Shown in pieces: positions 1 to 64,000 of a DNA stretch of 64,000 bases; position 1 is the stretch's first letter; every line of letters begins with the position of its first letter. Origin of the DNA: Myxococcota bacterium. GTDB lineage: Bacteria; Myxococcota_A; UBA9160; SMWR01. A program made the position numbers and the translations under genes. The stretch is taken from assembly GCA_039030075.1 (NCBI GenBank), contig JBCCEW010000005.1, positions 1 through 64,000 of the forward strand, written 5' to 3'. The notes under the pieces were generated by a model. The model was not told the origin of the DNA. It saw only the letters and a list, made by a program, of their open reading frames with translations, and made no database searches.

Positions 1-142
1 CAACCGCACGAGGGGCGAGGGGGTACAGGTCGTCTGGGTGGAGTGGTGAGCCGGTGTCCGTTGTGTCGAAGCGCCTCGAAAAAAGTTTGTGGGGATTCGC
101 CGACCCCGTAGCGATTCCGCCGCGGGACACCCTCGGGGAAGC

Positions 143-171
143 CAAAAAACCCCTTCGATACTGGGGCTTTA
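143..171 (-). terminator. Intrinsic terminator of tmk
   Basis: Read on the minus strand, the stop codon region of tmk runs into a GCCCC / GGGG stem with a 9-nt loop, followed at once by a run of six T. This is a classic Rho-independent terminator. It overlaps the tmk stop codon, so transcription should end just after the coding region. The rest of 1-142 shows no convincing gene. Confidence 0.75.
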
Positions 172-801
172 GCGGGTCCCCTGCGCCGCGCTGAGGGCCG
201 CGTCCAGGGCGGCGAGCGCGCGCTCGGTCACGATCTTTTTTCCGCCGCGCGCATCGACCCGATGGACGTACGCGCAGGGCAGGGCGGCGAAGATGGCCGC
301 CGCGCGGGTGAGGAAGCCGGCCTCCTCGAAGGCTGGTTCCGCGGGCCCGGCCCGCCAGCGGGTGCGCTCGAGGCCGACCTCGACGTCCAGCGCGAAGAGC
401 AGGGCGACGTCGGGAACAGGAAACTCACGCTCACTGCGCGCCAGGATCTCCTCCCAGTCGAGACCCCGCGCGCCCTGATAGGCGACCGTCGACAGGTAGT
501 AACGATCGGTCAGCACCCAATGCCCGGCGGCCAGCGCCGGCGCGATCACCTCGCGCACGTGCTCGCGGCGATCGTCGAAGAACCACTGCAGCTCTTCGTC
601 GGGCGCGACGGTCTCGCCCGACTGGGCCATGCGCCGGATGCGGCGCCCGATCGGGCCATCGGTCGGCTCGCGCGTTTCGACGACGTCGATGTCGCGTTCG
701 CGCAGGGCGTTCGCGACGCGCTCGCGCTGGGTCGACTTCCCCGTCCCGTCGACGCCCTCGAAGGCGATGAGTCGACCGCGGTTCACGGCTGAAGCGTCCA
801 C
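169..801 (-). CDS. tmk: Thymidylate kinase
   Basis: Phosphorylates dTMP to dTDP in the cytoplasm, the last specific step of dTTP synthesis. The 210-residue product has the usual length. The P-loop GVDGTGKST lies at residues 16-24, an REPTDG segment follows near residue 44, and the DRYYLST substrate-binding motif is near residue 100. The start is GTG at 801; a second GTG five codons downstream is also possible. An intrinsic terminator follows the stop. The gene is divergent from the secreted beta-propeller gene to its right, and no holB or other usual neighbour lies within the window. I am confident in the family and less so in the exact start. Confidence 0.95.
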   Translation of the reverse strand: MDASAVNRGRLIAFEGVDGTGKSTQRERVANALRERDIDVVETREPTDGPIGRRIRRMAQSGETVAPDEELQWFFDDRREHVREVIAPALAAGHWVLTDRYYLSTVAYQGARGLDWEEILARSEREFPVPDVALLFALDVEVGLERTRWRAGPAEPAFEEAGFLTRAAAIFAALPCAYVHRVDARGGKKIVTERALAALDAALSAAQGTR

Positions 802-1136
802 CCGCGTTCACGTTGCGCGCGCGAGGCAGGTCCGGGTTCGCTTCGAACGCGTTGCAGATTCATGACTTGCGCGGCCGTGGCCCTCCAGACTGAGCGTGGC
901 ACGCCGCTTGCTACTTGAAAAGCCCGTGCCTTCGAGCACGCCCGCCAGCACCCCTCTAACGGGACCGGGGGTCGGCGGGTCCAGGACGTCGGGCGGAGGC
1001 AGGGTGGGTCGCGGGTGAATCAACGGGGTGAGACCCGCGGCCAGCCTCCGCCCGGCTCCTTTTCGATCGGCTGCTCCGATTGAAGCCTGCGGCTCCGCAT
1101 GCCGATACGGGGGTGTCGCGCCCTCGGAGGTTCGCC
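802..1136. other. Intergenic region, tmk / beta-propeller gene
   Basis: This is a 335-base divergent gap. No reading frame here looks coding. It should hold the promoters of both flanking genes, but I could not identify a convincing -35/-10 pair. A short GGACC / GGTCC inverted repeat lies at 962-982. The strong ribosome binding site GGAGG at 1126-1130 belongs to the downstream gene. Confidence 0.5.
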
Positions 1137-2153
1137 ATGTCGGGTCCCGAATCTGCGTATCGCCTGCGCTCTCGGCGCAGACGCTTCCACCGCTGGATCG
1201 TTGCCGCGCTCCTGCTGCTCCCGAGCCTCGCCCGGGCGACGTTGCCGTCGGAGACGAAGGTCTACTGGCTCGAGGCACGCGAGGGGTACATCGAACGCGC
1301 CAACGCGGATGGATCGAACGCCGAGCGGATCGTCTACGACCCGGGCGTGGGGCGCGGGATCTCGATCGACGCGGTCAATCAAGTCCTCTCGTGGCCTTCG
1401 ACCTTCGGCGTGCTGCACAGCGACCTCGACGGACGCGGCGTCACACTGACCCCCATCCCCCAAAACGATTCCACGGGCTGGTTCGTCGTGCACAGCGTCA
1501 CGGACCCGAGCGAAGGCACCGTCTACTTCTCGACCACGGGACTCGACCAGCTCCGCCGCGTCGAGCCGGACGGATCCGGGCTGCAGGAGGTGCTGCCGTA
1601 CTTCTTGACCGGTCCGGGGCCCTGGAGCGTCGACTTCGACCCGGTCGATCGCTGGATCTACTATGCGTTCAACGCGCATCCGATCCAGGGCATCCGGCGG
1701 ATCCGCCCGGACGGCAGCCAGGAGCAGTTCCTGACCCGGGATCCGGACGCGGCCCTTCAAGAGATCGCGCTCGACGTCGTCGACCGACGCGTCTACTGGA
1801 TCGACAACTACCGACCCGCCTTCCTGTTCGGAGAGGTCGACCCGCGGATCATGCGTTCGCGGCTCGACGGCTCGGACGTCGAGACCATTGCGGATGTCGA
1901 CGACGGTCTGATCTTCCCGATCGGCCTCGCCGTCGACCCGATCGACGGTCACGTCTTTTGGAGCGACCGCAGTCGCGGCACGATCACCCGCGCCAACCTC
2001 GACGGGTCGAACCAGGTGGACATCCTGACGGGCCTCGACTTCCCGGTCTCGGTCGCGGTGATGCCGCTGCCCGAGCCGGGGACGCCCGCCCTGCTCGCTA
2101 CCGGCGCGCTGTGGGTGCTATGGCTGGCGCGCCGGCGGAAGCATCGGGGCTAG
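1137..2153 (+). CDS. Secreted YWTD-type beta-propeller protein with PEP-CTERM-like tail
   Basis: The start at 1137 is chosen because GGAGG sits six bases upstream; an in-frame ATG at 1080 has no such site. The 338-residue product begins with an Arg-rich segment and a hydrophobic stretch ending at ALA-like residues, a signal peptide. At least five repeats of the form VYW...-R-x-DGS follow, which resemble LDL-receptor class B (YWTD) propeller blades. The end is PLPEPGTPALL plus a hydrophobic helix and RRRK, a PEP-CTERM-type sorting signal that an exosortase would process. Established family knowledge suggests an exported, possibly surface-bound, binding protein. The ligand is unknown. It is convergent, with a 4-base gap, to the GT2 gene. 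Confidence 0.75.
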   Translation: MSGPESAYRLRSRRRRFHRWIVAALLLLPSLARATLPSETKVYWLEAREGYIERANADGSNAERIVYDPGVGRGISIDAVNQVLSWPSTFGVLHSDLDGRGVTLTPIPQNDSTGWFVVHSVTDPSEGTVYFSTTGLDQLRRVEPDGSGLQEVLPYFLTGPGPWSVDFDPVDRWIYYAFNAHPIQGIRRIRPDGSQEQFLTRDPDAALQEIALDVVDRRVYWIDNYRPAFLFGEVDPRIMRSRLDGSDVETIADVDDGLIFPIGLAVDPIDGHVFWSDRSRGTITRANLDGSNQVDILTGLDFPVSVAVMPLPEPGTPALLATGALWVLWLARRRKHRG

Positions 2154-2157
2154 CGAG

Positions 2158-2994
2158 TCAGCGGGAGTCGTCCGCTTCCGGCTTCTCTTCCTCGTCGAGG
2201 AGCTCGAGGCGGAGGTCGCGGGTTTCGAGGCGGGTGTCCCAGCCAACGCTACCCGCAGCGCGGATCGCGTCGAAGGACGCCGGCGACACCCAGCTGCGAA
2301 CCCGGTAGTCGAGGATCAGCCCGATCATCCGCATCCCCAGCCGGAAGGCGACCCACTTGTTGCCCGTGACCGACGAGGTGCCCACGCGCTTCGTGTAGTT
2401 CACCGGGATCTGGATCATGCGCATCCCCATCAGGATGCTCAGCACCATCATCTCCGGCCCGAAGAACGAGCCCGAGACGGTGAAGAAGGGCTGCAGGCGC
2501 GCCAGCGATTCGCGGCGGATGCAGCGCATGGTGCAGCCGACGTCGGTCAGCGACGTCGTGTTGAACAGAAACTCCATTCCCTTTGCGACGGCGTAGTTCC
2601 CCCACTTGAGGAAGGTGCCCATGTTGGCGCCCTCCCAGATCAGCTCCTTCACCGTGCGGCTGCCGTAGACGACCTCGAAGTCCTCGGCGTAGGCGAGCAG
2701 CTTGCGCACGTCGTGGCCGCGGAAGGTGCCGTCGGGTTCACACACGATCACGAGGTCGCCGCTCGTCTCGCGGAAACCCCGCTGGATCGCTGCGCCGTAG
2801 CCTTGTTCGGGCTCGTGGACCTCGCGGGCCGAGGTGGCCGCGACTTCCTCGCTGGTCCCTGCGGCGGCGTTGTTGTTCACGACGACGATCTCGTCGACGA
2901 CGCCCGTCGCCTCGAACTCGCGGATCGAGGCGCGGATCGAGTCCTTCTCGTTGTAGGTCGGGAGCACCACCGAGACGGTCTGGTCGCGCCACAT
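2158..2994 (-). CDS. Family 2 glycosyltransferase (dolichyl/polyprenyl-phosphate sugar synthase type)
   Basis: A 278-residue GT-A type glycosyltransferase. It opens with VSVVLPTYNEKDSI, has the nucleotide-binding VVVNNNA segment and an EPDG in place of the DxD metal site, and the GYGAAIQRGF stretch typical of DPM1-like enzymes. Such enzymes move a sugar from a nucleotide donor to a polyprenyl phosphate at the membrane. The start at 2994 lies two bases from the stop of the preceding methyltransferase gene; longer frames reading upstream overlap that gene and are unlikely. Together with the methyltransferase and the GT-C protein it forms a tight minus-strand operon, so it may supply lipid-linked sugar to the GT-C enzyme. 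The donor sugar is unknown. Confidence 0.85.
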   Translation of the reverse strand: MWRDQTVSVVLPTYNEKDSIRASIREFEATGVVDEIVVVNNNAAAGTSEEVAATSAREVHEPEQGYGAAIQRGFRETSGDLVIVCEPDGTFRGHDVRKLLAYAEDFEVVYGSRTVKELIWEGANMGTFLKWGNYAVAKGMEFLFNTTSLTDVGCTMRCIRRESLARLQPFFTVSGSFFGPEMMVLSILMGMRMIQIPVNYTKRVGTSSVTGNKWVAFRLGMRMIGLILDYRVRSWVSPASFDAIRAAGSVGWDTRLETRDLRLELLDEEEKPEADDSR

Positions 2995-2996
2995 GG

Positions 2997-3662
2997 CTAG
3001 GCCACCTCCGCCACGACGTAGAGCTGGGCCGCCCAGGGCCGGACGGGGCTGTTCAAGTACGCGCGCACCAGCCACGGCCACTTCGGCGCCCGACTCTGCA
3101 TCGAAAAGGGCAGGAGCCCGGCTTCGAGTCGCGTGACCCGAAAGCCCGCGGCCTCGAGCCAGGGGCCGATGTTGTGGTCGTCGTAGAGGGTCACGTGGGT
3201 GGGGTCGTCGAAGTAGTGATCGGCGCAGCGCCGGTGGTTCGGCTGGATCAATGCGATCCGCCCGCCGGGACGCAGAGCGGAGCGGCAGCCGTCGAGCACC
3301 TCGCGGCCGGCGTCGGCGTCGAGGTGTTCGAAGAAGTTGCTCGCGAAGACGAGATCGGCGGACTGGCCCGGCAGGTCCTCGACGGCGCGTGCATCGGCGA
3401 GGCGCCAATCGACGTCGGGCGCCGCGAAGGCCTGCATCTCCGGGTTCAGGTCGAAGACGAGTTTCTGTTTCGCCGGGTACTGATTGACGAAATCGCAGTA
3501 GCCGGCGCCGAGCTCGAGCAGGGTCTCGACGGATCCCAGGTCGCGCGCCACGTAGCGCACGATCTCGGCCCAGACGGCGCGGCGTTCGGGCAGGAACGGG
3601 TAGGCGCCGGCGTAGGGATTCTCGGTGCCTGCCGTGGCTTCGGCTCGATTCGCTTGCGTCAC
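2997..3662 (-). CDS. SAM-dependent class I methyltransferase
   Basis: The 221-residue product has motif I as ELGAGYCDF near residue 47, followed by VFDLNP, a DLVFASNFFEHL post-I segment and an RPGGRIALIQPNHR stretch, all typical of class I SAM methyltransferases acting on sugars or lipids. The GTG start at 3662 overlaps the TGA of the upstream GT-C gene (GTGA), so translation is probably coupled. The substrate is unknown. The position between a GT2 and a GT-C protein suggests that it modifies a glycan or a glycosylated product. Confidence 0.82.
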   Translation of the reverse strand: MTQANRAEATAGTENPYAGAYPFLPERRAVWAEIVRYVARDLGSVETLLELGAGYCDFVNQYPAKQKLVFDLNPEMQAFAAPDVDWRLADARAVEDLPGQSADLVFASNFFEHLDADAGREVLDGCRSALRPGGRIALIQPNHRRCADHYFDDPTHVTLYDDHNIGPWLEAAGFRVTRLEAGLLPFSMQSRAPKWPWLVRAYLNSPVRPWAAQLYVVAEVA

Positions 3663-5533
3663 GGGTAGTACACCTCGCGCACCGCCTCGATTTCGTCGGC
3701 GAGGAAGGGAAAGCGACCCGACGCGAAGTTCTGCTCGAAGAGCCGTTCGCTCTCGGCGAGATAGCGCGCGTCGTGCTGGGAGAGCCGCACGTAGTCGACG
3801 AAGGCGCCGAGGGACTCGCGCAGGAGGGGCTCGCGCTGCTCGACGGCGACCTGGTGCGAGACGTCGTAGAGATGCTGGGAGAGCAGGATCGCGCTGCTGC
3901 GATCCGGTGCGCGTTCGAAGGCGCGGCGGAAGTGAGCGAGACGCTCTGCAGCGGGCATCCCGATCACGGCGCCGATGCGCCCCTGGAGCGCGAACAGTCG
4001 GGCTTCCTGGAGCTGTTCGGGGACGCGGTAGTTCGTCGGAGCGAGGGCGAGTACGTCGCGGCGGGCCAGGCCGCGCGCCACCTGCTGCGCGGCCTGCCGC
4101 GTCCAGGCACGACGCAGCGCGGAGTCGTCCGACGCTTCGGCCTGTTGGGTGTAGAACTTCGCGAGCGCCTGGATCGCGAAGAGCGACGGTTCGCTGCGAT
4201 GCGCCTCGTAGGTCCAGAGCGCCTGGTTGTCGCGCCAGTGCTGCTGGTGGTGCCAGGACCACGTGGCGTGGACGGAGACGAAGAGCGTGGCCGCTGCCGC
4301 CGCCGCGAAGCGAGCCTGCGGCACACGCTGGGCGGCCTCGCGCAGGAAGACGCCGGCGACGAGCAGCACGCCGGCCGCCGCGAGGTAGAAGTAGCGATCC
4401 GCGCGCCAGAACCCGACGTAGAAGAGCCCGGTGTAGGGCGCCAACAGCACGAAGGGCCAGAGCGCGAAGAAGGCGAGGTCGCGGCGCTTCCAGCAGATCG
4501 CCCCAACCCCCACCAGGACGCTCACGCCCAGCAGGGTGCCGCTGGCGATCTCGGCCGGGGACAGCGGCAACCCGACGTGGGGCCAGCGGTAGTAGACCGA
4601 CAGATCGAAGGGCCAGACCAGGTTCTTCGCATACTCCCAGCCGATCCAGGGAAGGAATGCGAACACGTTCGACAAATGCTCGGCCGACAGCGGCTGCGGC
4701 CCACCCGAGCCGATCACCCCGTATTCGTGGAGCACGCCGCGGTACCAGGCGAAGACGGCGAGCGACAGCAGTGCGTGGGGCGCCACCGCGATCGCCGACT
4801 GCTTCACACGCCTCGCAAACGGGGCCGCGTCACCCTCCCCCTCCTCTTGCTGCGCGCGCACCCCGGGCAGGTCGGCGTGGAAGCAGCGGTGCAGACCGAG
4901 CAGCAGCCACAGCACGATCGCGCTGATCTTCGAGCCGAGGGCGAGCGCGGTGAAGACCAGCCCGAGCGCGTAGGCGATCCAGCGCCGCCGCGGGGTCTCG
5001 GCACCGAGCTCGGCGTGCTGGGCGAGCAGCGCTGCCAGCATGAACGTCGCCGCGAGCAGGTCCTTGCGGCCCATCACCCAGCTGACCGGTTCGACGTGAA
5101 TCGGAAGCGCGGCGAAGGCGGTGGTGACGCCGCCGGCGAGGAGCGTCGACCCGGTGCTGCGGCGCAGGAACACGAAGAGCAGACCCACGACGAGGGCGTT
5201 CCAGGCGACGTTGCCCGCGTGGTAGCCGGCCGGGTTCGTGAAGCCGAAGAGCCGCGCGTCGAGGGCCCAGGTCAAGTCGCGGACCACCAGCGGCTCTTCG
5301 CGCGGGAAGGTCGTGAAGATCGCCTGGACGCTCGAGAGAAAGGACGTCTCGTCGTAGAGCTGGGGGTGCCCGAGGAGGACGCGCGGAGTATCGAAGCTCA
5401 CGAATCCGAAGGACGCCGTCTGGGCATAGAGGCCCACGCTCCCCAGCACCAGGAGGGCGAGGATCACGAAGTCCGTCGCGGGCGTCGCCGCGCGGGACGA
5501 AAAAAGCGTTCGAAACGACATGCTTGGGGCCAC
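3659..5533 (-). CDS. TMTC-like GT-C membrane glycosyltransferase
   Basis: A 624-residue polytopic membrane protein with about ten hydrophobic segments, then a soluble helical tail from roughly residue 420. The segment LPIHVEPVSWVMGRKDLLA near residue 150 resembles the conserved HPxHxEaVaWisGR motif of DUF1736/TMTC-type O-glycosyltransferases, and an acidic DTPR lies in the first external loop as in that family. These enzymes use lipid-linked sugars at the outer face of the membrane. The tail may be TPR-like, but I see no clear repeats. It is the first gene of a three-gene operon with the methyltransferase and GT2. Start at 5533 or the ATG at 5521. Confidence 0.7.
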   Translation of the reverse strand: MAPSMSFRTLFSSRAATPATDFVILALLVLGSVGLYAQTASFGFVSFDTPRVLLGHPQLYDETSFLSSVQAIFTTFPREEPLVVRDLTWALDARLFGFTNPAGYHAGNVAWNALVVGLLFVFLRRSTGSTLLAGGVTTAFAALPIHVEPVSWVMGRKDLLAATFMLAALLAQHAELGAETPRRRWIAYALGLVFTALALGSKISAIVLWLLLGLHRCFHADLPGVRAQQEEGEGDAAPFARRVKQSAIAVAPHALLSLAVFAWYRGVLHEYGVIGSGGPQPLSAEHLSNVFAFLPWIGWEYAKNLVWPFDLSVYYRWPHVGLPLSPAEIASGTLLGVSVLVGVGAICWKRRDLAFFALWPFVLLAPYTGLFYVGFWRADRYFYLAAAGVLLVAGVFLREAAQRVPQARFAAAAAATLFVSVHATWSWHHQQHWRDNQALWTYEAHRSEPSLFAIQALAKFYTQQAEASDDSALRRAWTRQAAQQVARGLARRDVLALAPTNYRVPEQLQEARLFALQGRIGAVIGMPAAERLAHFRRAFERAPDRSSAILLSQHLYDVSHQVAVEQREPLLRESLGAFVDYVRLSQHDARYLAESERLFEQNFASGRFPFLADEIEAVREVYYP

Positions 5534-5609
5534 TTCCGCGCGCGGATGAAGGCCCCTGTGTCATCGGCCGGAATCGGGCCGAACTGAACCGGTCTCGCGC
5601 GAACGGAAA

Positions 5610-5649
5610 CCCTCCGTCCAGAAACATTCCGTCCAGGGGGGACGGAGGG
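5610..5649. repeat. 10-bp inverted repeat in the atpE / GT-C gap
   Basis: CCCTCCGTCC at 5610-5619 pairs perfectly with GGACGGAGGG at 5640-5649. The loop contains a second TCCGTCCAG, so the unit is also partly a direct repeat. It lies upstream of the GT-C operon start and could be a 5' leader structure or an operator. Confidence 0.55.
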
Positions 5650-5708
5650 ACCAGAGGGGCCGAGGAGCCGCAGCGAGCGGCTCGGGGCGACGGGGTGGGG
5701 TCGCCGGG

Positions 5709-5732
5709 GCCGGCCGCCCGAAGGCGGCCGGC
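5709..5732 (-). terminator. GC-rich UUCG-loop hairpin after atpE
   Basis: A perfect 10-bp stem GCCGGCCGCC / GGCGGCCGGC encloses CGAA on the plus strand, which is TTCG on the transcribed (minus) strand: a C(UUCG)G tetraloop of exceptional stability. It starts 16 bases after the atpE stop. There is no T-run, so it may protect the mRNA 3' end or pause polymerase rather than act as a full intrinsic terminator. Confidence 0.6.
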
Positions 5733-5747
5733 GCGAACCAGCAGTCG

Positions 5748-6059
5748 CTAGATCTTGCCCTGGAGCAGGAACGCGATCACGAGGCCGTAGATCGCGATCG
5801 ACTCGATCAGGACCATGCCGAGAATGAAGTTCGTGAACATCGCGCCCGCGGCACCCGGGTTGCGCGCGATGCCGGCGGTCGTGTTGCCGGCGGTGAGGCC
5901 CTGGCCGATCCCGCAGCCGAGACCCGCGAGGCCCACGGCGAGGCCGGCGCCCAGGGCGTAGCCCCAGCTCGAGCCGCCCGAACCATCCTCTGCGAACGCG
6001 GCCATCGGGGCCACGACGAACAGCAGGGTGTAAACCAGAGTCTTTCCGAACTTACGCAT
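5748..6059 (-). CDS. atpE: ATP synthase F0 subunit c
   Basis: Forms the rotating c-ring of the F1F0 ATP synthase. The 103-residue protein is longer than usual because of a signal-peptide-like N-terminus ending near AFA at residue 23. Two transmembrane hairpin helices follow, with the RNPG loop at residues 66-69. The ion-binding carboxylate is Glu86. Gln53, Glu86, Ser87 and Tyr91 occupy the positions that coordinate Na+ in the Ilyobacter/Propionigenium rings, with the exact 33-residue Gln-Glu spacing, so sodium coupling is possible. It is the last gene of atpZ-atpI-atpB-atpE. Confidence 0.96.
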   Translation of the reverse strand: MRKFGKTLVYTLLFVVAPMAAFAEDGSGGSSWGYALGAGLAVGLAGLGCGIGQGLTAGNTTAGIARNPGAAGAMFTNFILGMVLIESIAIYGLVIAFLLQGKI

Positions 6060-6106
6060 TTTTGGGGTCTCTCCTCGGAGTGTTGGGCTACGCGCTGACG
6101 ACTCGC

Positions 6107-6823
6107 TCAGTGCGGTTCGTCGAGCGCCAAGCCGATGTAGATCATGGTCAGCAAGGCAAAGATGAAGGCCTGGAGGAACGAGATGACGAGCCCCAGGCCC
6201 ATGAAGACCGCCGGCACGCCGATCGGGACGAGCGACAGCCAGACTCCGATCACGGTGTGATCGGCGAACATGTTCGCGAGCAGACGCACGGCGAGCGTGG
6301 CGATGCGCGCGATGTCCAGAGGCACTTCCAGCAGGAAGAAGATCGGTGCCAGCAAGCGGAAGTGCACCGTCCGGCCGCCGATCTCCTTCTCGAAGAACGA
6401 GGGCCCGAGGAACTTCACCAGGTACTTCTGCTTGTGCTTGGCGACGCCGATCACCGTGTAGAAGACCCAGGCGATGATGGCCCAGGCCCAGGTGGTGTTG
6501 GCGTCACTGGTGGAACCGTCCAGGCCCGGGATCAGGCCCATCAGGTTCGAGACCAGGATGAAGAAGAACATGGTGCCGACGAGCGGGAAGTACTTCCGCC
6601 ACTCGGGACCCATCCGGTCCTTCGCCATGCCGGCCAACCACTCGACGAGCACCTCGAGCAGGTTGCGGATGCTGAAGCCTTCGTCGGGCAGGACGCCACC
6701 GTCGGGCGTCGCCAGCTTGCTGCGCACCAGCATGCCGCCGAAGAGGAGCACGAGCCCCGCCACCAGCGCCGCCTGGAAGACCCAGGAGAAAGAGATCAGA
6801 CCTTCGAGTTCTCGGAAGAGCAT
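6107..6823 (-). CDS. atpB: ATP synthase F0 subunit a
   Basis: Membrane stator subunit that carries the ion half-channels facing the c-ring. The 238-residue protein has five or six hydrophobic helices. The essential arginine is Arg180 in LAVRLLANMFADH, the signature segment of the family, and the last helix contains a conserved Gln (FLQAFIFALL). The start at 6823 lies inside the 3' end of atpI, which overlaps it by 28 bases, so the two are translationally linked. It stands apart from the F1 operon, which begins near 23.8 kb; this split is common in Deltaproteobacteria. Confidence 0.96.
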   Translation of the reverse strand: MLFRELEGLISFSWVFQAALVAGLVLLFGGMLVRSKLATPDGGVLPDEGFSIRNLLEVLVEWLAGMAKDRMGPEWRKYFPLVGTMFFFILVSNLMGLIPGLDGSTSDANTTWAWAIIAWVFYTVIGVAKHKQKYLVKFLGPSFFEKEIGGRTVHFRLLAPIFFLLEVPLDIARIATLAVRLLANMFADHTVIGVWLSLVPIGVPAVFMGLGLVISFLQAFIFALLTMIYIGLALDEPH

Positions 6824-7278
6824 GCTTCCTCCTCGTCCGCGGCTTCACGCTCGCGGGCGAGCCAGGGGTTCCAGTCGTCCCAAGCCGGATCCTCGGGATC
6901 GAGTGCCGGCGCGTTCGGATCGACGGCCGGCCGGTTCCGCCACGCCACCCACACGGTGACGGGCATGATGAGAGACAGGCCCAGCAAGAGCCCGATCGGG
7001 TCGGCGCCGAGCCAGAGCCCACCGCCGATGCCGATGATCAGGAGTCCGAAGCGCAGCCCGTAGAGGCCGGTCCAGCTGCCGCCGGTGCGGATCTGGCCGA
7101 AGAAGAGCAGCTGGGTCTGCTGGTGCAGGCCGCGGAAATTGATCGCTTCGAGCAGCGCGCCCCATCCCAGGCTAAGCGCGAACACCGGCGACACCAGCCA
7201 CCACGACGCCGCCACCGCGCCGGCAGACAGCGTGATGTTGAGGCGCTCGACAGGCTGGATGAGAGCGGGTTGGTTCAT
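6796..7278 (-). CDS. atpI: ATP synthase subunit I-like membrane protein
   Basis: The 160-residue product has about four hydrophobic helices and an acidic, Trp-rich C-terminal tail (DPAWDDWNPW). Its size, topology and position directly before atpB match the ATP synthase protein I / small accessory subunits thought to help c-ring assembly. The ATG at 7278 is preferred over the GTG-type start 29 codons upstream, which would place the start back near atpZ. It overlaps atpB by 28 bases. Sequence conservation in this family is low, so the call rests mainly on context. Confidence 0.7.
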   Translation of the reverse strand: MNQPALIQPVERLNITLSAGAVAASWWLVSPVFALSLGWGALLEAINFRGLHQQTQLLFFGQIRTGGSWTGLYGLRFGLLIIGIGGGLWLGADPIGLLLGLSLIMPVTVWVAWRNRPAVDPNAPALDPEDPAWDDWNPWLAREREAADEEEACSSENSKV

Positions 7279-7321
7279 CGTCAAGGCGTGGGGCAGGGGT
7301 TCGGAGGGCGGTGCTCGAGGC

Positions 7322-7642
7322 TCAGTCCGCGCGGTCGTTCGTCGATCCCGAGTCCGCGCTTCCACCGGAAGCCTCGGACTCGGAGATTTCCTGGAGTTGA
7401 TTCCCCAGGCGCAGCAAGCGCAAGACGAACGAGCCGAAGCCGATGGCGGTGCCGATCAAAAGACCGACCGGAGAACTGTCGAACCGCGTATCTGCCCAGT
7501 ACCCCACCCCGGCGGCGATCAAGATCGCCACGACCGCCTCGAACGCGCCTTGGTAGGCAGCTCCCTGGCGTCGCGCCTCGATTTGGCGCGCCGTGGGATC
7601 CTCGTTCGCAGGATCATTGGGGTTGGGGTTCGAGCTGGTCAC
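7322..7642 (-). CDS. atpZ: AtpZ/AtpI-type F0F1 ATPase accessory protein
   Basis: A 106-residue protein with a hydrophilic N-terminus rich in Asn and Pro, then two transmembrane helices joined by the GYWADTRFDSSP segment, which matches the AtpZ (putative Ca2+/Mg2+ transporter) family pattern GxxLDxxf...p. AtpZ and AtpI together have been implicated in Mg2+ or Ca2+ supply and complex assembly in other bacteria. It is the first gene of the four-gene F0 operon. The gap to hemL at its left end in transcription order (7643-7853) should contain the promoter, which I could not resolve. Confidence 0.75.
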   Translation of the reverse strand: MTSSNPNPNDPANEDPTARQIEARRQGAAYQGAFEAVVAILIAAGVGYWADTRFDSSPVGLLIGTAIGFGSFVLRLLRLGNQLQEISESEASGGSADSGSTNDRAD

Positions 7643-7853
7643 GCCGGCTCGCGCACCCTCGACTTCGCGCTGGATGGGTTTTCGAGAACCACGGGTTCGG
7701 GTCCTCCAGATTCCAACGCCAGCGCCAGTCCGGACGCCCCGTGTCGGGGGACTCGCGACGAGTCACACCAGGTGGGGGCGGTCCGCGGGAGCGGAGGATC
7801 GGTGGGCACCGAGCCCGAAACGCCGCGGATGCTAGCCGAGGCCCCCTCGGGCC

Positions 7854-9149
7854 TCAACGCGCCGAAGCCAGCTTTGCGAGCACTTCCCGGGCCGCAGCGA
7901 GGGTCGTCTCGATGTCCCGCGCCGAGTGGGCCAGCGAGACGAACCCGGCTTCGAAGGCGGACGGCGCCAGGTAGATGCCGCGCTCCAGCATGCCCGCGTG
8001 GAACTGGACGAAACGGTCGCCATCGGCCTTCTTGGCGTCAGCGAAGTTGCGCACGGGTCCCGGGTGGAAGAAGAACCCGAACATCCCGCCGACCGCATTG
8101 GAGGTGAGGGGAATGCCCACCTCTCGCGCGGCCTCCGCCAGGCCCGTCGCCAGGCGCTCGGCGCGCTCGCCGAGTGCCCGGTAGACACCGCGCTTCGCCA
8201 GCCGCGCGAGGGTCTCGGCACCGGCCGCCATCGCGAGGGGGTTCCCCGAGAGGGTGCCCGCCTGGTAGATGGGCCCGTCCGGCGCCATCTGATCCATCAG
8301 GTCGGCGCGGCCGCCGAAGGCCGCCGCCGGCAGCCCGCCGCCGACCACTTTGCCCAGACAGGTGAGGTCGGGCGTCACCTCGTAGCGGGCCTGGGCGCCG
8401 CCGCGGGCTACCCGGAAGCCGGTCATGACCTCGTCGAAGATCAGCAGCGCACCGTGTTGGTCGCAGAGGCGACGCAGGCCCTGCAGAAAGCCGGGCTCGG
8501 GCGGCACCAACCCCATGTTCCCGGCGACCGGCTCGACGATGACACACGCGATCTCGTCGCCCCAGCGCGTCATGGCGTCGGCGACCGCGCGGAGATCGTT
8601 GAACGGCGCCTGCACGGTGAGCTCGGTGAACGCGGCGGGCACGCCGGGGGAACCCGGGATGCCCAGGGTCGCCACGCCGCTCCCGGCGCCGACCAGCAGC
8701 GAATCCGCGTGGCCGTGGTAGCAACCCTCGAACTTGAGGATGCGATCGCGACCGGTGACCCCGCGCGCGAGGCGCAGCGCGCTCATGGTGGCTTCGGTCC
8801 CCGAGCTGACGAAGCGCACGCGCTCGATCGAATCGACCGCGGCCACCACCTTCTCGGCGAGCTCGGTCTCGAGGGCGGTCGGCGCGCCGAAGCTCGTACC
8901 CGCCTTGGCCGCGTCACGGACGCGTCGCAGCACGTCCGGGTCGGCGTGGCCCAGGATCATCGGTCCCCAGGAACCGACGTAGTCCAGGTAGACATTGCCG
9001 TCGGCGTCCCAGAGCTTCGCGCCCTTCGCGCGCTCGATGAACGGCGGCGTGCTCCCGACCGAGCCGTACGCCCGAACCGGGCTGTTGACGCCGCCCGGGA
9101 TGAAGCGGCGCGCGCGGGCGAAGAGCCGCTTCGAGCGGCCGCGCTTCAC
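7854..9149 (-). CDS. hemL: Glutamate-1-semialdehyde 2,1-aminomutase
   Basis: PLP enzyme of the C5 tetrapyrrole pathway, converting glutamate-1-semialdehyde to 5-aminolevulinate in the cytoplasm. The 431 residues match the family length. The N-terminal [15 protein letters not shown], the [15 protein letters not shown] segment, DEVMTGFR at 239-246, and the PLP lysine at about residue 267 in [11 protein letters not shown] are all present. Its ATG overlaps the last four bases of gyrA, so it is co-transcribed with the gyrase genes. This is an unusual partnership but one that would couple haem supply to a housekeeping promoter. Confidence 0.97.
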
Positions 9150-11650
9150 GCGCCCTCACCTCCGCTCGCGTCTTCGTCTTCGTCGGCCAGGCGCGCCATC
9201 GAAACCAGCTTCTCGTCGGTGGCCAGGTTCATGATACGCACGCCCTGGGTCGCGCGGCCCATCGTCGAGATCCCCGAGACCTTCGCGCGCAGCACCTTGC
9301 CGGCGTCGGTGATCAGCATGACCTCGTCGTCGTCGACCACCTGGGCCACCGAGACCACCGGGCCGTTCCGGGTGCTGGTGCGGATCGTGATGATGCCCTG
9401 GCCACCACGGCGTTGGAGCCGGTAGTCGTCGAGCGGCGTGCGCTTGCCGTAGCCGCGCTCGGTGACCGTGAGCACCGACGCACCGGGCGACAGAATCTCC
9501 ATGCCGACCACCGAGTCGCCCTCGCGGAGCGACATGCCGCGCACACCAGCGGCGGTGCGGCCCATCGAGCGCACCTGATCCTCGGGGAAGCGGATCGACT
9601 TGCCGTCGCGCGTGGCGATGATCACTTCGTTGCTGCCGTTCGTGCGGCTCGCTCCGATCAGCTCGTCGTCGTCGTCGAGGTTGATCGCGATGATCCCGCC
9701 GCGACGCGGGTTCGCGAAGGCGTCGAGACGCGTCTTCTTGACGACCCCCTTCTTGGTGCCGAGCAGCACGAAGTCGTCTCCGACCTCGGAGAAGCTACGC
9801 ACCGGCAGGGTCGTGCGCACCCGCTCGTCCTCGGCCAGCGATAGCACGTTCGCGAGCGCCTTCCCCCGCGCCGTGCGACCGAGCTGGGGAAGCTCGTGGA
9901 CCTTCAACCAATGGGCCCGACCGCGCGTGGTGAAGAACAGGATGTAGGCGTGGGTCGACGCCACGAACAGGCGGTCGACGAAGTCCTGGTCGCGCGCCTC
10001 CATCCCCTTCACGCCCTTGCCCCCGCGCCTTTGCGCGCGGTACTGGGTGAGCGGGTTGCGCTTGATGTACCCGAGGTGGGACACGGTCACGACCATGTCC
10101 TCCTCGACGATCAGGTCCTCGGTGGAGAGCCCCTCCACCGCCGCGCCGAGCTCGGTGCGGCGATCGTCGCCGTACTTCTCGCGGATCTCGTCGAGCTCTT
10201 CGACGACGACGCTGAGGATCCGCTCGTCGCTGGCGAGCAGGGCCTTCAGGTCGGCGATCTTCGCGCGCACTTCCTCGAGTTCGTCGAGGACGTTCTGGCG
10301 CTCCATCGCCGTCAGCTGGCGCAGGCGCATCTCGAGGATGGCGTTCGCCTGGCGCTCCGAGAGCTCGAAGCGCGACATCAGGGTGGTGCGCGCCGTGGCC
10401 GTGTCCTGGGACTCGCGGATGATCGCGATCACCTCGTCGAGGTGTTCGAGGGCGATTGCGTAACCCTCGAGCAGGTGCGCCCGGGCCTCGGCCTGCGCGA
10501 GATCGTAGGTGGCGCGGCGCACCACGACTTCGCGGCGGAAGTCGATGTAGTGCTGGAGCGTCTCCTTGAGGGAGAGCGTCTGCGGCCGGCCGTTCACCAG
10601 CGCCAGCAGATTCACGCCGAAGGTCGACTGCAGCGGGGTCTGCTTGTAGAGCTGGTTGAGCACGACCTCGCCCGGCGCGTCCTTCTTCAGCTCGATGACG
10701 ACCCGGATGCCCTCGCGGTTCGACTCGTCGCGGATGTCGGCGACGCCGTCGATCTTCCCATCCTTCACGAGCTCGGCGATGCGCTCCTGGAGCGTCGCCT
10801 TGTTCACCATGAAGGGAATCTCGGTCACGACGATGCGCTCACCGCGCTTCTTGTGCTGCTCGAAGTCGGCGCGTGCACGGACGGTGAGCAGGCCGCGGCC
10901 AGTGGCGTAGGCCGAACGGATGCCCTCGGTGCCGCAAATGATGGCGCCCGTCGGGAAATCGGGCCCGGGCATCTTCTCGAGCAGGTCGTCGAGGGTGCAC
11001 TCGGGTTCTGACACCACGAGCTTCAACGCGTCGACGAGCTCGCGCAGGTTGTGAGGCGGAATGTTCGTCGCCATGCCGACGGCGATCCCCGACGACCCGT
11101 TCGCGAGCAGATTCGGGAAGCGGGTCGGGAGCACGACGGGCTCGGTCATGCCGCCGTCGAAATTGGGGACGAAGTCGACCGTCTCGCGGTCGATGTCGCG
11201 CAGCATCTCCTCGGCCAGGCGCGTCAGGCGGGCCTCGGTGTAGCGGTAGGCCGCGGCCGAGTCGCCATCGATCGACCCGAAGTTGCCTTGACCGTCGACC
11301 AGCGGGTACCGCAGGGAGAAGTCCTGGGCCATCCGCACCATCGAATCGTAGACGGCCGAGTCGCCGTGGGGGTGGTAGTGCTTCAGCACCTCACCGACGA
11401 CACCGGCCGACTTCGAGTAGCCGCGCGTCGAGAGCAGCCCTTCCTGCTGCATCGCGTAGAGGATGCGGCGGTGCACCGGCTTCAGACCGTCGCGCACGTC
11501 GGGCAGCGCGCGACTGATGATCACCGACATCGAATAGGCGAGGAACGAGCTGCGAACCTCGTCTTCGATGTTGACCGGCGGGCTGGTCGGCCCCGGCGGG
11601 TCGCCGCCCTCGGCGGGCGGCTCGGGCGGTAAGGTCGTTTCGTCGGACAA
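9146..11650 (-). CDS. gyrA: DNA gyrase subunit A
   Basis: Cleavage/rejoining subunit of type II topoisomerase, working with GyrB. The 834-residue protein has the winged-helix core, the active tyrosine at about residue 137 in [10 protein letters not shown], a coiled-coil region and a C-terminal beta-pinwheel with the GyrA-box-like [10 protein letters not shown] segment near residue 565. An acidic DEDEDAS tail ends the protein. Ser98 and Asp102 in the quinolone-resistance region are the susceptible type, equivalent to E. coli Ser83 and Asp87. It begins 21 bases after gyrB and overlaps hemL by four bases. Confidence 0.98.
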
Positions 11651-11671
11651 GCGCGAGCTCCGTGGCGTCCG

Positions 11672-14683
<3,012 letters not shown>

Positions 14684-15109
14684 ATGGCGCGTTGGCTCGC
14701 GTTCTGGATCGCCTTGCTCGCCGTCCCGTCCGCGGCCGACGAGGGTCTCCCCGACCACGCGGCGCTGAAGACCGAGATCGTCGTGATCTCCCCGGCCCGC
14801 CTCGTCCCCAGCGTGATGGTCGTCGCCGACACCGAGGCGTTCGGCTGGCTGAATTACGCCGCTCGGGATGCCGCAATCTCCTTCCCGGTGGAGATCACCC
14901 GGCGGATGGCGTGTAAGGGCCCGAGCCCCTTTCGCGTGGATGGCCCCCGCCTGGTCGCCGAACCGGTGACGACCGGGAACTTCGCCACCCTCTGCAAGCT
15001 GCAGCCCGGCGTCTACGAATACCGGGTCGAGATCGCAGGACGGAGCGATCCGCTCCTGGGCAAGCTCGTCGTGCCCGAGGCCGAAGCGCCATTGCCTCCG
15101 GCCGAGTAG
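14684..15109 (+). CDS. Secreted cupredoxin-like protein
   Basis: The 141-residue product starts at an ATG seven bases after AGGAGG and has a signal peptide (MARWLAFWIALLAVPSAA). The mature part shows a plastocyanin-like pattern: a strand with VPSVMVVADTEAFGWLNY, then a terminal CKLQPGVYEYRVE hairpin and a GKLVV strand. The Cys before the LxPGxYxY turn sits where a blue-copper ligand would be, but the two histidines expected of a copper site are not evident, so it may be a non-copper member. It lies alone on the plus strand, between gyrB and dnaN, and converges on dnaN. Confidence 0.55.
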   Translation: MARWLAFWIALLAVPSAADEGLPDHAALKTEIVVISPARLVPSVMVVADTEAFGWLNYAARDAAISFPVEITRRMACKGPSPFRVDGPRLVAEPVTTGNFATLCKLQPGVYEYRVEIAGRSDPLLGKLVVPEAEAPLPPAE

Positions 15110-15151
15110 TCCCTCAGACCTTCTTGCGGTCCGCGAGCGTCCGACGCGCGG

Positions 15152-16279
15152 CTAGAGCCGCATCGGCATCACGACCGCGAGCGAGTCGGCGTCGTCCGTC
15201 GGCGAGAGTTCCGCCGGCGACAACGCATCGCGGAAGCCGAAGCGGATCTCCTTGCTGCCTGCCGCGGCGAGCGCGTCGATCAGGTAGCGCGCGTTGAACG
15301 CGATGCTGAGCGTCTCACCCGCGTAGTCGACGTCGAGCTCTTCGCGCGCATCGCCGAGGTCCGGGTTGTTCGACGACAGACTCATCTGCCCGTCGCTGAG
15401 CTCGAGCTTCACTGCCCGGCTGCGCTCCGCCGACAACAGCGCCACGCGACGCAACGCGTGGACGAAGGTCTCCGCGGACAGCGTGAGGTGCTGGCCACGC
15501 TCCTCGGGAATCACCTGCCGATAGTTCGGGAACTCTCCCTCGATGAGGCGCATCGTCAATGTCACGCCGCCCTTCCGCGCCAGGCCATTGTTGCTCTCGA
15601 AGCCGAGCTCGACTTCGTCCGAGTCGTCTTCGTCGACGAGACGCTTCAGTTCGGCGAGGCCCTTGCGCGGAATGATCACGCCGGAATCGTCGAGCCCAGC
15701 GAACCCCTCGCCGAGTGCCCGGTCGACGTAGGCCAGGCGATGACCATCCGTCGCGACCATGCGCAGCTTCCCCGAGTCGGAGATGCGCTCGACGAAGACG
15801 CCGTTGAGGTTGTACCGGGTCTCATCCGTCGATGCGGCGTACATGGTGCGTTCGATCATCTCGGAGAGCACTGCCGCCGGGACGGTCACGAGCTGCTCGG
15901 GCGCAAAGTTGGAAAGGCTCGGGTACTCCTCGGCCGTGGTGCCGGCGAGGGTGAACTCGGCGCGCGCACAACGCATCGTCAGGTACGCGTTGCTCGAGGT
16001 CTCGAGGTGGATCGTCTCGTCCGGAAGCTCGCGTACGATCTCGTGCAACTTGCGCGCGGATACGGTGACACTGCCGGCTTTCGACACTTCACAGGGGTGG
16101 GCGCTGCGGATCCCGACTTCCAGGTCGGTCGCTGCGAGCTCGAGCTGACCGTCTTTCCCCTTCCCCGTGAGTTCGAGCAGCGCGTTCGCGAGAATGGGCA
16201 TCGTGTTGCGCTTCTCGACGATCGACTGGATTCGGCCGAGGCCACGCTGGAACTCCGACTTCTCGATGGCGAACTTCAT
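15152..16279 (-). CDS. dnaN: DNA polymerase III beta sliding clamp
   Basis: Ring-shaped processivity clamp. The 375-residue protein matches the family length and contains three similar domains; the N-terminus MKFAIEKSEFQRGLGRIQSIVEKRNTMPILAN-type opening and the C-terminal MPMRL, part of the protein-binding cleft, are characteristic. The start at 16279 is chosen because the conserved N-terminus begins there; the longer frame adds 29 unrelated residues. It is divergent from rpmH across a 459-base gap. The usual partner dnaA is not in the window. Confidence 0.97.
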   Translation of the reverse strand: MKFAIEKSEFQRGLGRIQSIVEKRNTMPILANALLELTGKGKDGQLELAATDLEVGIRSAHPCEVSKAGSVTVSARKLHEIVRELPDETIHLETSSNAYLTMRCARAEFTLAGTTAEEYPSLSNFAPEQLVTVPAAVLSEMIERTMYAASTDETRYNLNGVFVERISDSGKLRMVATDGHRLAYVDRALGEGFAGLDDSGVIIPRKGLAELKRLVDEDDSDEVELGFESNNGLARKGGVTLTMRLIEGEFPNYRQVIPEERGQHLTLSAETFVHALRRVALLSAERSRAVKLELSDGQMSLSSNNPDLGDAREELDVDYAGETLSIAFNARYLIDALAAAGSKEIRFGFRDALSPAELSPTDDADSLAVVMPMRL

Positions 16280-16395
16280 GGTCTGGATTCCGTGCTTCCC
16301 GAACGTCTGGTTTCTTGAGAACGAAGTCGGGAGCTGAGGGGGTTTGCCGAAGGTCCTGAAGGACACGCGCGTCCCAGGGCCTCTTCTCTGGATTT

Positions 16396-16417
16396 TCTCT
16401 TCAGATCTCTGAAGAGA
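16396..16417. repeat. Hairpin in the dnaN upstream region
   Basis: CTCTTCAG (16397-16404) and CTGAAGAG (16409-16416) form a perfect 8-bp stem around ATCT; one more T-A pair extends it. It lies in the most AT-rich part of the gap, about 120 bases upstream of dnaN. It could be an operator for dnaN. There is no coding gene for it to terminate. Confidence 0.5.
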
Positions 16418-16634
16418 GGAATACTTGTAAGAAGCCGGCGGAACCGGGCAAAACGCATGGATCTGACGGCAAACGCTCTGGATTTCCGTGTGCCCGGAAA
16501 TCCACGCGCTGCCGTCCTTTCACCCCCGGCCCTCGAGACCGAAAGCCGGATCCCGCAGGCGTTGTCCATGCTACCACGGCGATGCGAGAAACGGCGCGAG
16601 AAGCCCTCTACGCGGCGAACTGGGCGGTTGCTGG

Positions 16635-16664
16635 TTGACACCCGAGAGGCGCCACGGCTATTTT
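16635..16664 (+). promoter_or_regulatory. Sigma70 promoter of rpmH
   Basis: A perfect -35 TTGACA at 16635-16640 is followed after 18 bases by TATTTT at 16659-16664. This is the strongest promoter of its kind in the window and points to the ribosomal protein L34 gene 75 bases downstream. The -10 is preceded by GC, as in the other TANNNT elements of this region. Confidence 0.75.
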
Positions 16665-16738
16665 CCGCCGTTCCTCGCTGCCGGCGAGGCGCCCACCCTT
16701 TCCCTCCCCCCGAACCGATCCCGGAAGGTGTCCTCCTC

Positions 16739-16888
16739 ATGAAGCGGACCTATCAGCCCAGCCGTATCCGTAGGCGTCGAGTCCATGGGTTCCGCGCACG
16801 CATGAAGACGCGGGGGGGCCAGGCGATCCTGAAGCGACGCCGCGCAAAGGGCCGGAAGCGACTCTGCCCGGCGGTGCCCTCCAAGTAG
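16739..16888 (+). CDS. rpmH: 50S ribosomal protein L34
   Basis: A 49-residue, very basic protein opening [21 protein letters not shown], the invariant L34 pattern, followed by [21 protein letters not shown]. The start at 16739 is fixed by this N-terminus; upstream in-frame sequence is unrelated. It is transcribed from the TTGACA promoter at 16635. The stop is followed after one base by the GTG start of rnpA, the usual pairing of the two genes. Confidence 0.98.
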
Positions 16889-16889
16889 G

Positions 16890-17246
16890 GTGGCGAGCGT
16901 CGGCGGACGGTTCCCGCGCTCAGCGCGCGTCCGGCGATCGCGAGAATTCCAGGAGATCTCACGGCGCGGGCAGCGGCGCAGCTCGGCGAATTTCGTCGTG
17001 CTGCGACGAGAGAGCCCCAGCGACGCCCGGCTCGGCGTCACGGTGAGTCGAAAGGTGGGGAACGCGGTCGTGCGCAACCGGGTGAAACGACGGATTCGTG
17101 AGTGGTTTCGCCAGGGTGGTCAGGAGCGCGTGGGAGCGCACGACGTGGTGGTGATCGCCCGCCCCCGCGCCGCAGCGCTCGGCGGGCCCGAGATCGCGGC
17201 CGAGCTCGATGCGCTGATGTCACCGCGAGCAGGTAAGCGATCATGA
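16890..17246 (+). CDS. rnpA: Ribonuclease P protein component
   Basis: Protein cofactor of RNase P, which trims the 5' ends of tRNA precursors. The 118-residue basic protein has the family signature [10 protein letters not shown] (near residue 58) and the preceding [14 protein letters not shown] strand. The start is GTG at 16890. The ATG of yidD overlaps its stop codon (ATGA). RnpB RNA is not in the window. Confidence 0.96.
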
Positions 17247-17467
17247 TCGCAAACGCCTTGCGCCGGGTGTCTCAGGCCGTGTTGCGGGCGTACCAGCTCA
17301 CCTTGTCTCCTCTGCTCGGGCCCCGCTGTCGCTACGAGCCGAGTTGTTCCGAGTACGCGATCGAAGCCATCGAGCGCCACGGGGTGGCGCGTGCGAGTTG
17401 GCTCACGACGAAGCGGTTGTGCCGGTGCCATCCCTGGGGTGGGCACGGCTACGACCCTGTTCCTTGA
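17243..17467 (+). CDS. yidD: Membrane protein insertion efficiency factor YidD
   Basis: A 74-residue protein with the family hallmark [27 protein letters not shown] and the C-terminal [15 protein letters not shown]. YidD is a small membrane-associated factor that assists YidC-dependent insertion. It overlaps rnpA by four bases and precedes yidC, the conserved order. Confidence 0.97.
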
Positions 17468-17478
17468 GGGAGTCCGGC

Positions 17479-19188
17479 TTGGATCGGAACCTATTGCTGG
17501 CATTCGCCCTGTCGTTCCTGGTGTTGTCGCTCTGGTCGATGACCCAGGAGCCGCGTCCGCGCCCCGAGGCGGAGGTAGAGGCCACGGCTGCAGCGCCGAC
17601 CGAGATCGCACGCGCGGAAGAGGGTGCAGCGGGTCGCTACCCGGAGCTTGCGGATCCGAGCACGCCGACGGAGGGGGCACCGGCACCGCGCGCGATCCCG
17701 CGCGACAGCACGCCGGCGCCCGCGGCGGTCGCAGCGCAGACGATCACCGTCGAGACCGCGAAGTACCGCGCTCAACTCTCGACCCAGGGAGCCACGCTCA
17801 CGCGTTGGCGGTTGCTCGACGAACTCTACGCGGACCGTTTCGGCGACCCGATCGAGCTCGTCACCCCGAGCGCGCAGGACCCGACCGTGACGTCGCCGTT
17901 CCTCGAGCTGGGCCTGGGCGACCTCTCCCGTGCCGTGTGGAACGTGACCGAGAGCGCTCGGCAGGTAGCCTTCTCGATCACGAAAAATGGCGTAACTGTT
18001 CGTAAAATATACGATTTTTCGGAAGACGACTACGACTTCCGGCTGCGTCTCGAAGTCGACAACGGCAGTACCGAGGTGATCGGGCCCGCCTTTCTCGTGG
18101 AATGGCCCCTCGAGGAGCGCAACGGCAACGACTTCCGCGAGCAGAGCGCGGTCGCACTCCACCGCGGCGAGCGAGAGCAGGAGCTCCTGGCGGGCCTGGG
18201 CGGTCGCGGCTTCTTCGGGTTCTTCACCGGGCGCGAGGAAGGCGAGCCAGTCGTCTTCGACAAGGAGGTCGATTGGGCGGGGACCCAGACGCCGTACTTC
18301 TTGTCGGCCCTGTTCCCCGAACAGCCGGCGTCGGCGAGCGCGCGCTTCCATCCGATCGAGATCGGGAAGCGCGGCGTCGTGCAGCTCTACTTCGACCCGG
18401 TCACGTTGACGCCGGGCCAATCCGCGGTGCGCGAGTACCGCGGCTACGTGGGCCCGATGGAGGTGGCGCGCCTCGAGGCGTTCTCGCCGACGGCGGTACA
18501 GGCGGTCGACTTCGGCTGGTCGATCATCGCTCCGATGACCCGCTTCTTCGCCTGGGCGCTCCACGTGCTCTACGGGATCGTGGGTAACTACGGCTGGGCG
18601 ATCATCTTGCTCACGGTGCTGGTGCGGGTGGTGACGGCTCCGCTGACCGTGAAGCAGATGAAGTCGATGGAACGGATGCGGCGCATCCAGCCCAAGATGA
18701 AGGAGATCCAGGAGAAGTACGCCGACGATCGCCAGAAGCAGTCGGAAGCGATGATGAGCCTCTACCGTCAGGAGAAGGTGAACCCGCTCGGTGGCTGCTT
18801 CCCGATGCTGTTGCAGTTGCCCGTGTTCATCGGGTTGTTCTACGCGCTGCGCGTATCGATCGATCTACGGCACGCTCACTTCATCGGCTGGATCGACGAC
18901 CTGTCGGCGCCGGACCTCCTGTTCACCCTTCCCGGCATCGACTTCCCGGTGCGCGTGCTGCCGCTCTTGATGGGTGGCTCGATGTTCGCGCAGCAGAAGT
19001 TGATGCCGACGACGTCGATGGACCCCGCCCAGGCGAAGATGATGTTGACGGTGATGCCGCTCATGATGACGGTCATCTCGTACACGTTTCCGTCGGGCCT
19101 GGTGCTGTACTGGATGATGAGTAACGTCCTCGCGATCGCCCATCAGCTGTGGATTGGGCGGAACCTGGAGCCGGCGGCAACCAACTGA
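17479..19188 (+). CDS. yidC: Membrane protein insertase YidC
   Basis: Inserts and folds inner-membrane proteins, alone or with SecYEG; F0 subunit c is a classic client, and atpE is in this window. The TTG start at 17479 is preferred: a GAGGGAG site lies six bases upstream and the product then opens with the N-terminal helix LDRNLLLAFALSFLVLSLW. The 569-residue protein has a periplasmic beta-sandwich domain (about residues 80-320) and a conserved five-helix core starting at GWSIIAPMTRFFAWALHVLYG, with MKSMERMRRIQPKMKEIQEKY as the cytoplasmic coiled-coil loop. The length fits the Gram-negative type. Confidence 0.97.
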   Translation: MDRNLLLAFALSFLVLSLWSMTQEPRPRPEAEVEATAAAPTEIARAEEGAAGRYPELADPSTPTEGAPAPRAIPRDSTPAPAAVAAQTITVETAKYRAQLSTQGATLTRWRLLDELYADRFGDPIELVTPSAQDPTVTSPFLELGLGDLSRAVWNVTESARQVAFSITKNGVTVRKIYDFSEDDYDFRLRLEVDNGSTEVIGPAFLVEWPLEERNGNDFREQSAVALHRGEREQELLAGLGGRGFFGFFTGREEGEPVVFDKEVDWAGTQTPYFLSALFPEQPASASARFHPIEIGKRGVVQLYFDPVTLTPGQSAVREYRGYVGPMEVARLEAFSPTAVQAVDFGWSIIAPMTRFFAWALHVLYGIVGNYGWAIILLTVLVRVVTAPLTVKQMKSMERMRRIQPKMKEIQEKYADDRQKQSEAMMSLYRQEKVNPLGGCFPMLLQLPVFIGLFYALRVSIDLRHAHFIGWIDDLSAPDLLFTLPGIDFPVRVLPLLMGGSMFAQQKLMPTTSMDPAQAKMMLTVMPLMMTVISYTFPSGLVLYWMMSNVLAIAHQLWIGRNLEPAATN

Positions 19189-19236
19189 GCCGTTCGCACA
19201 GGCGCGATCACTGTCAGGAAAGAGAGAAGGAAAGAG

Positions 19237-20088
19237 ATGTACGACGCGAAACAGGAACTCCACGAGTTCGTCGCCGATGACCGCGAGGCCGCGGTCGCCA
19301 AGGCGTGCGCCTTCTTTGGTCTGGAGAGCGATGCGCTCCAGATCGAGGAACCGGCGGCGGGAGATGTGTATGGCCTCGGCGGCCGCACGGTCGTGGTGGC
19401 CGGGCCGAAGGATCGGAAGCCGCCGGCACCGCGCGGGCCCCGCGACGGTGGTGAGGGCCGGGGCCGCGATCGAGAGGGCCGCGGTGGACGCGACCGAGGT
19501 GGGCGCGAGCGACGCGAGCGCGGGGGTCGCGACCGCGGTGGTCGCGACGCCGCCCCGGCTCCTGTCCTCTCGGACGAGCCGTCCGTCGGCAAGGTTCAGG
19601 GCGAGCTCGGCGAGATCGGGAAGTACGTGTGCGGCGCAATCGAGCGTCTGGAGGTCGGTCCTTTCGAGATCTCCGAATCGCAGGAAGGCGACGTGACGGC
19701 GGTCGAGGTGAAGGGCGCGGCGGCCGCCGTGCTGGCAGCCGGCGAGGCGCGGGCCATCGATGCGCTGCAGCTGCTGGCGAACCAGGCGCTGGCGCGGATC
19801 CAGGACGAGGGCCGGGTCGTGCTGGATATCGAGGGCGCCTCGGAGTCGCGCGAGAAGCACCTCGAACGATTGGCGGAGCGGGCCGTGAAGCGGGCGAAGG
19901 AAGGCGGCAAGGCGATCGCGCTGGATCCCATGAACGGTCATGATCGGCGCGCCATCCACCTCGCCGTGAAGGAGCTCGACAGCGTCGCCACGATGAGCAT
20001 CGGGGAAGGGCGCTACCGCCAGGTCGTGGTCGTGCCGGAAGGCGCGGATGAGTACGAAGAGGCGCTCCGCCAGAGCGAGGGCTCCTAG
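19237..20088 (+). CDS. jag: Jag/KhpB-type RNA-binding protein (Jag-N, KH, R3H)
   Basis: A 283-residue RNA-binding protein. The Jag-N domain (about 1-60) contains the KACAFFGLESDALQIE pattern. A linker at about residues 67-110 is almost wholly Arg, Gly, Asp and Glu, with repeated RGGRDRGG units. A KH domain follows (about 130-210), then an R3H domain with the HDRRAIHLAV motif (about 230-283). It follows yidC after 48 bases, with AGGAAAGAG just before the ATG. In other bacteria Jag/KhpB binds small RNAs and mRNAs and influences cell-envelope growth. The long RG-rich linker is an unusual feature. Confidence 0.9.
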   Translation: MYDAKQELHEFVADDREAAVAKACAFFGLESDALQIEEPAAGDVYGLGGRTVVVAGPKDRKPPAPRGPRDGGEGRGRDREGRGGRDRGGRERRERGGRDRGGRDAAPAPVLSDEPSVGKVQGELGEIGKYVCGAIERLEVGPFEISESQEGDVTAVEVKGAAAAVLAAGEARAIDALQLLANQALARIQDEGRVVLDIEGASESREKHLERLAERAVKRAKEGGKAIALDPMNGHDRRAIHLAVKELDSVATMSIGEGRYRQVVVVPEGADEYEEALRQSEGS

Positions 20089-20230
20089 AGCCCGGTCGAC
20101 CCCGAGACGGATCTCCCCGGGAGCCGGGGAGGAGGGCGCGCACCAGAACCGGTTGCGCGCCCTTCGTGTTTCTGGCCCTGTCCATGCCTGCATCCCGGGT
20201 GTGGTGTTGGGCTCGGCGGATGACCCCTCG

Positions 20231-20246
20231 CGTTCCACGTGGAACG
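20231..20246. promoter_or_regulatory. parS site 1
   Basis: cGTTCCACGTGGAACg: the 14-bp palindrome is identical to the ParB-binding parS core (TGTTCCACGTGGAACA), with only the outer base of each side differing. Confidence 0.88.
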
Positions 20247-20326
20247 GAGGGCTCCAGCGGCAGAGGAATCGACGCTGGGCGAGGAGGGCCCCAGGCCCCT
20301 GCGTCCGAGCGCCGCGGAGCTGACGG

Positions 20327-20342
20327 CGTTCCACGTGGAACG
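20327..20342. promoter_or_regulatory. parS site 2
   Basis: cGTTCCACGTGGAACg, the same 14-bp core as site 1, 96 bases further on. Confidence 0.88.
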
Positions 20343-20418
20343 GAAGTCTCCTATCCCGCGCGAATCCCGGGTCCGACAGCTGGGATCTCGCTGGGCCGCA
20401 TGGCCTCCTGGCCACGGA

Positions 20419-20434
20419 TGTTCCACGTGGAACA
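20419..20434. promoter_or_regulatory. parS site 3 (perfect 16-mer)
   Basis: TGTTCCACGTGGAACA, the complete 16-bp parS consensus used by ParB of many bacteria. Confidence 0.95.
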
Positions 20435-20457
20435 GAGGCCTGCGTCCGGAGCGCACG

Positions 20458-20473
20458 CGTTCCACGTGGAACA
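20458..20473. promoter_or_regulatory. parS site 4
   Basis: CGTTCCACGTGGAACA, one outer base away from the 16-bp consensus, 39 bases after site 3. Confidence 0.9.
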
Positions 20474-20546
20474 GCGGAGCCGAAAGGCCGCGGAATGCTG
20501 GATATACCCCTGGACCGCCCGAGGCCGGGCGGTACTCTCGGCGCCC

Positions 20547-21182
20547 GTGGCCCCGGCACCGCCCGAAACGGCTCGGATCCTCGAAGCGGGCCTGGCACAG
20601 CTGGGGTTTCCCGATTCGGTCCAGGCCGACCCTCGCTGGCTGGCACTGGCGGAGCTGCTGCATCGCTGGAGCCAGCGCCTCAACCTCACCGGGCACCAGG
20701 GCGAGGCCCGGATCGCCCAAGCGCTGCTCATGGAAGCCGCCGCCCTCGAGCGCGTGCTGCCGCCGGCGGAGACTCTCGCCGACCTCGGGAGCGGCGCAGG
20801 AATTCCTGGCTTCCCGCTGGCCCTGTGCCGGCCGAATACCCGATTTCGGCTGATCGAGTCGCGAGAGCGCAGGCACCACTTCCAACGCGCCGTGATCCGG
20901 GAACTCGGGCTGGACCACGTCGAGGCCATTCGCGGGCGTGTCGAGGACCTGCCCCCGCAGCCCTGCGAAGGAGTCATCTCCCAGGCGTTCGCGCAGCCCG
21001 CCCAGGCGGTCGCCTGGATGCGCCCCTGGCTGCAGCCCGGTGGTTGGCTCGCGATCGCGACCAACCCGGATCTGCGCGTTTCCGAGATCCCCGAGCTACG
21101 CCCGGGCACGCTCCATTCCTATGCAGCGCCCGACGGACCGCCACGGGCGGCCTGGCTCCATCGCCCAGCGGGCTCACCCTAA
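20547..21182 (+). CDS. rsmG: 16S rRNA (guanine-N7) methyltransferase RsmG
   Basis: Methylates G527 of 16S rRNA. The 211-residue length from the GTG at 20547 matches the family; longer upstream frames cross the parS sites. The N-terminal LLHRWSQRLNLTGH segment and the SAM motif LADLGSGAGIPGFPLAL (near residue 75) are diagnostic, followed by FRLIESRERRHHFQRAV. No ribosome binding site is seen; instead TACTCT lies eight bases before the GTG, consistent with a leaderless message. It precedes parA. Confidence 0.93.
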   Translation: MAPAPPETARILEAGLAQLGFPDSVQADPRWLALAELLHRWSQRLNLTGHQGEARIAQALLMEAAALERVLPPAETLADLGSGAGIPGFPLALCRPNTRFRLIESRERRHHFQRAVIRELGLDHVEAIRGRVEDLPPQPCEGVISQAFAQPAQAVAWMRPWLQPGGWLAIATNPDLRVSEIPELRPGTLHSYAAPDGPPRAAWLHRPAGSP

Positions 21183-21265
21183 GCGGCTGAAAAATCAGGG
21201 GAAAAGACAGGGCTTCAGGGATGGCCCCGTCCCGGATCCTGTGGTATCCAAGGGATTGTAGTCGC

Positions 21266-21281
21266 TTTCCCCAAGGGGAAA
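21266..21281. promoter_or_regulatory. Palindrome upstream of parA
   Basis: TTTCCCC-AA-GGGGAAA is a perfect dyad about 85 bases upstream of the parA start. It could be an operator for parAB, since ParA proteins often autoregulate, or the site of another regulator. Confidence 0.4.
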
Positions 21282-21288
21282 TTCGGTG

Positions 21289-21308
21289 GAGGCCCGGATG
21301 CGGGCCTC
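21289..21308 (+). repeat. 8-bp GC-rich hairpin upstream of parA
   Basis: GAGGCCCG / CGGGCCTC around a GATG loop. It may be a terminator-like structure after rsmG without a T-run, or part of the parA leader, whose start codon is 58 bases downstream. Confidence 0.4.
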
Positions 21309-21366
21309 GTGGCGCTGGGCGGGGCGCCTGCCGACGCCGGGGCGAGTGAGCGAGGGGTGAGAAGCG

Positions 21367-22266
21367 ATGACCCAACCGGGCCGCGTGTTCGCTGTGGTCA
21401 ACCAGAAGGGCGGAGTCGGGAAGACCACGACGGCGGTCAATCTCGCCGCCAGCCTCGCCGCCTCCGAGCGGTCGACCCTCGTCATCGACTTCGACCCGCA
21501 GGCCAACGCTTCCAGCGCGTTCGGCGAGAGCGGGAGCACGCCGCAGGTGTACGACGCGCTCAGTGGTGCATGCGTCATGAAGGACATGACGCGTGAAACC
21601 GAATTGCGTTACTTGCATCTCGTCCCTTCCGGACGCGATCTCTACGGCGCCGAGATCGAACTCGTATCCGCGATCAGCCGCGAGCGACGACTCGAGCGCG
21701 CGCTCGCCGAAGTGCGCGACGCCTACGAGATCGTCTTGATCGATTGCCCGCCGTCGCTCGGTCTGTTGACACTCAACGCACTCACCGCTGCCGACGGTGT
21801 GATCATCCCGCTGCAGTGCGAGTACTACGCACTCGAGGGTCTGGCCGGCCTGCTCGAGACCGTCGAGCTCGTGCGCCGCGAACTGAACCCGGGGCTGCAG
21901 CTCGAGGGCGTGCTGCTGACGATGTCCGACCCGCGCAACAACCTCTCGCGCCAGGTCGAATCCGAGGTGCGTGGACACTTCGGCGAGCAGGTCTTCCAGA
22001 CCACGATCCCGCGCAACGTGCGACTCAGCGAAGCGCCCAGCCACGGAAAGCCGATCCTGCTCTACGACGTCCATTCGAAGGGCTCGCGCGCCTACCTCGA
22101 CCTCGCGTCCGAGCTGCTGGGGCGCATTCCGCAGCCGCAACCCCCAGTATCGCCGCCGTCGCCCGCCTTCCCGCGCGCCGCCTCCGTCGAGCCCGACCCG
22201 CCGAACCCTGACGCTGCCGACGCTGCGCTCTCCACGCCGCGTCCCGAAGGAGAACTGGATGAGTAA
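21367..22266 (+). CDS. parA: Chromosome partitioning ATPase ParA (Soj)
   Basis: A 299-residue Walker-type ATPase. The deviant Walker A KGGVGKTTT is near residue 15, followed by VIDFDPQANASSAFG and the IDCPPSLGLLTLNAL Walker B/switch region. Such ParA proteins bind DNA non-specifically as ATP dimers and drive ParB-parS complexes apart. A GAGGGGTGAG site precedes the ATG. The C-terminus is extended with a Pro-rich segment and overlaps parB by eight bases. Its own parS cluster lies immediately upstream of rsmG. Confidence 0.96.
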   Translation: MTQPGRVFAVVNQKGGVGKTTTAVNLAASLAASERSTLVIDFDPQANASSAFGESGSTPQVYDALSGACVMKDMTRETELRYLHLVPSGRDLYGAEIELVSAISRERRLERALAEVRDAYEIVLIDCPPSLGLLTLNALTAADGVIIPLQCEYYALEGLAGLLETVELVRRELNPGLQLEGVLLTMSDPRNNLSRQVESEVRGHFGEQVFQTTIPRNVRLSEAPSHGKPILLYDVHSKGSRAYLDLASELLGRIPQPQPPVSPPSPAFPRAASVEPDPPNPDAADAALSTPRPEGELDE

Positions 22267-23176
22267 CCCGCGCAATGCCCTGGGCCGTGGGATCGGAGCG
22301 CTGTTGCCGAATCGCGGTGCCGATCCGGCCCCGATCGCTCCGCAGGCGCCCGCCGCCTCGCGGTCGGCCGCCGCTTCACCAGCGACGGAAGGCCCGCCGA
22401 CCGAAGGCCGCACCGAGCTACCGATCGCACTGATCGACCCCAACCCGGATCAGCCCCGACGCGTGTTCGAAGCCGAAGGCCTCCAGAAGCTGGTCGACTC
22501 GGTGCGCATCCACGGCGTGCTGCAGCCGGTCGTCGTGCGGCGAGCGGGCGATCGCTACGAGCTCGTCGTCGGTGAGCGTCGTTGGCGGGCTTCGAAGCAG
22601 GCGGGCCTCGAGAGCCTGCCGGCGGTGATCCTCGAGATCGACCCGCGCGATCGCCTGGAGGTGGCCCTGGTCGAGAACGTCCAGCGGCGCGACCTGAACC
22701 CGATCGAGTTGGCCGTCGCGTTCCGTGCCCTCTCCGATACTGGCGCGACCCAGGAAGAGATCGGCGAGCGGGTCGGCATGGACCGCTCGACCATCTCGAA
22801 TCACCTGCGTCTCCTCGAACTGCCGAAGCCGATGCAGGGCGATGTCGAGTCGGGACGCCTCAGCCTGGGTCACGCGAAGGCCCTGCTCACGGTCCAGAGC
22901 CCGGAGCGCCGCCGCCAGCTGCGCGACCGGATCGTCGAGGACCAGCTGTCGGTGCGCGCGGCCGAGGAATGGGCGCGGCCGAAGCCGAAGCCCGAGGGCA
23001 CGGCGGAAGCCCGCAACCGCCCGGATCCCCACCTTCAGAGCGTCTCCGACGCCCTGCGCCAGCGCCTCCAGACCCGGGTTCGCATCAAGGGCGACGGCGA
23101 GCGCGGCCGCATCGAGATCGAGTACTTCGGCGCCGAGGACTTCGACCGCCTGACCGAGGCCCTGCTTGGCTCCTGA
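22259..23176 (+). CDS. parB: Chromosome partitioning protein ParB (Spo0J)
   Basis: CTP-dependent clamp that loads at parS. The 305-residue product opens with the ParA-interacting N-terminus NALGRGIGALLPN. The GERRWRA box (near residue 103) and ENVQRRDLNPIE belong to the CTP-binding domain. A helix-turn-helix (TQEEIGERVGMDRSTISNHLRLL) reads parS, and a C-terminal dimer domain ends the protein. The start at 22259 is preceded by GAAGGAG and overlaps parA. The four parS palindromes 2 kb upstream are its expected binding sites. Confidence 0.96.
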   Translation: MSNPRNALGRGIGALLPNRGADPAPIAPQAPAASRSAAASPATEGPPTEGRTELPIALIDPNPDQPRRVFEAEGLQKLVDSVRIHGVLQPVVVRRAGDRYELVVGERRWRASKQAGLESLPAVILEIDPRDRLEVALVENVQRRDLNPIELAVAFRALSDTGATQEEIGERVGMDRSTISNHLRLLELPKPMQGDVESGRLSLGHAKALLTVQSPERRRQLRDRIVEDQLSVRAAEEWARPKPKPEGTAEARNRPDPHLQSVSDALRQRLQTRVRIKGDGERGRIEIEYFGAEDFDRLTEALLGS

Positions 23177-23501
23177 AGCACCCCGCGACGTGGCGCTGGC
23201 CGAGGGCGCCGTCTTCGAGGGGCTGGTGGTCCTTCCGCGGCCGGCCCGCATCGACGGCGAGGTCCGAGGTCAGATCGTGGCCGAGGCCCTGGTGTGGGTG
23301 GGACCCACCGGGCGGGTCCACACCGACGTTCAGGCCGCGGAGGTCGTGGTCGAGGGTTCGGTCGAGGGCGATATCGCGGCCCGCGGACGCCTGACCTTGG
23401 GGCCCGGAGCCGTCGTCCGAGGCGATGTCACCGCGAGTGCCCTGGAGATGGCGGAGGGCGCGCGGGTCAACGGCCACTGCCGCTGCGGCCCAACCGCCTG
23501 A
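23166..23501 (+). CDS. Bactofilin
   Basis: A 111-residue protein of the bactofilin family: a right-handed beta-helix of short hydrophobic/Gly turns (VFEGLVV, IDGEVRGQI, VVVEGSVEGDI, VVRGDVTAS) with flexible ends. Bactofilins polymerise without nucleotides into cytoplasmic filaments. In Myxococcus they scaffold ParABS at the subpolar region, so the position directly after parB is meaningful. The start is TTG at 23166, overlapping parB, or the GTG at 23190. Both give a complete core. Confidence 0.88.
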   Translation: MAPEAPRDVALAEGAVFEGLVVLPRPARIDGEVRGQIVAEALVWVGPTGRVHTDVQAAEVVVEGSVEGDIAARGRLTLGPGAVVRGDVTASALEMAEGARVNGHCRCGPTA

Positions 23502-23775
23502 GACCCCCGAAGCGCCCGTTCTAGCCGCAAAACGGGCGTGTGCGCGTCTTGAAGTTCGGGCCAGCTATGTAAGAATTGCCGCGCCCAAGCACCGGCGCGC
23601 GCCGGTCCTTGTTCCTTCCGACCCCAATCCACTCACCATCGAAACCGGAAAGGCCAGCCCGGCGTTCTCGCGCCTAGCTCCACCGCCACCCGTTTCGAGT
23701 TCAACTGGCGAGGTAAAGCGGTCCCGCTGCGCCCGGCCCCTTCCCTTGGTCCGGCCGCGACGGGATCCCCCGGTC
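23502..23775 (+). other. Leader region of the F1 ATP synthase operon
   Basis: A 274-base gap. It opens with a hairpin CGCCCGTT / AACGGGCG (23513-23538) that may end the parB-bactofilin transcript. An AT-richer patch around 23549-23576 contains TTGAAG and TATGTAAGAAT, possibly the atp promoter, although the spacing is not ideal. The rest is probably a long 5' leader; no small gene was recognised. Confidence 0.45.
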
Positions 23776-24360
23776 ATGAACCGATCCCTCCTCCCGCGGC
23801 TCTTCTCCCCGACTGCCCTGGCCACCGGCCTCGTGGCACTCGGGCTGTGCATCGCGCCCGAAGCGCACGCTGCCTCCGAGGGTGGCCTGCAGCTGCTTCC
23901 CGAAATGCCCGTCGCGTCCTGGGCAGAAGCCATGGGTGCGCCCTACGGGTTTCGACTCGTGGGTCTGCTCTTGTTGTTCGTGCTGCTGATCTTCCCGGTC
24001 AACGCCTTCGTGTTCCAGCCGCTGCTGCGCGTCCTCGACGAGCGCGAAGAGCGCATCGCCGGCACCAAGACGCGCGCCGAGCAGCTCGAAGCCCAGACGC
24101 GCGAGGTCCTCACCCGCTACGAGCGCACGATCGCCGAGACCCGAGAGACCACCGAACAGAAGCGTCGTGGCGCCCTCGAAGAGGTGCGCGACGAAGCCCA
24201 GCGCGAAACCGCCGCTGCCCGCTCGGACGCCGAGCAGCAGATCGAGCGTGCACGCAGCGAAGTGGCCAGTGCGCTCGAAGGCGCCCGCTCCGGTCTGCGC
24301 GCTCAAGCCGAAGAGCTGGCCCGCCAGGCCGCCTCGCAGGTGCTGGGGCGCGCACTATGA
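23776..24360 (+). CDS. atpF': ATP synthase F0 subunit b'
   Basis: A 194-residue stator subunit: signal-peptide-like N-terminus (ending near AHAA), a membrane helix (LVGLLLLFVLLIFPVNAFVF) and a long charged coiled coil ending with the delta-binding region. It is the first of two b-type subunits in the operon, the b/b' arrangement of Deltaproteobacteria and photosynthetic bacteria. Its stop overlaps the start of atpF (ATGA). The ATG at 23776 is chosen as the first that gives a membrane start. Confidence 0.88.
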   Translation: MNRSLLPRLFSPTALATGLVALGLCIAPEAHAASEGGLQLLPEMPVASWAEAMGAPYGFRLVGLLLLFVLLIFPVNAFVFQPLLRVLDEREERIAGTKTRAEQLEAQTREVLTRYERTIAETRETTEQKRRGALEEVRDEAQRETAAARSDAEQQIERARSEVASALEGARSGLRAQAEELARQAASQVLGRAL

Positions 24361-24908
24361 CGCGACATCTGGCGACGCTCCTGGCGGTGTTGCTCGCGGC
24401 GGCTCCCGCGGCGGCGGCCGAAGGCGCCGGCCTGCTCTGGCCGACCGTCAACTTCTTGATCCTGTTCACCGTGCTGTTCGTGCTCGTCCGCAAGCCGGCC
24501 GTCCAGTTCTTCACCGATCGCCGCGAAGACATCCGCAAGCAACTCGAGGAAGCGGCCGCCTTGAAGAAGGAAGCCGAAGAGCGGCATGCCCAGTGGCAGC
24601 GAAAGCTCACCGAGCTCGACCAGGAGCTCGCCTCGATTCGCACCACCGCCGAAGAGCGGGTGGAAACCGAGCGCCAGCACCTGCTCGCGGACGCCAAGGC
24701 AGCGGCCGAGCGGATCCGCAAGGACGCGGCGACTGCGGTCGACCAGGAGCTGCGCCGGGCGCGGGGCAGCCTGCGCCAAGAGGCCTCGGAGCTCGCCGTC
24801 CAGCTCGCCAGCGGCATGTTGCGCGAGAACGTGACCGGCGAAGACCGCGATCGACTCGTCGACGAATTCATCACCCGCATCGAGCGGGCGCCGGAGGCCA
24901 GCTCGTGA
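24357..24908 (+). CDS. atpF: ATP synthase F0 subunit b
   Basis: The 183-residue second stator b subunit: cleavable-like N-terminus, membrane helix (LLWPTVNFLILFTVLFVLVRKPAVQFF segment, the typical b-subunit NxxIF region) and a coiled coil with many Glu, Arg and Lys residues. It dimerises with b' to hold F1 stationary against the rotor. The start overlaps atpF' by four bases, and the GTG of atpH overlaps its stop. Confidence 0.92.
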   Translation: MTRHLATLLAVLLAAAPAAAAEGAGLLWPTVNFLILFTVLFVLVRKPAVQFFTDRREDIRKQLEEAAALKKEAEERHAQWQRKLTELDQELASIRTTAEERVETERQHLLADAKAAAERIRKDAATAVDQELRRARGSLRQEASELAVQLASGMLRENVTGEDRDRLVDEFITRIERAPEASS

Positions 24909-25456
24909 GCGTGCAGAACACGGCCGCCGCGCGCCGCTACGCGCGCGCACTCTTCTCCCTCGCCCAGGACGATCAGGCCGTCGATGCCGTCCGCGGTGAG
25001 CTGCAGGGAATGGCGAAGCTCTTCGAGACCGAGCCGTCGCTGCGTCGGGCGCTGTTCCGCCCGCTCCACCCCGTCGAGCAGCGCCGCGGCGTGCTGAAGG
25101 CGGTGGGTCAGCAGCTGGGTCTTTCGGGCTCGGTGCGGAACTTTCTCGTCTACCTGATCGACCAGCGTCGCCTGGTCGACTTCGATGCGATCTGCAGCGA
25201 GTTCGATCGGCTGGCCGACGAAGCCGCCGGCCTGGTGAAGGCGCGCGTACGCGCGGCCGCGCCGCTCGGTGACGCCCAGCGCGACCGCCTGCAGCGCGCC
25301 CTGGCCGCCCGCACCGGCCGCCAGGTGGAACTCGATGTGGAAATCGATCCCGACCTCATCGGCGGCGCCGTCGCCGTGGTCGGCAACGTCGTCTTCGACG
25401 GCAGCCTCAAGACGCAGCTCGACCAGCTGCGCGACACCCTCACGAGAGGACAGTGA
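24905..25456 (+). CDS. atpH: ATP synthase F1 subunit delta
   Basis: The 183-residue delta (OSCP) subunit links F1 to the b stalk. The [17 protein letters not shown] start and the C-terminal pattern [27 protein letters not shown] are the family hallmarks. The GTG at 24905 overlaps the atpF stop. The following atpA start lies after the stop codon, with AGAGGA as its ribosome binding site. Confidence 0.95.
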
Positions 25457-25458
25457 GC

Positions 25459-29416
<3,958 letters not shown>

Positions 29417-29417
<1 letters not shown>

Positions 29418-29824
29418 TGGCGCTAGAACTCACCATCGTCACTCCCGCGGGCGCGGCCTACGCGGGCCCCGTGGACGGCGTCGTGTTGCCGGGCACCGAG
29501 GGCGACTTCGGTGTGCTCCCGGATCACGAGCGCTTCCTCTGCCCGCTGCGGGTCGGCGAAGTCCAGATCCAGAAGGACGGCTCCACCGTCTATGCCTCGG
29601 TCGCCGACGGTTTCGCCGACGTGTCGAGCGAAGCGGTCGCGGTGCTGGTCGACTCCTGCGAGCTCGGGGGTGACATCGATACGGCGCGCGCCGAGCTGGC
29701 GCTCCAGCGGGCCGAGCAGGGCCTGTCCGAGCTCGGCTCCGCGCCCGATGACGAGGCCCGACTCGCCGACTTCGAGGCCGCAGTGGCCCGCGCACGCAAC
29801 CGCCTTGCCGTGAGCCAGCGCTGA
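29417..29824 (+). CDS. atpC: ATP synthase F1 subunit epsilon
   Basis: A 135-residue subunit of the central stalk and regulator of hydrolysis. The N-terminal beta-sandwich (LTIVTPAGAAYAGPVDGVVLPGTEGDFGVLP) is the family signature. A C-terminal helical hairpin follows. The last gene of the F1 operon; the gap to pyrF contains TGACGC motifs. Confidence 0.95.
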
Positions 29825-29848
29825 ACGGCGCGATCGACACCCACACAT

Positions 29849-29870
29849 TGACGCGCGTCATGACGCGCCG
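29849..29870. promoter_or_regulatory. TGACGC-type palindrome upstream of pyrF
   Basis: TGACGCGCGTCA is a perfect 12-bp palindrome at 29849-29860, followed directly by another TGACGCGC half-site. It lies 44 bases before the pyrF start. The same 12-mer recurs at 31415-31426. Confidence 0.55.
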
Positions 29871-29903
29871 GAGCCTCCGTTCGCCGGTTCCGCGTCTGGA
29901 CCG

Positions 29904-30620
29904 GTGCGCGCCTTGACGACGTCCCGGGAGATCCCGGTCGACCAGCGCCTGATCTTCGCGCTCGACGTTCCCAGCTATGACGCAGCGTTGGCGCTGGCCG
30001 ACCAGCTCGGCGACAGCGTCCAGTTCTACAAGCTGGGTCTCGAGCTCTCGACCAGCGGGCGCTACTTCGATCTGATCCGCGAGCTTCGCGACCGCGGGAA
30101 GCGGATCTTCGCGGATCTGAAGTTCTACGACATCCCGGCCACCGTGGCGGGGGCGGTTCGCGGACTGGCCCAGAACGGGGTGGATTTCGCCACGGTCCAC
30201 GGCAATCCCTCGATGATCGCCGCCGCGGTCGCCGAGCGCGGATCGGTCCGGCTCCTGGCCGTGACGGTGCTGACCAGCATCGATGACGCAGAGTTCGCCG
30301 ATCTCGGGTTCCGCGGGACCATCGAGGAAGCGGTCATCCACCGCACGCGGCGCGCCGTCGAGCTCGGGTGTGACGGCGTCATCGCGTCCGGCCTGGAGGC
30401 GCCCGCGCTGCGCAAGGCGGTGGGAGAGGATTTCCTGATCGTCTCCCCGGGCATCCGTCCCCGCGACCGGACGGACGACCAACGCCGCGTCGTCACGCCG
30501 GAAGACGCCTTCGCCCGGGGCGCGGACCACATCGTGGTCGGGCGCCCGATTCGTGACGCGGAGGATCCCCGCGCCGCGGCCCAGGCGATCCAGGACACGA
30601 TCGCCCGCGCCCTGGCCTGA
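29904..30620 (+). CDS. pyrF: Orotidine 5'-phosphate decarboxylase
   Basis: Final step of UMP synthesis: OMP to UMP and CO2. The 238-residue protein is the usual short class. The catalytic DxKxxD is Asp71-Lys73-Asp76 in FADLKFYDIPAT, and the C-terminal phosphate-binding segment GRPIRDAEDP is present. The start is GTG at 29904. It stands alone among pyrimidine genes, next to the ATP synthase operon, and its upstream gap contains a TGACGC palindrome that could be an operator. Confidence 0.95.
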   Translation: MRALTTSREIPVDQRLIFALDVPSYDAALALADQLGDSVQFYKLGLELSTSGRYFDLIRELRDRGKRIFADLKFYDIPATVAGAVRGLAQNGVDFATVHGNPSMIAAAVAERGSVRLLAVTVLTSIDDAEFADLGFRGTIEEAVIHRTRRAVELGCDGVIASGLEAPALRKAVGEDFLIVSPGIRPRDRTDDQRRVVTPEDAFARGADHIVVGRPIRDAEDPRAAAQAIQDTIARALA

Positions 30621-30652
30621 TCGCGTCAATACGCGTGTGAGCTCGGCGCTAA

Positions 30653-30700
30653 GCCATGACGCGGGTGTCGTCGACGCGCGTCAGACGCGTGCGTCATGGC
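30653..30700. repeat. Inverted repeat with TGACGC motifs between convergent genes
   Basis: GCCATGACGC (30653-30662) and GCGTCATGGC (30691-30700) form a perfect 10-bp stem. The loop holds CGACGCGCGTCA (30672-30683), one base from the 12-bp palindrome found on either side. It lies between pyrF (plus) and the next gene (minus). The structure may serve as a two-way terminator, a protein-binding site, or both. Confidence 0.55.
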
Positions 30701-30712
30701 CTCGAGACGCGC

Positions 30713-31378
30713 TCAGCCGGTCTTGCGGGACGCCTTGAGCCGGACCTTGCCGTCCTCGACCGCGACCCGGAACGAGAACTGGGCTTCGGCCCCGAACTTC
30801 TTCGTGAGCTGGGCGCGCTGCTTCTCGATCACGCCCTCCACCTTCTCGCGCGTCAGACCCTTGACGCTCTCGCCGCAGGCGAGGCGGGCGTCCATGTAGT
30901 TCTGGAAGAGGTCCTCGCCCCTGCCAGCATCGGGCTTCGGGCCAGGCGGACCGCCGACCTTCGAGCCACCGACCCCATGGATCTTCGCCTTGAACTGGTG
31001 GCGCTCGTAGGTGCCCGCCTCGATCTTGCGCAGCGTCTCGTCCCACTGACGCCGGAAGGCCTGGAACCGGGAACACAGGCTGCTGAACTTGAAGCGCGCA
31101 CCCGTGTTCTGGATGTGGAGGTTCGAGAGCTTCGCGACCATCTTGTTGACGTCGCCGCGCAGCAGGACCGGCTCGCGGGGCCGGGTTCCGAGGAAGTACT
31201 GGTCGTACTCCCGCTTCAGCTGCGAGAGCTTGTGATCCAGGATCTGCAGCTGCTCTTCGATCGTTTCACCGGCCACGCCACCCGGTTCGGGCTCCCGGCA
31301 GCGAGACTTGAGCAAATCGGGGCTCTTTCGCCACAAATCTGCGATCGAGGCCAACCGGCACCAAGCCGCCTCCACCAT
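30713..31378 (-). CDS. Protein resembling the MXAN_5187 C-terminal family
   Basis: A 221-residue soluble protein with coiled-coil character. The segment LDHKLSQLKREYDQYFLGTRPREPVLLRG and the later FKFSSLCSRFQAFRRQWDETLRKIEAGTY resemble a domain I associate with MXAN_5187-type proteins of myxobacteria. The function is unknown. There is no signal peptide and no catalytic motif that I recognise. The ATG at 31378 is taken as the start; an earlier in-frame start at 31411 would sit inside the motif array. It is divergent from the flavin monooxygenase, with TGACGC repeats filling the shared upstream region. Confidence 0.6.
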   Translation of the reverse strand: MVEAAWCRLASIADLWRKSPDLLKSRCREPEPGGVAGETIEEQLQILDHKLSQLKREYDQYFLGTRPREPVLLRGDVNKMVAKLSNLHIQNTGARFKFSSLCSRFQAFRRQWDETLRKIEAGTYERHQFKAKIHGVGGSKVGGPPGPKPDAGRGEDLFQNYMDARLACGESVKGLTREKVEGVIEKQRAQLTKKFGAEAQFSFRVAVEDGKVRLKASRKTG

Positions 31379-31442
31379 GACGCGATACTGACGCACTCGC
31401 CTGACGTGCACTAATGACGCGCGTCACGGGCAGCCTTGACGC
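31378..31442. promoter_or_regulatory. Array of TGACGC half-sites in a divergent promoter region
   Basis: TGACGC begins at 31378 and 31389, TGACGT at 31402, the palindrome TGACGCGCGTCA covers 31415-31426, and TTGACGC lies at 31436-31442. Spacings of 11, 13, 13 and 22 bases place the sites near the same face of the helix. The array fills most of the gap between two divergent genes, so it looks like an operator cluster. Some TTGACG units could also act as -35 elements. Confidence 0.5.
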
Positions 31443-31475
31443 AACCTGGAGGCGCGCCGGAGCTAACCTGCCTTG

Positions 31476-32723
31476 ATGGCGGTCGGAGCGCTGCGGGTGG
31501 GGATCATCGGATGCGGCAGCGCCGGGCCGGCGGCGGCCCTGCTCCTGGCGACGGCGGGTCACGCCGTCGAGCTCTTCGAACGCGCGCCCGCGCTCCTGCC
31601 GGTGGGGACCGGGTTCATGCTCCAGCCCACCGGTTTGCAGGTCCTCGAGGTCCTCGGGCTCCGAGACGCGGCCGCGGCGCACGGTGCGCCCCTGGTGGGC
31701 ATCGACGCCGCGACGGACAGGGGCCGGCGTCTACTCGACCTCCGCTACGACGATTGGCTACCGGGCGCGCGCGCCTATGGCATGCACCGCGCGACCCTGC
31801 TCGAGATCCTCGCCGCGGCCCTCGAGGCCGCCTCGGTTCCCCTGCACACGGGATCGGACGTCACGGGCTGGGAGGCCGATGGGGACGCGCGCTGGCTGTG
31901 CGTCGACGGTCAGCGCCAGGGACCCTTCGACCTGGTGATCATCGCGGGCGGCGCGCGCTCCGCCGCTCGCGGCTGGACCGGCCTGCCCCACCGCGCGCGC
32001 CCCTACCCCTGGGGTGCGCTCTGGACGATCGCGCCCGACCCCGAGCGGGTGTTCACCGACACCCTCCAACAGGTCGTTCGCGGTACCCACACGATGGTGG
32101 GTTTCCTCCCGACGGGCACCCGCGGTGACGACTCGACTGCCACCCCGCTGGTCAGCTTCTTCTACAGCGTGCGGGCCGACGCTGAGGCCGCTGTGCGTGC
32201 CGCCGGTGCCGAAGCCCTCCACGCCCAGATCGTTTCCCTCGAACCGCGTGCAGCGCCGCTCCTCGAGACCGTGCCGATCGAGGCCTGGTCCTTCGCCGGC
32301 TACCTCGACGTCGTGATGCCGCGCTGGCACGGCGACGGCTGGGTCGCTCTCGGCGATGCGGGCCACGCGATGAGCCCTCAGCTGGGCCAGGGGGTGAACC
32401 TGGCCCTGTGGGACGCCTGGGTGCTGGCCCAGTGCCTCGCGGAACACGACGCACTCGACACCGCGCTGTCCGACTACACAGCGCGCCGCCGCGTCCACCT
32501 CGCCTTCTACCAACGCTTCACGCGCTGGCTCACACCCTTCTTCCAGTCGTCGATCCCGAGCGCCGGGTTCGTCCGCGACCTCGCCCTGCCCCTCGCGCTG
32601 GGGATTCCACCGCTGCGACGTCAGATGATCCGCACGATGGCCGGGGTAAAGCGCGGCTTCCTGCGCCGCAGTCTTCGACTCTCCGAGTCCTCGATCTCCG
32701 AACGACTTCGCGCCGACGCGTGA
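31476..32723 (+). CDS. FAD-dependent monooxygenase (PHBH fold)
   Basis: A 415-residue flavoprotein. The FAD-binding GIIGCGSAGPAAALLLATAGH opens the protein, and the GDAGHAMSPQLGQGVNLALWDAWVLAQ segment near residue 290 is the second FAD motif of aromatic-ring hydroxylases and related monooxygenases. The expected DG motif is altered (IIAGGARSAAR). The C-terminal region may contact the membrane. The substrate is unknown. The ATG at 31476 follows TAACCT by six bases and has no ribosome binding site, consistent with a leaderless start. It is divergent from the MXAN_5187-like gene. Confidence 0.82.
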   Translation: MAVGALRVGIIGCGSAGPAAALLLATAGHAVELFERAPALLPVGTGFMLQPTGLQVLEVLGLRDAAAAHGAPLVGIDAATDRGRRLLDLRYDDWLPGARAYGMHRATLLEILAAALEAASVPLHTGSDVTGWEADGDARWLCVDGQRQGPFDLVIIAGGARSAARGWTGLPHRARPYPWGALWTIAPDPERVFTDTLQQVVRGTHTMVGFLPTGTRGDDSTATPLVSFFYSVRADAEAAVRAAGAEALHAQIVSLEPRAAPLLETVPIEAWSFAGYLDVVMPRWHGDGWVALGDAGHAMSPQLGQGVNLALWDAWVLAQCLAEHDALDTALSDYTARRRVHLAFYQRFTRWLTPFFQSSIPSAGFVRDLALPLALGIPPLRRQMIRTMAGVKRGFLRRSLRLSESSISERLRADA

Positions 32724-33045
32724 CTTCGATGCGTCGCGCCCGACGCCCCCCGAGTCGAACGGTCCGCCGCGCGTGACCGCCGATCGATCACGCGCGCGAC
32801 GCTTGGCGACCACTGTCAACCGACCTTGCGGCGCTTGAAACGCGTAGCGATTGCAAACGCTCGATCCTCTCCACGATCTGCGTGACCAACGTCACACCCG
32901 CGCAACTCGCGCAACACAACTCCGGAACGGCGACCACACGCTCTCGAGGGCCGCCGATCGTTCGGTGGTCGGACGGGGCGCATCGAGCTTCCCCGCACTC
33001 GGCGCGTCGGGCTGCAAACCGCGGGGAAACTCGTGAGGTGACCGC
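32724..33045. other. Intergenic region after the flavin monooxygenase
   Basis: A 322-base gap. A 9-bp hairpin CGCGCGTGA / TCACGCGCG (32768-32796) probably ends the monooxygenase transcript. Further on, GTGAC-CAAC-GTCAC (32882-32895) is a short dyad of unknown role in the probable promoter region of the secreted protein downstream. No gene recognised. Confidence 0.45.
32768..32796 (+). terminator. Hairpin after the monooxygenase gene
   Basis: A perfect 9-bp inverted repeat, CGCGCGTGA / TCACGCGCG, with an 11-base loop, 45 bases after the stop codon. There is no T-run, so termination efficiency is uncertain. Confidence 0.45.
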
Positions 33046-34671
33046 ATGTCCCGGTACACGAACCTCTCCGAAGAACGAAACCGAAGTACGAGACTCCGTT
33101 GGATCCCGCCCGCTGCGCTTGCGTCGTTCGCGGCGGTCATTGTTCTCTGGGCGCCCGCCACCGGAACGGCGGGCCGCATCAGCAACGGCGACACGCCGCA
33201 TGCCTGGTTCGAAGGGCTTCGCGACGCCAACGACCCGTCGATCATCATCGACGAGCGCTGGGACGCCACAGCCGGAACCGACACGGGCTGGGTTTGGAAG
33301 CCCGGAACCAACCCGACCAACGAGATTCCGCCGATCGCAGCGGCGAGTGGGAGTTGGTTGAAGTCCTACGTCTCGTACCACGGGTTCGAGGCGCCCGGCA
33401 TGGTGATCCTCGACGATGCGCTGGCCGAGTACCGCACGGGCCAGCTCTATATCGGTGGCTGGGACGCGGACCACCTCGGCGATCCACCCCCCACGCCCCC
33501 GGGACTGCTGCTCCCGGTGGACGTCGGCGCGACCGGCACGCTTCGCATCTCTGACGGGAAGCTCCAAGTGGGGAAGTACGCGTCGGAGGCGGGCTCGGGC
33601 GATCCCGAGTTCACGAAGGCCTATCTGCGCGTGGGCTACTTCGGTGCTCGCGGGCTCTTCGAGCAGACCGGCGGCGAAGTACACACGACCAAGAAGGTAT
33701 CGATCGCCATGGGTTCGGCAGATTCGATCGGCGTGGTGGACCTCAAGGGAGGCGAGCTTCGCACGCCCGGCGTCGATGTCGGCGTCCAGGGGCTCGGAAT
33801 CCTTCACGTGAGCGGAGGTCACCTCGAGGAAGGCTACGACGATCCCGAGGATCCCAACAATCCCGCCTTCGATCCCGTCGAAGATATCGAGGTCGTCGGA
33901 TCGAGCATCGGCCGTGGCTATAGCTACACGAAACAGCAAGGGAGCTCGCACTATCCGAACGACTTCGTTGAAGACGGTTCCGGGCGGATTCCTGGCATCG
34001 GCATCGCCGACTTCTCTGGTGGCACGAGCATCTTCCATGAAGTGGTCACCGTAGGGACGCTGGCCGGGTCGTTCGGCGTGATGCACGTGCGGAACGACGC
34101 GACGGTGACCCTCAACAAGGGAATCCGCGTCGGTGACCAGGGGATGGGCAGCCTGATCGTGGACGGTGGGACCTTTTCCACCAAATCGATGACGATGGGC
34201 TCGTCTTCAGCTCCGCACCACACAGGCCAGTCGGCGGTCACGATCCGCAACGGCTCGTTCACCGTGGATCAGAACCTCGGCATCGGAAACGTGGACGGAA
34301 CGGGCGTGTTCACGGTGATTGGCCACGGTGCGGACATCGATGTGGGCGGAAACCTGACGGTTTCCTCGCGCAGCCAGCTGCGTTTCGAGATCACGACCGT
34401 CTCGGACGTCAACGGAAACGACGGCATCGCGCCGATCGTGGTGGCCGGCAACGCCCACTTCTCCAACTTCCCGAAGATCCACGTATTGTTGGAGGACATC
34501 GAAGATCGTGCGTCCGACCCCGTGCCGTCCTCGGGGACGGTCTACACCCTCGTGTCGGCGGGTTCGTTCTCTGGTCCGCAACCGACCCTGGTGGCGGACG
34601 CCATCTGGACGACGTGCTACGACGCGACCAACGCGACGATCTCCGCCGTCTACGACGGGACCTGTCCCTAG
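33046..34671 (+). CDS. Secreted beta-helical repeat protein
   Basis: A 541-residue exported protein: basic N-terminus, hydrophobic helix around residues 23-40 and a cleavage-like ATGTAG. The mature part is built from Gly/Val/Ile-rich units such as LGILHVSGGHL, GSLIVDGGTF and VTIRNGSFTVDQNLGIGN, which resemble the repeats of PEP-CTERM-associated and autotransporter-like beta-solenoids. No C-terminal sorting helix is present; the end is CYDATN...DGTCP, with two Cys that could form a disulfide. Probably a surface or extracellular protein of unknown ligand. It converges on bioD with a strong inverted repeat between them. Confidence 0.65.
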   Translation: MSRYTNLSEERNRSTRLRWIPPAALASFAAVIVLWAPATGTAGRISNGDTPHAWFEGLRDANDPSIIIDERWDATAGTDTGWVWKPGTNPTNEIPPIAAASGSWLKSYVSYHGFEAPGMVILDDALAEYRTGQLYIGGWDADHLGDPPPTPPGLLLPVDVGATGTLRISDGKLQVGKYASEAGSGDPEFTKAYLRVGYFGARGLFEQTGGEVHTTKKVSIAMGSADSIGVVDLKGGELRTPGVDVGVQGLGILHVSGGHLEEGYDDPEDPNNPAFDPVEDIEVVGSSIGRGYSYTKQQGSSHYPNDFVEDGSGRIPGIGIADFSGGTSIFHEVVTVGTLAGSFGVMHVRNDATVTLNKGIRVGDQGMGSLIVDGGTFSTKSMTMGSSSAPHHTGQSAVTIRNGSFTVDQNLGIGNVDGTGVFTVIGHGADIDVGGNLTVSSRSQLRFEITTVSDVNGNDGIAPIVVAGNAHFSNFPKIHVLLEDIEDRASDPVPSSGTVYTLVSAGSFSGPQPTLVADAIWTTCYDATNATISAVYDGTCP

Positions 34672-34679
34672 TTCGCATC

Positions 34680-34718
34680 GACCCGCGCCCCGGGGTCCGA
34701 CCCCTCGCGGCGCGGGTC
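34680..34718. terminator. Two-way terminator-like inverted repeat
   Basis: GACCCGCGCC (34680-34689) and GGCGCGGGTC (34709-34718) form a perfect 10-bp stem, with a smaller GGGG/CCCC dyad inside the loop. It sits exactly between convergent genes and overlaps the bioD stop region. No T-run. Confidence 0.6.
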
Positions 34719-35394
34719 AGCGCGCCAGCAGCGCGGACAGGTTCAGCGCGTCCGGCTTCGGGACCTCCCCCGGCGCCAGGGGCGGAACCTCTCCGAGCCA
34801 GGGGGCACGGGGGTCGCGCCGCAGCACTTCGAGGTTCGCCGCATCCGCTTCCGAGAGCGGGCCGGTCGAGTGGCTGATCACGAGCCCCGCGACGGGTACC
34901 CCGGCGCGCTCGGCGGCCGCGAGCGACAGCCAGGTGTGGTTGATGGTCCCGAGGTTCGCCCGCGCGACGAGCACCAGCGGGAGCGCCCAGCGCTTTGCCA
35001 GCGCGAGCATCGAGCAGTCATCGGTCACCGGGACGAGCACGCCACCGGCGCCTTCCACCACGAGGAAATCATGACGTGCGCGCAGGGCTTCGAAGCCCGC
35101 GTCGAGCGGTTCGAGCGACAACTGGCGCCCTTCGTCCCGCGCTGCCGCCGTCGGCGCCGACGGCTGGGCGAACCGCATGGGGCACACGGCTTCGAGCGGG
35201 TCCGGGTTCCCCGCCGCTTCGCGCAACGCCTGGGCGTCGAGCGGACCGTCCGGTCCCACACCGGTTTCGATCGGCTTCATGACGCCCACGTCGACGCCGC
35301 GTTCCCGCAATCCACGGGCAATCGCACACGCCACGACCGTCTTGCCGACGCCGGTATCGGTGCCGCTCACGAACACGCCGCGCGCGGAAGTCAC
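34717..35394 (-). CDS. bioD: Dethiobiotin synthetase
   Basis: ATP-dependent carboxylation/ring closure of 7,8-diaminopelargonate to dethiobiotin. The 225-residue protein has the P-loop GTDTGVGKT (residues 11-19) and VMKPIETGV, followed by the VEGAGGVLVPV segment, all family hallmarks. The start overlaps the stop of bioF by four bases. It is the last gene of bioB-bioF-bioD. bioA is not in the window. Confidence 0.95.
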   Translation of the reverse strand: MTSARGVFVSGTDTGVGKTVVACAIARGLRERGVDVGVMKPIETGVGPDGPLDAQALREAAGNPDPLEAVCPMRFAQPSAPTAAARDEGRQLSLEPLDAGFEALRARHDFLVVEGAGGVLVPVTDDCSMLALAKRWALPLVLVARANLGTINHTWLSLAAAERAGVPVAGLVISHSTGPLSEADAANLEVLRRDPRAPWLGEVPPLAPGEVPKPDALNLSALLAR

Positions 35395-36563
35395 AGGCGT
35401 CGCGCGATCTCGTCGGCCACCGCGTCGGCGAGCGCGTCGATCTCGCCGTCGGTGTGGGTGGCCATCGGGGTGATGCGCAGGCGCGCGGTTCCTTCGGGCA
35501 CCGAGGGGTGTCGAATCCCCTGGGCATAGAAGCCGCGCTCGAGCAGCGCCTCGCAGACCGCCATCGTCGTCGCGTTTTCGCCGATCTGGACGGGCACGAT
35601 CTGCGTGGTGCTGGGCGCCGTGGCGATGCCGTGATCCGCGAGTCGCGCGCGCAGTCGCGCGGCGTTCGCCTGCAAGCGTTCGCGCCGCGCGGGCTCGCGT
35701 TCGACGAGCCGCAGCGCCGCGCTCGCGGCCGCGACCTGGGGCGGGGCCAGCGCACAGCTGAAGATGAAGGAGCGGGCGACGTTGACGAGCAGCTCCCGCA
35801 GTGCGTGACTGCCGACGATGAAGGCCCCAAAGGAACCGATCGCCTTGCCGAGGGTGCCGAGCAGGACGTCGATGCCATCCTTCACGCCGCAGAGCTCGGT
35901 GCTGCCCCGCCCTCGCGCGCCGAGCGTGCCGGTGCCGTGGGCGTCGTCGAGCAGCACCATCGCGTCGAAGCGCTTCGCCAGCGCGACCATCTCGGCGACC
36001 GGCGCGACGTCCCCATCCATGCTGTAGACGCCGTCGATCGCGAGCAGCACGCGCCGGTAGTCGCGCGCGGCTCCTTCGAGCGCGGCTTCGAGGGCTGCGA
36101 CGTCGCCGTGGGGAAAGACGCGGACGTCGGCCTTCGAGAGCCGGCAGCCGTCGACGATCGAGGCGTGGGAGAGCGCGTCCGAGACGACCACGTCGCCGCG
36201 TCCGACCAAGGCGGGGATCACGCCGACGTTCGCCGCGTAGCCGGTGTTGAAGGCGAGCGCGGCTTCGGTGTCGAAGAACTTCGCGAGGCCTTCCTCGAGC
36301 TCTTCGTGGAGCCGCAGGTTGCCGTTGATCAGACGCGAGCCGCCGCTCGCGCAGCCGTAGTCGCGCGCCGCGCGACTCGCCGCTTCGACGACCTCCGGGT
36401 GATGCGCGAGGTCGAGGTAGTTGCTGCCCGCGAAGAGCAACACCTCGCGCCCATCGACGACCATCCGAGGCGCCTGGGCGCCGTCGAGCACGCGCATGCG
36501 ACGGTGGGTCCCCCGTGCGCGAATCGCGCCGAGAGTCTCCGCCGCAACGTCGGCGACGCTCAC
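35391..36563 (-). CDS. bioF: 8-amino-7-oxononanoate synthase
   Basis: PLP enzyme joining pimeloyl thioester and alanine. The 390-residue protein has the alpha-oxoamine synthase pattern: NYLDLAHHPEV, the GSRLINGN segment, DDAHGTGTLG (near 206-215) and the PLP lysine at about residue 240 in LGTLGKAIGSFGAF. It overlaps bioB and bioD by four bases each, so the three are translationally coupled. The related KBL enzyme is less likely given the bio neighbours. Confidence 0.95.
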   Translation of the reverse strand: MSVADVAAETLGAIRARGTHRRMRVLDGAQAPRMVVDGREVLLFAGSNYLDLAHHPEVVEAASRAARDYGCASGGSRLINGNLRLHEELEEGLAKFFDTEAALAFNTGYAANVGVIPALVGRGDVVVSDALSHASIVDGCRLSKADVRVFPHGDVAALEAALEGAARDYRRVLLAIDGVYSMDGDVAPVAEMVALAKRFDAMVLLDDAHGTGTLGARGRGSTELCGVKDGIDVLLGTLGKAIGSFGAFIVGSHALRELLVNVARSFIFSCALAPPQVAAASAALRLVEREPARRERLQANAARLRARLADHGIATAPSTTQIVPVQIGENATTMAVCEALLERGFYAQGIRHPSVPEGTARLRITPMATHTDGEIDALADAVADEIARRL

Positions 36564-37651
36564 GCGTCCCCGCGCGCGATCTCGGGCTTCAGGATCTCGC
36601 CGTCGCCGCCGCGCAGTCGGAACCCGCCGTCATCGGAGACGGCGATCGGTGCATCGTGGGGCGAGGGGGCGAGCGGGTTGCCTTCCACCTCGAAGCCCGC
36701 CTCGCGGATCATCCGGTAGGTGTCGTTCACCGCGTCGCCCTTCGTGGTGAGGTAGCCCTCGACGAAGAGCGAGTTCGCCGGCCAGAGCGCGAGCGGTTCG
36801 AGGTGACGCAGGTGGCCTTCGCGTCCACCGGCCGCGCGCAGCTCGGCCCGCGGATTGATCAGGCGCATCAAGCACAGCGCGCGCAGACAGCGCTCGGGTG
36901 AAAGGCTGCCGTCGTCGGTGACCAGGTTGCCGTCGATCGGGATCAGGAAGTTCACCGGGATCGAGGGCACTTCGAGCTCCCGCAGCCGGAAACCGACTTC
37001 GAGCACGTCCTGACTGGTCTCGCCCATGCCGAGGATCAATCCGCTGCAGGGCTCGATGCCGCACTTCCGCGCGGCGACCAGCGTGTTCACCCGGTCCTGA
37101 TAGGTATGGGTCGAGCAGATCTCGCCGTAGTGAGACTCGCTCGTGTTCAGATTGTGGTTCAGGCGATCGAGTCCGGCGTCGGCGAGGATGCGCGCGTGCT
37201 CTTCTTCGAGGAGGCCGACCGAGAGACACACCTCGATCGGGTAGCGCTCCTTCACCTCGCGCACCGTGTCGGCGAGCTTCCGGGTGAGGGCCAGGCTCGG
37301 GCCCCGGCCCGACATGACCATGCAGTACCGGCTCGCCCCCGACTTCGCGGCGTGCTCGGCCTCGGCGAGGATCGTCTCGCGGTCCTTCATCTTGTACTTG
37401 CGGATCGGAGCGTCGGAATCGCGCGACTGGGAGCAGTAGCCGCAGTCTTCGGGGCAGAGGCCGTTCTGCACGTTGTTCAGCACGTGCACCATGACGCGCC
37501 GGCCGAAGTGACGTTCGCGCGGGGCGAAGGCCGCGTGCAGCAGCGGGAGGAGCGCGACGTCGTCGCCATCCAGGATCCACAGCGCGTCGGCCTCGGACGG
37601 GGCCTCGTCGGCCAGGGCCCGCTCGGCCAGCTTCTGGTAACGCTCGAACAC
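36560..37651 (-). CDS. bioB: Biotin synthase
   Basis: Radical SAM enzyme inserting sulphur into dethiobiotin. The 363-residue length from the GTG at 37651 is typical; CGAGGAG-like sequence (GAGGAG) lies seven bases upstream, and the longer frame into radA's promoter is unsupported. The radical SAM cysteines are Cys66, Cys70 and Cys73 in CPEDCGYCSQS, and the second cluster's ligands are in the SRYCMVMSGRG and NHNLNTSESHY regions. It leads the bioB-bioF-bioD operon, divergent from radA. Confidence 0.96.
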   Translation of the reverse strand: MFERYQKLAERALADEAPSEADALWILDGDDVALLPLLHAAFAPRERHFGRRVMVHVLNNVQNGLCPEDCGYCSQSRDSDAPIRKYKMKDRETILAEAEHAAKSGASRYCMVMSGRGPSLALTRKLADTVREVKERYPIEVCLSVGLLEEEHARILADAGLDRLNHNLNTSESHYGEICSTHTYQDRVNTLVAARKCGIEPCSGLILGMGETSQDVLEVGFRLRELEVPSIPVNFLIPIDGNLVTDDGSLSPERCLRALCLMRLINPRAELRAAGGREGHLRHLEPLALWPANSLFVEGYLTTKGDAVNDTYRMIREAGFEVEGNPLAPSPHDAPIAVSDDGGFRLRGGDGEILKPEIARGDA

Positions 37652-37798
37652 GGCGAATCTCCTCGGGAAACTGCGACCTCGGGGGATCCCGGCCGCGAAC
37701 CGCCGCCAAGCTAGGGGCCCGGTCGGGGCCCTGTCAACCGAAGCCTCGCGCCGGGTTGACAGCCCCGGGGTCCCAGCGGGCCCGCTACCTTGGCGCCG

Positions 37799-39193
37799 AT
37801 GGGGCGTCCTCGGAGCATCTACGCCTGCCGCGAGTGCGGGGCGCAGCAGCCGCGTTGGCTGGGTCGCTGCCCCGAGTGCGGCGCCTGGGGCAGCCTCGAA
37901 GAGGAGGCGGTGGGAGGCAGCACGGCGGCGCCCACCCTCGACGTGGCCTCGCCCGAGGCCAGCCCGGTCGGCGCCAAGCCGCGGCGTCTGGCGGAGATCG
38001 ACGCCGACTCGGTGCCGCGCCTGGCCAGCGGCATCCCCGAGCTCGACCGGGTGCTCGGCGGGGGCTTCGTCCCGGGCTCGGTGACCCTGCTCGCCGGTGA
38101 GCCGGGCATCGGGAAGTCGACCCTTGCGCTGCAACTCGCCGCCAGTCTCGAGTCTTCGCGGCCCGTGCTCTACGTGGCCGGCGAAGAGAGCCCCGAACAG
38201 ATCCGGCTGCGTGCCGATCGTCTACCCCAGCTCCCCGAGAACCTGGTGGTGCTGCCCGAGACCCGCGTCGAGGCGCTGGCGGCGCCGTGGCGCGAGACCG
38301 CGCCCGGCCTCGTCCTGGTCGACTCGGTCCAGACCCTACGCAGCGAGCGCGTCGAGTCGGCGGCGGGCTCGGTCGCCCAGGTGCGCGAGAGCGCGGCCCT
38401 GCTCGCGTCGACGGCGAAGGCCCACGGCACGGCGCTGGTGCTCGTCGGCCACGTCACCAAGGAAGGCGCCATCGCCGGGCCGCGCGTCCTCGAACACCTC
38501 GTCGACGTCGTGCTGCAGTTCGAGGGAGACCGCTTCCACGCCTTCCGTCTGCTGCGTGCGCAGAAGAATCGCTTCGGGTCGACGCAAGAAGTGGGCGTCT
38601 TCCACATGAGCGGCGCAGGCCTCGAGGCCGTCGCGAACCCGAGCGAACGCTTCCTCGCCGAGCGGCGCGGCGGCGCGCCGGGTTCGTGCATCGTGCCGCT
38701 GCTCGAAGGCACGCGACCGATGCTGATCGAGATCCAGGCGCTGGTGGCACCGGCGGGCTACGGCACCGCGCGGCGCACCGCGATTGGCGTCGACGACGCG
38801 CGCTTGGCGCTGCTGCTCGCCGTGCTCGACCGTCGCGCCCAGGTCGACCTGGTGTCGCGCGATATCTACGTCAACGCGGTGGGTGGCGTGCGGGTGCGGG
38901 AGCCCGGTGCCGACCTCGGTCTGGCGCTCGCGCTTGCGTCGAGTCGGCTCGACGTCCCGCTGCCCGTCGACGCGGCGGCCTGCGGTGAGGTCGGCCTGGG
39001 GGGTGAGATCCGCCGCGCGAGTCGACTCGATGCCCGCGTGGCAGAAGCCGCGCGCTTGGGGTTCCGCCAGCTGCTGGTGCCGGCGGGGACCGAAGACGGC
39101 CTCTCCACCCCGGCCGGCGCGCGCCTCATTCCCGTCTCCGAAGTCGGCGAGGCGGTGGCCTGGCTGCGTTCAACCCCCGTTCACAATTCCTGA
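37799..39193 (+). CDS. radA: DNA repair protein RadA
   Basis: RecA-like branch migration factor in recombination. The 464-residue protein has an N-terminal C4 zinc finger (Cys10, Cys13, Cys24, Cys27), the Walker A GEPGIGKST, the family-specific KNRFG (in AQKNRFGSTQE) and a Lon-protease-like C-terminal domain. The ATG at 37799 opens MGRPRSIYACRECG. TACCTT lies seven bases upstream and there is no ribosome binding site. A TTGACA at 37756 is too far from TACCTT for a standard promoter. Confidence 0.96.
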   Translation: MGRPRSIYACRECGAQQPRWLGRCPECGAWGSLEEEAVGGSTAAPTLDVASPEASPVGAKPRRLAEIDADSVPRLASGIPELDRVLGGGFVPGSVTLLAGEPGIGKSTLALQLAASLESSRPVLYVAGEESPEQIRLRADRLPQLPENLVVLPETRVEALAAPWRETAPGLVLVDSVQTLRSERVESAAGSVAQVRESAALLASTAKAHGTALVLVGHVTKEGAIAGPRVLEHLVDVVLQFEGDRFHAFRLLRAQKNRFGSTQEVGVFHMSGAGLEAVANPSERFLAERRGGAPGSCIVPLLEGTRPMLIEIQALVAPAGYGTARRTAIGVDDARLALLLAVLDRRAQVDLVSRDIYVNAVGGVRVREPGADLGLALALASSRLDVPLPVDAAACGEVGLGGEIRRASRLDARVAEAARLGFRQLLVPAGTEDGLSTPAGARLIPVSEVGEAVAWLRSTPVHNS

Positions 39194-39243
39194 GGACGTC
39201 CGTTAACCCCCGGTTTTTGTTCATTTTTTAGGATCTGCGGACT

Positions 39244-39272
39244 TTGACAGCCCGAACCGCAATGGCTAGGGT
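39244..39272 (+). promoter_or_regulatory. Sigma70 promoter giving a leaderless polyprenyl synthase mRNA
   Basis: TTGACA (39244-39249), exactly 17 bases, then TAGGGT (39267-39272). The ATG begins eight bases after the -10, at the expected transcription start. No ribosome binding site lies between, so the message should begin at or next to the start codon. Confidence 0.75.
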
Positions 39273-39279
39273 GGTCGCG

Positions 39280-40305
39280 ATGACGCATGGAGCCCCCCAA
39301 GCCGCGTCCTTCCCCGCGGTGATGGATTCCCTCTCGGACGAGCTGTCGCTCGTCGAGGGCGTGATGCGAGAGCAGCTTGCCACCGCCGGCGAAGTGCTCG
39401 CCCTGGTGGGCGACCACGTGCTGGCCTCGGGGGGGAAGCGGATGCGCCCGGCCCTGGTGCTGCTGGCCGCCGAGCTGTGTGGCTATACGGGCCCGCGCCG
39501 GATCCACATGGGTGCGGCCATCGAGCTGATGCACACCGCGACCCTGCTCCACGACGACGTCGTCGACGTATCGGAGATGCGGCGCGGGCGGCCCTCGGCG
39601 AACGCGATCTGGGGCAACCGCCGCGCGGTGCTAGCGGGCGACTTCTTCTACGCGCGCTCTTCCACGCTGATCGTGGAGGACGGCAACCTCGACATCCTCT
39701 ACGTGTTCGCGAACGCGATCCGCAGCATGGCCGAAGGCGAGTTGCTGCAGCTGCAGCACAGCTTCGACCTGTCGATCACCGAGTCGCACTACTTCGCCGT
39801 CATCGAACGCAAGAGTGCCGCGCTCTTGTCGACCGCCTGTGAAACCGGTTCGATTCTCGGTGGCGTCACCCGCGCCGAGCGCCGCCGCCTGGCCGAGTAC
39901 GGCCGCGAGCTCGGACTGGCGTTCCAGCTGCGCGACGACTCCCTCGACTACGAAGACCGCGAGGCCGACCTGGGCAAGCGCCCCTACGACGACCTGCGGG
40001 AAGGGAAGGTGACCTTCCCCCTGCTGCTCGCGTTGAAGCGCTGCTCTTCCGCCGAGCGCGACGCGGTGGGTGCGCTGCTCAAAGCCGTCGCGCGCTTCGC
40101 CGACGCGGGTGAGCCGGTCTCCGACGACGTCGACCTCGATCCGGCGATCGACGTCGTGCGCCGCCACCGGGGCATGGAAGACACGGTCCGACGCGCCGAA
40201 GAGCACGCCGCCCGCGCGCGCGCAGCGATCGCCCCCTTCGCCGATGGCCCCGCAAAGCGGGCCCTGCTGGCGGGTGCCGACTTCGCCGTCTCTCGCGATC
40301 GCTAG
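39280..40305 (+). CDS. ispB: Polyprenyl diphosphate synthase (octaprenyl type)
   Basis: Chain-elongating trans-prenyltransferase making the quinone side chain. The 341-residue protein has GGKRMRPALVLLAAEL, the first Asp-rich motif LLHDDVVD and the second (QLRDDSLDYE, where the usual DDxxD appears as DDSLD). The residues before the first motif are consistent with a long-chain product, but chain length cannot be read with certainty. The start at 39280 is supported by the promoter immediately upstream; earlier frames have no initiation signal. Confidence 0.9.
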   Translation: MTHGAPQAASFPAVMDSLSDELSLVEGVMREQLATAGEVLALVGDHVLASGGKRMRPALVLLAAELCGYTGPRRIHMGAAIELMHTATLLHDDVVDVSEMRRGRPSANAIWGNRRAVLAGDFFYARSSTLIVEDGNLDILYVFANAIRSMAEGELLQLQHSFDLSITESHYFAVIERKSAALLSTACETGSILGGVTRAERRRLAEYGRELGLAFQLRDDSLDYEDREADLGKRPYDDLREGKVTFPLLLALKRCSSAERDAVGALLKAVARFADAGEPVSDDVDLDPAIDVVRRHRGMEDTVRRAEEHAARARAAIAPFADGPAKRALLAGADFAVSRDR

Positions 40306-40349
40306 ATCGCCCTCGCTTCGCCCCGCATCGGTCCCGGGAGAACCCTCCC

Positions 40350-40673
40350 ATGACTCGCATCCTGCAACAGGCGGGCGCCGCGCTGGCGCTCGTCGCCTTC
40401 CTCTGGGTGGCCGGCACGGGCGTCGGCCACGCCGAGACCGCGAAGCTCTCCGGTGTCGTGAACCTCAACACGGCGACCGCGGAGCAGCTCGAGGCCTTGC
40501 CCGGTATCGGCGAATCGCGGGCGCGCGCCGTGATCGCCCAGCGCGAAGCCGTCGGCGGCTTCAAGCGTGTCGAGGATCTGCTCGACGTGAAGGGCATCGG
40601 CGAGGCGGGCTTCGCACGCCTCAAGCCGCATCTGTCGGTCGAGGGGAAGACCACCTTCCGCCGCCAGGACTGA
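40350..40673 (+). CDS. ComEA-like helix-hairpin-helix protein
   Basis: A 107-residue exported protein: signal peptide to about VGHAE, then a ComEA-type double helix-hairpin-helix (VVNLNTATAEQLEALPGIGESRARAVIAQR and VEDLLDVKGIGEAGFARLKPHL). Such domains bind double-stranded DNA; in competent bacteria ComEA pulls DNA into the periplasm. No other competence gene is nearby, so a role in uptake is uncertain. The ATG follows a CCGGGAGAA-type site. Confidence 0.85.
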   Translation: MTRILQQAGAALALVAFLWVAGTGVGHAETAKLSGVVNLNTATAEQLEALPGIGESRARAVIAQREAVGGFKRVEDLLDVKGIGEAGFARLKPHLSVEGKTTFRRQD

Positions 40674-40740
40674 GGCTCGACGGGGCCGGCGGCGCGTGGC
40701 CGCCGGCCTCCAGGCGCAGCGGGGTCGCTACCCTGCCGCG

Positions 40741-41589
40741 ATGCCTCCCCTCCGCCTCCGGCTCGCAGCCTTGTGCGCCTGCGTCGTCGCGGTCGTGTCC
40801 TGCGATGCCGCCGCGCCCCGCGACGACGCCAAGGGGGTGCGACTCGTCTCGCTCTCGCCGTCGGTCACCGCGATCGTGCTGGCGCTCGGAGCGCAGGAGT
40901 CACTGGTAGGTGTCGATTCCTCCTCGGCCGAGCGCGAGCCGCGCGTCGCGCATCTGCCCACGGTGGGGGGGCTCTTCAATCCGAGTCTCGAAGCCATCGT
41001 GTCGCTCGAGCCCGACATCGTCGCCCTGGTGCCCAGTGCACAGCAGCGCGACCTCGAGACACGACTCGGTGAGTTCGGTATCGAGGTGCTGGCCCTGCGC
41101 AATGTCACCACGATGGAGGTCTTGGCCTCGATCGGCGTGCTTGGCGCACAGCTCGACCGTCAGAGCGAAGCGCAGGCGCGGGTCATGGCGATTCGCGAGG
41201 CGTGGGCCGACGGGAACCTCAGCCCCCGGGAAGATCCCCCCTCGGCGGTCATCGTGCTGCAGCGCGACCCGCTCTACGTCGTTGGGTCCGGCAGCTACCT
41301 CGACGCGATGCTCGTCGCCGCGGGCGCGCACAACCTCGGGGCCGAGTTCGAGGAGGCGTATCCGCGGGTGTCCGTCGAGTGGCTGATCGAGGCCGGCCCG
41401 GCCCTGATCCTCGACGCGGCCGACCCGCCGGACGAAGCCGAAGCGCACTGGCAGCGTTGGCCCTCGCTCCCCGCGGTGGTCGCGTCGCGTGTGCACGTGC
41501 TCGAGCAGCAGATCACCGTGCCCGGTCCCTTCCTCGACGAGAGCCTCGCGCTCTTGCGCGCGCACGTCGCGGCGGGCGCGACGCCATGA
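40741..41589 (+). CDS. btuF: ABC importer substrate-binding lipoprotein (BtuF-like)
   Basis: A 282-residue periplasmic binding protein. The signal sequence ends in a lipobox (VVSC), so it is probably a lipoprotein. The pattern RLVSLSPSVTAIVLALGAQESLVGV and the later VGGLFNPSLEAIVSLEPDIVAL are typical of the BtuF/FhuD helical-backbone class, which bind cobalamin or iron-siderophores. TACCCT lies six bases before the ATG. It overlaps the permease gene by four bases. Cobalamin is the most likely substrate, but the sequence alone cannot exclude haem or a siderophore. Confidence 0.85.
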   Translation: MPPLRLRLAALCACVVAVVSCDAAAPRDDAKGVRLVSLSPSVTAIVLALGAQESLVGVDSSSAEREPRVAHLPTVGGLFNPSLEAIVSLEPDIVALVPSAQQRDLETRLGEFGIEVLALRNVTTMEVLASIGVLGAQLDRQSEAQARVMAIREAWADGNLSPREDPPSAVIVLQRDPLYVVGSGSYLDAMLVAAGAHNLGAEFEEAYPRVSVEWLIEAGPALILDAADPPDEAEAHWQRWPSLPAVVASRVHVLEQQITVPGPFLDESLALLRAHVAAGATP

Positions 41590-42608
41590 AGGTGCTCTCG
41601 GCCCGCGCTGCCGCGCTGCGGCTCGTGGGCCTCGCGGGGCTCCTGCTCTTCGTGGTGGCGCTGGGCGTCATCGCGGGGCCGAGTGCGCTGCACCCGGGCG
41701 ACGCGTTCCGCGCGCTCTTCGGCAGCCTGGAAGCGCCGGCGATCGAGGACATCGTCTGGCGTGTGCGGCTGCCCCGGGTGGCGCTCGCCGCCGTCGTGGG
41801 CGCAGCGCTCGCCGTGTCCGGGGTGCTCTTCCAGGCGCTGCTGCGCAACCCGCTCGCCGATCCCTACGTGCTCGGGGTTTCGGGAGGCGCGGCGGTGGGA
41901 GGCATCCTCGCGCTCTCCTTCGGTCCGGCCCTCGGTTGGGGCGCCAGCGCTGTCCCGCCGGCCGCCTTCGCGGGGGCGCTGCTCACCACCGCGACGCTCT
42001 ACGGTGTCTCTGGGACCGGCGGCCGCGTGTCTGCCCACCACCTGTTGCTGACCGGCGTCGTCTTCAACGCCTTCGCGTCGGCGGGCATCGTGTTCATGGC
42101 GTCGCTCTCCGGCCTCACCGAGGGGACGAGCCTCTTTCTCTGGTTGATCGGGAGTCTCTCGAGCGTGCGCGCCGACGCCGCACCGATCGTTGCGGGCTTC
42201 CTCTTCCTCGGGCTGGGATGCGCGCTGCCACTCTTGCGCGACCTGAATCTCCTCGTGCTCGGCGAAGAGTCGGCGGCGCAGCTCGGGGTCGAGGTCGGAA
42301 GGCTGCAGCGCCTGCTCTTGCTCTCGACGTCGCTGATGGTCGGCGCGGCGGTCGCGGTGGCGGGTCTCGTCGGCTTCGTGGGACTGATCGTTCCCCATCT
42401 CCTACGCCTGCGCTTCGGCCCCGACCACCGCCTGCTCCTGCCCGCGGCGGCGCTTTCGGGAGCGGCCTTTCTCGTGCTGAGCGACACCGTCGCGCGCTCG
42501 GCCTTCGGTGGACGCGAGCTCCCGGTCGGCGCCATCACCGCGCTCGTGGGTGGGCCCCTCTTCTTGTATCTGCTGCGGCGCAACCGTGCCGGGAGCTTTC
42601 CGTCATGA
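41586..42608 (+). CDS. btuC: ABC importer permease (BtuC-like)
   Basis: A 340-residue membrane protein of the FecCD/BtuC family with about ten helices. The [45 protein letters not shown] stretch is the family signature, and GLVGFVGLIVPHLLRLRFGPDHR is the coupling segment that contacts the ATPase. It overlaps the binding-protein gene and the ATPase gene by four bases each, so the three are one unit. Confidence 0.92.
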   Translation: MKVLSARAAALRLVGLAGLLLFVVALGVIAGPSALHPGDAFRALFGSLEAPAIEDIVWRVRLPRVALAAVVGAALAVSGVLFQALLRNPLADPYVLGVSGGAAVGGILALSFGPALGWGASAVPPAAFAGALLTTATLYGVSGTGGRVSAHHLLLTGVVFNAFASAGIVFMASLSGLTEGTSLFLWLIGSLSSVRADAAPIVAGFLFLGLGCALPLLRDLNLLVLGEESAAQLGVEVGRLQRLLLLSTSLMVGAAVAVAGLVGFVGLIVPHLLRLRFGPDHRLLLPAAALSGAAFLVLSDTVARSAFGGRELPVGAITALVGGPLFLYLLRRNRAGSFPS

Positions 42609-43417
42609 GCGAGGCGCTCGTCTTCGACGACCTGGCCGTGCGGCTCGGCAACCGTTCGGTTCTCGAGGGGCTGTCGCTGAAGCTGGCCGCGGGAGAAGTG
42701 CTCGGCCTCGCCGGTCCGAACGGCGCGGGGAAGACGACGCTCTTCCGTGTCGCTACCCGGGTGGTCGCGGCCGCGCGCGGGGAGGTGCGGCTGGCCGGGA
42801 CTGCGGTCGACGCGCTCTCGCGGCGCGAGCTGGCCCGTCGCCTCGCCGTGGTCCCCCAGGACGTCGAAATCCCCTTTCCGTTCCGCGCAGGCGAAGTCGT
42901 CCTGATGGGACGCGCGCCGCATCGCATCGGCCCGGGCTTCGAGAGCGAAGCCGATGTCGCCACCGCCCGGGCCTGCCTGGAAGAGATGGGGATCGCCGCG
43001 TTGGCCGACCGCTCGATGCTGGAACTCTCGGGGGGGGAGCGACAGCTGGTGCTGGTGGCGCGGGCCCTGGCCCAGGACCCGGACGTGCTGCTCCTCGACG
43101 AGCCGACGTCGCACCTCGATCTGCGTCATCGCACCCGGGTCCTCGAGCGCGTGCGGGCGTTCGCTGAGCGGGGTGGGGCCGCGCTCGTCGTCTCCCACGA
43201 CCTCAGCCTGGCCGCCCGCAGCTGCGATCGGCTCGCGTTGATGGCCGAAGGCCGCATCGTCGCCGAGGGTTCGCCGTCGGAGGTGCTCCGACCGGAGCTA
43301 CTGCGGTCGGTCTTCGGCGTCGAGGCGCGTGTCGAGACCGCGAGCGACGGCATTCCTCTGGTCGTGCCCCACCGCGACGTCGGACCGCGAGATGCGCCGG
43401 GCGGTGGGGTCTCCTAG
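42605..43417 (+). CDS. btuD: ABC importer ATPase (BtuD-like)
   Basis: A 270-residue ATP-binding subunit: Walker A GPNGAGKTT (near residue 39), the LSGGERQLVLVARAL signature, Walker B LLLDEPTSHLD and the VSHDLSLA switch histidine. It powers import through BtuC. The FCD order and tight overlaps mark it as one transporter. Enolase follows after 66 bases with its own ribosome binding site. Confidence 0.92.
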   Translation: MSEALVFDDLAVRLGNRSVLEGLSLKLAAGEVLGLAGPNGAGKTTLFRVATRVVAAARGEVRLAGTAVDALSRRELARRLAVVPQDVEIPFPFRAGEVVLMGRAPHRIGPGFESEADVATARACLEEMGIAALADRSMLELSGGERQLVLVARALAQDPDVLLLDEPTSHLDLRHRTRVLERVRAFAERGGAALVVSHDLSLAARSCDRLALMAEGRIVAEGSPSEVLRPELLRSVFGVEARVETASDGIPLVVPHRDVGPRDAPGGGVS

Positions 43418-44779
<1,362 letters not shown>

Positions 44780-44781
44780 CC

Positions 44782-45540
44782 GTGCGGTCGCTGCGGGCGA
44801 CGCTCGTTCTCTGGCTGGTGGCGACGCTGGTCTGGGCGCTCCCCAGCCTGGCGGCCATCCCCGGTCCCGAGAAGGTGGCGCGCGCGGTGGCCAACGCGAA
44901 CGAGGTCAGCGGGCGCAGCAAGCCGCTGCTGATCGAAGTGACGCTGCGCGTGGCCGGCGCCGCCCCTTCGGCCGACGGCACTCTCGCCGTGCATCCTTCG
45001 GGCCTGGCGCGCCTCGAGCTGCGCAACAAGCTCGGCTTCGTCGAGCGGCACCTGCTCCAGGGCAACGCCTATCAGGCGAGCCGGGACGGCCAGCTGCTGC
45101 GCAACCCCCATCCTTTTCTTCCGCCCGTCTTCTTGCTGCAAGCGACGTCGGGAGAAGCCCTGCGCGCTGCGCTCGGCAGCTTCGGCGTGGCCGACCAGGA
45201 GCTCGTGCTCGGTCGGCTGGGTCGCCACGACTGCTACGTCTTCGGCGGACGCATCCCGGGCTCGGCCCCGAAGGAGCAGCTGCTGCCTTCCTTGTGGGTG
45301 GACACCGTGAGCTTCGACCCGCTGCGCATCGTGCGTGCCGATGGGGTCGAGTACCGGCTGGGCCCGATCGAGGTGCACAGCGGCATCCGCCTGCCGAAGT
45401 GGATCGAGCTGCGCACGCCCGCCGGCTTCCGCGCCCGCCTCGAGGTCGCAGGGGTCTCCCGGGCCGAAGCCCCGGCCGCGCTATTCCAGCCTGACTGGCT
45501 GACCGCGACGCCCGGGCCGGCGAAGAACGCCGCTCCGTAG
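44782..45540 (+). CDS. Secreted protein, LolA/LppX-like fold possible
   Basis: A 252-residue exported protein: signal peptide (LVLWLVATLVWALPSLAA), then a region of alternating polar and hydrophobic strands with single Cys (HDCYVFGGR). The pattern of a GTLAVHPSGLARLELR strand, a long substrate-like stretch and a RLPKWIELRTPAGFRARLEV strand resembles outer-membrane lipoprotein carriers and related DUF4292-type proteins. The match is loose. It follows enolase by two bases. I infer an envelope role, perhaps lipid or lipoprotein handling. Confidence 0.5.
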   Translation: MRSLRATLVLWLVATLVWALPSLAAIPGPEKVARAVANANEVSGRSKPLLIEVTLRVAGAAPSADGTLAVHPSGLARLELRNKLGFVERHLLQGNAYQASRDGQLLRNPHPFLPPVFLLQATSGEALRAALGSFGVADQELVLGRLGRHDCYVFGGRIPGSAPKEQLLPSLWVDTVSFDPLRIVRADGVEYRLGPIEVHSGIRLPKWIELRTPAGFRARLEVAGVSRAEAPAALFQPDWLTATPGPAKNAAP

Positions 45541-45757
45541 GCCACTCCGGGCGGCGTCCAGGCGCCGGAATTCCCAAGGGTTTCTCGGCCCCAGAGGGGT
45601 CGGGGCGGATTTTTCGCAGCCCGCGGCAATTCAGGCCTACAGCAATCGCGCAGGTATACCGAAGAGCTTCTCCAGACCGGCGAGAGAACCGATTCCCCAA
45701 TGAAGCGAAGGGGTTCGGTCTCCACCCTACGCAGGGGTGATGCCGCGGAGAATCGAC

Positions 45758-46363
45758 ATGGCCGAGAAGAACCGTCTCAACATCCTGGTGGTGGATCCGG
45801 ACGAGGGCACCGTCCTCGAGTTGAAAGATCTGCTCACGCAGGAGGGGTACCGCGTTCAGTCGAACACCGATCCGAACGCTGTGATCGAAGAGATCAAGCA
45901 CGGGGCGTTCCAGATGGTGATCCTCGACGTTTCACCGCCAGCGGATCCGTCCCTCGAACTGCTGGGCCGCATTCGCGCCGCTGACTCGGACCTGTGCGTG
46001 ATCACCACGACGGCAATGCCGACGGTGGACGTCGCCGTACGGGCGCTCAAGCAGCAGGCCTTCGACTACCTGCAGAAGCCGATCGAGCCGCAGGAGCTGA
46101 AGGCGGTCGTCGACAACGCGATCCGCGAAAAGGGTCTGCTGATCGACGTGGAGACGCGTCTCAACCAGATCGTGGGCAGTCGCCTGCGCGAACAGCGCAC
46201 GACGGCCGGCCTGACGCTCAAGCAGCTCGCCAACCGCACCGGCCTCTCGGTGAGTTTGATCTCGCAGATCGAGCTCGGGAAGTCGGCGGCGTCGATGTCC
46301 ACGCTCTACAAGCTGGCGACGGCGCTCCAGGTGCGGATGACCTTCTTCTTCGAAACGGTCTAG
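45758..46363 (+). CDS. Receiver-XRE fusion regulator
   Basis: A 201-residue transcription factor with an N-terminal response-regulator receiver and a C-terminal XRE helix-turn-helix. The receiver shows acidic residues Asp13 and Asp15, the phospho-acceptor Asp57 in MVILDVSPP, the Thr of VITTTAMP and the Lys of YLQKPIEP. The HTH (LRLKQLANRTGLSVSLISQIELGKSAASMSTLYKLATAL-type) occupies about 138-198. The ATG at 45758 has GGAG seven bases upstream; 45740 is an alternative. No histidine kinase is nearby. Binding a cupin is not indicated, unlike many XRE regulators. Confidence 0.85.
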   Translation: MAEKNRLNILVVDPDEGTVLELKDLLTQEGYRVQSNTDPNAVIEEIKHGAFQMVILDVSPPADPSLELLGRIRAADSDLCVITTTAMPTVDVAVRALKQQAFDYLQKPIEPQELKAVVDNAIREKGLLIDVETRLNQIVGSRLREQRTTAGLTLKQLANRTGLSVSLISQIELGKSAASMSTLYKLATALQVRMTFFFETV

Positions 46364-46432
46364 CGCCGCTCGCCGCGATGATCGCACGCACGGGTTCTGC
46401 CCGTGCGTGCGCACGCGCGCGCCTGCCGCCCG

Positions 46433-49120
46433 CTACCGATGCGCGCGTCGATTTCGGTGGATCGCGGCGACCGCGAGTGCTCCCCAGAAGAGACCGAGCC
46501 CCGTCGCGGGCGCGGGCAGGAAGACGACGAGGCCGCCACTGCCCTCGAGCGCGGTGCCGAACGGGCCGGGTGCGAAGGGATCGCTAGCGATGTCGTCGAC
46601 CACCACACGCCCGCTGAGCTGGGCGCTCGCCTTGGGCACGGCGGGGTCCCCGGCGTTGGTGAAGTCGACGCCCGGCAGGACGTCCAGCCGGCGGCCGGTG
46701 CCGTGGACGTGGAGCGCGCCGGCGTAGAAGGACTCCTGCGCCGCGGTGGCCGCGTTGGGGCCGCTCTCGTAGGAGCCGCCCGAGACCTCGGCGCGCATCG
46801 GCCGTCCCCCGAACACGCTCAGGGTGAAGCGACAGCCCGACTGGGTCATCACGTTGTCGACCAGGCGCACCAGACCGTGTGCCAGGGAGAAGAAGTGGAT
46901 CGAGCCCAGCTCGTAGACCGAGGGCGTTCCCGAGGCGGTGTTCTTCTGGAGGCAGGTCCCGCTGATCGTGTTTCCCTCGATCGTATTGCCGATCTCCGGA
47001 GCGAGGCTGCAGCTGCCCGTGCTGCAGTCGTAGGTCTCGGTGTCGGTGTTCACGCCGATGGCCAGACCGGCGAGCTGGGTCAGGGTGTTGCCGGACACCT
47101 CGTTGTCGTCGCTGCAGAAGCCGCCGAGGTTGATCCCATAGGTATTGTTGTTGCCGCTGGGCTCGATCAGGGGCCAGACCACGGTGCCTTCGACGTGGTT
47201 GTCCTGGATGCGGGCGCCGCGCACGCCGACGGCGAAGATGCCCTGGTGGCCGAGGTCGCGGAAGGTGTTCCCCGTGATCTGGTGGTCGTAGAGGAGACCG
47301 TTGCACGACGAAGCGGGGCCGTTCTTGAGCTGGATCCCGTACTTGTTGGCGCGCTCGAACACGTTGTCCCGAATCACGAACTCGCGGGTGTAGTCGCCCG
47401 CCGTCATGCCAAAGGACGTGCACTTCACGCCGGGCGGGCCGAAATTGGGGGCCGTATCCATGTAGGGGCAATCGAAGCCGTCGCCCCCGTTCCAGCAGCC
47501 GACGTCTTCGAAGCGGCTGTGCTCGATCGTCCAGCGGCGCGTGTTGTTGAAGGTGGCTCCGTTGCTGGTGAAGCCGCGGGCGACCACGTTGTGCAGACAG
47601 CCGTCGTTCTGCTCGGTCTGTGACTCGCAGGCGTCGTAGGTCTTCCAGAACTCGTTCTCGCAGACACCATCGTTGTCGCCGGCCCCCGCGAGATCCTCGA
47701 TGCAGGCTTCGTCGGGCTCGCAGAGCCCATCGCCGTCGTGGCCTCCGGCCGGATCTTCGAGGCAGGCTTCGAGTTCGCAGAGGTTGTCGTCGTCGCCGAT
47801 CCCGTCGTCGGGGATGTCGCGCAGCTGGAACTGGTTCCAGACGCGAAGGCCATTGTGATGCCAGGAGGCGCAGTTGATCGTCGGCCCCGGGTCGGGCGCG
47901 ACCTGCTCGTGCTTGCGGCCGTCGAGCACCAGGTTGCGAAGGCGCAGCGGGAAGGTCTTGCGATGGAACTCGAGCACCGCCGGCGGGCGAGTTGGCGGCG
48001 TCCAGAGCGGCGAGCGAAAGACGGTTTGCTCCCCGTGGCCTTCGATGACGAGGCCGTTCGGGAAATCGAGGAGCAGGCAGTACTGGGGGTTGGTGAGGTC
48101 GGTGATGGTGCCGTCGCAGGAGGCTGCAGACGTCGTGACCATGATCGATACGTTCTCGTAGGTCTCCGGGAGTGCGCGCAACACGCACCCACCCGCCATG
48201 GCGCAGGCGTCGAGGGCGAGCTTCAGATCGTCCCCGTCGTAGTCCAGATCGCTGTCGAGGTCGTCCGCGACCACGACGTTCGTCGGCAGCGGAACGCCGA
48301 TCTCGGGGCATTCGGCCTCGATCTCGAGGATCTCCTCGTTCGACCAGGCGGCGAACTGCTGTCCCCCGATGCCGTCGTCGAAGACGGCGCGTACCCGGTA
48401 GCGGTTCGTCCCGACTCCGGAATCCTGGGCTGCGGACGGGAACCCGTCGTCGTCCAGGAACACGGTGTCGGTCAACAAACCCGCGTGGGCGGCGAACCAG
48501 GCGCCGTCGAAGCGTTGGAGCTCGTAGCCGGCCAGGGTCGTGCCGGCCGGGGGCGTCCACATGTCGCTCCAAGCGATCCGCGCGACTCCGTCGAGTGCTT
48601 CCTCGAGGGGAAAGAGCGGGAAGCTCGCGACGACGGTCTCGATCTCGGAGATCGCGTAGAGTCCTCCGCCGGTGAGGAGCCGCACCCGGTAGTCGTAGGT
48701 GCCCGGTCCCGGCAGGGTGTCGACCGCCGTCATCCAGCGGAAGTCGCCGCTGGCGACCACGACGAAGGGCCCCGCATCCTGGCTGCGCTCGAGCTGGTAG
48801 CCCGTGACGTCGGGCGCTGGGTCTCCGAAGGCGCCCGAGCCGCGCGACCAGAGGAGCCGCACGCTGTCTGCGTTGCCGTCCTGGCGCGCGACGCGGATCT
48901 CGGGTGCCACATCGACCACGCCGTCGTCGTCCGCGTCGGCGTCGCACGGGTCGCCGAAGTCGTCGCCGTCGAAGTCCTCCTGACCGGGGTTCGCCCAGTA
49001 GTCGCAGTTGTCGGCGGGTCCGTCGTCGAAGCCGTCTCCGTCGGTATCGATGGCCCGCGCGGAGGTAGCGAGGCTCACCGCCAGGAGCACCAGCAGGAGC
49101 GTTGCCTGCGCGACTTGCAT
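46433..49120 (-). CDS. Large secreted beta-helix protein with calcium-type repeats and sorting tail
   Basis: An 895-residue exported protein. After the signal peptide come thrombospondin type-3-like acidic repeats (DTDGDGFDDGPADNCD, DFDGDDFGDPCDADADDDGVVD), then two fibronectin-III-like stretches (about 85-270). A right-handed parallel beta-helix region follows (about 330-850) of the pectate-lyase type (GIFAVGVRGARIQDNHVEG, ISGTCL). An acidic Cys-rich insert repeats DGLCE/DGVCE units. The C-terminus VVFLPAPATGLGLFWGALAVAAIHRNRR looks like a PEP-CTERM variant. It may bind or cut a polysaccharide; I see no proven catalytic residues. Confidence 0.7.
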   Translation of the reverse strand: MQVAQATLLLVLLAVSLATSARAIDTDGDGFDDGPADNCDYWANPGQEDFDGDDFGDPCDADADDDGVVDVAPEIRVARQDGNADSVRLLWSRGSGAFGDPAPDVTGYQLERSQDAGPFVVVASGDFRWMTAVDTLPGPGTYDYRVRLLTGGGLYAISEIETVVASFPLFPLEEALDGVARIAWSDMWTPPAGTTLAGYELQRFDGAWFAAHAGLLTDTVFLDDDGFPSAAQDSGVGTNRYRVRAVFDDGIGGQQFAAWSNEEILEIEAECPEIGVPLPTNVVVADDLDSDLDYDGDDLKLALDACAMAGGCVLRALPETYENVSIMVTTSAASCDGTITDLTNPQYCLLLDFPNGLVIEGHGEQTVFRSPLWTPPTRPPAVLEFHRKTFPLRLRNLVLDGRKHEQVAPDPGPTINCASWHHNGLRVWNQFQLRDIPDDGIGDDDNLCELEACLEDPAGGHDGDGLCEPDEACIEDLAGAGDNDGVCENEFWKTYDACESQTEQNDGCLHNVVARGFTSNGATFNNTRRWTIEHSRFEDVGCWNGGDGFDCPYMDTAPNFGPPGVKCTSFGMTAGDYTREFVIRDNVFERANKYGIQLKNGPASSCNGLLYDHQITGNTFRDLGHQGIFAVGVRGARIQDNHVEGTVVWPLIEPSGNNNTYGINLGGFCSDDNEVSGNTLTQLAGLAIGVNTDTETYDCSTGSCSLAPEIGNTIEGNTISGTCLQKNTASGTPSVYELGSIHFFSLAHGLVRLVDNVMTQSGCRFTLSVFGGRPMRAEVSGGSYESGPNAATAAQESFYAGALHVHGTGRRLDVLPGVDFTNAGDPAVPKASAQLSGRVVVDDIASDPFAPGPFGTALEGSGGLVVFLPAPATGLGLFWGALAVAAIHRNRRAHR

Positions 49121-49239
49121 CGCTCCAGCCTACACCGGCGCGGCACCCGCTTGTGAATCCAGCGGCGGCCCCGACCGGACGATGGGGGGAACCAGCTTCG
49201 GTATGCTTGCGTGGCCCGAAGGGGTCTGGAGGACGGCTT

Positions 49240-50343
49240 CTGCGATCGGTAGAAGAAGCGCGGCCGCGGCCGGGACTCAGCGTTCCCGTGATCACCGCGC
49301 TCGACGAAGACGGCGGTCTTCGCGAAGAGGACCAGCGCGCGCTCGTGCGCTTCGTGGTGCAGGACGGCTACGGCGCCGACATCGTGTTCGCGGCTGGGAC
49401 CACCGGCGAGTGGGACCGCGTGACGAACGACGTCCGCCAGCGGGTGATCCAGGTCTGCTCGGAAGAAGTGGCGAAGTGCAACGCAGGCCTCGGACGCGGC
49501 GATCGTCAGATCGAGGCCTGGGCCGGCGTGACCGCGCACACCGCGGAAGAGACGCTCGCCAACCTGGACTTCGCGATCGCCCACGGCGCCGATGCCGCCG
49601 TCCTGGCGCCGCTCTCGATCGACGGGGTCGAGGATCCGGTGCACTTCGTGGCGCGCGATGTCGCCGACCTGCTCGACGCGCGCTCGCGTCGTATCCCCAT
49701 CTATCTCTACGACAACGCGGACATCGCCGTCGATCCGAAGGTGCCCCACATCCGCACGCGCCAGGTGAAGGCGATGAGCCGCCACGACTTCGTGCGCGGC
49801 ATCAAGGTGTCGGCGCCGAAGAAGGTGTTGGGGAACTACACGAAGGCGGCCGCCGGTTTTCGCGAGCGCGGCGAGTTCGGCATCTACGTGGGCAACGCCA
49901 TGCTGATCTTCGATCTCTTCGGCCCCTACCCCGGGTTCTGGGGCACGGTGCGCGAGCACTGGAACCGGCGCCGGCTGCGCGGCGGGCTCCCGATCGGCGT
50001 GGTCGCCGGGCCGGGCAACGCATTGCCGCGCGAGTGGGCGCGCGCCTGGCAGGTGTGCCGCGCCGGCGATGCGGAACGCATGGCGGCGGCACGCGGCGTC
50101 GCCCAGGCCTTCGCTGCTTGCTGTCGGGTGCCGTCGGGAAAGCGGACGATCGCGTGCCTCAAGCGCGCCCTCTTCTCGCTCGGTGTGATCGCGAGCGACG
50201 CAGTCGCGCCCGGCACGGCGGCGCTCACCAACGCCGACACCGAGGTGTTCGACGCGGCCTTCCTGGCCCTGCGCGAGCGCGCGCGCGACGAGCTCGGCGA
50301 ACTCTGGGTGTCCCGCTGGCACACCGAGGGAGCCCTGTCTTGA
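49240..50343 (+). CDS. Class I aldolase of the DHDPS/NAL family
   Basis: A roughly 367-residue (beta/alpha)8 aldolase. The GTTGEWDR motif, a conserved YLYDNADIAV segment with the catalytic tyrosine, and the Schiff-base lysine in RGIKVSAPKK match the family. The Arg that binds the dipicolinate carboxylate in DapA is not evident, which favours a 2-keto-3-deoxy-sugar-acid aldolase over DapA. The start is uncertain: CTG at 49240 has GGAGGA six bases upstream and TATGCT 32 bases upstream, while TTG at 49207 is an alternative. It overlaps the kinase-isomerase gene by four bases (TTGA), so the two act together. Confidence 0.72.
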   Translation: MRSVEEARPRPGLSVPVITALDEDGGLREEDQRALVRFVVQDGYGADIVFAAGTTGEWDRVTNDVRQRVIQVCSEEVAKCNAGLGRGDRQIEAWAGVTAHTAEETLANLDFAIAHGADAAVLAPLSIDGVEDPVHFVARDVADLLDARSRRIPIYLYDNADIAVDPKVPHIRTRQVKAMSRHDFVRGIKVSAPKKVLGNYTKAAAGFRERGEFGIYVGNAMLIFDLFGPYPGFWGTVREHWNRRRLRGGLPIGVVAGPGNALPREWARAWQVCRAGDAERMAAARGVAQAFAACCRVPSGKRTIACLKRALFSLGVIASDAVAPGTAALTNADTEVFDAAFLALRERARDELGELWVSRWHTEGALS

Positions 50344-51956
50344 GCGACGCAGACACCGCGAAGCCGCTCGACGTCGTGGGCATCGGCAGCATGGTCGTCG
50401 ACCGGATGCACCGCACGCCGCGTCTGCTGGGCGCCGACGAGAAGGGCATGCTCGAAGACCTCGGGTCGGGCCCGGTGCAGCCGATGATCGGCGGCGTCGT
50501 CCTGAACCATCTCGGCTGGGCGGCGAGTCTGGGGCTGCGCACCGGGATCTTCGGCCGCGGCGCCAATGACGCAAACGGCCGGTTCCTGCGCGGCGCCATG
50601 GACCGGCTGGGGATTCGCCATGCGATCGATCGCTCGGGGAGCGCCAGCTCGGTCTGTGAGATCTTCGTCGACGCCGCCGGCGAACGCACGATCTATATGG
50701 CGCCGGCGGCGACGTCGGAGACGTCGGCGTCCCATATCCGAGAGTTCGTGGACTTCATCGCCGACGCCCGCTTCGTCTCGACCGAGATCTCCCAGCTGCC
50801 GCTCGACGCGGTGGCGGAGGTGCTCGCTCTGGCGAAGGCGTCGGGAGCGACGCGCGTGCTCGATCTCGACGTACCGCCGAGCGCCGCGGTGGCGTCGGGA
50901 TTGGGCGACGAAGCCCAGCTGCTCACGATCCTCGCCGAGACCGAGATCCTGAAGCCGTCGAAGGGCGCCTGCCGCGAGCTCGTCCCGGGCAGCGACGACC
51001 CGCTCGAACTCGCCCGCGCGCTGCGCGCACGCTTCGGCAACGACGCCGTCGTCGTGACCGACGGCGAGGCGGGCTGTGCCGTCGCGGCCGAGGGCTACGA
51101 GGGGTTCGTCCCCGGCACGCCGTTGAAGGCCTCGGATACCACCGGCGCCGGCGACGCCTTTCTCGGTGGTCTGCTCGCCGGGCGCGCCAACGGGATGGGC
51201 TGGGAAGAGACGGCGCGGCTGGCAAATGCCTGTGGCGCCGCCTGTGTGGAGCAGCTCGGTGCGTTCCCCGAAGATCCGGAAGCCGCCTACGCGAAGGTGC
51301 GTACGCTGGTGCCCGACCTCGCCGCGATCCTCGGCGGACCGGCCCGCGCCGAAGACGACGCAGCGACCCGCGCGGCCGTCGCGAGCTTCGGGGTGGCGCT
51401 CGAAGAGCTCGAGGCGCTCGGAAAGCGGCTCGACGCGGATGCGTACGAGCATGCCCTCGCCCTGCTCGGGGAAGCGCGCGAGTCCGGGGCCCGGCTCCAC
51501 ATCACCGGCGTCGGCAAGCCCGAGCACCTGGCGCGCTACGCCGCATCGCTCTTCGCCTCGACCGGGACGCCGGCGACCTTCCTCCACGCCACCGAGACCA
51601 TCCACGGCAGCGCCGGGCAGATCGTGGCCGGCGACGTCGTGATCGCGATCAGCAACAGCGGCACCACCCAGGAGTTGCTCGCCGCCGTGGCGGCGCTGAA
51701 GCCCCTGGGCGCGCGGATCATCGCGGTGACCGGGGGCCTCGACTCGCCGCTGGCCCGAGAAGCGGAAGTGGTGCTCGATGCGGGCGTCGCGCGCGAGGGC
51801 GGCCCCCTCGGCTTCGCGCCCCGGGCCAGCCTGGCCGCCGAGCTACTGGTGCTCGCCAGCCTGGCGGCGGGCGCCGAGCAGGCGGTGGGCTGGACCGCGG
51901 CCGACTACCAGGCGCGCCACCCGGCCGGGGCCCTCGGGCGCCTCTCGAAAGGGTGA
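50340..51956 (+). CDS. Fused PfkB sugar kinase and KdsD-like SIS isomerase
   Basis: A 538-residue two-domain enzyme. Residues 1-330 are a PfkB/ribokinase-type kinase: VGIGSMVVDRM at the start, the GGVVLNHLGWAASLG segment and DTTGAGDAF (266-274) with catalytic Asp272. Residues 380-538 are a SIS domain closest to arabinose-5-phosphate isomerase KdsD: GVGKPEHLARYAASLFASTGTP, the IHGSAG His, VIAISNSGTTQE, the REGGPLGFAP Glu and a HPAGALGR ending. No CBS domains are present. The TTG start overlaps the aldolase stop. A kinase-isomerase fusion with an aldolase implies a sugar or sugar-acid pathway, exact substrate unknown. Confidence 0.82.
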   Translation: MSDADTAKPLDVVGIGSMVVDRMHRTPRLLGADEKGMLEDLGSGPVQPMIGGVVLNHLGWAASLGLRTGIFGRGANDANGRFLRGAMDRLGIRHAIDRSGSASSVCEIFVDAAGERTIYMAPAATSETSASHIREFVDFIADARFVSTEISQLPLDAVAEVLALAKASGATRVLDLDVPPSAAVASGLGDEAQLLTILAETEILKPSKGACRELVPGSDDPLELARALRARFGNDAVVVTDGEAGCAVAAEGYEGFVPGTPLKASDTTGAGDAFLGGLLAGRANGMGWEETARLANACGAACVEQLGAFPEDPEAAYAKVRTLVPDLAAILGGPARAEDDAATRAAVASFGVALEELEALGKRLDADAYEHALALLGEARESGARLHITGVGKPEHLARYAASLFASTGTPATFLHATETIHGSAGQIVAGDVVIAISNSGTTQELLAAVAALKPLGARIIAVTGGLDSPLAREAEVVLDAGVAREGGPLGFAPRASLAAELLVLASLAAGAEQAVGWTAADYQARHPAGALGRLSKG

Positions 51957-52044
51957 TTCAGCTCACAAAATCAAGGACTTGGAGCGCTCCGAGAGTGTGG
52001 GAATCGCACTCAGGTTCGCGGGGGTCGAGGCCGAAAGAGAGCGT

Positions 52045-52062
52045 GAGGGGATTTTACCCCTC
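52045..52062 (+). terminator. Hairpin after the kinase-isomerase gene
   Basis: GAGGGG-ATTTTA-CCCCTC, a 6-bp stem with a 6-base loop, 89 bases after the stop and about 30 bases before the next start codon. It could end the aldolase-kinase transcript or shape the leader of the ferritin-like gene. Confidence 0.4.
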
Positions 52063-52093
52063 TGATTCTTGACCTCATCGGAGCCCCCCAGCC

Positions 52094-53107
52094 ATGCCCA
52101 AGCCCTCCCGCGCCGCCGATCCCGTGGACGGCGAGCTCGACGCGATCCTCACCTCGTTCAACAGCGCCTACACCTGGCACTACGGATCCGTCAAAGAAGG
52201 CCTGCGCGCCCTCTACGAGAAGGCGAAGCGCGAGCAGTGGAACGCGACGACCCAGCTGGCCTGGGACATCCACGTCGAGCCCGAGAGCGAGATCATCCCG
52301 GCGGCGTTCAACCCGCTCGAGAACTACGGCCCGTTCCAGCGCTGCAGCAAGAAGGAACAGGCCCACTTCCGCCACGCGACGCTGGCGTGGCAGCTCTCCC
52401 AGTTCCTGCACGGCGAGCAGGGCGCGCTGATGACGGCGTCTCAGCTGGTGAGCGCGGTGCCGTGGATCGACGCGAAGTACTACGCCTCGAGCCAGACGAT
52501 GGACGAGGCGCGACACGTCGAAGTGTTCGGACGCTACCTGCGCGAGAAGCTCGAGTGGGAGTTCCCGATCAACGAGAACCTGCGCAAGCTGCTCGATACG
52601 ATCCTCACCGACAGTCGCTGGGACTTCAAATACCTGGGCATGCAGATCCTGGTGGAAGGCCTGGCGATGGCTGCTTTCGGCAACCTCTACCAGATCGCCG
52701 ACGAGGATCTCCTGAAGGAGCTCATCCACTACGTGATGAAGGACGAGTCGCGCCACGTGGCCTTCGGCGTGCTCTCCCTCGACGGCTACTACCAGGACAT
52801 GCCCGAGAACGAGCTGCGCGACCGCGAGGACTTCATCATCGAAGCCAGCGTGATGATGCGCGACCGCCTGATCGGCGACGACATCGCCGACGTGATGGGC
52901 TTCGATCGCGGCGAGGTGAAGGAGCTGATCCTGGCGTCGCCGATCATGCAGGCCTTCCGCCAGCAGCTCTTCGCACGGATCGTGCCGAACGTGAAGCGGC
53001 TGGGGCTCATGACCCCGCGCGTGCGCCAGGCCTACGCCGACATGAACCTGCTCCACTTCGAGGACACGGACCCGGAAGAGCAGGACCGGCTGCTGGGGAT
53101 CGTCTAG
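52094..53107 (+). CDS. Ferritin-like diiron protein
   Basis: A 337-residue all-helical protein of the ferritin-like superfamily. Two carboxylate/His sets are visible: E in HGEQGALM with MDEARHVEVFG, then E in QILVEGLAM with KDESRHVAFG, giving the two Glu-x(n)-DE(A/S)RH motifs of ribonucleotide reductase R2-like and AurF/CmlI-type oxygenases. The likely role is oxygen-dependent oxidation of a small molecule, fatty chain or ligand; no ribonucleotide reductase partner is nearby. No radical Tyr can be assigned with confidence. It is followed by a convergent universal stress gene. Confidence 0.75.
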   Translation: MPKPSRAADPVDGELDAILTSFNSAYTWHYGSVKEGLRALYEKAKREQWNATTQLAWDIHVEPESEIIPAAFNPLENYGPFQRCSKKEQAHFRHATLAWQLSQFLHGEQGALMTASQLVSAVPWIDAKYYASSQTMDEARHVEVFGRYLREKLEWEFPINENLRKLLDTILTDSRWDFKYLGMQILVEGLAMAAFGNLYQIADEDLLKELIHYVMKDESRHVAFGVLSLDGYYQDMPENELRDREDFIIEASVMMRDRLIGDDIADVMGFDRGEVKELILASPIMQAFRQQLFARIVPNVKRLGLMTPRVRQAYADMNLLHFEDTDPEEQDRLLGIV

Positions 53108-53138
53108 CCGCGCGCGCCAGAATCCCGCGCGCGGGCGT

Positions 53139-53165
53139 TCAGGCCTTCGGCGGCGTCTTGATCGT
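53139..53165 (-). repeat. Imperfect copy of the uspA 3' end
   Basis: These 27 bases match the last 27 bases of the universal stress gene (53174-53200) at 24 positions, including the stop triplet. Read on the minus strand they encode TIKTPPKA-stop, against TVKTPPKA-stop in the gene. The copy lies 8 bases beyond the true stop. It is most simply explained as a local tandem duplication. Confidence 0.7.
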
Positions 53166-53173
53166 GGACCGAC

Positions 53174-53626
53174 TCACGCCTTCGGCGGGGTCTTGACCGT
53201 CAGCACCGGGCAGGGCGCCTTCTGTACGACGCGTTCGGCGATGCTGCCGAGCAGCAGGTGCTTCAGGCCCGACAGGCCGTGGGTGCCGATCACGATCAGG
53301 TCGACGTCGCGGAGTGCGGCTTCTTCGACGATGACCGTCGCCGCGTAGCCCTCGCAGACGATCGTCTCGACGCCACGGCCGCCGTTGTCGAGCTCGCTGG
53401 CCAGCGCCTCGAGCTGGGCCTTGGCGTCGGTCTTCACGCTCGCCCAGAAGTCGGGCGGCAGGTACGCCCCTTCGAGCTGTTGGAACTCGACGGGCAGGTG
53501 GTAGGCGTGGAGGAGCAGGAGCTCGCTCTCGTGCTCCTCGGCCAGGTGGGTGGCCCAGTCGATCAGCGCCGGCGTGTGATCCGAGAAGTCGACCGGCACC
53601 AGGATGCGGCGGATCTCGATCGTCAT
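53174..53626 (-). CDS. Universal stress protein
   Basis: A 150-residue UspA-type alpha/beta protein. It opens IRRILVPVDFSDHTPALIDWA and ends with GTHGLSGLKHLLLGSIAERVVQKAPCPVLTVK, where G-x2-G-x9-G-S marks an ATP-binding member. Such proteins act in the cytoplasm in survival of stress; no kinase or partner is evident. The ATG at 53626 is unambiguous from the N-terminus. The 3' end has been partly duplicated downstream. Confidence 0.92.
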   Translation of the reverse strand: MTIEIRRILVPVDFSDHTPALIDWATHLAEEHESELLLLHAYHLPVEFQQLEGAYLPPDFWASVKTDAKAQLEALASELDNGGRGVETIVCEGYAATVIVEEAALRDVDLIVIGTHGLSGLKHLLLGSIAERVVQKAPCPVLTVKTPPKA

Positions 53627-53745
53627 GGCTCCACGCTGCGCCTCGCCGGCGGGAGAATCAACCCCTGTTTCGGGGGCTTTCCGGGGTGTGGGCGGGTGCC
53701 CGCGAGGGCGGGAACCGAGCCGGAAAGCGCCCTGAAAGCGGGCAT

Positions 53746-53774
53746 TTGACGCCCGGCCGGGCGGCCTCTACCGT
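53746..53774 (+). promoter_or_regulatory. Promoter of tRNA-Ala
   Basis: TTGACG (53746-53751), 17 bases, then TACCGT (53769-53774). The spacing is ideal. It points to the tRNA, whose mature 5' end is 96 bases downstream, so a leader of about 90 bases must be removed by RNase P. Confidence 0.6.
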
Positions 53775-53869
53775 CCCCGATCCCGGTGTCGGAGGTGGGC
53801 CCAGCCCCCGCCACGCCGGGCCGATCCGGCCGCGTCCCAACGCCGCCGGACGCGCGACAGGCTGGTTCC

Positions 53870-53945
53870 GGGGCCGTAGCTCAATTGGGAGAGCGCTGCG
53901 TTCGCAACGCAGAGGTTGGCGGTTCGATCCCGCTCGGCTCCACCA
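53870..53945 (+). tRNA. tRNA-Ala (CGC anticodon)
   Basis: A complete 76-base cloverleaf with encoded CCA. The acceptor stem pairs GGGGCCG with CGGCTCC and contains the G3-U70 pair that identifies alanine tRNAs. The D-arm GCTCAATTGGGAGAGC, anticodon stem CTGCG/CGCAG with loop TTCGCAA (anticodon CGC) and T-arm GGCGG-TTCGATC-CCGCT are all present. The sense of the gene is plus. Two degenerate copies of its 3' end lie downstream, which marks it as a probable integration target. Confidence 0.97.
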
Positions 53946-53985
53946 CCGCCTGCGTTTCTGAGGTCGCGTCGAAGTGGCGCCTGCC

Positions 53986-54068
53986 GTTGGCGGTTGCTCA
54001 TCCGGGCTTCGCCGGGCTGGTGTCTCGTGCCGCTGCCCGGCCCGCGTGCGATCCCGCTCGGCGCCACC
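53986..54068 (+). repeat. Degenerate, split copy of the tRNA-Ala 3' end
   Basis: GTTGGCGGTT at 53986-53995 equals tRNA bases 53915-53924, and CGATCCCGCTCGGCGCCACC at 54049-54068 equals the adjacent 53925-53944 at 19 of 20 positions. In the copy the two halves are separated by 53 bases. This is best read as a duplicated tRNA 3' end split by an insertion at the T-loop. Confidence 0.7.
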
Positions 54069-54109
54069 CACCGGAAGCCATGTCGCCGCGCCGCTTGCTG
54101 CCGTGATCT

Positions 54110-54850
54110 CTAGCTCGTGACGACGGCGGGGTCGCCGAGGTGCCGAGTCACCATCGACCAAAAGCCGTAGCGCCCCGCGCCGAGACGCACGAGGTCTTCT
54201 TTCGCGTAGCGCGCGGCTTCCGGCGAAATCGGCTTGGCCTGGCGCGCCTTCATGTGGGCTTCGGCCACGCGCTCCATCACGACGAAGCTTCCGACCGACT
54301 GGTCGACGCTCTCGCCCACGGTGAGCAGACCGTGGTTGCGTAGGATCACGGCGCGGTGGGAGCCCAGCGCCACCGCGATCCGCTTGCCGCCCTCGACACT
54401 CTGCACCTGCACTTCTTCGTCGTCGAAGATCGCGTGGTCTTCGTAGAACAGGCACGACTCCTGGGTGATCGGCTCGATCGGCCGCACTTCCGCCGAGAAC
54501 GGCGTGCCCCAACCCGTGTGCACGTGCGTCGCGCTCACCGCGTCGGGGCGCGCCATCAGGATCGGGTGGTGGATGAAGTACGCCGCCATGTTGATCGGTC
54601 CCTGGCCCTCCACGAGATCGCCATCCGGACCGACGAGAACGAGGTCGTCCACGCGGGCCTCGTGGTAGGAGGGTCCGAAGCGAAGCATCCAGAAGCAATC
54701 TTCGCGCTCTGGATCTCGTGCACTGATGTGACCGTCGCCCAGGTCGCCCCAGCGCTGGGAGGCCAACAAGCGATAGCCGAGGGCCACCTGCTGCTTGCGC
54801 TCGGCGCGGGTCTCGTCGTGGGAACGGGTGTCGTTGGTGTGGGAACTCAT
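54110..54850 (-). CDS. Class II aldolase/adducin family protein
   Basis: A 246-residue protein with the class II aldolase fold. The metal-binding histidines appear in ATHVHTGWG and LRNHGLLT, with GDGHISARDPE near residue 40 as the phosphate/substrate loop. Members act on fuculose-phosphate, ribulose-phosphate or related substrates, and some are not aldolases. The substrate cannot be read here. It is the last of four minus-strand genes that begin at the XRE regulator, and 64 bases separate it from the RRM gene. Confidence 0.82.
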   Translation of the reverse strand: MSSHTNDTRSHDETRAERKQQVALGYRLLASQRWGDLGDGHISARDPEREDCFWMLRFGPSYHEARVDDLVLVGPDGDLVEGQGPINMAAYFIHHPILMARPDAVSATHVHTGWGTPFSAEVRPIEPITQESCLFYEDHAIFDDEEVQVQSVEGGKRIAVALGSHRAVILRNHGLLTVGESVDQSVGSFVVMERVAEAHMKARQAKPISPEAARYAKEDLVRLGAGRYGFWSMVTRHLGDPAVVTS

Positions 54851-54914
54851 ACCGGGCCTTCAACCCTCAGTGTAGGCTGCGAGTCCCCGGTGATCTCGTC
54901 CCCAGCGAGGGTCC

Positions 54915-55190
54915 CTAGTGACCGCGCGGCGAGGGGATGGGCACCTCCGCATGCGGGTCCTTCACCTGGATGCTCTCGCCTCCGAGCACACTTCCATCCA
55001 GCGCAAAGAGGGCGTGATGGGCTTCACGGGCGCAGGCCATCTCGACGGATGCGAAGAACTTCCGGCTTCCCGCCTCCATCATCGTGAGGATCATCATCGA
55101 CTCGATTCGACCGTGAGGCTCGAACGCCGCTCGGAGGTCGGCGAGCGTCGTGGAGGCCGAGAGATTCTCGACGTAGAGCCGTCTACCCAT
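54915..55190 (-). CDS. Divergent RRM RNA-binding protein
   Basis: A 91-residue single RRM. The RNP2 motif is LYVENL and the RNP1 position reads RKFFASVEM, where most bacterial RRMs have RGFGFVEM, so aromatic contacts are partly lost. The spacing of the beta-alpha-beta pattern is kept (LADLRAAFEPHGRIESMMIL; LDGSVLGGESIQV). It lies between the TIR-like and class II aldolase genes, and may have lost or changed its RNA specificity. A standard RRM protein lies 1.3 kb away on the other strand. Confidence 0.78.
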   Translation of the reverse strand: MGRRLYVENLSASTTLADLRAAFEPHGRIESMMILTMMEAGSRKFFASVEMACAREAHHALFALDGSVLGGESIQVKDPHAEVPIPSPRGH

Positions 55191-55256
55191 CGTTCGCCGG
55201 GAAGACAGGCGAGCTGCTGGCCGCGGGTCGAAAAGCCGAGGTCCGCGGCCGCGCCG

Positions 55257-55688
55257 TCATGACGGCTCTTTCCCCGAGCCGGGTGACGCGGCCGGGCCCA
55301 GGCTACGTCGGATGAGCGAGATCTGTTCGAGAAGGATGGGCCGCGTCCAGCTGTACATCCCCTCATGGGACTTGGACCCATGTGGCTTCGTGCATTGGAT
55401 TCCTGCGCGGCCCCAGAGCATGAAATGCGGGATCTGCTCTTCGTTCGAGATCTGCAGCTCCGCACTCATGGACTTCGAGTCTTCGGTGCGCTCGCCACAG
55501 AGGAAGATCACCAGATCCGAGCCACGAATCTCACGGCGTGCTCCTTCGCTCCAGAACTCGCGCCCCGAGATTCGCTGGGAGCAGGCCGAGACTTCGAACC
55601 CCGACGACTCCGACTGCCTTCGGATCTCCGTGAGGAGGTCCGCATCGTGTTCGGTGTCGTAGCTGACGAAGATCCGCACATTGCTCAT
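55257..55688 (-). CDS. Stand-alone TIR-like protein
   Basis: A 143-residue protein resembling the MTH538/ThsB-type TIR domain (DUF1863). It opens VRIFVSYDTEHDADLL, has an REIRGSDLVIFLCGERTEDS strand-loop and a Glu77 in SMSAELQIS at the position of the catalytic Glu of TIR NADases, followed by IPHFMLWGR. In Thoeris defence the TIR partner makes a cyclic ADP-ribose signal for ThsA; no ThsA-like gene is visible here. The gene lies 73 bases after an XRE regulator and 66 before an RRM gene, all minus. Its codon use is less GC-rich than its surroundings, consistent with transfer. Confidence 0.72.
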   Translation of the reverse strand: MSNVRIFVSYDTEHDADLLTEIRRQSESSGFEVSACSQRISGREFWSEGARREIRGSDLVIFLCGERTEDSKSMSAELQISNEEQIPHFMLWGRAGIQCTKPHGSKSHEGMYSWTRPILLEQISLIRRSLGPAASPGSGKEPS

Positions 55689-55761
55689 ACGACGAACGCT
55701 TCGGACGAGAGCGGGTTGCGGCGAGGCGTCCTGCCAAAGGCTCGCAGGTCGGTTCGTCGAT

Positions 55762-56196
55762 TCAACGGGAACCTCGGGATCGCAGGAACGCGAGATACTT
55801 GAGGAGCTCTTCCTCTTCCTCGGCCGTGAGATCGTCGATCGCGAACACCGCGAGCCGTTTCCGTCGCTGCCCCTTCTTCTCGGAGGGCAGCAGGTATCCG
55901 GCCTTCTCCATCAAGGAGTCGTAGGGCACGACGTAGACCTCCGCGAGATCGCGCAACACGGTGGGAGACGGCTTTCGGATCTTCCCGTTCTCGAGCTGGC
56001 TCAGGTAGGCGTTCGAAACGGACGCGCCGGTAGCCTCTTCGACTTCCCGGAGCGTCATGCCCTTCGCAGTCCTCAGGTCGGACAGGATCGCGCCCAATTC
56101 GCTCTGGCGCGTGACGAACTCGGAGCGTTTTCGAGAGCGTTTTGCCGCTTTCGGCATCGGGTCGGACAACCAGCGAAAGAGGATCTCATGCAGCAC
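55762..56196 (-). CDS. XRE-family transcriptional regulator
   Basis: A 144-residue regulator. A basic N-terminus (KAAKRSRKRSEF) precedes an XRE helix-turn-helix (LSDLRTAKGMTLREVEEATGASVSNAYLSQLENGKIRKPS, about 45-95). The C-terminus ends LTAEEEEELLKYLAFLRSR, a helix often used for dimerisation. The start is the GTG at 56196 or the ATG at 56157. It is the first gene of a minus-strand set with the TIR, RRM and aldolase genes. A triple 9-bp repeat lies just upstream and may be its operator. Confidence 0.85.
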   Translation of the reverse strand: MLHEILFRWLSDPMPKAAKRSRKRSEFVTRQSELGAILSDLRTAKGMTLREVEEATGASVSNAYLSQLENGKIRKPSPTVLRDLAEVYVVPYDSLMEKAGYLLPSEKKGQRRKRLAVFAIDDLTAEEEEELLKYLAFLRSRGSR

Positions 56197-56508
56197 ACCA
56201 TCAGGGCTGCTTCACAGACCTAGCAAGCTTAGCATACTTAGCAGCGGGCGTGCGCCGCGGCTCCGCTGGACCTCGCCTTGCGCAGACGCCAGGGTTCCGT
56301 ATGGTCCGCGCCAGCAAGGCCGATGACGGGCCGAGTCAGCACGGGAGGCACGAGGCTTCTCCACTGGCTCTTCGCCCCGCGAGTTTCGGCGCTCGTGCCA
56401 GCACGGATGGCTGGCAAGCAACACGATCGGAACGCGGCACCGCTCGAAGGAGCCTGCCCGCCGCCCGAACCTCAACCCCAAAGTTCTCGAAGGAGAACCG
56501 GGGCAGAA
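56197..56508. other. Divergent region between XRE and RRM genes
   Basis: A 312-base gap. It starts with a triplicated 9-bp repeat near the XRE start and contains a short GCCAGC / GCTGGC dyad near 56398-56415. No coding frame is supported. AGGAG at 56491-56495 may serve the downstream RRM gene. The long upstream leader would suit cold-responsive control, but this is only inference. Confidence 0.4.
56216..56242. repeat. Triplicated 9-bp repeat upstream of the XRE gene
   Basis: AGACCTAGC, AAGCTTAGC and ATACTTAGC follow one another with no gaps; the last four bases (TAGC) are identical and the sixth from the end is always C. The stretch is more AT-rich than its surroundings and lies 20 bases upstream of the XRE start, so it is a candidate operator. 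Confidence 0.5.
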
Positions 56509-56781
56509 TTGGATGATCCATTGGGTAGAAAGATTTACGTAGGCAACCTTCCGTTCTCGGTCACCGAGGGCGAACTCAAAGACGCTTTCGGACGACACGG
56601 TGGTGTCGAGTCGGTTGCCGTGATCACCGACCGCGAGACGGGCCGTCCGCGCGGCTTCGCATTCGTCGAGATGGAAGACGAGAACGCGGCCGGCGAGGCC
56701 ATTCGCGCGCTCGACGGAACCGACTTCGGCGGCCGAAGCATCCGGGTCAACGAGGCCCAGGACCGCCGCGGTCGCGGCTAG
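56509..56781 (+). CDS. RRM RNA-binding protein, cold-inducible type
   Basis: A 90-residue single RRM with the standard motifs: RNP2 IYVGNL and RNP1 RGFAFVEM, followed by an LDGTDFGGRSIRVNEA strand and a short Arg/Gly tail (DRRGRG). The start is TTG at 56509 (AGGAG 13 bases upstream) or TTG at 56521, which would give the common MGRKIYVGNL opening. Such proteins are usually induced by cold and bind mRNA. It faces away from the XRE gene. Confidence 0.88.
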   Translation: MDDPLGRKIYVGNLPFSVTEGELKDAFGRHGGVESVAVITDRETGRPRGFAFVEMEDENAAGEAIRALDGTDFGGRSIRVNEAQDRRGRG

Positions 56782-57003
56782 CCCTGACCGCAGGAGGGCC
56801 GGGGCGGGAATCAACGCTCCGGCCCTCGTTTCGGTTGCTGCCCGGGGGAGCGCTCGAGGCGCGAGAGGGACCTCGCTGGAACGACCTCAGCGATCTTCCC
56901 CGAACCCTACGGGATTTCAGGAACGCGCTGGGGGCTCGTTCCACCATCGAGCTCGAGACCTCTGCGGACCCAGGCGAACGCCAGTGCGCGCCAGCTCCTG
57001 CTC

Positions 57004-57044
57004 GGTTGGCGGTTCGAACCCGCTCGGCTCCGTTGCCGCCTGCG
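57004..57044 (+). repeat. Remote copy of the tRNA-Ala 3' end
   Basis: Bases 57004-57031 match tRNA-Ala bases 53914-53941 at 27 of 28 positions: the T-arm and the acceptor 3' strand. After five changed bases the flank CGCCTGCG also matches the sequence just after the tRNA. No 5' half of a tRNA is present upstream. This is the pattern of an attachment-site remnant, 3.1 kb from the intact gene. Confidence 0.75.
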
Positions 57045-57189
57045 CCGCTCGCCGTCCGAGAGCGCGGACGGCCGTCGTTGGACCCGCCCGCGAAGCCAAC
57101 GGAAGGGCCTCTGGTCCTCCCATCCGGCCGCGGCTCGTGCCGCAGCACGCTCGGAACCCCGAGGCCCCTCGTCCGCCAAGCAAGCCTCG

Positions 57190-58269
57190 CTATGGGACGA
57201 TCTCGGTCGCGGTACCTGAAGCGTCTACGCTGATCATGGTCTTCACTCGGAAATCGGCCAGGTTGCCACCGTCGATTCCCACCGCACTCGCCGAGATCGA
57301 CTCTCCGACTGCAGCCTTCACCTCGATCGATGTCCCCTTGAGCATCACGAGCGGGCTCTGTCCTGTCGCCAGGGCGTGAAGTCCGGTGGCGTTGCCGGCC
57401 ACGGTCGACACCTCCTCGATGCGCACTTCGATCGTGGAGTGCGCGACGATGAACTCGACGGATCGGGATGAATGGTTGTGGACCTTGAGTCCGATCGCGT
57501 TGGGTTTGCCTCCGTCCGATCTCGAAATGATCGAACCATCGTCGAACCAGGTCTTCGAGCAGTTTGCCGAGTATCCAACCGGCGATGAAGCTGCAAACGT
57601 GTCCTCGAGATAGGCCGCTGAGGTGACGCCGTGGAGGACGTGATAGCTCAGGTCGCTGGACCCGAACTCATCACAGTTGTCGGTCCATCCAGAGATGTAT
57701 TTGTTGCCTTCGTTCACGGCGAGCATGTTCACGCGATCCCAGACGCCATCGCCCTTCCCCGTCCAAAGGACGCCGGTGGTGTGGCCGATCGCCGTGAGAT
57801 CGGAGACGTGGATTCCCTCGCAGCCACGCATGTTGATTCCGTTGCGCTCGAGCGCACCCGCAGCGACTCCGACTCGGGTCACCTCGATCCCCGAACCCTT
57901 GAAGTGAACGTGACCGAAGAGAGCGCCCGACGTGTTCTCCGGACACACCATGGTTTCGAAATCGCCCGGTCCGATGTCTACCGTCACAGGGTCGCTCTCG
58001 CTCGGAGCCCGATCGCTCCAGAGCCAGCCCGTAGAACATCCCGAGCAAACATTGGGATAGGTCGGCGTGTCCTGAATGGACGTCCAGACGCCCGTCAGAT
58101 CGGCAAGGGACTCGAAGCAGTTCTGGCCTGCGTTGAGCCCGGAGCAGTCCTCGCGAACGAGATACTCACTCGCCGTCAGACTGCAGTTGGGAAGACAGCC
58201 TTGCGCCCCGGCATGACCGGCGCCAAGAAACGACAACGTGACCACAGAGAGGATCCAGAGTCTAGACAT
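57190..58269 (-). CDS. Secreted protein of unknown function, beta-helix-like
   Basis: A 359-residue exported protein with a signal peptide (MSRLWILSVVTLSFLGAGHA). The mature part has many Cys in its first half and short strand-turn units such as GIEVTRVGVAAGALERNGINMRGCEGIHVSDLTAIGHTT, reminiscent of a parallel beta-helix of the pectin-lyase type. It has no sorting tail. Its composition is more AT-rich than the surrounding genes. I do not recognise a specific family. Confidence 0.55.
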   Translation of the reverse strand: MSRLWILSVVTLSFLGAGHAGAQGCLPNCSLTASEYLVREDCSGLNAGQNCFESLADLTGVWTSIQDTPTYPNVCSGCSTGWLWSDRAPSESDPVTVDIGPGDFETMVCPENTSGALFGHVHFKGSGIEVTRVGVAAGALERNGINMRGCEGIHVSDLTAIGHTTGVLWTGKGDGVWDRVNMLAVNEGNKYISGWTDNCDEFGSSDLSYHVLHGVTSAAYLEDTFAASSPVGYSANCSKTWFDDGSIISRSDGGKPNAIGLKVHNHSSRSVEFIVAHSTIEVRIEEVSTVAGNATGLHALATGQSPLVMLKGTSIEVKAAVGESISASAVGIDGGNLADFRVKTMISVDASGTATEIVP

Positions 58270-58737
58270 GAGGGATCTCCGATACGTAGTTGTGTGTGAC
58301 TCGAGTCTGAACTCGTTCGGAGCGAGCGGTCAACAGAGCTGGAGGTCGTTCCCGGGGCAAGTGTGATTGACGCGCGCAGCACTCCACCCAAACCGCATGC
58401 GCAATCTTGTCGTCGTGGGACCTGGCGAGGGTGATTCCCTTTGAGCAGTCGTTCCAGATTGACGGGTCCTTCTCGGAGACGGTGTCCACCGTTGCTAGGG
58501 AACGAAACATCGGGGGGGTGCGCTCCCGCAGCGATGCGCCGGAGCACGCGTTGCACCGCGCTGCCGAGCGTGTCGCGCGAAGGCCTGGTCGTGATCGCGG
58601 TGTGCGTGTCGGCGGCCGCGAGCTGGCTCTGGATGCGCCGGGACCCGCACGCGCCCGGGTGCGGTCCTAGCGCGTTCGACGCGGCCGTCGGGCAGACGAG
58701 GCGACGCGGCCAGATTCGAAGGAGCCGTGCAGCCTAG
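58270..58737. other. Intergenic region upstream of the secreted protein
   Basis: A 468-base gap between two minus-strand genes. The part next to 58270 is AT-richer (around 58276-58330) and probably contains the promoter of the 57190-58269 gene. Several short frames cross it, but none has a ribosome binding site together with a recognisable motif. I see no RNA gene or repeat. Confidence 0.4.
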
Positions 58738-59373
58738 TCAGCGGCAGACGTCGAGGATCCGCTCCGAGGCACGGACCATGCCTTCGGTGTCGCCCTTCGC
58801 GAGATGACGCGTGAAGAGCCGGAAGGCATTCACGGGGTCGACCGGGTTCGAAAGCAAGTCGTCCTGCGGGCGCGACCGACCGGGCTGCGAGTAGGTGGCG
58901 ATGACTCCGACGCACGTCAGCAACTCGCAGAGGTCGTGCTGACGGAGTGCGGCGAGCCAGTGACTGTCTTCTCCACCAGCGACCTCGTAGTAGGCCTTTG
59001 ACTCCCAGATCCGCTCGGTCCTGCCGTGGCCTCCACCCAGGCGAAACGCCACGATGTGGCGGAGGGAGGCTTCGATCCGCACCGGTCCCGCATCGAAGCC
59101 TCTCGAGTCCACGGGCGCCGGACCCAACCCGTCGCGCCAGATCTTCTCCGAAACAAAGGTGATCGCTTCCGCAAGCAAGCGCATGCTGATGCCCTTCGTC
59201 TCGGGGGCCCAGCTGCGCGTGTGCTTCTGCTGACGGAGCATGTGGGCGAGTCCCGTGTCCTGGAGGAACGCCTGGTCCACCGCCGGTTTGGGAACGAACC
59301 GCGGCGGCGGGTGGCAGAACGGGCACGGCGCCATGTAGTCGGCGAACCAGGCACTGCAGCGTGTGCATTCCAT
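58738..59373 (-). CDS. Hypothetical protein with N-terminal zinc ribbon
   Basis: A 211-residue protein. Residues 1-20 are a zinc-ribbon-like CTRCSAWFADYMAPCPFC. The rest is a mixed alpha/beta sequence with an acidic, Trp-containing middle (RTERIWESKAYYEVAGGEDSHWLAALRQHDLCELL). No catalytic motif or membrane segment is evident. It is divergent from the lipoprotein lipase gene. I do not recognise the family. Confidence 0.55.
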   Translation of the reverse strand: MECTRCSAWFADYMAPCPFCHPPPRFVPKPAVDQAFLQDTGLAHMLRQQKHTRSWAPETKGISMRLLAEAITFVSEKIWRDGLGPAPVDSRGFDAGPVRIEASLRHIVAFRLGGGHGRTERIWESKAYYEVAGGEDSHWLAALRQHDLCELLTCVGVIATYSQPGRSRPQDDLLSNPVDPVNAFRLFTRHLAKGDTEGMVRASERILDVCR

Positions 59374-59627
59374 GGCAGCGCTCCCAAGCGCCTGCAGACC
59401 CGGTTCGCCCGTTTGGGTCGAGGGGCCCGGATCCCTCGTTTCTTCGGCGCTGCAGAACGACCAGCAGGGTGCTGCCAGAGAATACTCCGTGAGCCTCGCG
59501 CGTGCGCGGTGCCGCGCTGGGCCTTACCTTCGCCTCCGCTCCGTCGGTCCCGGCCGGCAACCCGAACCCGGCGGCTCTACGCCGCGCTGTGCCGGCTCGG
59601 GTTCGTCCTTCGAGGGTGGGGTCGCGA

Positions 59628-60854
59628 ATGCAGGATACGGCGGCGGTTCGTCTCGCATGCGTTGTGCTTCTCTTGACGGCGTCGGTCACGAGCTGCGCCT
59701 TCTCGACGCTCGGACGCGACCTCCAGGAGCTCGAGGGCTGGGGGGTCATCCGGGGCACGCTCGACCCGCCCGCGACGAGCGATCGACCGATTCTGGTCGC
59801 CGCGTTCCAGACCGACGAGAGTCAGCCTTGGGCCGTCGATCATGTCCATGCCTACGACTACCTGAGTGGACCGCGCGAGTTCGCGCTGGTCGTTCCCGAG
59901 GGCGAGTACTTCCTGTGGGCGAGTGAGGATCCGGATCGCAACGGTGAGATGCGCCCTGGCGAACGCTACGCCCTGCACCCGGAGCCCGTTTCCGTGGGCC
60001 CCGAGCTACCCGAACCCCACGTGGCCCTGGAGCTCGACCACGTATTCACGGGTCACGAGCCGGAGTTCGAGAACCGCATCGTCGAGGAGCAGCTGATCGC
60101 GGCCGGTGAAGTCGCGAGCCTCGACGACCCGCGCTTCCAGCCAGAGAACGCGCGGACTCATTTCTGGCATCCGCTCGAAGCGCTCGAGCATGGCGCCGTC
60201 GGCGTCTTCTACCTCGAAGAGTACGACCCGCAGCGCACGCCGGTGCTCTTCGTGCACGGGATTCTGGGAACCGCGAGCGACTTCGCATGGCTCACCGAGC
60301 ATCTGAGCCCCGAGCGCCATCAGTTCTGGGTGGCGCAGTATCCGAGTGCGCTGCCTCTCGACATCACCGCGGAGACGTTCGCGTTCCTCGTCTCGGAGCT
60401 GCACGCGTTCCACCGCTACGAGCAGCTCTGTGTCGTGGCCCACTCGATGGGCGGGCTCGTCGCGCGGCGGATGATGGATCACATCGGTACCGGCGTACCC
60501 GTGACAGGTCTGGCGACGATCGCGTCTCCGCTCGAGGGGGTGGGCACCGCGCGCGTCGGCGCGCGCTGGGCGCCCGTCGCCGCGCCGTCGTGGGTGGATG
60601 TCGCTCCGGGCAGTGCCTTCCTCGAGAGCCTCTACGACACGCCGCTCGACCCCACGACCCACTACCGGATGCTGTTCACCTATCTGCCCGGAAGGAGTGG
60701 GGACGGCGTCGTCCAGACCGCGAGCCAGCTCCGCGAAGAAGCACAGCGCGAAGCCGGGCGCATCCGCGGGATTCGCGACACCCACACCGGGGTGCTCGCC
60801 AACGAAGCGACCCTCGAGAGTCTCACCGACTTCCTGGAACGCTGCGGTCGCTGA
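59628..60854 (+). CDS. Lipoprotein alpha/beta hydrolase (lipase/acyltransferase-like)
   Basis: A 408-residue protein with a lipobox-like signal (VLLLTASVTSC) and an Ig-like or linker region to about residue 180. The hydrolase domain then contains TPVLFVHGILGTASDFAWL (oxyanion loop) and the nucleophile elbow VAHSMGGLVARRM. A Pro/Asp-rich segment and a late THTGVLAN His complete a plausible Ser-Asp-His triad. Start at the ATG 59628; longer upstream frames are unsupported. An outer-membrane-anchored esterase or lipase is likely; the substrate is unknown. Confidence 0.78.
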   Translation: MQDTAAVRLACVVLLLTASVTSCAFSTLGRDLQELEGWGVIRGTLDPPATSDRPILVAAFQTDESQPWAVDHVHAYDYLSGPREFALVVPEGEYFLWASEDPDRNGEMRPGERYALHPEPVSVGPELPEPHVALELDHVFTGHEPEFENRIVEEQLIAAGEVASLDDPRFQPENARTHFWHPLEALEHGAVGVFYLEEYDPQRTPVLFVHGILGTASDFAWLTEHLSPERHQFWVAQYPSALPLDITAETFAFLVSELHAFHRYEQLCVVAHSMGGLVARRMMDHIGTGVPVTGLATIASPLEGVGTARVGARWAPVAAPSWVDVAPGSAFLESLYDTPLDPTTHYRMLFTYLPGRSGDGVVQTASQLREEAQREAGRIRGIRDTHTGVLANEATLESLTDFLERCGR

Positions 60855-61043
60855 CACCTCGCGCGCCAAACGGCCATAGGGATCTCAGGCCCGCAAGGTT
60901 CGTTGCGGACATGATCTCCCCAGCGAATCTCCAGCGCCGTGCGCAGAGCTCCACATCTACGGTTGCGCCTCCTGTTTCGTGCCGATCGTGCGCCGGGACG
61001 TTCCTGTCGCCGGCACGAACGCGACCGCGAAGAGGAGATGTCT

Positions 61044-62300
61044 GTGACACACGCGCGCTTCCTTGGAGCTTCGATGGTTCTCCTGGCGTGGAGCCTGGCA
61101 CTGCCGGCACTCGCCGTTCCCCTCACGGGTTCCGGAACCCACTTATCCCTTGCAGGTCTGGTCGATGGCGACGGGCCTGCGGTCCAGACCTGGTCGGTCG
61201 TGGACAACGGCGGGAGCTCGCTCACCGCCTCGTTCTCGTCGCCCGCGCAGACGCCCTGGATCGGGTCGGCGAGCGGCACGGGCGCGATCCCCGGCGGTGG
61301 CTTCTCGGGAGACTCGAGCTGGGACTTCACCACGCTGACGAATGGTTCGCTGCCATCGGGCACGGCTTTGCGCCTGGGCGACCTCGACGGCGGCAGTGGT
61401 CCGGAAATCCTGACCCTCATCGCCTACGACGCCGCGGATCAAGTGATCACCACGCCGTGGTTGGAAGAACCGATCGCTTTCGACTCCAACGGCGTTCCTT
61501 TCAGTGCCACCTCGACGCCGGGCTGGAACTGGACGGGAACGAGCTACATCTTCGACGGGAACACGGTCACGGGCTCGAATCCGTCGCTCGGGATCACGTT
61601 GCTGACCAATGTCGACATCTTCTCCCTCGACGCCATCAAGCCGAACATCGGCCACGGCTTTGTGCTGGAGGCGCCGCTGACCTGTCAGGTCGACACGGGC
61701 GTCGCGTCCGACGGCAGCGTCTTCCCGATCGGTACCCAGGAGGACGAGTGGGTGGTCACCGTCGACCCGGGTGGAGGCGTGGTGCCCCGGGGTGCAGACG
61801 TGATCGCGACGAGTGCCTCGTGGAACGTCATTCCGGGCACCGCGTTCATCGCGGCCAACCAGCAGACGAACTCCACGACCGAGTTCGAGATCTGCTTCGA
61901 CTTTCAGAGCGTCGATGCGCCGTCGCTCAGCCTCGAAGCGCTCGTCGACAACAACGCGGACTTCAGCCTGAACGGGAACCCGATCGGATCCATCACGGGC
62001 GGAACCGCCGCCAACTTCAACCTGCCGGCGATTCCCATCTCCACCACGAACGCCGCGTTCTTCACGGCGGGTGAGAACTGCCTCGAGGTGGACGTCCACA
62101 ACAACGGGAGCATCACGGGGTTGAACATCCAGGGGACCGTGACGAACGGAGCCGGCTGTCAGGTGCTGCCGGCACCGGCGCCACCGCCGCTGACGACCGT
62201 ACCGTCGGCGACGCAGCACGGGCGTATGGCGCTGCTCGGCCTGCTCGTGCTGGGAGGTGCTTGGACCCTGCTGCGGCGAGGAGCCCGCACAGACCCCTAG
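61044..62300 (+). CDS. Secreted protein with IPTL-type sorting tail
   Basis: A 418-residue exported protein. The GTG at 61044 is preferred over the ATG at 61038 because AGGAG ends six bases before it; the ATG would leave no spacing. The mature part is rich in Ser, Gly and Asn with beta-sandwich character (repeated Gly/Asp strands). The C-terminus VPSATQHGRMALLGLLVLGGAWTLLRRG resembles the IPTL-CTERM variant of the exosortase-type tails. A strong inverted repeat follows the gene. Function unknown. Confidence 0.6.
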   Translation: MTHARFLGASMVLLAWSLALPALAVPLTGSGTHLSLAGLVDGDGPAVQTWSVVDNGGSSLTASFSSPAQTPWIGSASGTGAIPGGGFSGDSSWDFTTLTNGSLPSGTALRLGDLDGGSGPEILTLIAYDAADQVITTPWLEEPIAFDSNGVPFSATSTPGWNWTGTSYIFDGNTVTGSNPSLGITLLTNVDIFSLDAIKPNIGHGFVLEAPLTCQVDTGVASDGSVFPIGTQEDEWVVTVDPGGGVVPRGADVIATSASWNVIPGTAFIAANQQTNSTTEFEICFDFQSVDAPSLSLEALVDNNADFSLNGNPIGSITGGTAANFNLPAIPISTTNAAFFTAGENCLEVDVHNNGSITGLNIQGTVTNGAGCQVLPAPAPPPLTTVPSATQHGRMALLGLLVLGGAWTLLRRGARTDP

Positions 62301-62314
62301 ATCGCTTCGATCCC

Positions 62315-62371
62315 GACCCCGGTACCGCTGTGTCGCGCGCCGCCAGGTGGCCCGGCACCGGTACCGGGGTC
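62315..62371. terminator. 13-bp inverted repeat between convergent genes
   Basis: GACCCCGGTACCG (62315-62327) and CGGTACCGGGGTC (62359-62371) pair perfectly around a 31-base loop. It lies between the IPTL-type gene (plus) and the PEP-CTERM gene (minus), so a two-way terminator is the simplest reading. No T-run. Confidence 0.6.
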
Positions 62372-62431
62372 CTTCCCGGAGCCTCGTCTCTCGGCTCCAG
62401 GCGGGGCTACCGCGTCGATGCGCCGCGCGCG

Positions 62432-63217
62432 CTAGGGTCGACGCCGCGCTGCCGCGAGACCGATCACGCCCGCCAGCAGCAGCGACGCGGTCGCCGGCTC
62501 CGGCACCACCGTCCACACCAGGTCGCTGATGCCCATCAGCTGGCCGCTCGGGTTGGCCGGGGCGTCGTCGGTGGTGAAGTAGCGGATCGTCACCGAAGAC
62601 ACGTTGGTGGTACCGAAGTCGAAGTCGATGTTGCTGTCGGTGCTGCCGTTGAAGGTGGCTTCGCCGTCGGCGATGTGGGCGACGCCCTCGAACTCGCCCA
62701 GCCCTTCGTCGCCCACCTGCACATTGGGGCCCAACGAATAGAAGGCCGGGTTGCTCAGCACGTTCGGGCCGTCGTTGTAGGTGACGATCACGGCGTCGAT
62801 GAAGTCGCGGGTGCCGAGCTGGCTGCGCTGGTCGATGTCGAGGAGCGAGAAGGTGAGACCGCCCACCGGCGTCGAGAATCCGAGCCGGATCTCGAGGTAG
62901 TCGGCGGGATCGTCGGCCGTGTTGTCGAAGCCGAGGAAGCCGTAGCCCGCGTGGTTGCCGGTCGTGGCGTGCTCGGCCTTGAAGTAGAGCGGGTTCGTAC
63001 TGAAGGGGCTCTGGTCGGGGCCCGGGCCGCCGTTGTCCTGGTCCGATACGACGGCGGTCGTGATGTCGACCTGCACGTCGCCGGTGGTGGCGGCGTCGAC
63101 GGTCGCGCCCGAGATGTCCGCTTCGTCAGCGAAAGCGTTCTCCCAGACGAGAGTGCCCGCGGAAGCAGGAATGCACAGCAGCAACACCGCAAAGGCGGTG
63201 ACAACGTTTCGCAGCAT
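62432..63217 (-). CDS. PEP-CTERM protein
   Basis: A 261-residue exported protein: signal peptide to about ASAG, a beta-rich domain with DQDNGGPGPDQSPF, and the canonical C-terminus VPEPATASLLLAGVIGLAAARRRP, a clear PEP-CTERM signal for exosortase. The mature domain resembles other PEP-CTERM surface proteins with no known activity. No exosortase gene is in the window. Confidence 0.85.
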   Translation of the reverse strand: MLRNVVTAFAVLLLCIPASAGTLVWENAFADEADISGATVDAATTGDVQVDITTAVVSDQDNGGPGPDQSPFSTNPLYFKAEHATTGNHAGYGFLGFDNTADDPADYLEIRLGFSTPVGGLTFSLLDIDQRSQLGTRDFIDAVIVTYNDGPNVLSNPAFYSLGPNVQVGDEGLGEFEGVAHIADGEATFNGSTDSNIDFDFGTTNVSSVTIRYFTTDDAPANPSGQLMGISDLVWTVVPEPATASLLLAGVIGLAAARRRP

Positions 63218-63404
63218 GGGGGGTGTCCAACGAGCGCAGGAGTGCGCACCCCTTCCATCGGGGTGCTACGCGGAACACCTGAGTTGAAAATCCCACATTC
63301 CGCGTACAGGGCGCGGTGCTGCCTGCGCGTTGCGCGTGCTTTGCCGCAGGTTTGCGCGCGGCCTGCGGTTCGCCTGCGCACGCCCGAGGGCGAAGAGTCC
63401 GGCG

Positions 63405-63818
63405 CTACGCGTCGGCGCCCTCGTCGAGCGAAACGCTCGCCTCGCCCGAGCGGATCGTCAGGAAGTCCATGCCGGCGTCACCGCAGGTGAAGCCGTAACG
63501 GGTATGGGCGTGGATCACGATGCTGTCGCCCGGGCCGAGCGTCATCTCCCCGTCGTCGAACACGCATCCGCCGGTCAGGCACACGAGCAGCTCGTCGTGG
63601 TCGTGATGGTGCGCCGGCACCCGAAAGCCCGGGCTCATCAGCGAGCGGTTCATGAAGAAGCCGCCCTCGCCGCGCACGATGCGCTTGCGTCGCGTGCCCT
63701 TCGAGCGACGCGCCTTCGCGACGAGCTCCTTCGGCGGGCGCTTGTCGGGCGGCACCGATGCGAGCGGGTCGTCCCAGTCGAGGGCATCCCAACGGAACAC
63801 GGCGGGCGGGTTCGGCAC
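63405..63818 (-). CDS. Cupin-domain protein
   Basis: A 137-residue protein with a single cupin barrel: AHHHDHDELLVCLTGGCVFDDGEMTLGPGDSIVIHAHTRYGF gives the two conserved cupin motifs with several His residues for a metal. A basic segment (KARRSKGTRRKR) precedes it. The start is GTG at 63818, two bases after the stop of the partial gene to the right, so the two form an operon. Its ligand is unknown; cupins near a dehydrogenase-like gene often act on small oxidised substrates. Confidence 0.8.
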   Translation of the reverse strand: MPNPPAVFRWDALDWDDPLASVPPDKRPPKELVAKARRSKGTRRKRIVRGEGGFFMNRSLMSPGFRVPAHHHDHDELLVCLTGGCVFDDGEMTLGPGDSIVIHAHTRYGFTCGDAGMDFLTIRSGEASVSLDEGADA

Positions 63819-63820
63819 GT

Positions 63821-64000
63821 CTACTTCCCCTGAGCCGCGAGGGCGCGCTCGGCTGCTTCCGCGAGCCGGGCGACCTCGTCGAGGGCGGTGTCGATCGCTC
63901 GCGTGTCGAGTTCCGACGCGATTGCAGCGCCACCCGAGTAGGTGAGCATCGGCCCGAGCCGGTGTCGCAGCTGCCCCAACGTCCACGGCAGCATCTCGCC
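63821..64000 (-). CDS. 3' end of an unknown gene
   Basis: The last 59 codons of a minus-strand gene that begins outside the window. The visible C-terminus is helical and Ala/Leu/Glu-rich (IASELDTRAIDTALDEVARLAEAAERALAAQG) and ends AQGK. It precedes the cupin gene by two bases. I do not recognise the family from this fragment. Confidence 0.5.
   Translation of the reverse strand, partial: GEMLPWTLGQLRHRLGPMLTYSGGAAIASELDTRAIDTALDEVARLAEAAERALAAQGK

Follow-up and report, generated by a model that had tools for sequence, protein, structure and literature searches.

The 64-kb stretch of DNA analysed here, referred to as the window, carries a row of genes on its plus strand that runs from yidC (17416..19188; Pfam 60KD_IMP and YidC_periplas, the start codon being our choice) through jag/eloR (19237..20088; Pfam R3H, NCBIfam Jag_EloR match below the cut-off), a gap of 458 bp (20089..20546) and rsmG, also named gidB (20547..21182; Pfam GidB and NCBIfam TIGR00138 over the cut-off, start codon inferred), to parA (21367..22266), parB (22259..23176) and a bactofilin gene (23166..23501). 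The Walker-type ATPase gene parA (Pfam AAA_31, KGGVGKTT in the translation) adjoins parB, whose product has a GERRWR motif and the domains ParB_N, HTH_ParB and ParB_C, the last one barely over the cut-off (23.9 vs 23.8 bits). The bactofilin (Pfam PF04519) has 111 aa if read from TTG 23166, a provisional start, and its gene overlaps the end of parB. The names rsmG, parA, parB and bactofilin are upheld by Pfam, that of jag by the R3H domain alone. The upstream frames correspond, by position and translation, to gyrB and dnaN (both on the other strand) and to rpmH and rnpA; those of gyrB and dnaN (11672-16366) adjoin the rpmH-rnpA-yidC row. This neighbourhood of gyrB, dnaN, rpmH and rnpA suggests that the locus, including the parS cluster described below, may lie near oriC. 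Against this stands that the dnaA gene is found on a separate contig (C18:87101-88732) and that a scan of the 64-kb window for DnaA boxes, with up to one mismatch to TTATCCACA allowed, gave none.

The gap between jag and rsmG contains four exact copies of the palindrome GTTCCACGTGGAAC, and so of the parS core GTTnCACGTGnAAC, none of them with an assigned strand, i.e. site 1 at 20232..20245, site 2 at 20328..20341, site 3 at 20420-20433 and site 4 at 20459..20472. The third copy is extended to the full 16-mer TGTTCCACGTGGAACA (20419..20434). The starts of the sites are 96, 92 and 39 bp apart, all four fit within 241 bp, and they begin 908-1135 bp upstream of the parA start (21367). The preliminary description had reported four near-identical sites between these two genes, one of them a full 16-mer, at 0.9-1.1 kb upstream of parA, and all of this agrees with our measurements. 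The assignment rests on sequence match, genome search and shuffles: dinucleotide shuffling of the window gave no exact copy of GTTCCACGTGGAAC in 100 shuffles, and the genome-wide count, which had been proposed as a check, gave four exact sites, all between jag and rsmG (the genome is a 5.76 Mb draft in 55 contigs, 95% complete, so sites elsewhere may be missing). From base composition, 0.017 exact and 0.8 single-mismatch sites are expected in this genome. One single-mismatch site was in fact found, on contig C26; it sits among overlapping open frames, and it looks like a chance match, its number being at the expected level. That the four copies arose by duplication of a longer stretch, flanks included, was also considered and rejected, since the flanks mostly differ (copies 2-4 are 63-73% identical to copy 1 over 48 nt including the site).

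It is instructive to compare this cluster with the parS systems of better known bacteria. The parS consensus of M. xanthus is TGTTCCACGTGGAACG, which is bound in vitro by M. xanthus ParB (PMC3899335, PMC3778016), and as its core equals that of the window sites, their identity as parS is supported by sequence. The core, the position of the cluster upstream of parA and the parA-parB-bactofilin gene order are all shared with the parABS-bacM region of M. xanthus as described in PMC3899335, so that the clustering of parS beside parAB was rightly described as known in Myxococcus. On the other hand, M. xanthus has 22 sites spread over 3 kb and about 4 kb upstream of parA (PMC3899335), while the 4 sites of the window take up 241 bp at a distance of about 1 kb from parA and lie in the jag-rsmG gap of a genome in which no mnmE or mnmG was found. 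The number of sites, which had been thought worth noting, is not unusual: most species are reported to have one to four (PMC3899335) and P. aeruginosa also has four (PMC4368675). These high-affinity sites, parS1-parS4, lie near oriC, any one of them is enough for segregation, and two of them have the sequence TGTTCCACGTGGAACA, as does site 3 of the window (PMC4368675). P. aeruginosa has six more, degenerate sites elsewhere (parS5-10), none of which is reported to replace parS1-4 in segregation (PMC4368675), whereas the genome of the window has only the one chance-like single-mismatch site elsewhere.

The position of the sites was followed through 60 genomes of the order, i.e. the window's own and 59 relatives. 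The exact 14-mer GTTCCACGTGGAAC is present in 36 of them; their whole assemblies contain 84 exact sites, of which 83 sit at the par locus. The remaining one, in G058, is a counter-case, the sole exact 14-mer of its genome being on a 10-kb contig without any of the eleven query genes; this site (locus L205, position 6879), which may be due to chance or may be a parS away from the par locus, was left out of later site counts. Another 16 genomes have no palindrome in the whole assembly and carry at the locus what we call a half-altered parS (14 genomes, plus G053 and G057), that is GTTCCACGGGGAAC or its reverse, with C for A at position 6 of one half-site and a canonical second half-site. This leaves 8 of the 24 genomes in which GTTCCACGTGGAAC is absent. 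They gave no ParB match (G006, G029, G036), have parB at or near a contig start (G011, and G037 with one half-altered match in its genome) or have contig ends near the par genes (G023, G026, G042). Locus stretches could be taken for 53 of the 59 relatives, to which the window was added. Wherever both ends of the jag-rsmG gap were found, the gap contains one or more palindromic or half-altered sites (48 out of 48 genomes, window included, with 20-30 bp of slack allowed at the gap ends). In the assembly of G271, two contigs (L243 and L244) share the par-locus genes and two sites with identical spacing, and the bin may mix two strains.

Exact cores, uniqueness in the genome, the neighbouring genes, the order-wide place and ParB-type residues all support the view that the cluster serves an ordinary ParABS system as its chromosomal centromere, and we hold this with little doubt. 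By analogy with known ParABS biology (PMC7333895), ParB, encoded 1.8-2.0 kb from the sites, would nucleate as a dimer on each palindrome, take up CTP, close to a clamp and slide to the adjacent DNA; ParA would then move the ParB-loaded region apart once it is replicated, and SMC would probably be loaded at the cluster by ParB. The cluster of the window is ordinary and needs no new mechanism; it is a known kind of centromere in a little-studied order of myxobacterial relatives.

A different role would be that of an operator, where ParB bound at these sites represses or tunes the rsmG-parA-parB-bactofilin operon and segregation proceeds via other sites. Such a role would fit the location of parS upstream of rsmG-parAB in 48 out of 48 assembled cases and the extra sites found between rsmG and parA in some relatives, but the number and spacing of the sites differ among relatives, unlike what is expected of a promoter-tied operator, and the genome of the window has no other exact sites that could be the centromere; we therefore find it very improbable that the sites are mainly an operator.

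Still less probable, by a wide margin, is that the sites belong to a Noc-like nucleoid occlusion protein instead of ParB. The own genome has a single match to the parB_part model, which is the window ParB. The solved structures nearest to this protein are 1vz0 (Spo0J) and then the ParB chains 7bnk, 7o0n, 7bnr and 6t1f, the first three of which we take to be M. xanthus ParB and the last one Caulobacter ParB; its GERRWR is presumably the GERRxR CTP-binding motif of the ParB N-domain. The residues aligned to Caulobacter positions 173, 179, 184 and 201 are R, H, E and G, respectively. R173 and G201 are described as absolutely conserved in ParB, while Noc has Q and R there (Jalal et al., PMC7383237), so the recognition residues of the window ParB, as predicted from the alignment, are of the ParB and not of the Noc type. 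The NCBIfam Noc model does match the protein, but its score of 194.8 bits stays below the cut-off of 315, and the sites carry the G1 and A6 of parS, whereas a Noc site (TATTTCCCGGGAAATA) has A1 and C6. The recognition residues and the site sequence together lead us to discard a Noc binding site. Chance or a repeat artefact, for which we found nothing in favour, can be practically dismissed given the absence of any exact copy from all 100 shuffles, the mostly different flanks of the copies and the order-wide conservation of the place.

In 52 of the 57 eligible loci a bactofilin gene is found no more than 1 kb after parB, the loci without a detected one being those of G030, G224, G229, G238 and G345. 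Four of the latter belong to the genus g37 (L239, L240, L241 and L250), and the fifth (L122, from G030) is short after parB. The preliminary description had connected the bactofilin of the window with scaffolding of the ParABS system; the gene is indeed there after parB, but the link to the scaffold was overstated. In M. xanthus the scaffold is formed by BacNOP, encoded by a separate operon, the bactofilin that follows parB is BacM, and deletion of bacM is reported to have left ParB localisation unchanged (PMC5703909). A ParABS system scaffolded by BacNOP-PadC would be marked by a bacNOP-padC gene cluster. The parB-adjacent bactofilin of the window occupies the BacM position, for which reason we do not take it as the mark of a special system.

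The gap itself had been described as a former mnmE/mnmG slot, and this holds, as an absence common to the order and not as a peculiarity of one genome. In five outgroup loci a distance of 3.2-3.8 kb separates the jag match from the rsmG match, and both translated ones (Bdellovibrionales L051 and Acidobacteria L061) have mnmE and mnmG between the two genes; in the order the distance is 22-1045 bp (64 loci). The window shares the flanking genes and their order with the jag-mnmE-mnmG-rsmG-parA-parB cluster of these two loci, but lacks mnmE and mnmG in the slot. None of the 60 genomes of the order, own included, has a match to TrmE_N (MnmE) or an MnmG match over the cut-off, as opposed to 9 out of 14 control genomes over the cut-off for TrmE_N, and 9 out of 14 for MnmG; TrmE_N is present in 129 of 235 genomes drawn from the phylum. 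Weak partial MnmG matches occur in 54 of the 60 genomes (best 65 bits, cut-off 525), and the whole-length MnmE model finds six GTPase-like matches in the own genome (best 93.5, cut-off 252.6); these are taken as related oxidoreductases and GTPases. Since neither protein scores over the cut-off in any of the 60 genomes, the wobble-uridine tRNA modification would be missing or replaced in this order. The titles and abstract openings of the literature searched gave no account of the jag-rsmG slot.

The variation of the sites among the relatives is more novel than the cluster of the window, where each of the four sites is a full palindrome. An anchor gene was available in 53 genomes (window included), and their jag-to-parA zones contain 83 palindromic sites, 26 of the form GTTCCACGGGGAAC and 14 of the form GTTCCCCGTGGAAC. 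In loci where both zone ends were found, no palindromic or half-altered site lies outside this zone (564 kb), and the doubly altered form GTTCCCCGGGGAAC was not seen in the par-locus stretches of the 53 genomes. A wider look at the zone gave two more sites that have G instead of C in one half, plus single weaker sites; one of the latter, in G002, is altered in both halves, with C at position 6 of one and C at position 1 of the other. Examples of half-altered sites are those of L187 (G019; 4979, 5040, 5710, 6106 and 6138) and L190 (G025; 5360 and 5397).

The phylum was searched with a pattern that recognises parS altered in one half as well as in both. Matches were found in 40 out of 79 genomes of the order, in 0 out of 11 others of the class and in 39 out of 287 remaining genomes, and a backward control pattern matched 4 out of 79 and about 24 out of 287, respectively. 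Among the matches listed, no two outside the order are within 1 kb of each other, whereas inside the order there are many close pairs, and it is for this reason that the matches outside the order look like background. The sole doubly altered match in the order (G356) lies on a stretch without the window's par-region genes; the order genomes that match on both strands, as a doubly altered site requires, are all among the matches listed. Six genomes of the genus g37 each have, among the matches listed, one isolated half-altered match off the par-locus contig; a match in G334 likewise sits on a short contig that holds none of the query genes, and these count against a strict tie of the half-altered form to the locus. 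The isolated GTTCCACGGGGAAC copies in g37 are G052:C54:91040, G224:C54:45146, G229:C2:293015, G238:C25:48278, G345:C97:4013 and G354:C71:80267, and they may represent one conserved place.

An extended set of 68 genomes, from which G058, G334, G356 and the second stretch of G271 were left out, contains 84 palindromic, 72 half-altered and 0 doubly altered sites; as the added loci were picked by a match to the altered pattern, the share of altered genomes is inflated, while the doubly altered form was equally catchable. About 17 doubly altered sites would be expected in these 68 genomes if half-sites varied independently within genomes. The two forms occur together in 7 genomes of this set, compared to 35 on average in shuffles. 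On the tree (67 rows, quick method) at least 12 changes are needed between genomes with palindromes only and those where one or more sites are half-altered. Where a cluster has sites in both orientations, the altered halves point to the inside of the cluster (11 out of 11 cases, and a twelfth, in G347, agrees across two contigs). Chance may account for this orientation, as the inward clusters represent no more than about three lineages (G002, family f4 and genus g37), and the odds for a single cluster are 1/2 to 1/10.

We also looked for corresponding changes in ParB. Residues 173 and 201, on which the choice between parS and the Noc site is known to depend, are unchanged wherever they are readable. 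Column 203 has M in 19 out of 26 rows with half-altered sites only, as opposed to 6 out of 26 rows with palindromes only. We do not consider this residue a tracker of the half-altered state because the ParBs of family f5 read M whatever their sites, the exception being G042, where no site was seen; the correlation is probably due to kinship.

What the half-altered form means is a matter on which we can only speculate, and we put forward the following reading tentatively, at somewhat less than even confidence. The centromere of the order may exist in two states at one fixed place, palindromic or half-altered, where some genomes use only the half-altered form and alteration of both halves is avoided; ParB in those genomes might load from one canonical half-site, and the inward-facing altered halves could give the loading a polarity. 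The altered half itself may have a simple origin: G201 of ParB is described as unable to contact base -6 specifically (PMC7383237) and the G+C content of the window is about 68%, and for these reasons this base could be free to drift to G/C in one half, the other half keeping enough affinity. Loss of both halves would cost nucleation, and the concerted change among neighbouring copies could stem from gene conversion.

There is a precedent that cuts both ways. In the parS7 site of P. aeruginosa (TGTTCCACGAGGAACG) one half is changed at the very base that differs in the half-altered sites of the order, though an outer base differs too; parS7 is bound in vitro by P. aeruginosa ParB, but more weakly than parS1-4; the intact CACGTG core was found important in the same species (PMC4368675). 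In M. xanthus, binding by ParB was about ten times weaker for a site where one half carried two changes (PMC3778016). Among 1030 predicted parS, Iniesta found G at position 7 of the 16-mer only twice, the position being otherwise highly conserved (PMC3899335), so it is unusual for whole genomes to use a half-altered variant. The half-altered relatives can be viewed as a natural experiment on what ParB requires of parS, and in this respect they matter more than the ordinary cluster of the window; pairs of related species make ParB loading from one half-site, as well as its direction, accessible to testing. The preliminary description had suggested that the number, spacing and placement of the sites be compared, and it was this comparison that brought out both the order-wide absence of MnmE/MnmG and the half-altered centromeres.

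The titles and abstract openings searched contain no half-altered chromosomal parS, and the two half-altered 14-mers gave no match when searched as text in the same literature. In another phylum, half-altered parS-like sequences (GTTTCACGGGAAAC and GTTTCCCGTGAAAC) are seen near parB of Nesterenkonia (L066, positions 6047 and 7191, respectively).

Follow-up and report, generated by a model that had tools for sequence, protein, structure and literature searches.

A ThsB-like TIR gene without a local effector and its recurrent XRE and RRM neighbours in the myxococcotal order SMWR01

The window, a stretch of 64,000 nt from contig JBCCEW010000005.1 of a Myxococcota bacterium in the order SMWR01, carries a block of four minus-strand genes encoding an XRE regulator, a small TIR protein, a divergent RRM protein and a class II aldolase/adducin-family protein (Table 1). 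A sequence-only reading of this DNA had named these families and noted the short spacing of the genes. Both points are confirmed, with Pfam returning the families as named and intergenic gaps of 64, 66 and 73 nt. That reading missed a fifth gene on the opposite strand, which encodes a canonical RRM protein and is followed by a strong hairpin. The XRE gene probably starts at an internal ATG at position 56157, as its homologues begin near there. The shared upstream repeat that had also been described did not hold up, since a repeat search found only short imperfect matches dispersed across the region. An integron-like cassette array, an idea arising from the regular gaps, was rejected because inspection revealed no sequence common to the three gaps.

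Table 1. Features of the window and of compared loci; positions preceded by a locus handle belong to that locus.
Feature	Position	Strand	Basis or remark
tRNA-Ala (CGC), left boundary of variable region	53870-53945	plus	ARAGORN
Further partial copy of tRNA-end repeat, 23 nt	54046-54068		
Class II aldolase/adducin-family protein	54110-54850	minus	Pfam Aldolase_II, E 9.6e-37
Small divergent RRM protein, encoded downstream of TIR	54915-55190	minus	Pfam RRM_1, 2.7e-12
ThsB-like TIR protein, 143 aa	55257-55688	minus	TIR_2, 4e-6; ThsB_TIR, 0.0018
XRE regulator of Cro/CI HTH type, immediately upstream of TIR	55762-56196	minus	HTH_3, 4.9e-12; HTH_31
Possible diverged operator before XRE	56225-56244		CTGCTAAGTATGCTAAGCTT as read on the minus strand
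Canonical bacterial RRM protein, divergent from XRE	56509-56781	plus	NCBIfam Rbp_regulator, above cut-off
Strong 13-bp hairpin, directly 3' of canonical RRM stop codon	56794-56827	plus	
41-nt repeat of 53914-53954 (tRNA-Ala 3' end and following bases), candidate attR	57004-57044	plus	88% identity
TIR-8xMP loci	L079:6001-6879, L080, L082, L084-L087, L089, L091, L096-L098, L100		
TIR-8xMP, viral contigs	L183:5001-5896, L184:5001-5963		
TIR, caspase and second TIR, plasmids	L185:5001-6879, L186:4986-7355, L187, L189		

The 143-aa protein scores 27.7 bits against the TIR_2 profile (cut-off 28) and 19.1 bits against ThsB_TIR (cut-off 21.2). When aligned with 29 homologues from the order, 28 of the 30 sequences matched TIR_2 and 27 matched ThsB_TIR at E<=0.1, the best ThsB_TIR value being 1.9e-7. 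Residues D15, L18, C64, E77, P87, W92, C99 and P102 are invariant in this alignment, with E77 at the TIR catalytic position in helix C and aligned to the Glu of 8fz9. An AlphaFold2 model (pLDDT 85, pTM 0.81) found the Bacillus cereus TIR 8fz9 as its best Foldseek match (E 4.7e-7, TM 0.64-0.70), followed by EcThsB 8wcf (E 4.8e-5), with SARM1, RRS1 and SPARTA TIR domains among the further matches. PADLOC and NCBIfam models gave no match to the protein, and a PDB profile match to NLRP1 was judged to be due to chance. On the strength of the profiles, the invariant E77 and the closest folds of the model, the protein is a genuine ThsB-like TIR, and putatively an NAD+-processing enzyme. The earlier identification of a TIR-like protein with Glu77 at the catalytic position is thus borne out by Pfam, alignment and Foldseek, and the structural search proposed as its check returned TIR structures as best matches.

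Synteny with a same-genus genome (G029) and a same-family genome (G020) ends at the 3' end of the tRNA-Ala gene. The candidate attR lies 3.09 kb from the tRNA end. Because of the synteny break and the 41-nt repeat, the tRNA-Ala 3' end is the probable integration site of the block, which includes the aldolase gene, judged to be outside the module. A search of the window's contig (C5) for Phage_integrase, the tyrosine integrase family, gave no match. A second TIR locus near a tRNA, L046, lies 62 nt from a tRNA-Arg. The block had been taken to fit a defence island beside a tRNA integration site, and of this the tRNA site stands. By content the locus is not a defence island. PADLOC matched no defence gene among ten neighbours in the window, and among 111 TIR-neighbour proteins across the order, mostly metabolic, it gave few matches, mainly to generic helicase and regulator models. 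As the neighbours across the order are mostly metabolic and none of those in the window is a recognised defence gene, the island is unsupported beyond the tRNA site.

Within the order, 32 near-full-length copies of the TIR gene were found in 26 of 80 genomes, with no counterpart in the sole same-genus genome. A phylum-wide search found it outside the order only in one genome of the same class, plus one weak match. In 8 of the 32 loci the gene immediately upstream of the TIR belongs to the XRE family of the window and shares the strand of the TIR (the window, L037, L041, L045, L046, L056, the first copy of L060, and L047, where the XRE is a remnant), and in 11 the immediate upstream neighbour is an RRM gene (L031-L036, L051-L053, L059 and the second copy of L060). 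For a distance of 1 kb around all TIR copies together, chance alone predicts 0.011 XRE and 0.032 RRM genes. Less common arrangements have the RRM downstream of the TIR (L044, L049) or a GIY-YIG-like gene and/or a secreted Cys-repeat protein gene preceding it (L043, L048, L058), with the XRE divergent in the last two; in the remaining 8 of 32 the TIR has no recurring partner beside it. The loci are not fully independent, since sister species contribute the near-duplicate pairs L031/L032 and L054/L055.

The survey of homologous neighbourhoods therefore upholds two of the partners originally proposed for the TIR, far above chance, though not the third. No counterpart of the aldolase exists in the other 31 TIR loci, and for this reason it was rejected as a module member. 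The RRM proposal survives in part, as the canonical RRM recurs, normally upstream, whereas the downstream divergent RRM of the window has no counterpart. The XRE and the RRM mostly stand in for one another as partners and do not make up one fixed module. Genomes with the XRE family carry the TIR in 14 of 16 cases, compared with 12 of the 64 others (Fisher p 5e-7). Partner labels are clustered on the TIR tree, requiring 10 changes against 17.8 when shuffled. On this tree the XRE became the upstream neighbour of the TIR at least twice, because a well-supported XRE-linked pair (the first copy of L060, and L037) is nested inside a well-supported clade of RRM-linked TIRs. The literature searched contained no description of an XRE- or RRM-linked TIR without a local effector.

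The XRE family of the window occurs in 16 of 80 genomes, mostly at 72-85% identity to the L041 protein used as query, and the window protein is weakly similar to capH (E 1e-8). Members also precede a GH94-type glucan synthase gene or adjoin the secreted Cys-repeat gene where the TIR is absent, so the family is not dedicated to the TIR. In L048:1-6255, L122 and L126 the neighbouring GH94-type (cyclic glucan synthase-like) gene is giant. Most of these XRE genes are preceded by a palindrome, TGCTTGATNNATCAAGCA, whose centre is typically ~31 nt from the start and which, by eye, overlaps a promoter-like TTGATN-17-GATACT arrangement. A relaxed search of 781 kb gave 19 sites, of which 15 were upstream of an XRE gene, and shuffled sequence gave 2. 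At <=1 mismatch the palindrome was found in 7 of 80 genomes, each carrying this XRE, and a reversed control gave zero. Some sites away from XRE genes precede a Cys-repeat or GIY-YIG-like gene. The XRE is a putative binder of a palindromic operator. At <=1 mismatch the palindrome is absent from genome G000, and the window lacks the main site. Before its XRE there is a diverged, differently spaced inverted repeat, CTGCTAAGTATGCTAAGCTT, resembling an operator-like site upstream in L060, CTGCTAAGTATACTTAGCTA. It has four mismatches to an idealised palindrome that was itself written from L060 and the window, and its identity as a diverged operator is suggestive only. XRE-TIR loci have no hairpin comparable to that behind RRM genes, and the order and strand of the two genes stay constant while the flanks vary.

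Two further families accompany the XRE genes. Family c10 (L048:6953-7432, L037:9283-9777, L056:6791-7390) bears the GIY-YIG-like signature GNYALGY...FYVGRSD...R...E...N..P, has no Pfam match and gave a structure prediction of pLDDT 44. Family c4 (for example L038:10063-10815, L045:8956-9714 and L060:5075-5845) is secreted, has several repeats of the form VPxNAHLDxSGxxWxCxRGYRKxGxxC with a weak match to EGF_MSP1_1, and lies divergent from the XRE in most XRE loci.

The canonical RRM of the window scores 105.9 bits against Rbp_regulator (NCBIfam NF058537; cut-off 100) and belongs to the same family as the RRM preceding the TIR in 11 other loci. The divergent RRM shares 41% identity with it, has one RNP1 aromatic changed and forms a very long branch in the RRM tree. 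None was found in other TIR loci, and the window's divergent RRM is a one-off. A strong hairpin follows nearly all RRM genes of the order that were examined, whether or not a TIR comes next; in RRM-TIR loci it stands between the two genes. A gene for a small Lys/Arg/Glu-rich protein (60-80 aa, MSVQKRLRERKKAEKAALKRE...) is found mostly directly behind RRM genes (L102:7238-7441, L104, L111, L112, L114, L118, L119), and the one member compared with Pfam had no match. The RRM tree is poorly resolved and the TIR-linked RRMs form no separate clade in it, as expected if the RRM is merely a neighbour. No pairing of a bacterial RRM gene with a TIR gene was met in the literature searched.

Homologues outside the order came from an alignment profile search, supplemented with plasmids and viral contigs; a single-sequence scan of genome contigs found no TIR homologues, which the profile did recover. 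In 15 of these outside loci, including two viral contigs, a gene for 8xMP (PF24838), an octameric membrane protein, directly follows the TIR. The other hosts are Patescibacteria, Ignavibacteria, Elusimicrobia, Planctomycetota, Acidobacteria and Nitrospirae, and a TIR-8xMP gene pair is thereby brought to light across several phyla and two viral contigs. No PADLOC model matched the 8xMP gene convincingly. The TIR is instead accompanied by a caspase, and mostly by a second TIR as well, in four plasmid records examined (hosts Methylorubrum, Rhizobium, Bosea and Sphingomonas) and a Lentisphaeraceae genome, and one genome of the phylum is also TIR-caspase as judged by its caspase match. In L186 a YspA/SLOG-like gene lies between caspase and second TIR. 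On a Polaromonas plasmid the TIR homologue is flanked by a type I restriction system on one side and by a PIN-domain gene on the other.

Neither effector was found beside the TIRs of the order. With the window and L031-L060 translated in all six frames, an HMM search detected no 8xMP, and neither the window nor the surroundings of the order's TIRs gave a caspase match. A search for ThsA-type (STALD/SLOG) proteins gave no match in the 80 genomes, with control genomes equally silent. In a joint tree the TIRs of the order split from the effector-linked TIRs with branch support of 100/98. Judged by this midpoint-rooted tree and the side of the root on which each group falls, the ancestor of the order's TIRs most likely lost the effector from its locus and kept the TIR, though such a tree is by itself no proof that the effector-linked state came first.

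Several known systems resemble parts of this arrangement. Like the ThsB of Thoeris, the window TIR stands alone, has the ThsB fold and carries a Glu at the catalytic position. Type IV Thoeris is marked out by caspase pairing (PMC12847820), and a caspase and second TIR follow most of the nearest annotated plasmid relatives, whereas the TIRs of the order have an XRE or RRM upstream instead of a caspase or membrane effector alongside. The TIRs of the TIR-8xMP pairs belong to the same family, with 32-40% identity to the window protein and the same Cys-x-x-Pro region, and differ from the order's loci in the membrane-protein gene right after the TIR. CapW, CapH+CapP and CapK+CapS are repressors upstream of immune operons, with CapK+CapS reported upstream of type IV Thoeris (PMC13373217). 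As in CapH+CapP, CapW/BrxR and CapK+CapS, a DNA-binding, putatively repressing protein is encoded upstream of the immune-type gene in the window. Unlike CapH+CapP and CapK+CapS, the window XRE has no adjoining CapP protease or CapK kinase, a CapP-type protease gene being absent among its neighbours, and its family, unlike the Cap controllers, also adjoins other genes. Rbp_regulator proteins, whose curated cut-off the canonical RRM passes, are known as RNA-binding regulators, from which the TIR neighbour sets the present case apart.

The preferred reading, held at about even probability, is that the TIR is an effector-less, rewired immune enzyme under the control of a local XRE repressor. In the window the XRE and TIR genes would form one transcription unit, the XRE first, with the XRE repressing its own promoter, and hence the TIR, via the palindromic operator. 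Infection or another stress would lift repression and the TIR would accumulate. It might then lower NAD+ itself, or make a cyclic-ADPR-type messenger that acts on an effector whose gene lies elsewhere. In sister lineages, where the TIR follows an RRM gene and lies beyond its terminator-like hairpin, expression would be by read-through. Such a module is possibly defensive. Against this reading count the 8 of 32 TIR loci without a partner, the XRE's lack of dedication to the TIR, the diverged operator of the window, the failure of TIR-linked RRMs to form a clade of their own and surroundings free of recognised defence genes. A broader and unlikely proposal is a class of TIR immunity that has dropped its dedicated effector and uses exchangeable nucleic-acid-binding partners (XRE, or RRM with hairpin), the trigger being a partner that loses its nucleic-acid target during infection. 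Under the preferred reading an immune-type TIR, normally beside an effector, would live without a local one across an order, repeatedly rewired to regulatory partners. Such loci would serve as a natural experiment in how a potentially lethal NAD-processing enzyme is restrained once parted from its effector, and might lead to a new TIR output or mode of triggering.

Whether the partners matter functionally is disputed by a somewhat improbable account in which a mobile orphan TIR lands repeatedly behind RRM hairpins, XRE genes and tRNAs, with the neighbours lending only transcription or a safe site. The RRM loci suit it, given that the hairpins are there regardless of the TIR, that several TIR-less loci have the small Lys/Arg/Glu-rich gene in that position behind the RRM, and that TIR-linked RRMs have no clade of their own; the window block at a tRNA boundary with att-like repeats and the tRNA-Arg beside L046 suit it as well. 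The XRE-TIR loci argue the other way, having no intervening hairpin, a constant order and strand between differing flanks and an operator in common. Partner labels that follow the TIR tree and the contig's lack of a tyrosine integrase also speak against mobility of this kind. There is little probability that the TIR is instead a domesticated, non-antiviral enzyme sharing a stress or cold-shock regulon with RRM proteins and, in XRE loci, with the Cys-repeat and GIY-YIG-like proteins. PMC9333190 describes a role in cold adaptation for RRM proteins of this type in cyanobacteria, DEAD-box helicases neighbour two loci, and within the phylum the TIR is confined to the order but for the two exceptions above. 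Set against this are its patchy presence, including its absence from the only same-genus genome, and a sister clade found beside caspases or on viral contigs.

RES-Xre pairs consist of an NAD-depleting toxin with an Xre partner. A toxin-antitoxin unit of this manner, in which the XRE would neutralise or repress a growth-arresting TIR NADase, is quite improbable here. It would account for the regulator coming first and the enzyme second on the same strand with a short gap, and for an apparently autoregulatory operator, and NatR-NatT is a known case of an NAD-depleting toxin with such a partner (PMC11535050). However, the XRE family is found without the TIR, most TIR loci have no XRE, Pfam recognises no toxin-binding domain in the XRE, and an RRM replaces it elsewhere. 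No RES-domain toxin match occurs at the window locus, where the enzyme gene is the TIR. The earlier version, in which XRE, TIR, divergent RRM and aldolase form a single four-gene defence module, draws on their shared direction and short gaps; it has next to no probability, being contradicted by 31 homologous loci that contain neither aldolase nor divergent RRM, and the aldolase is of a common metabolic family.

Elsewhere in the window, 50034-51956 encodes a SIS domain fused to a PfkB-family carbohydrate kinase, and 63405-63818 a cupin protein with a weak match (6e-5) to DMSP lyase.
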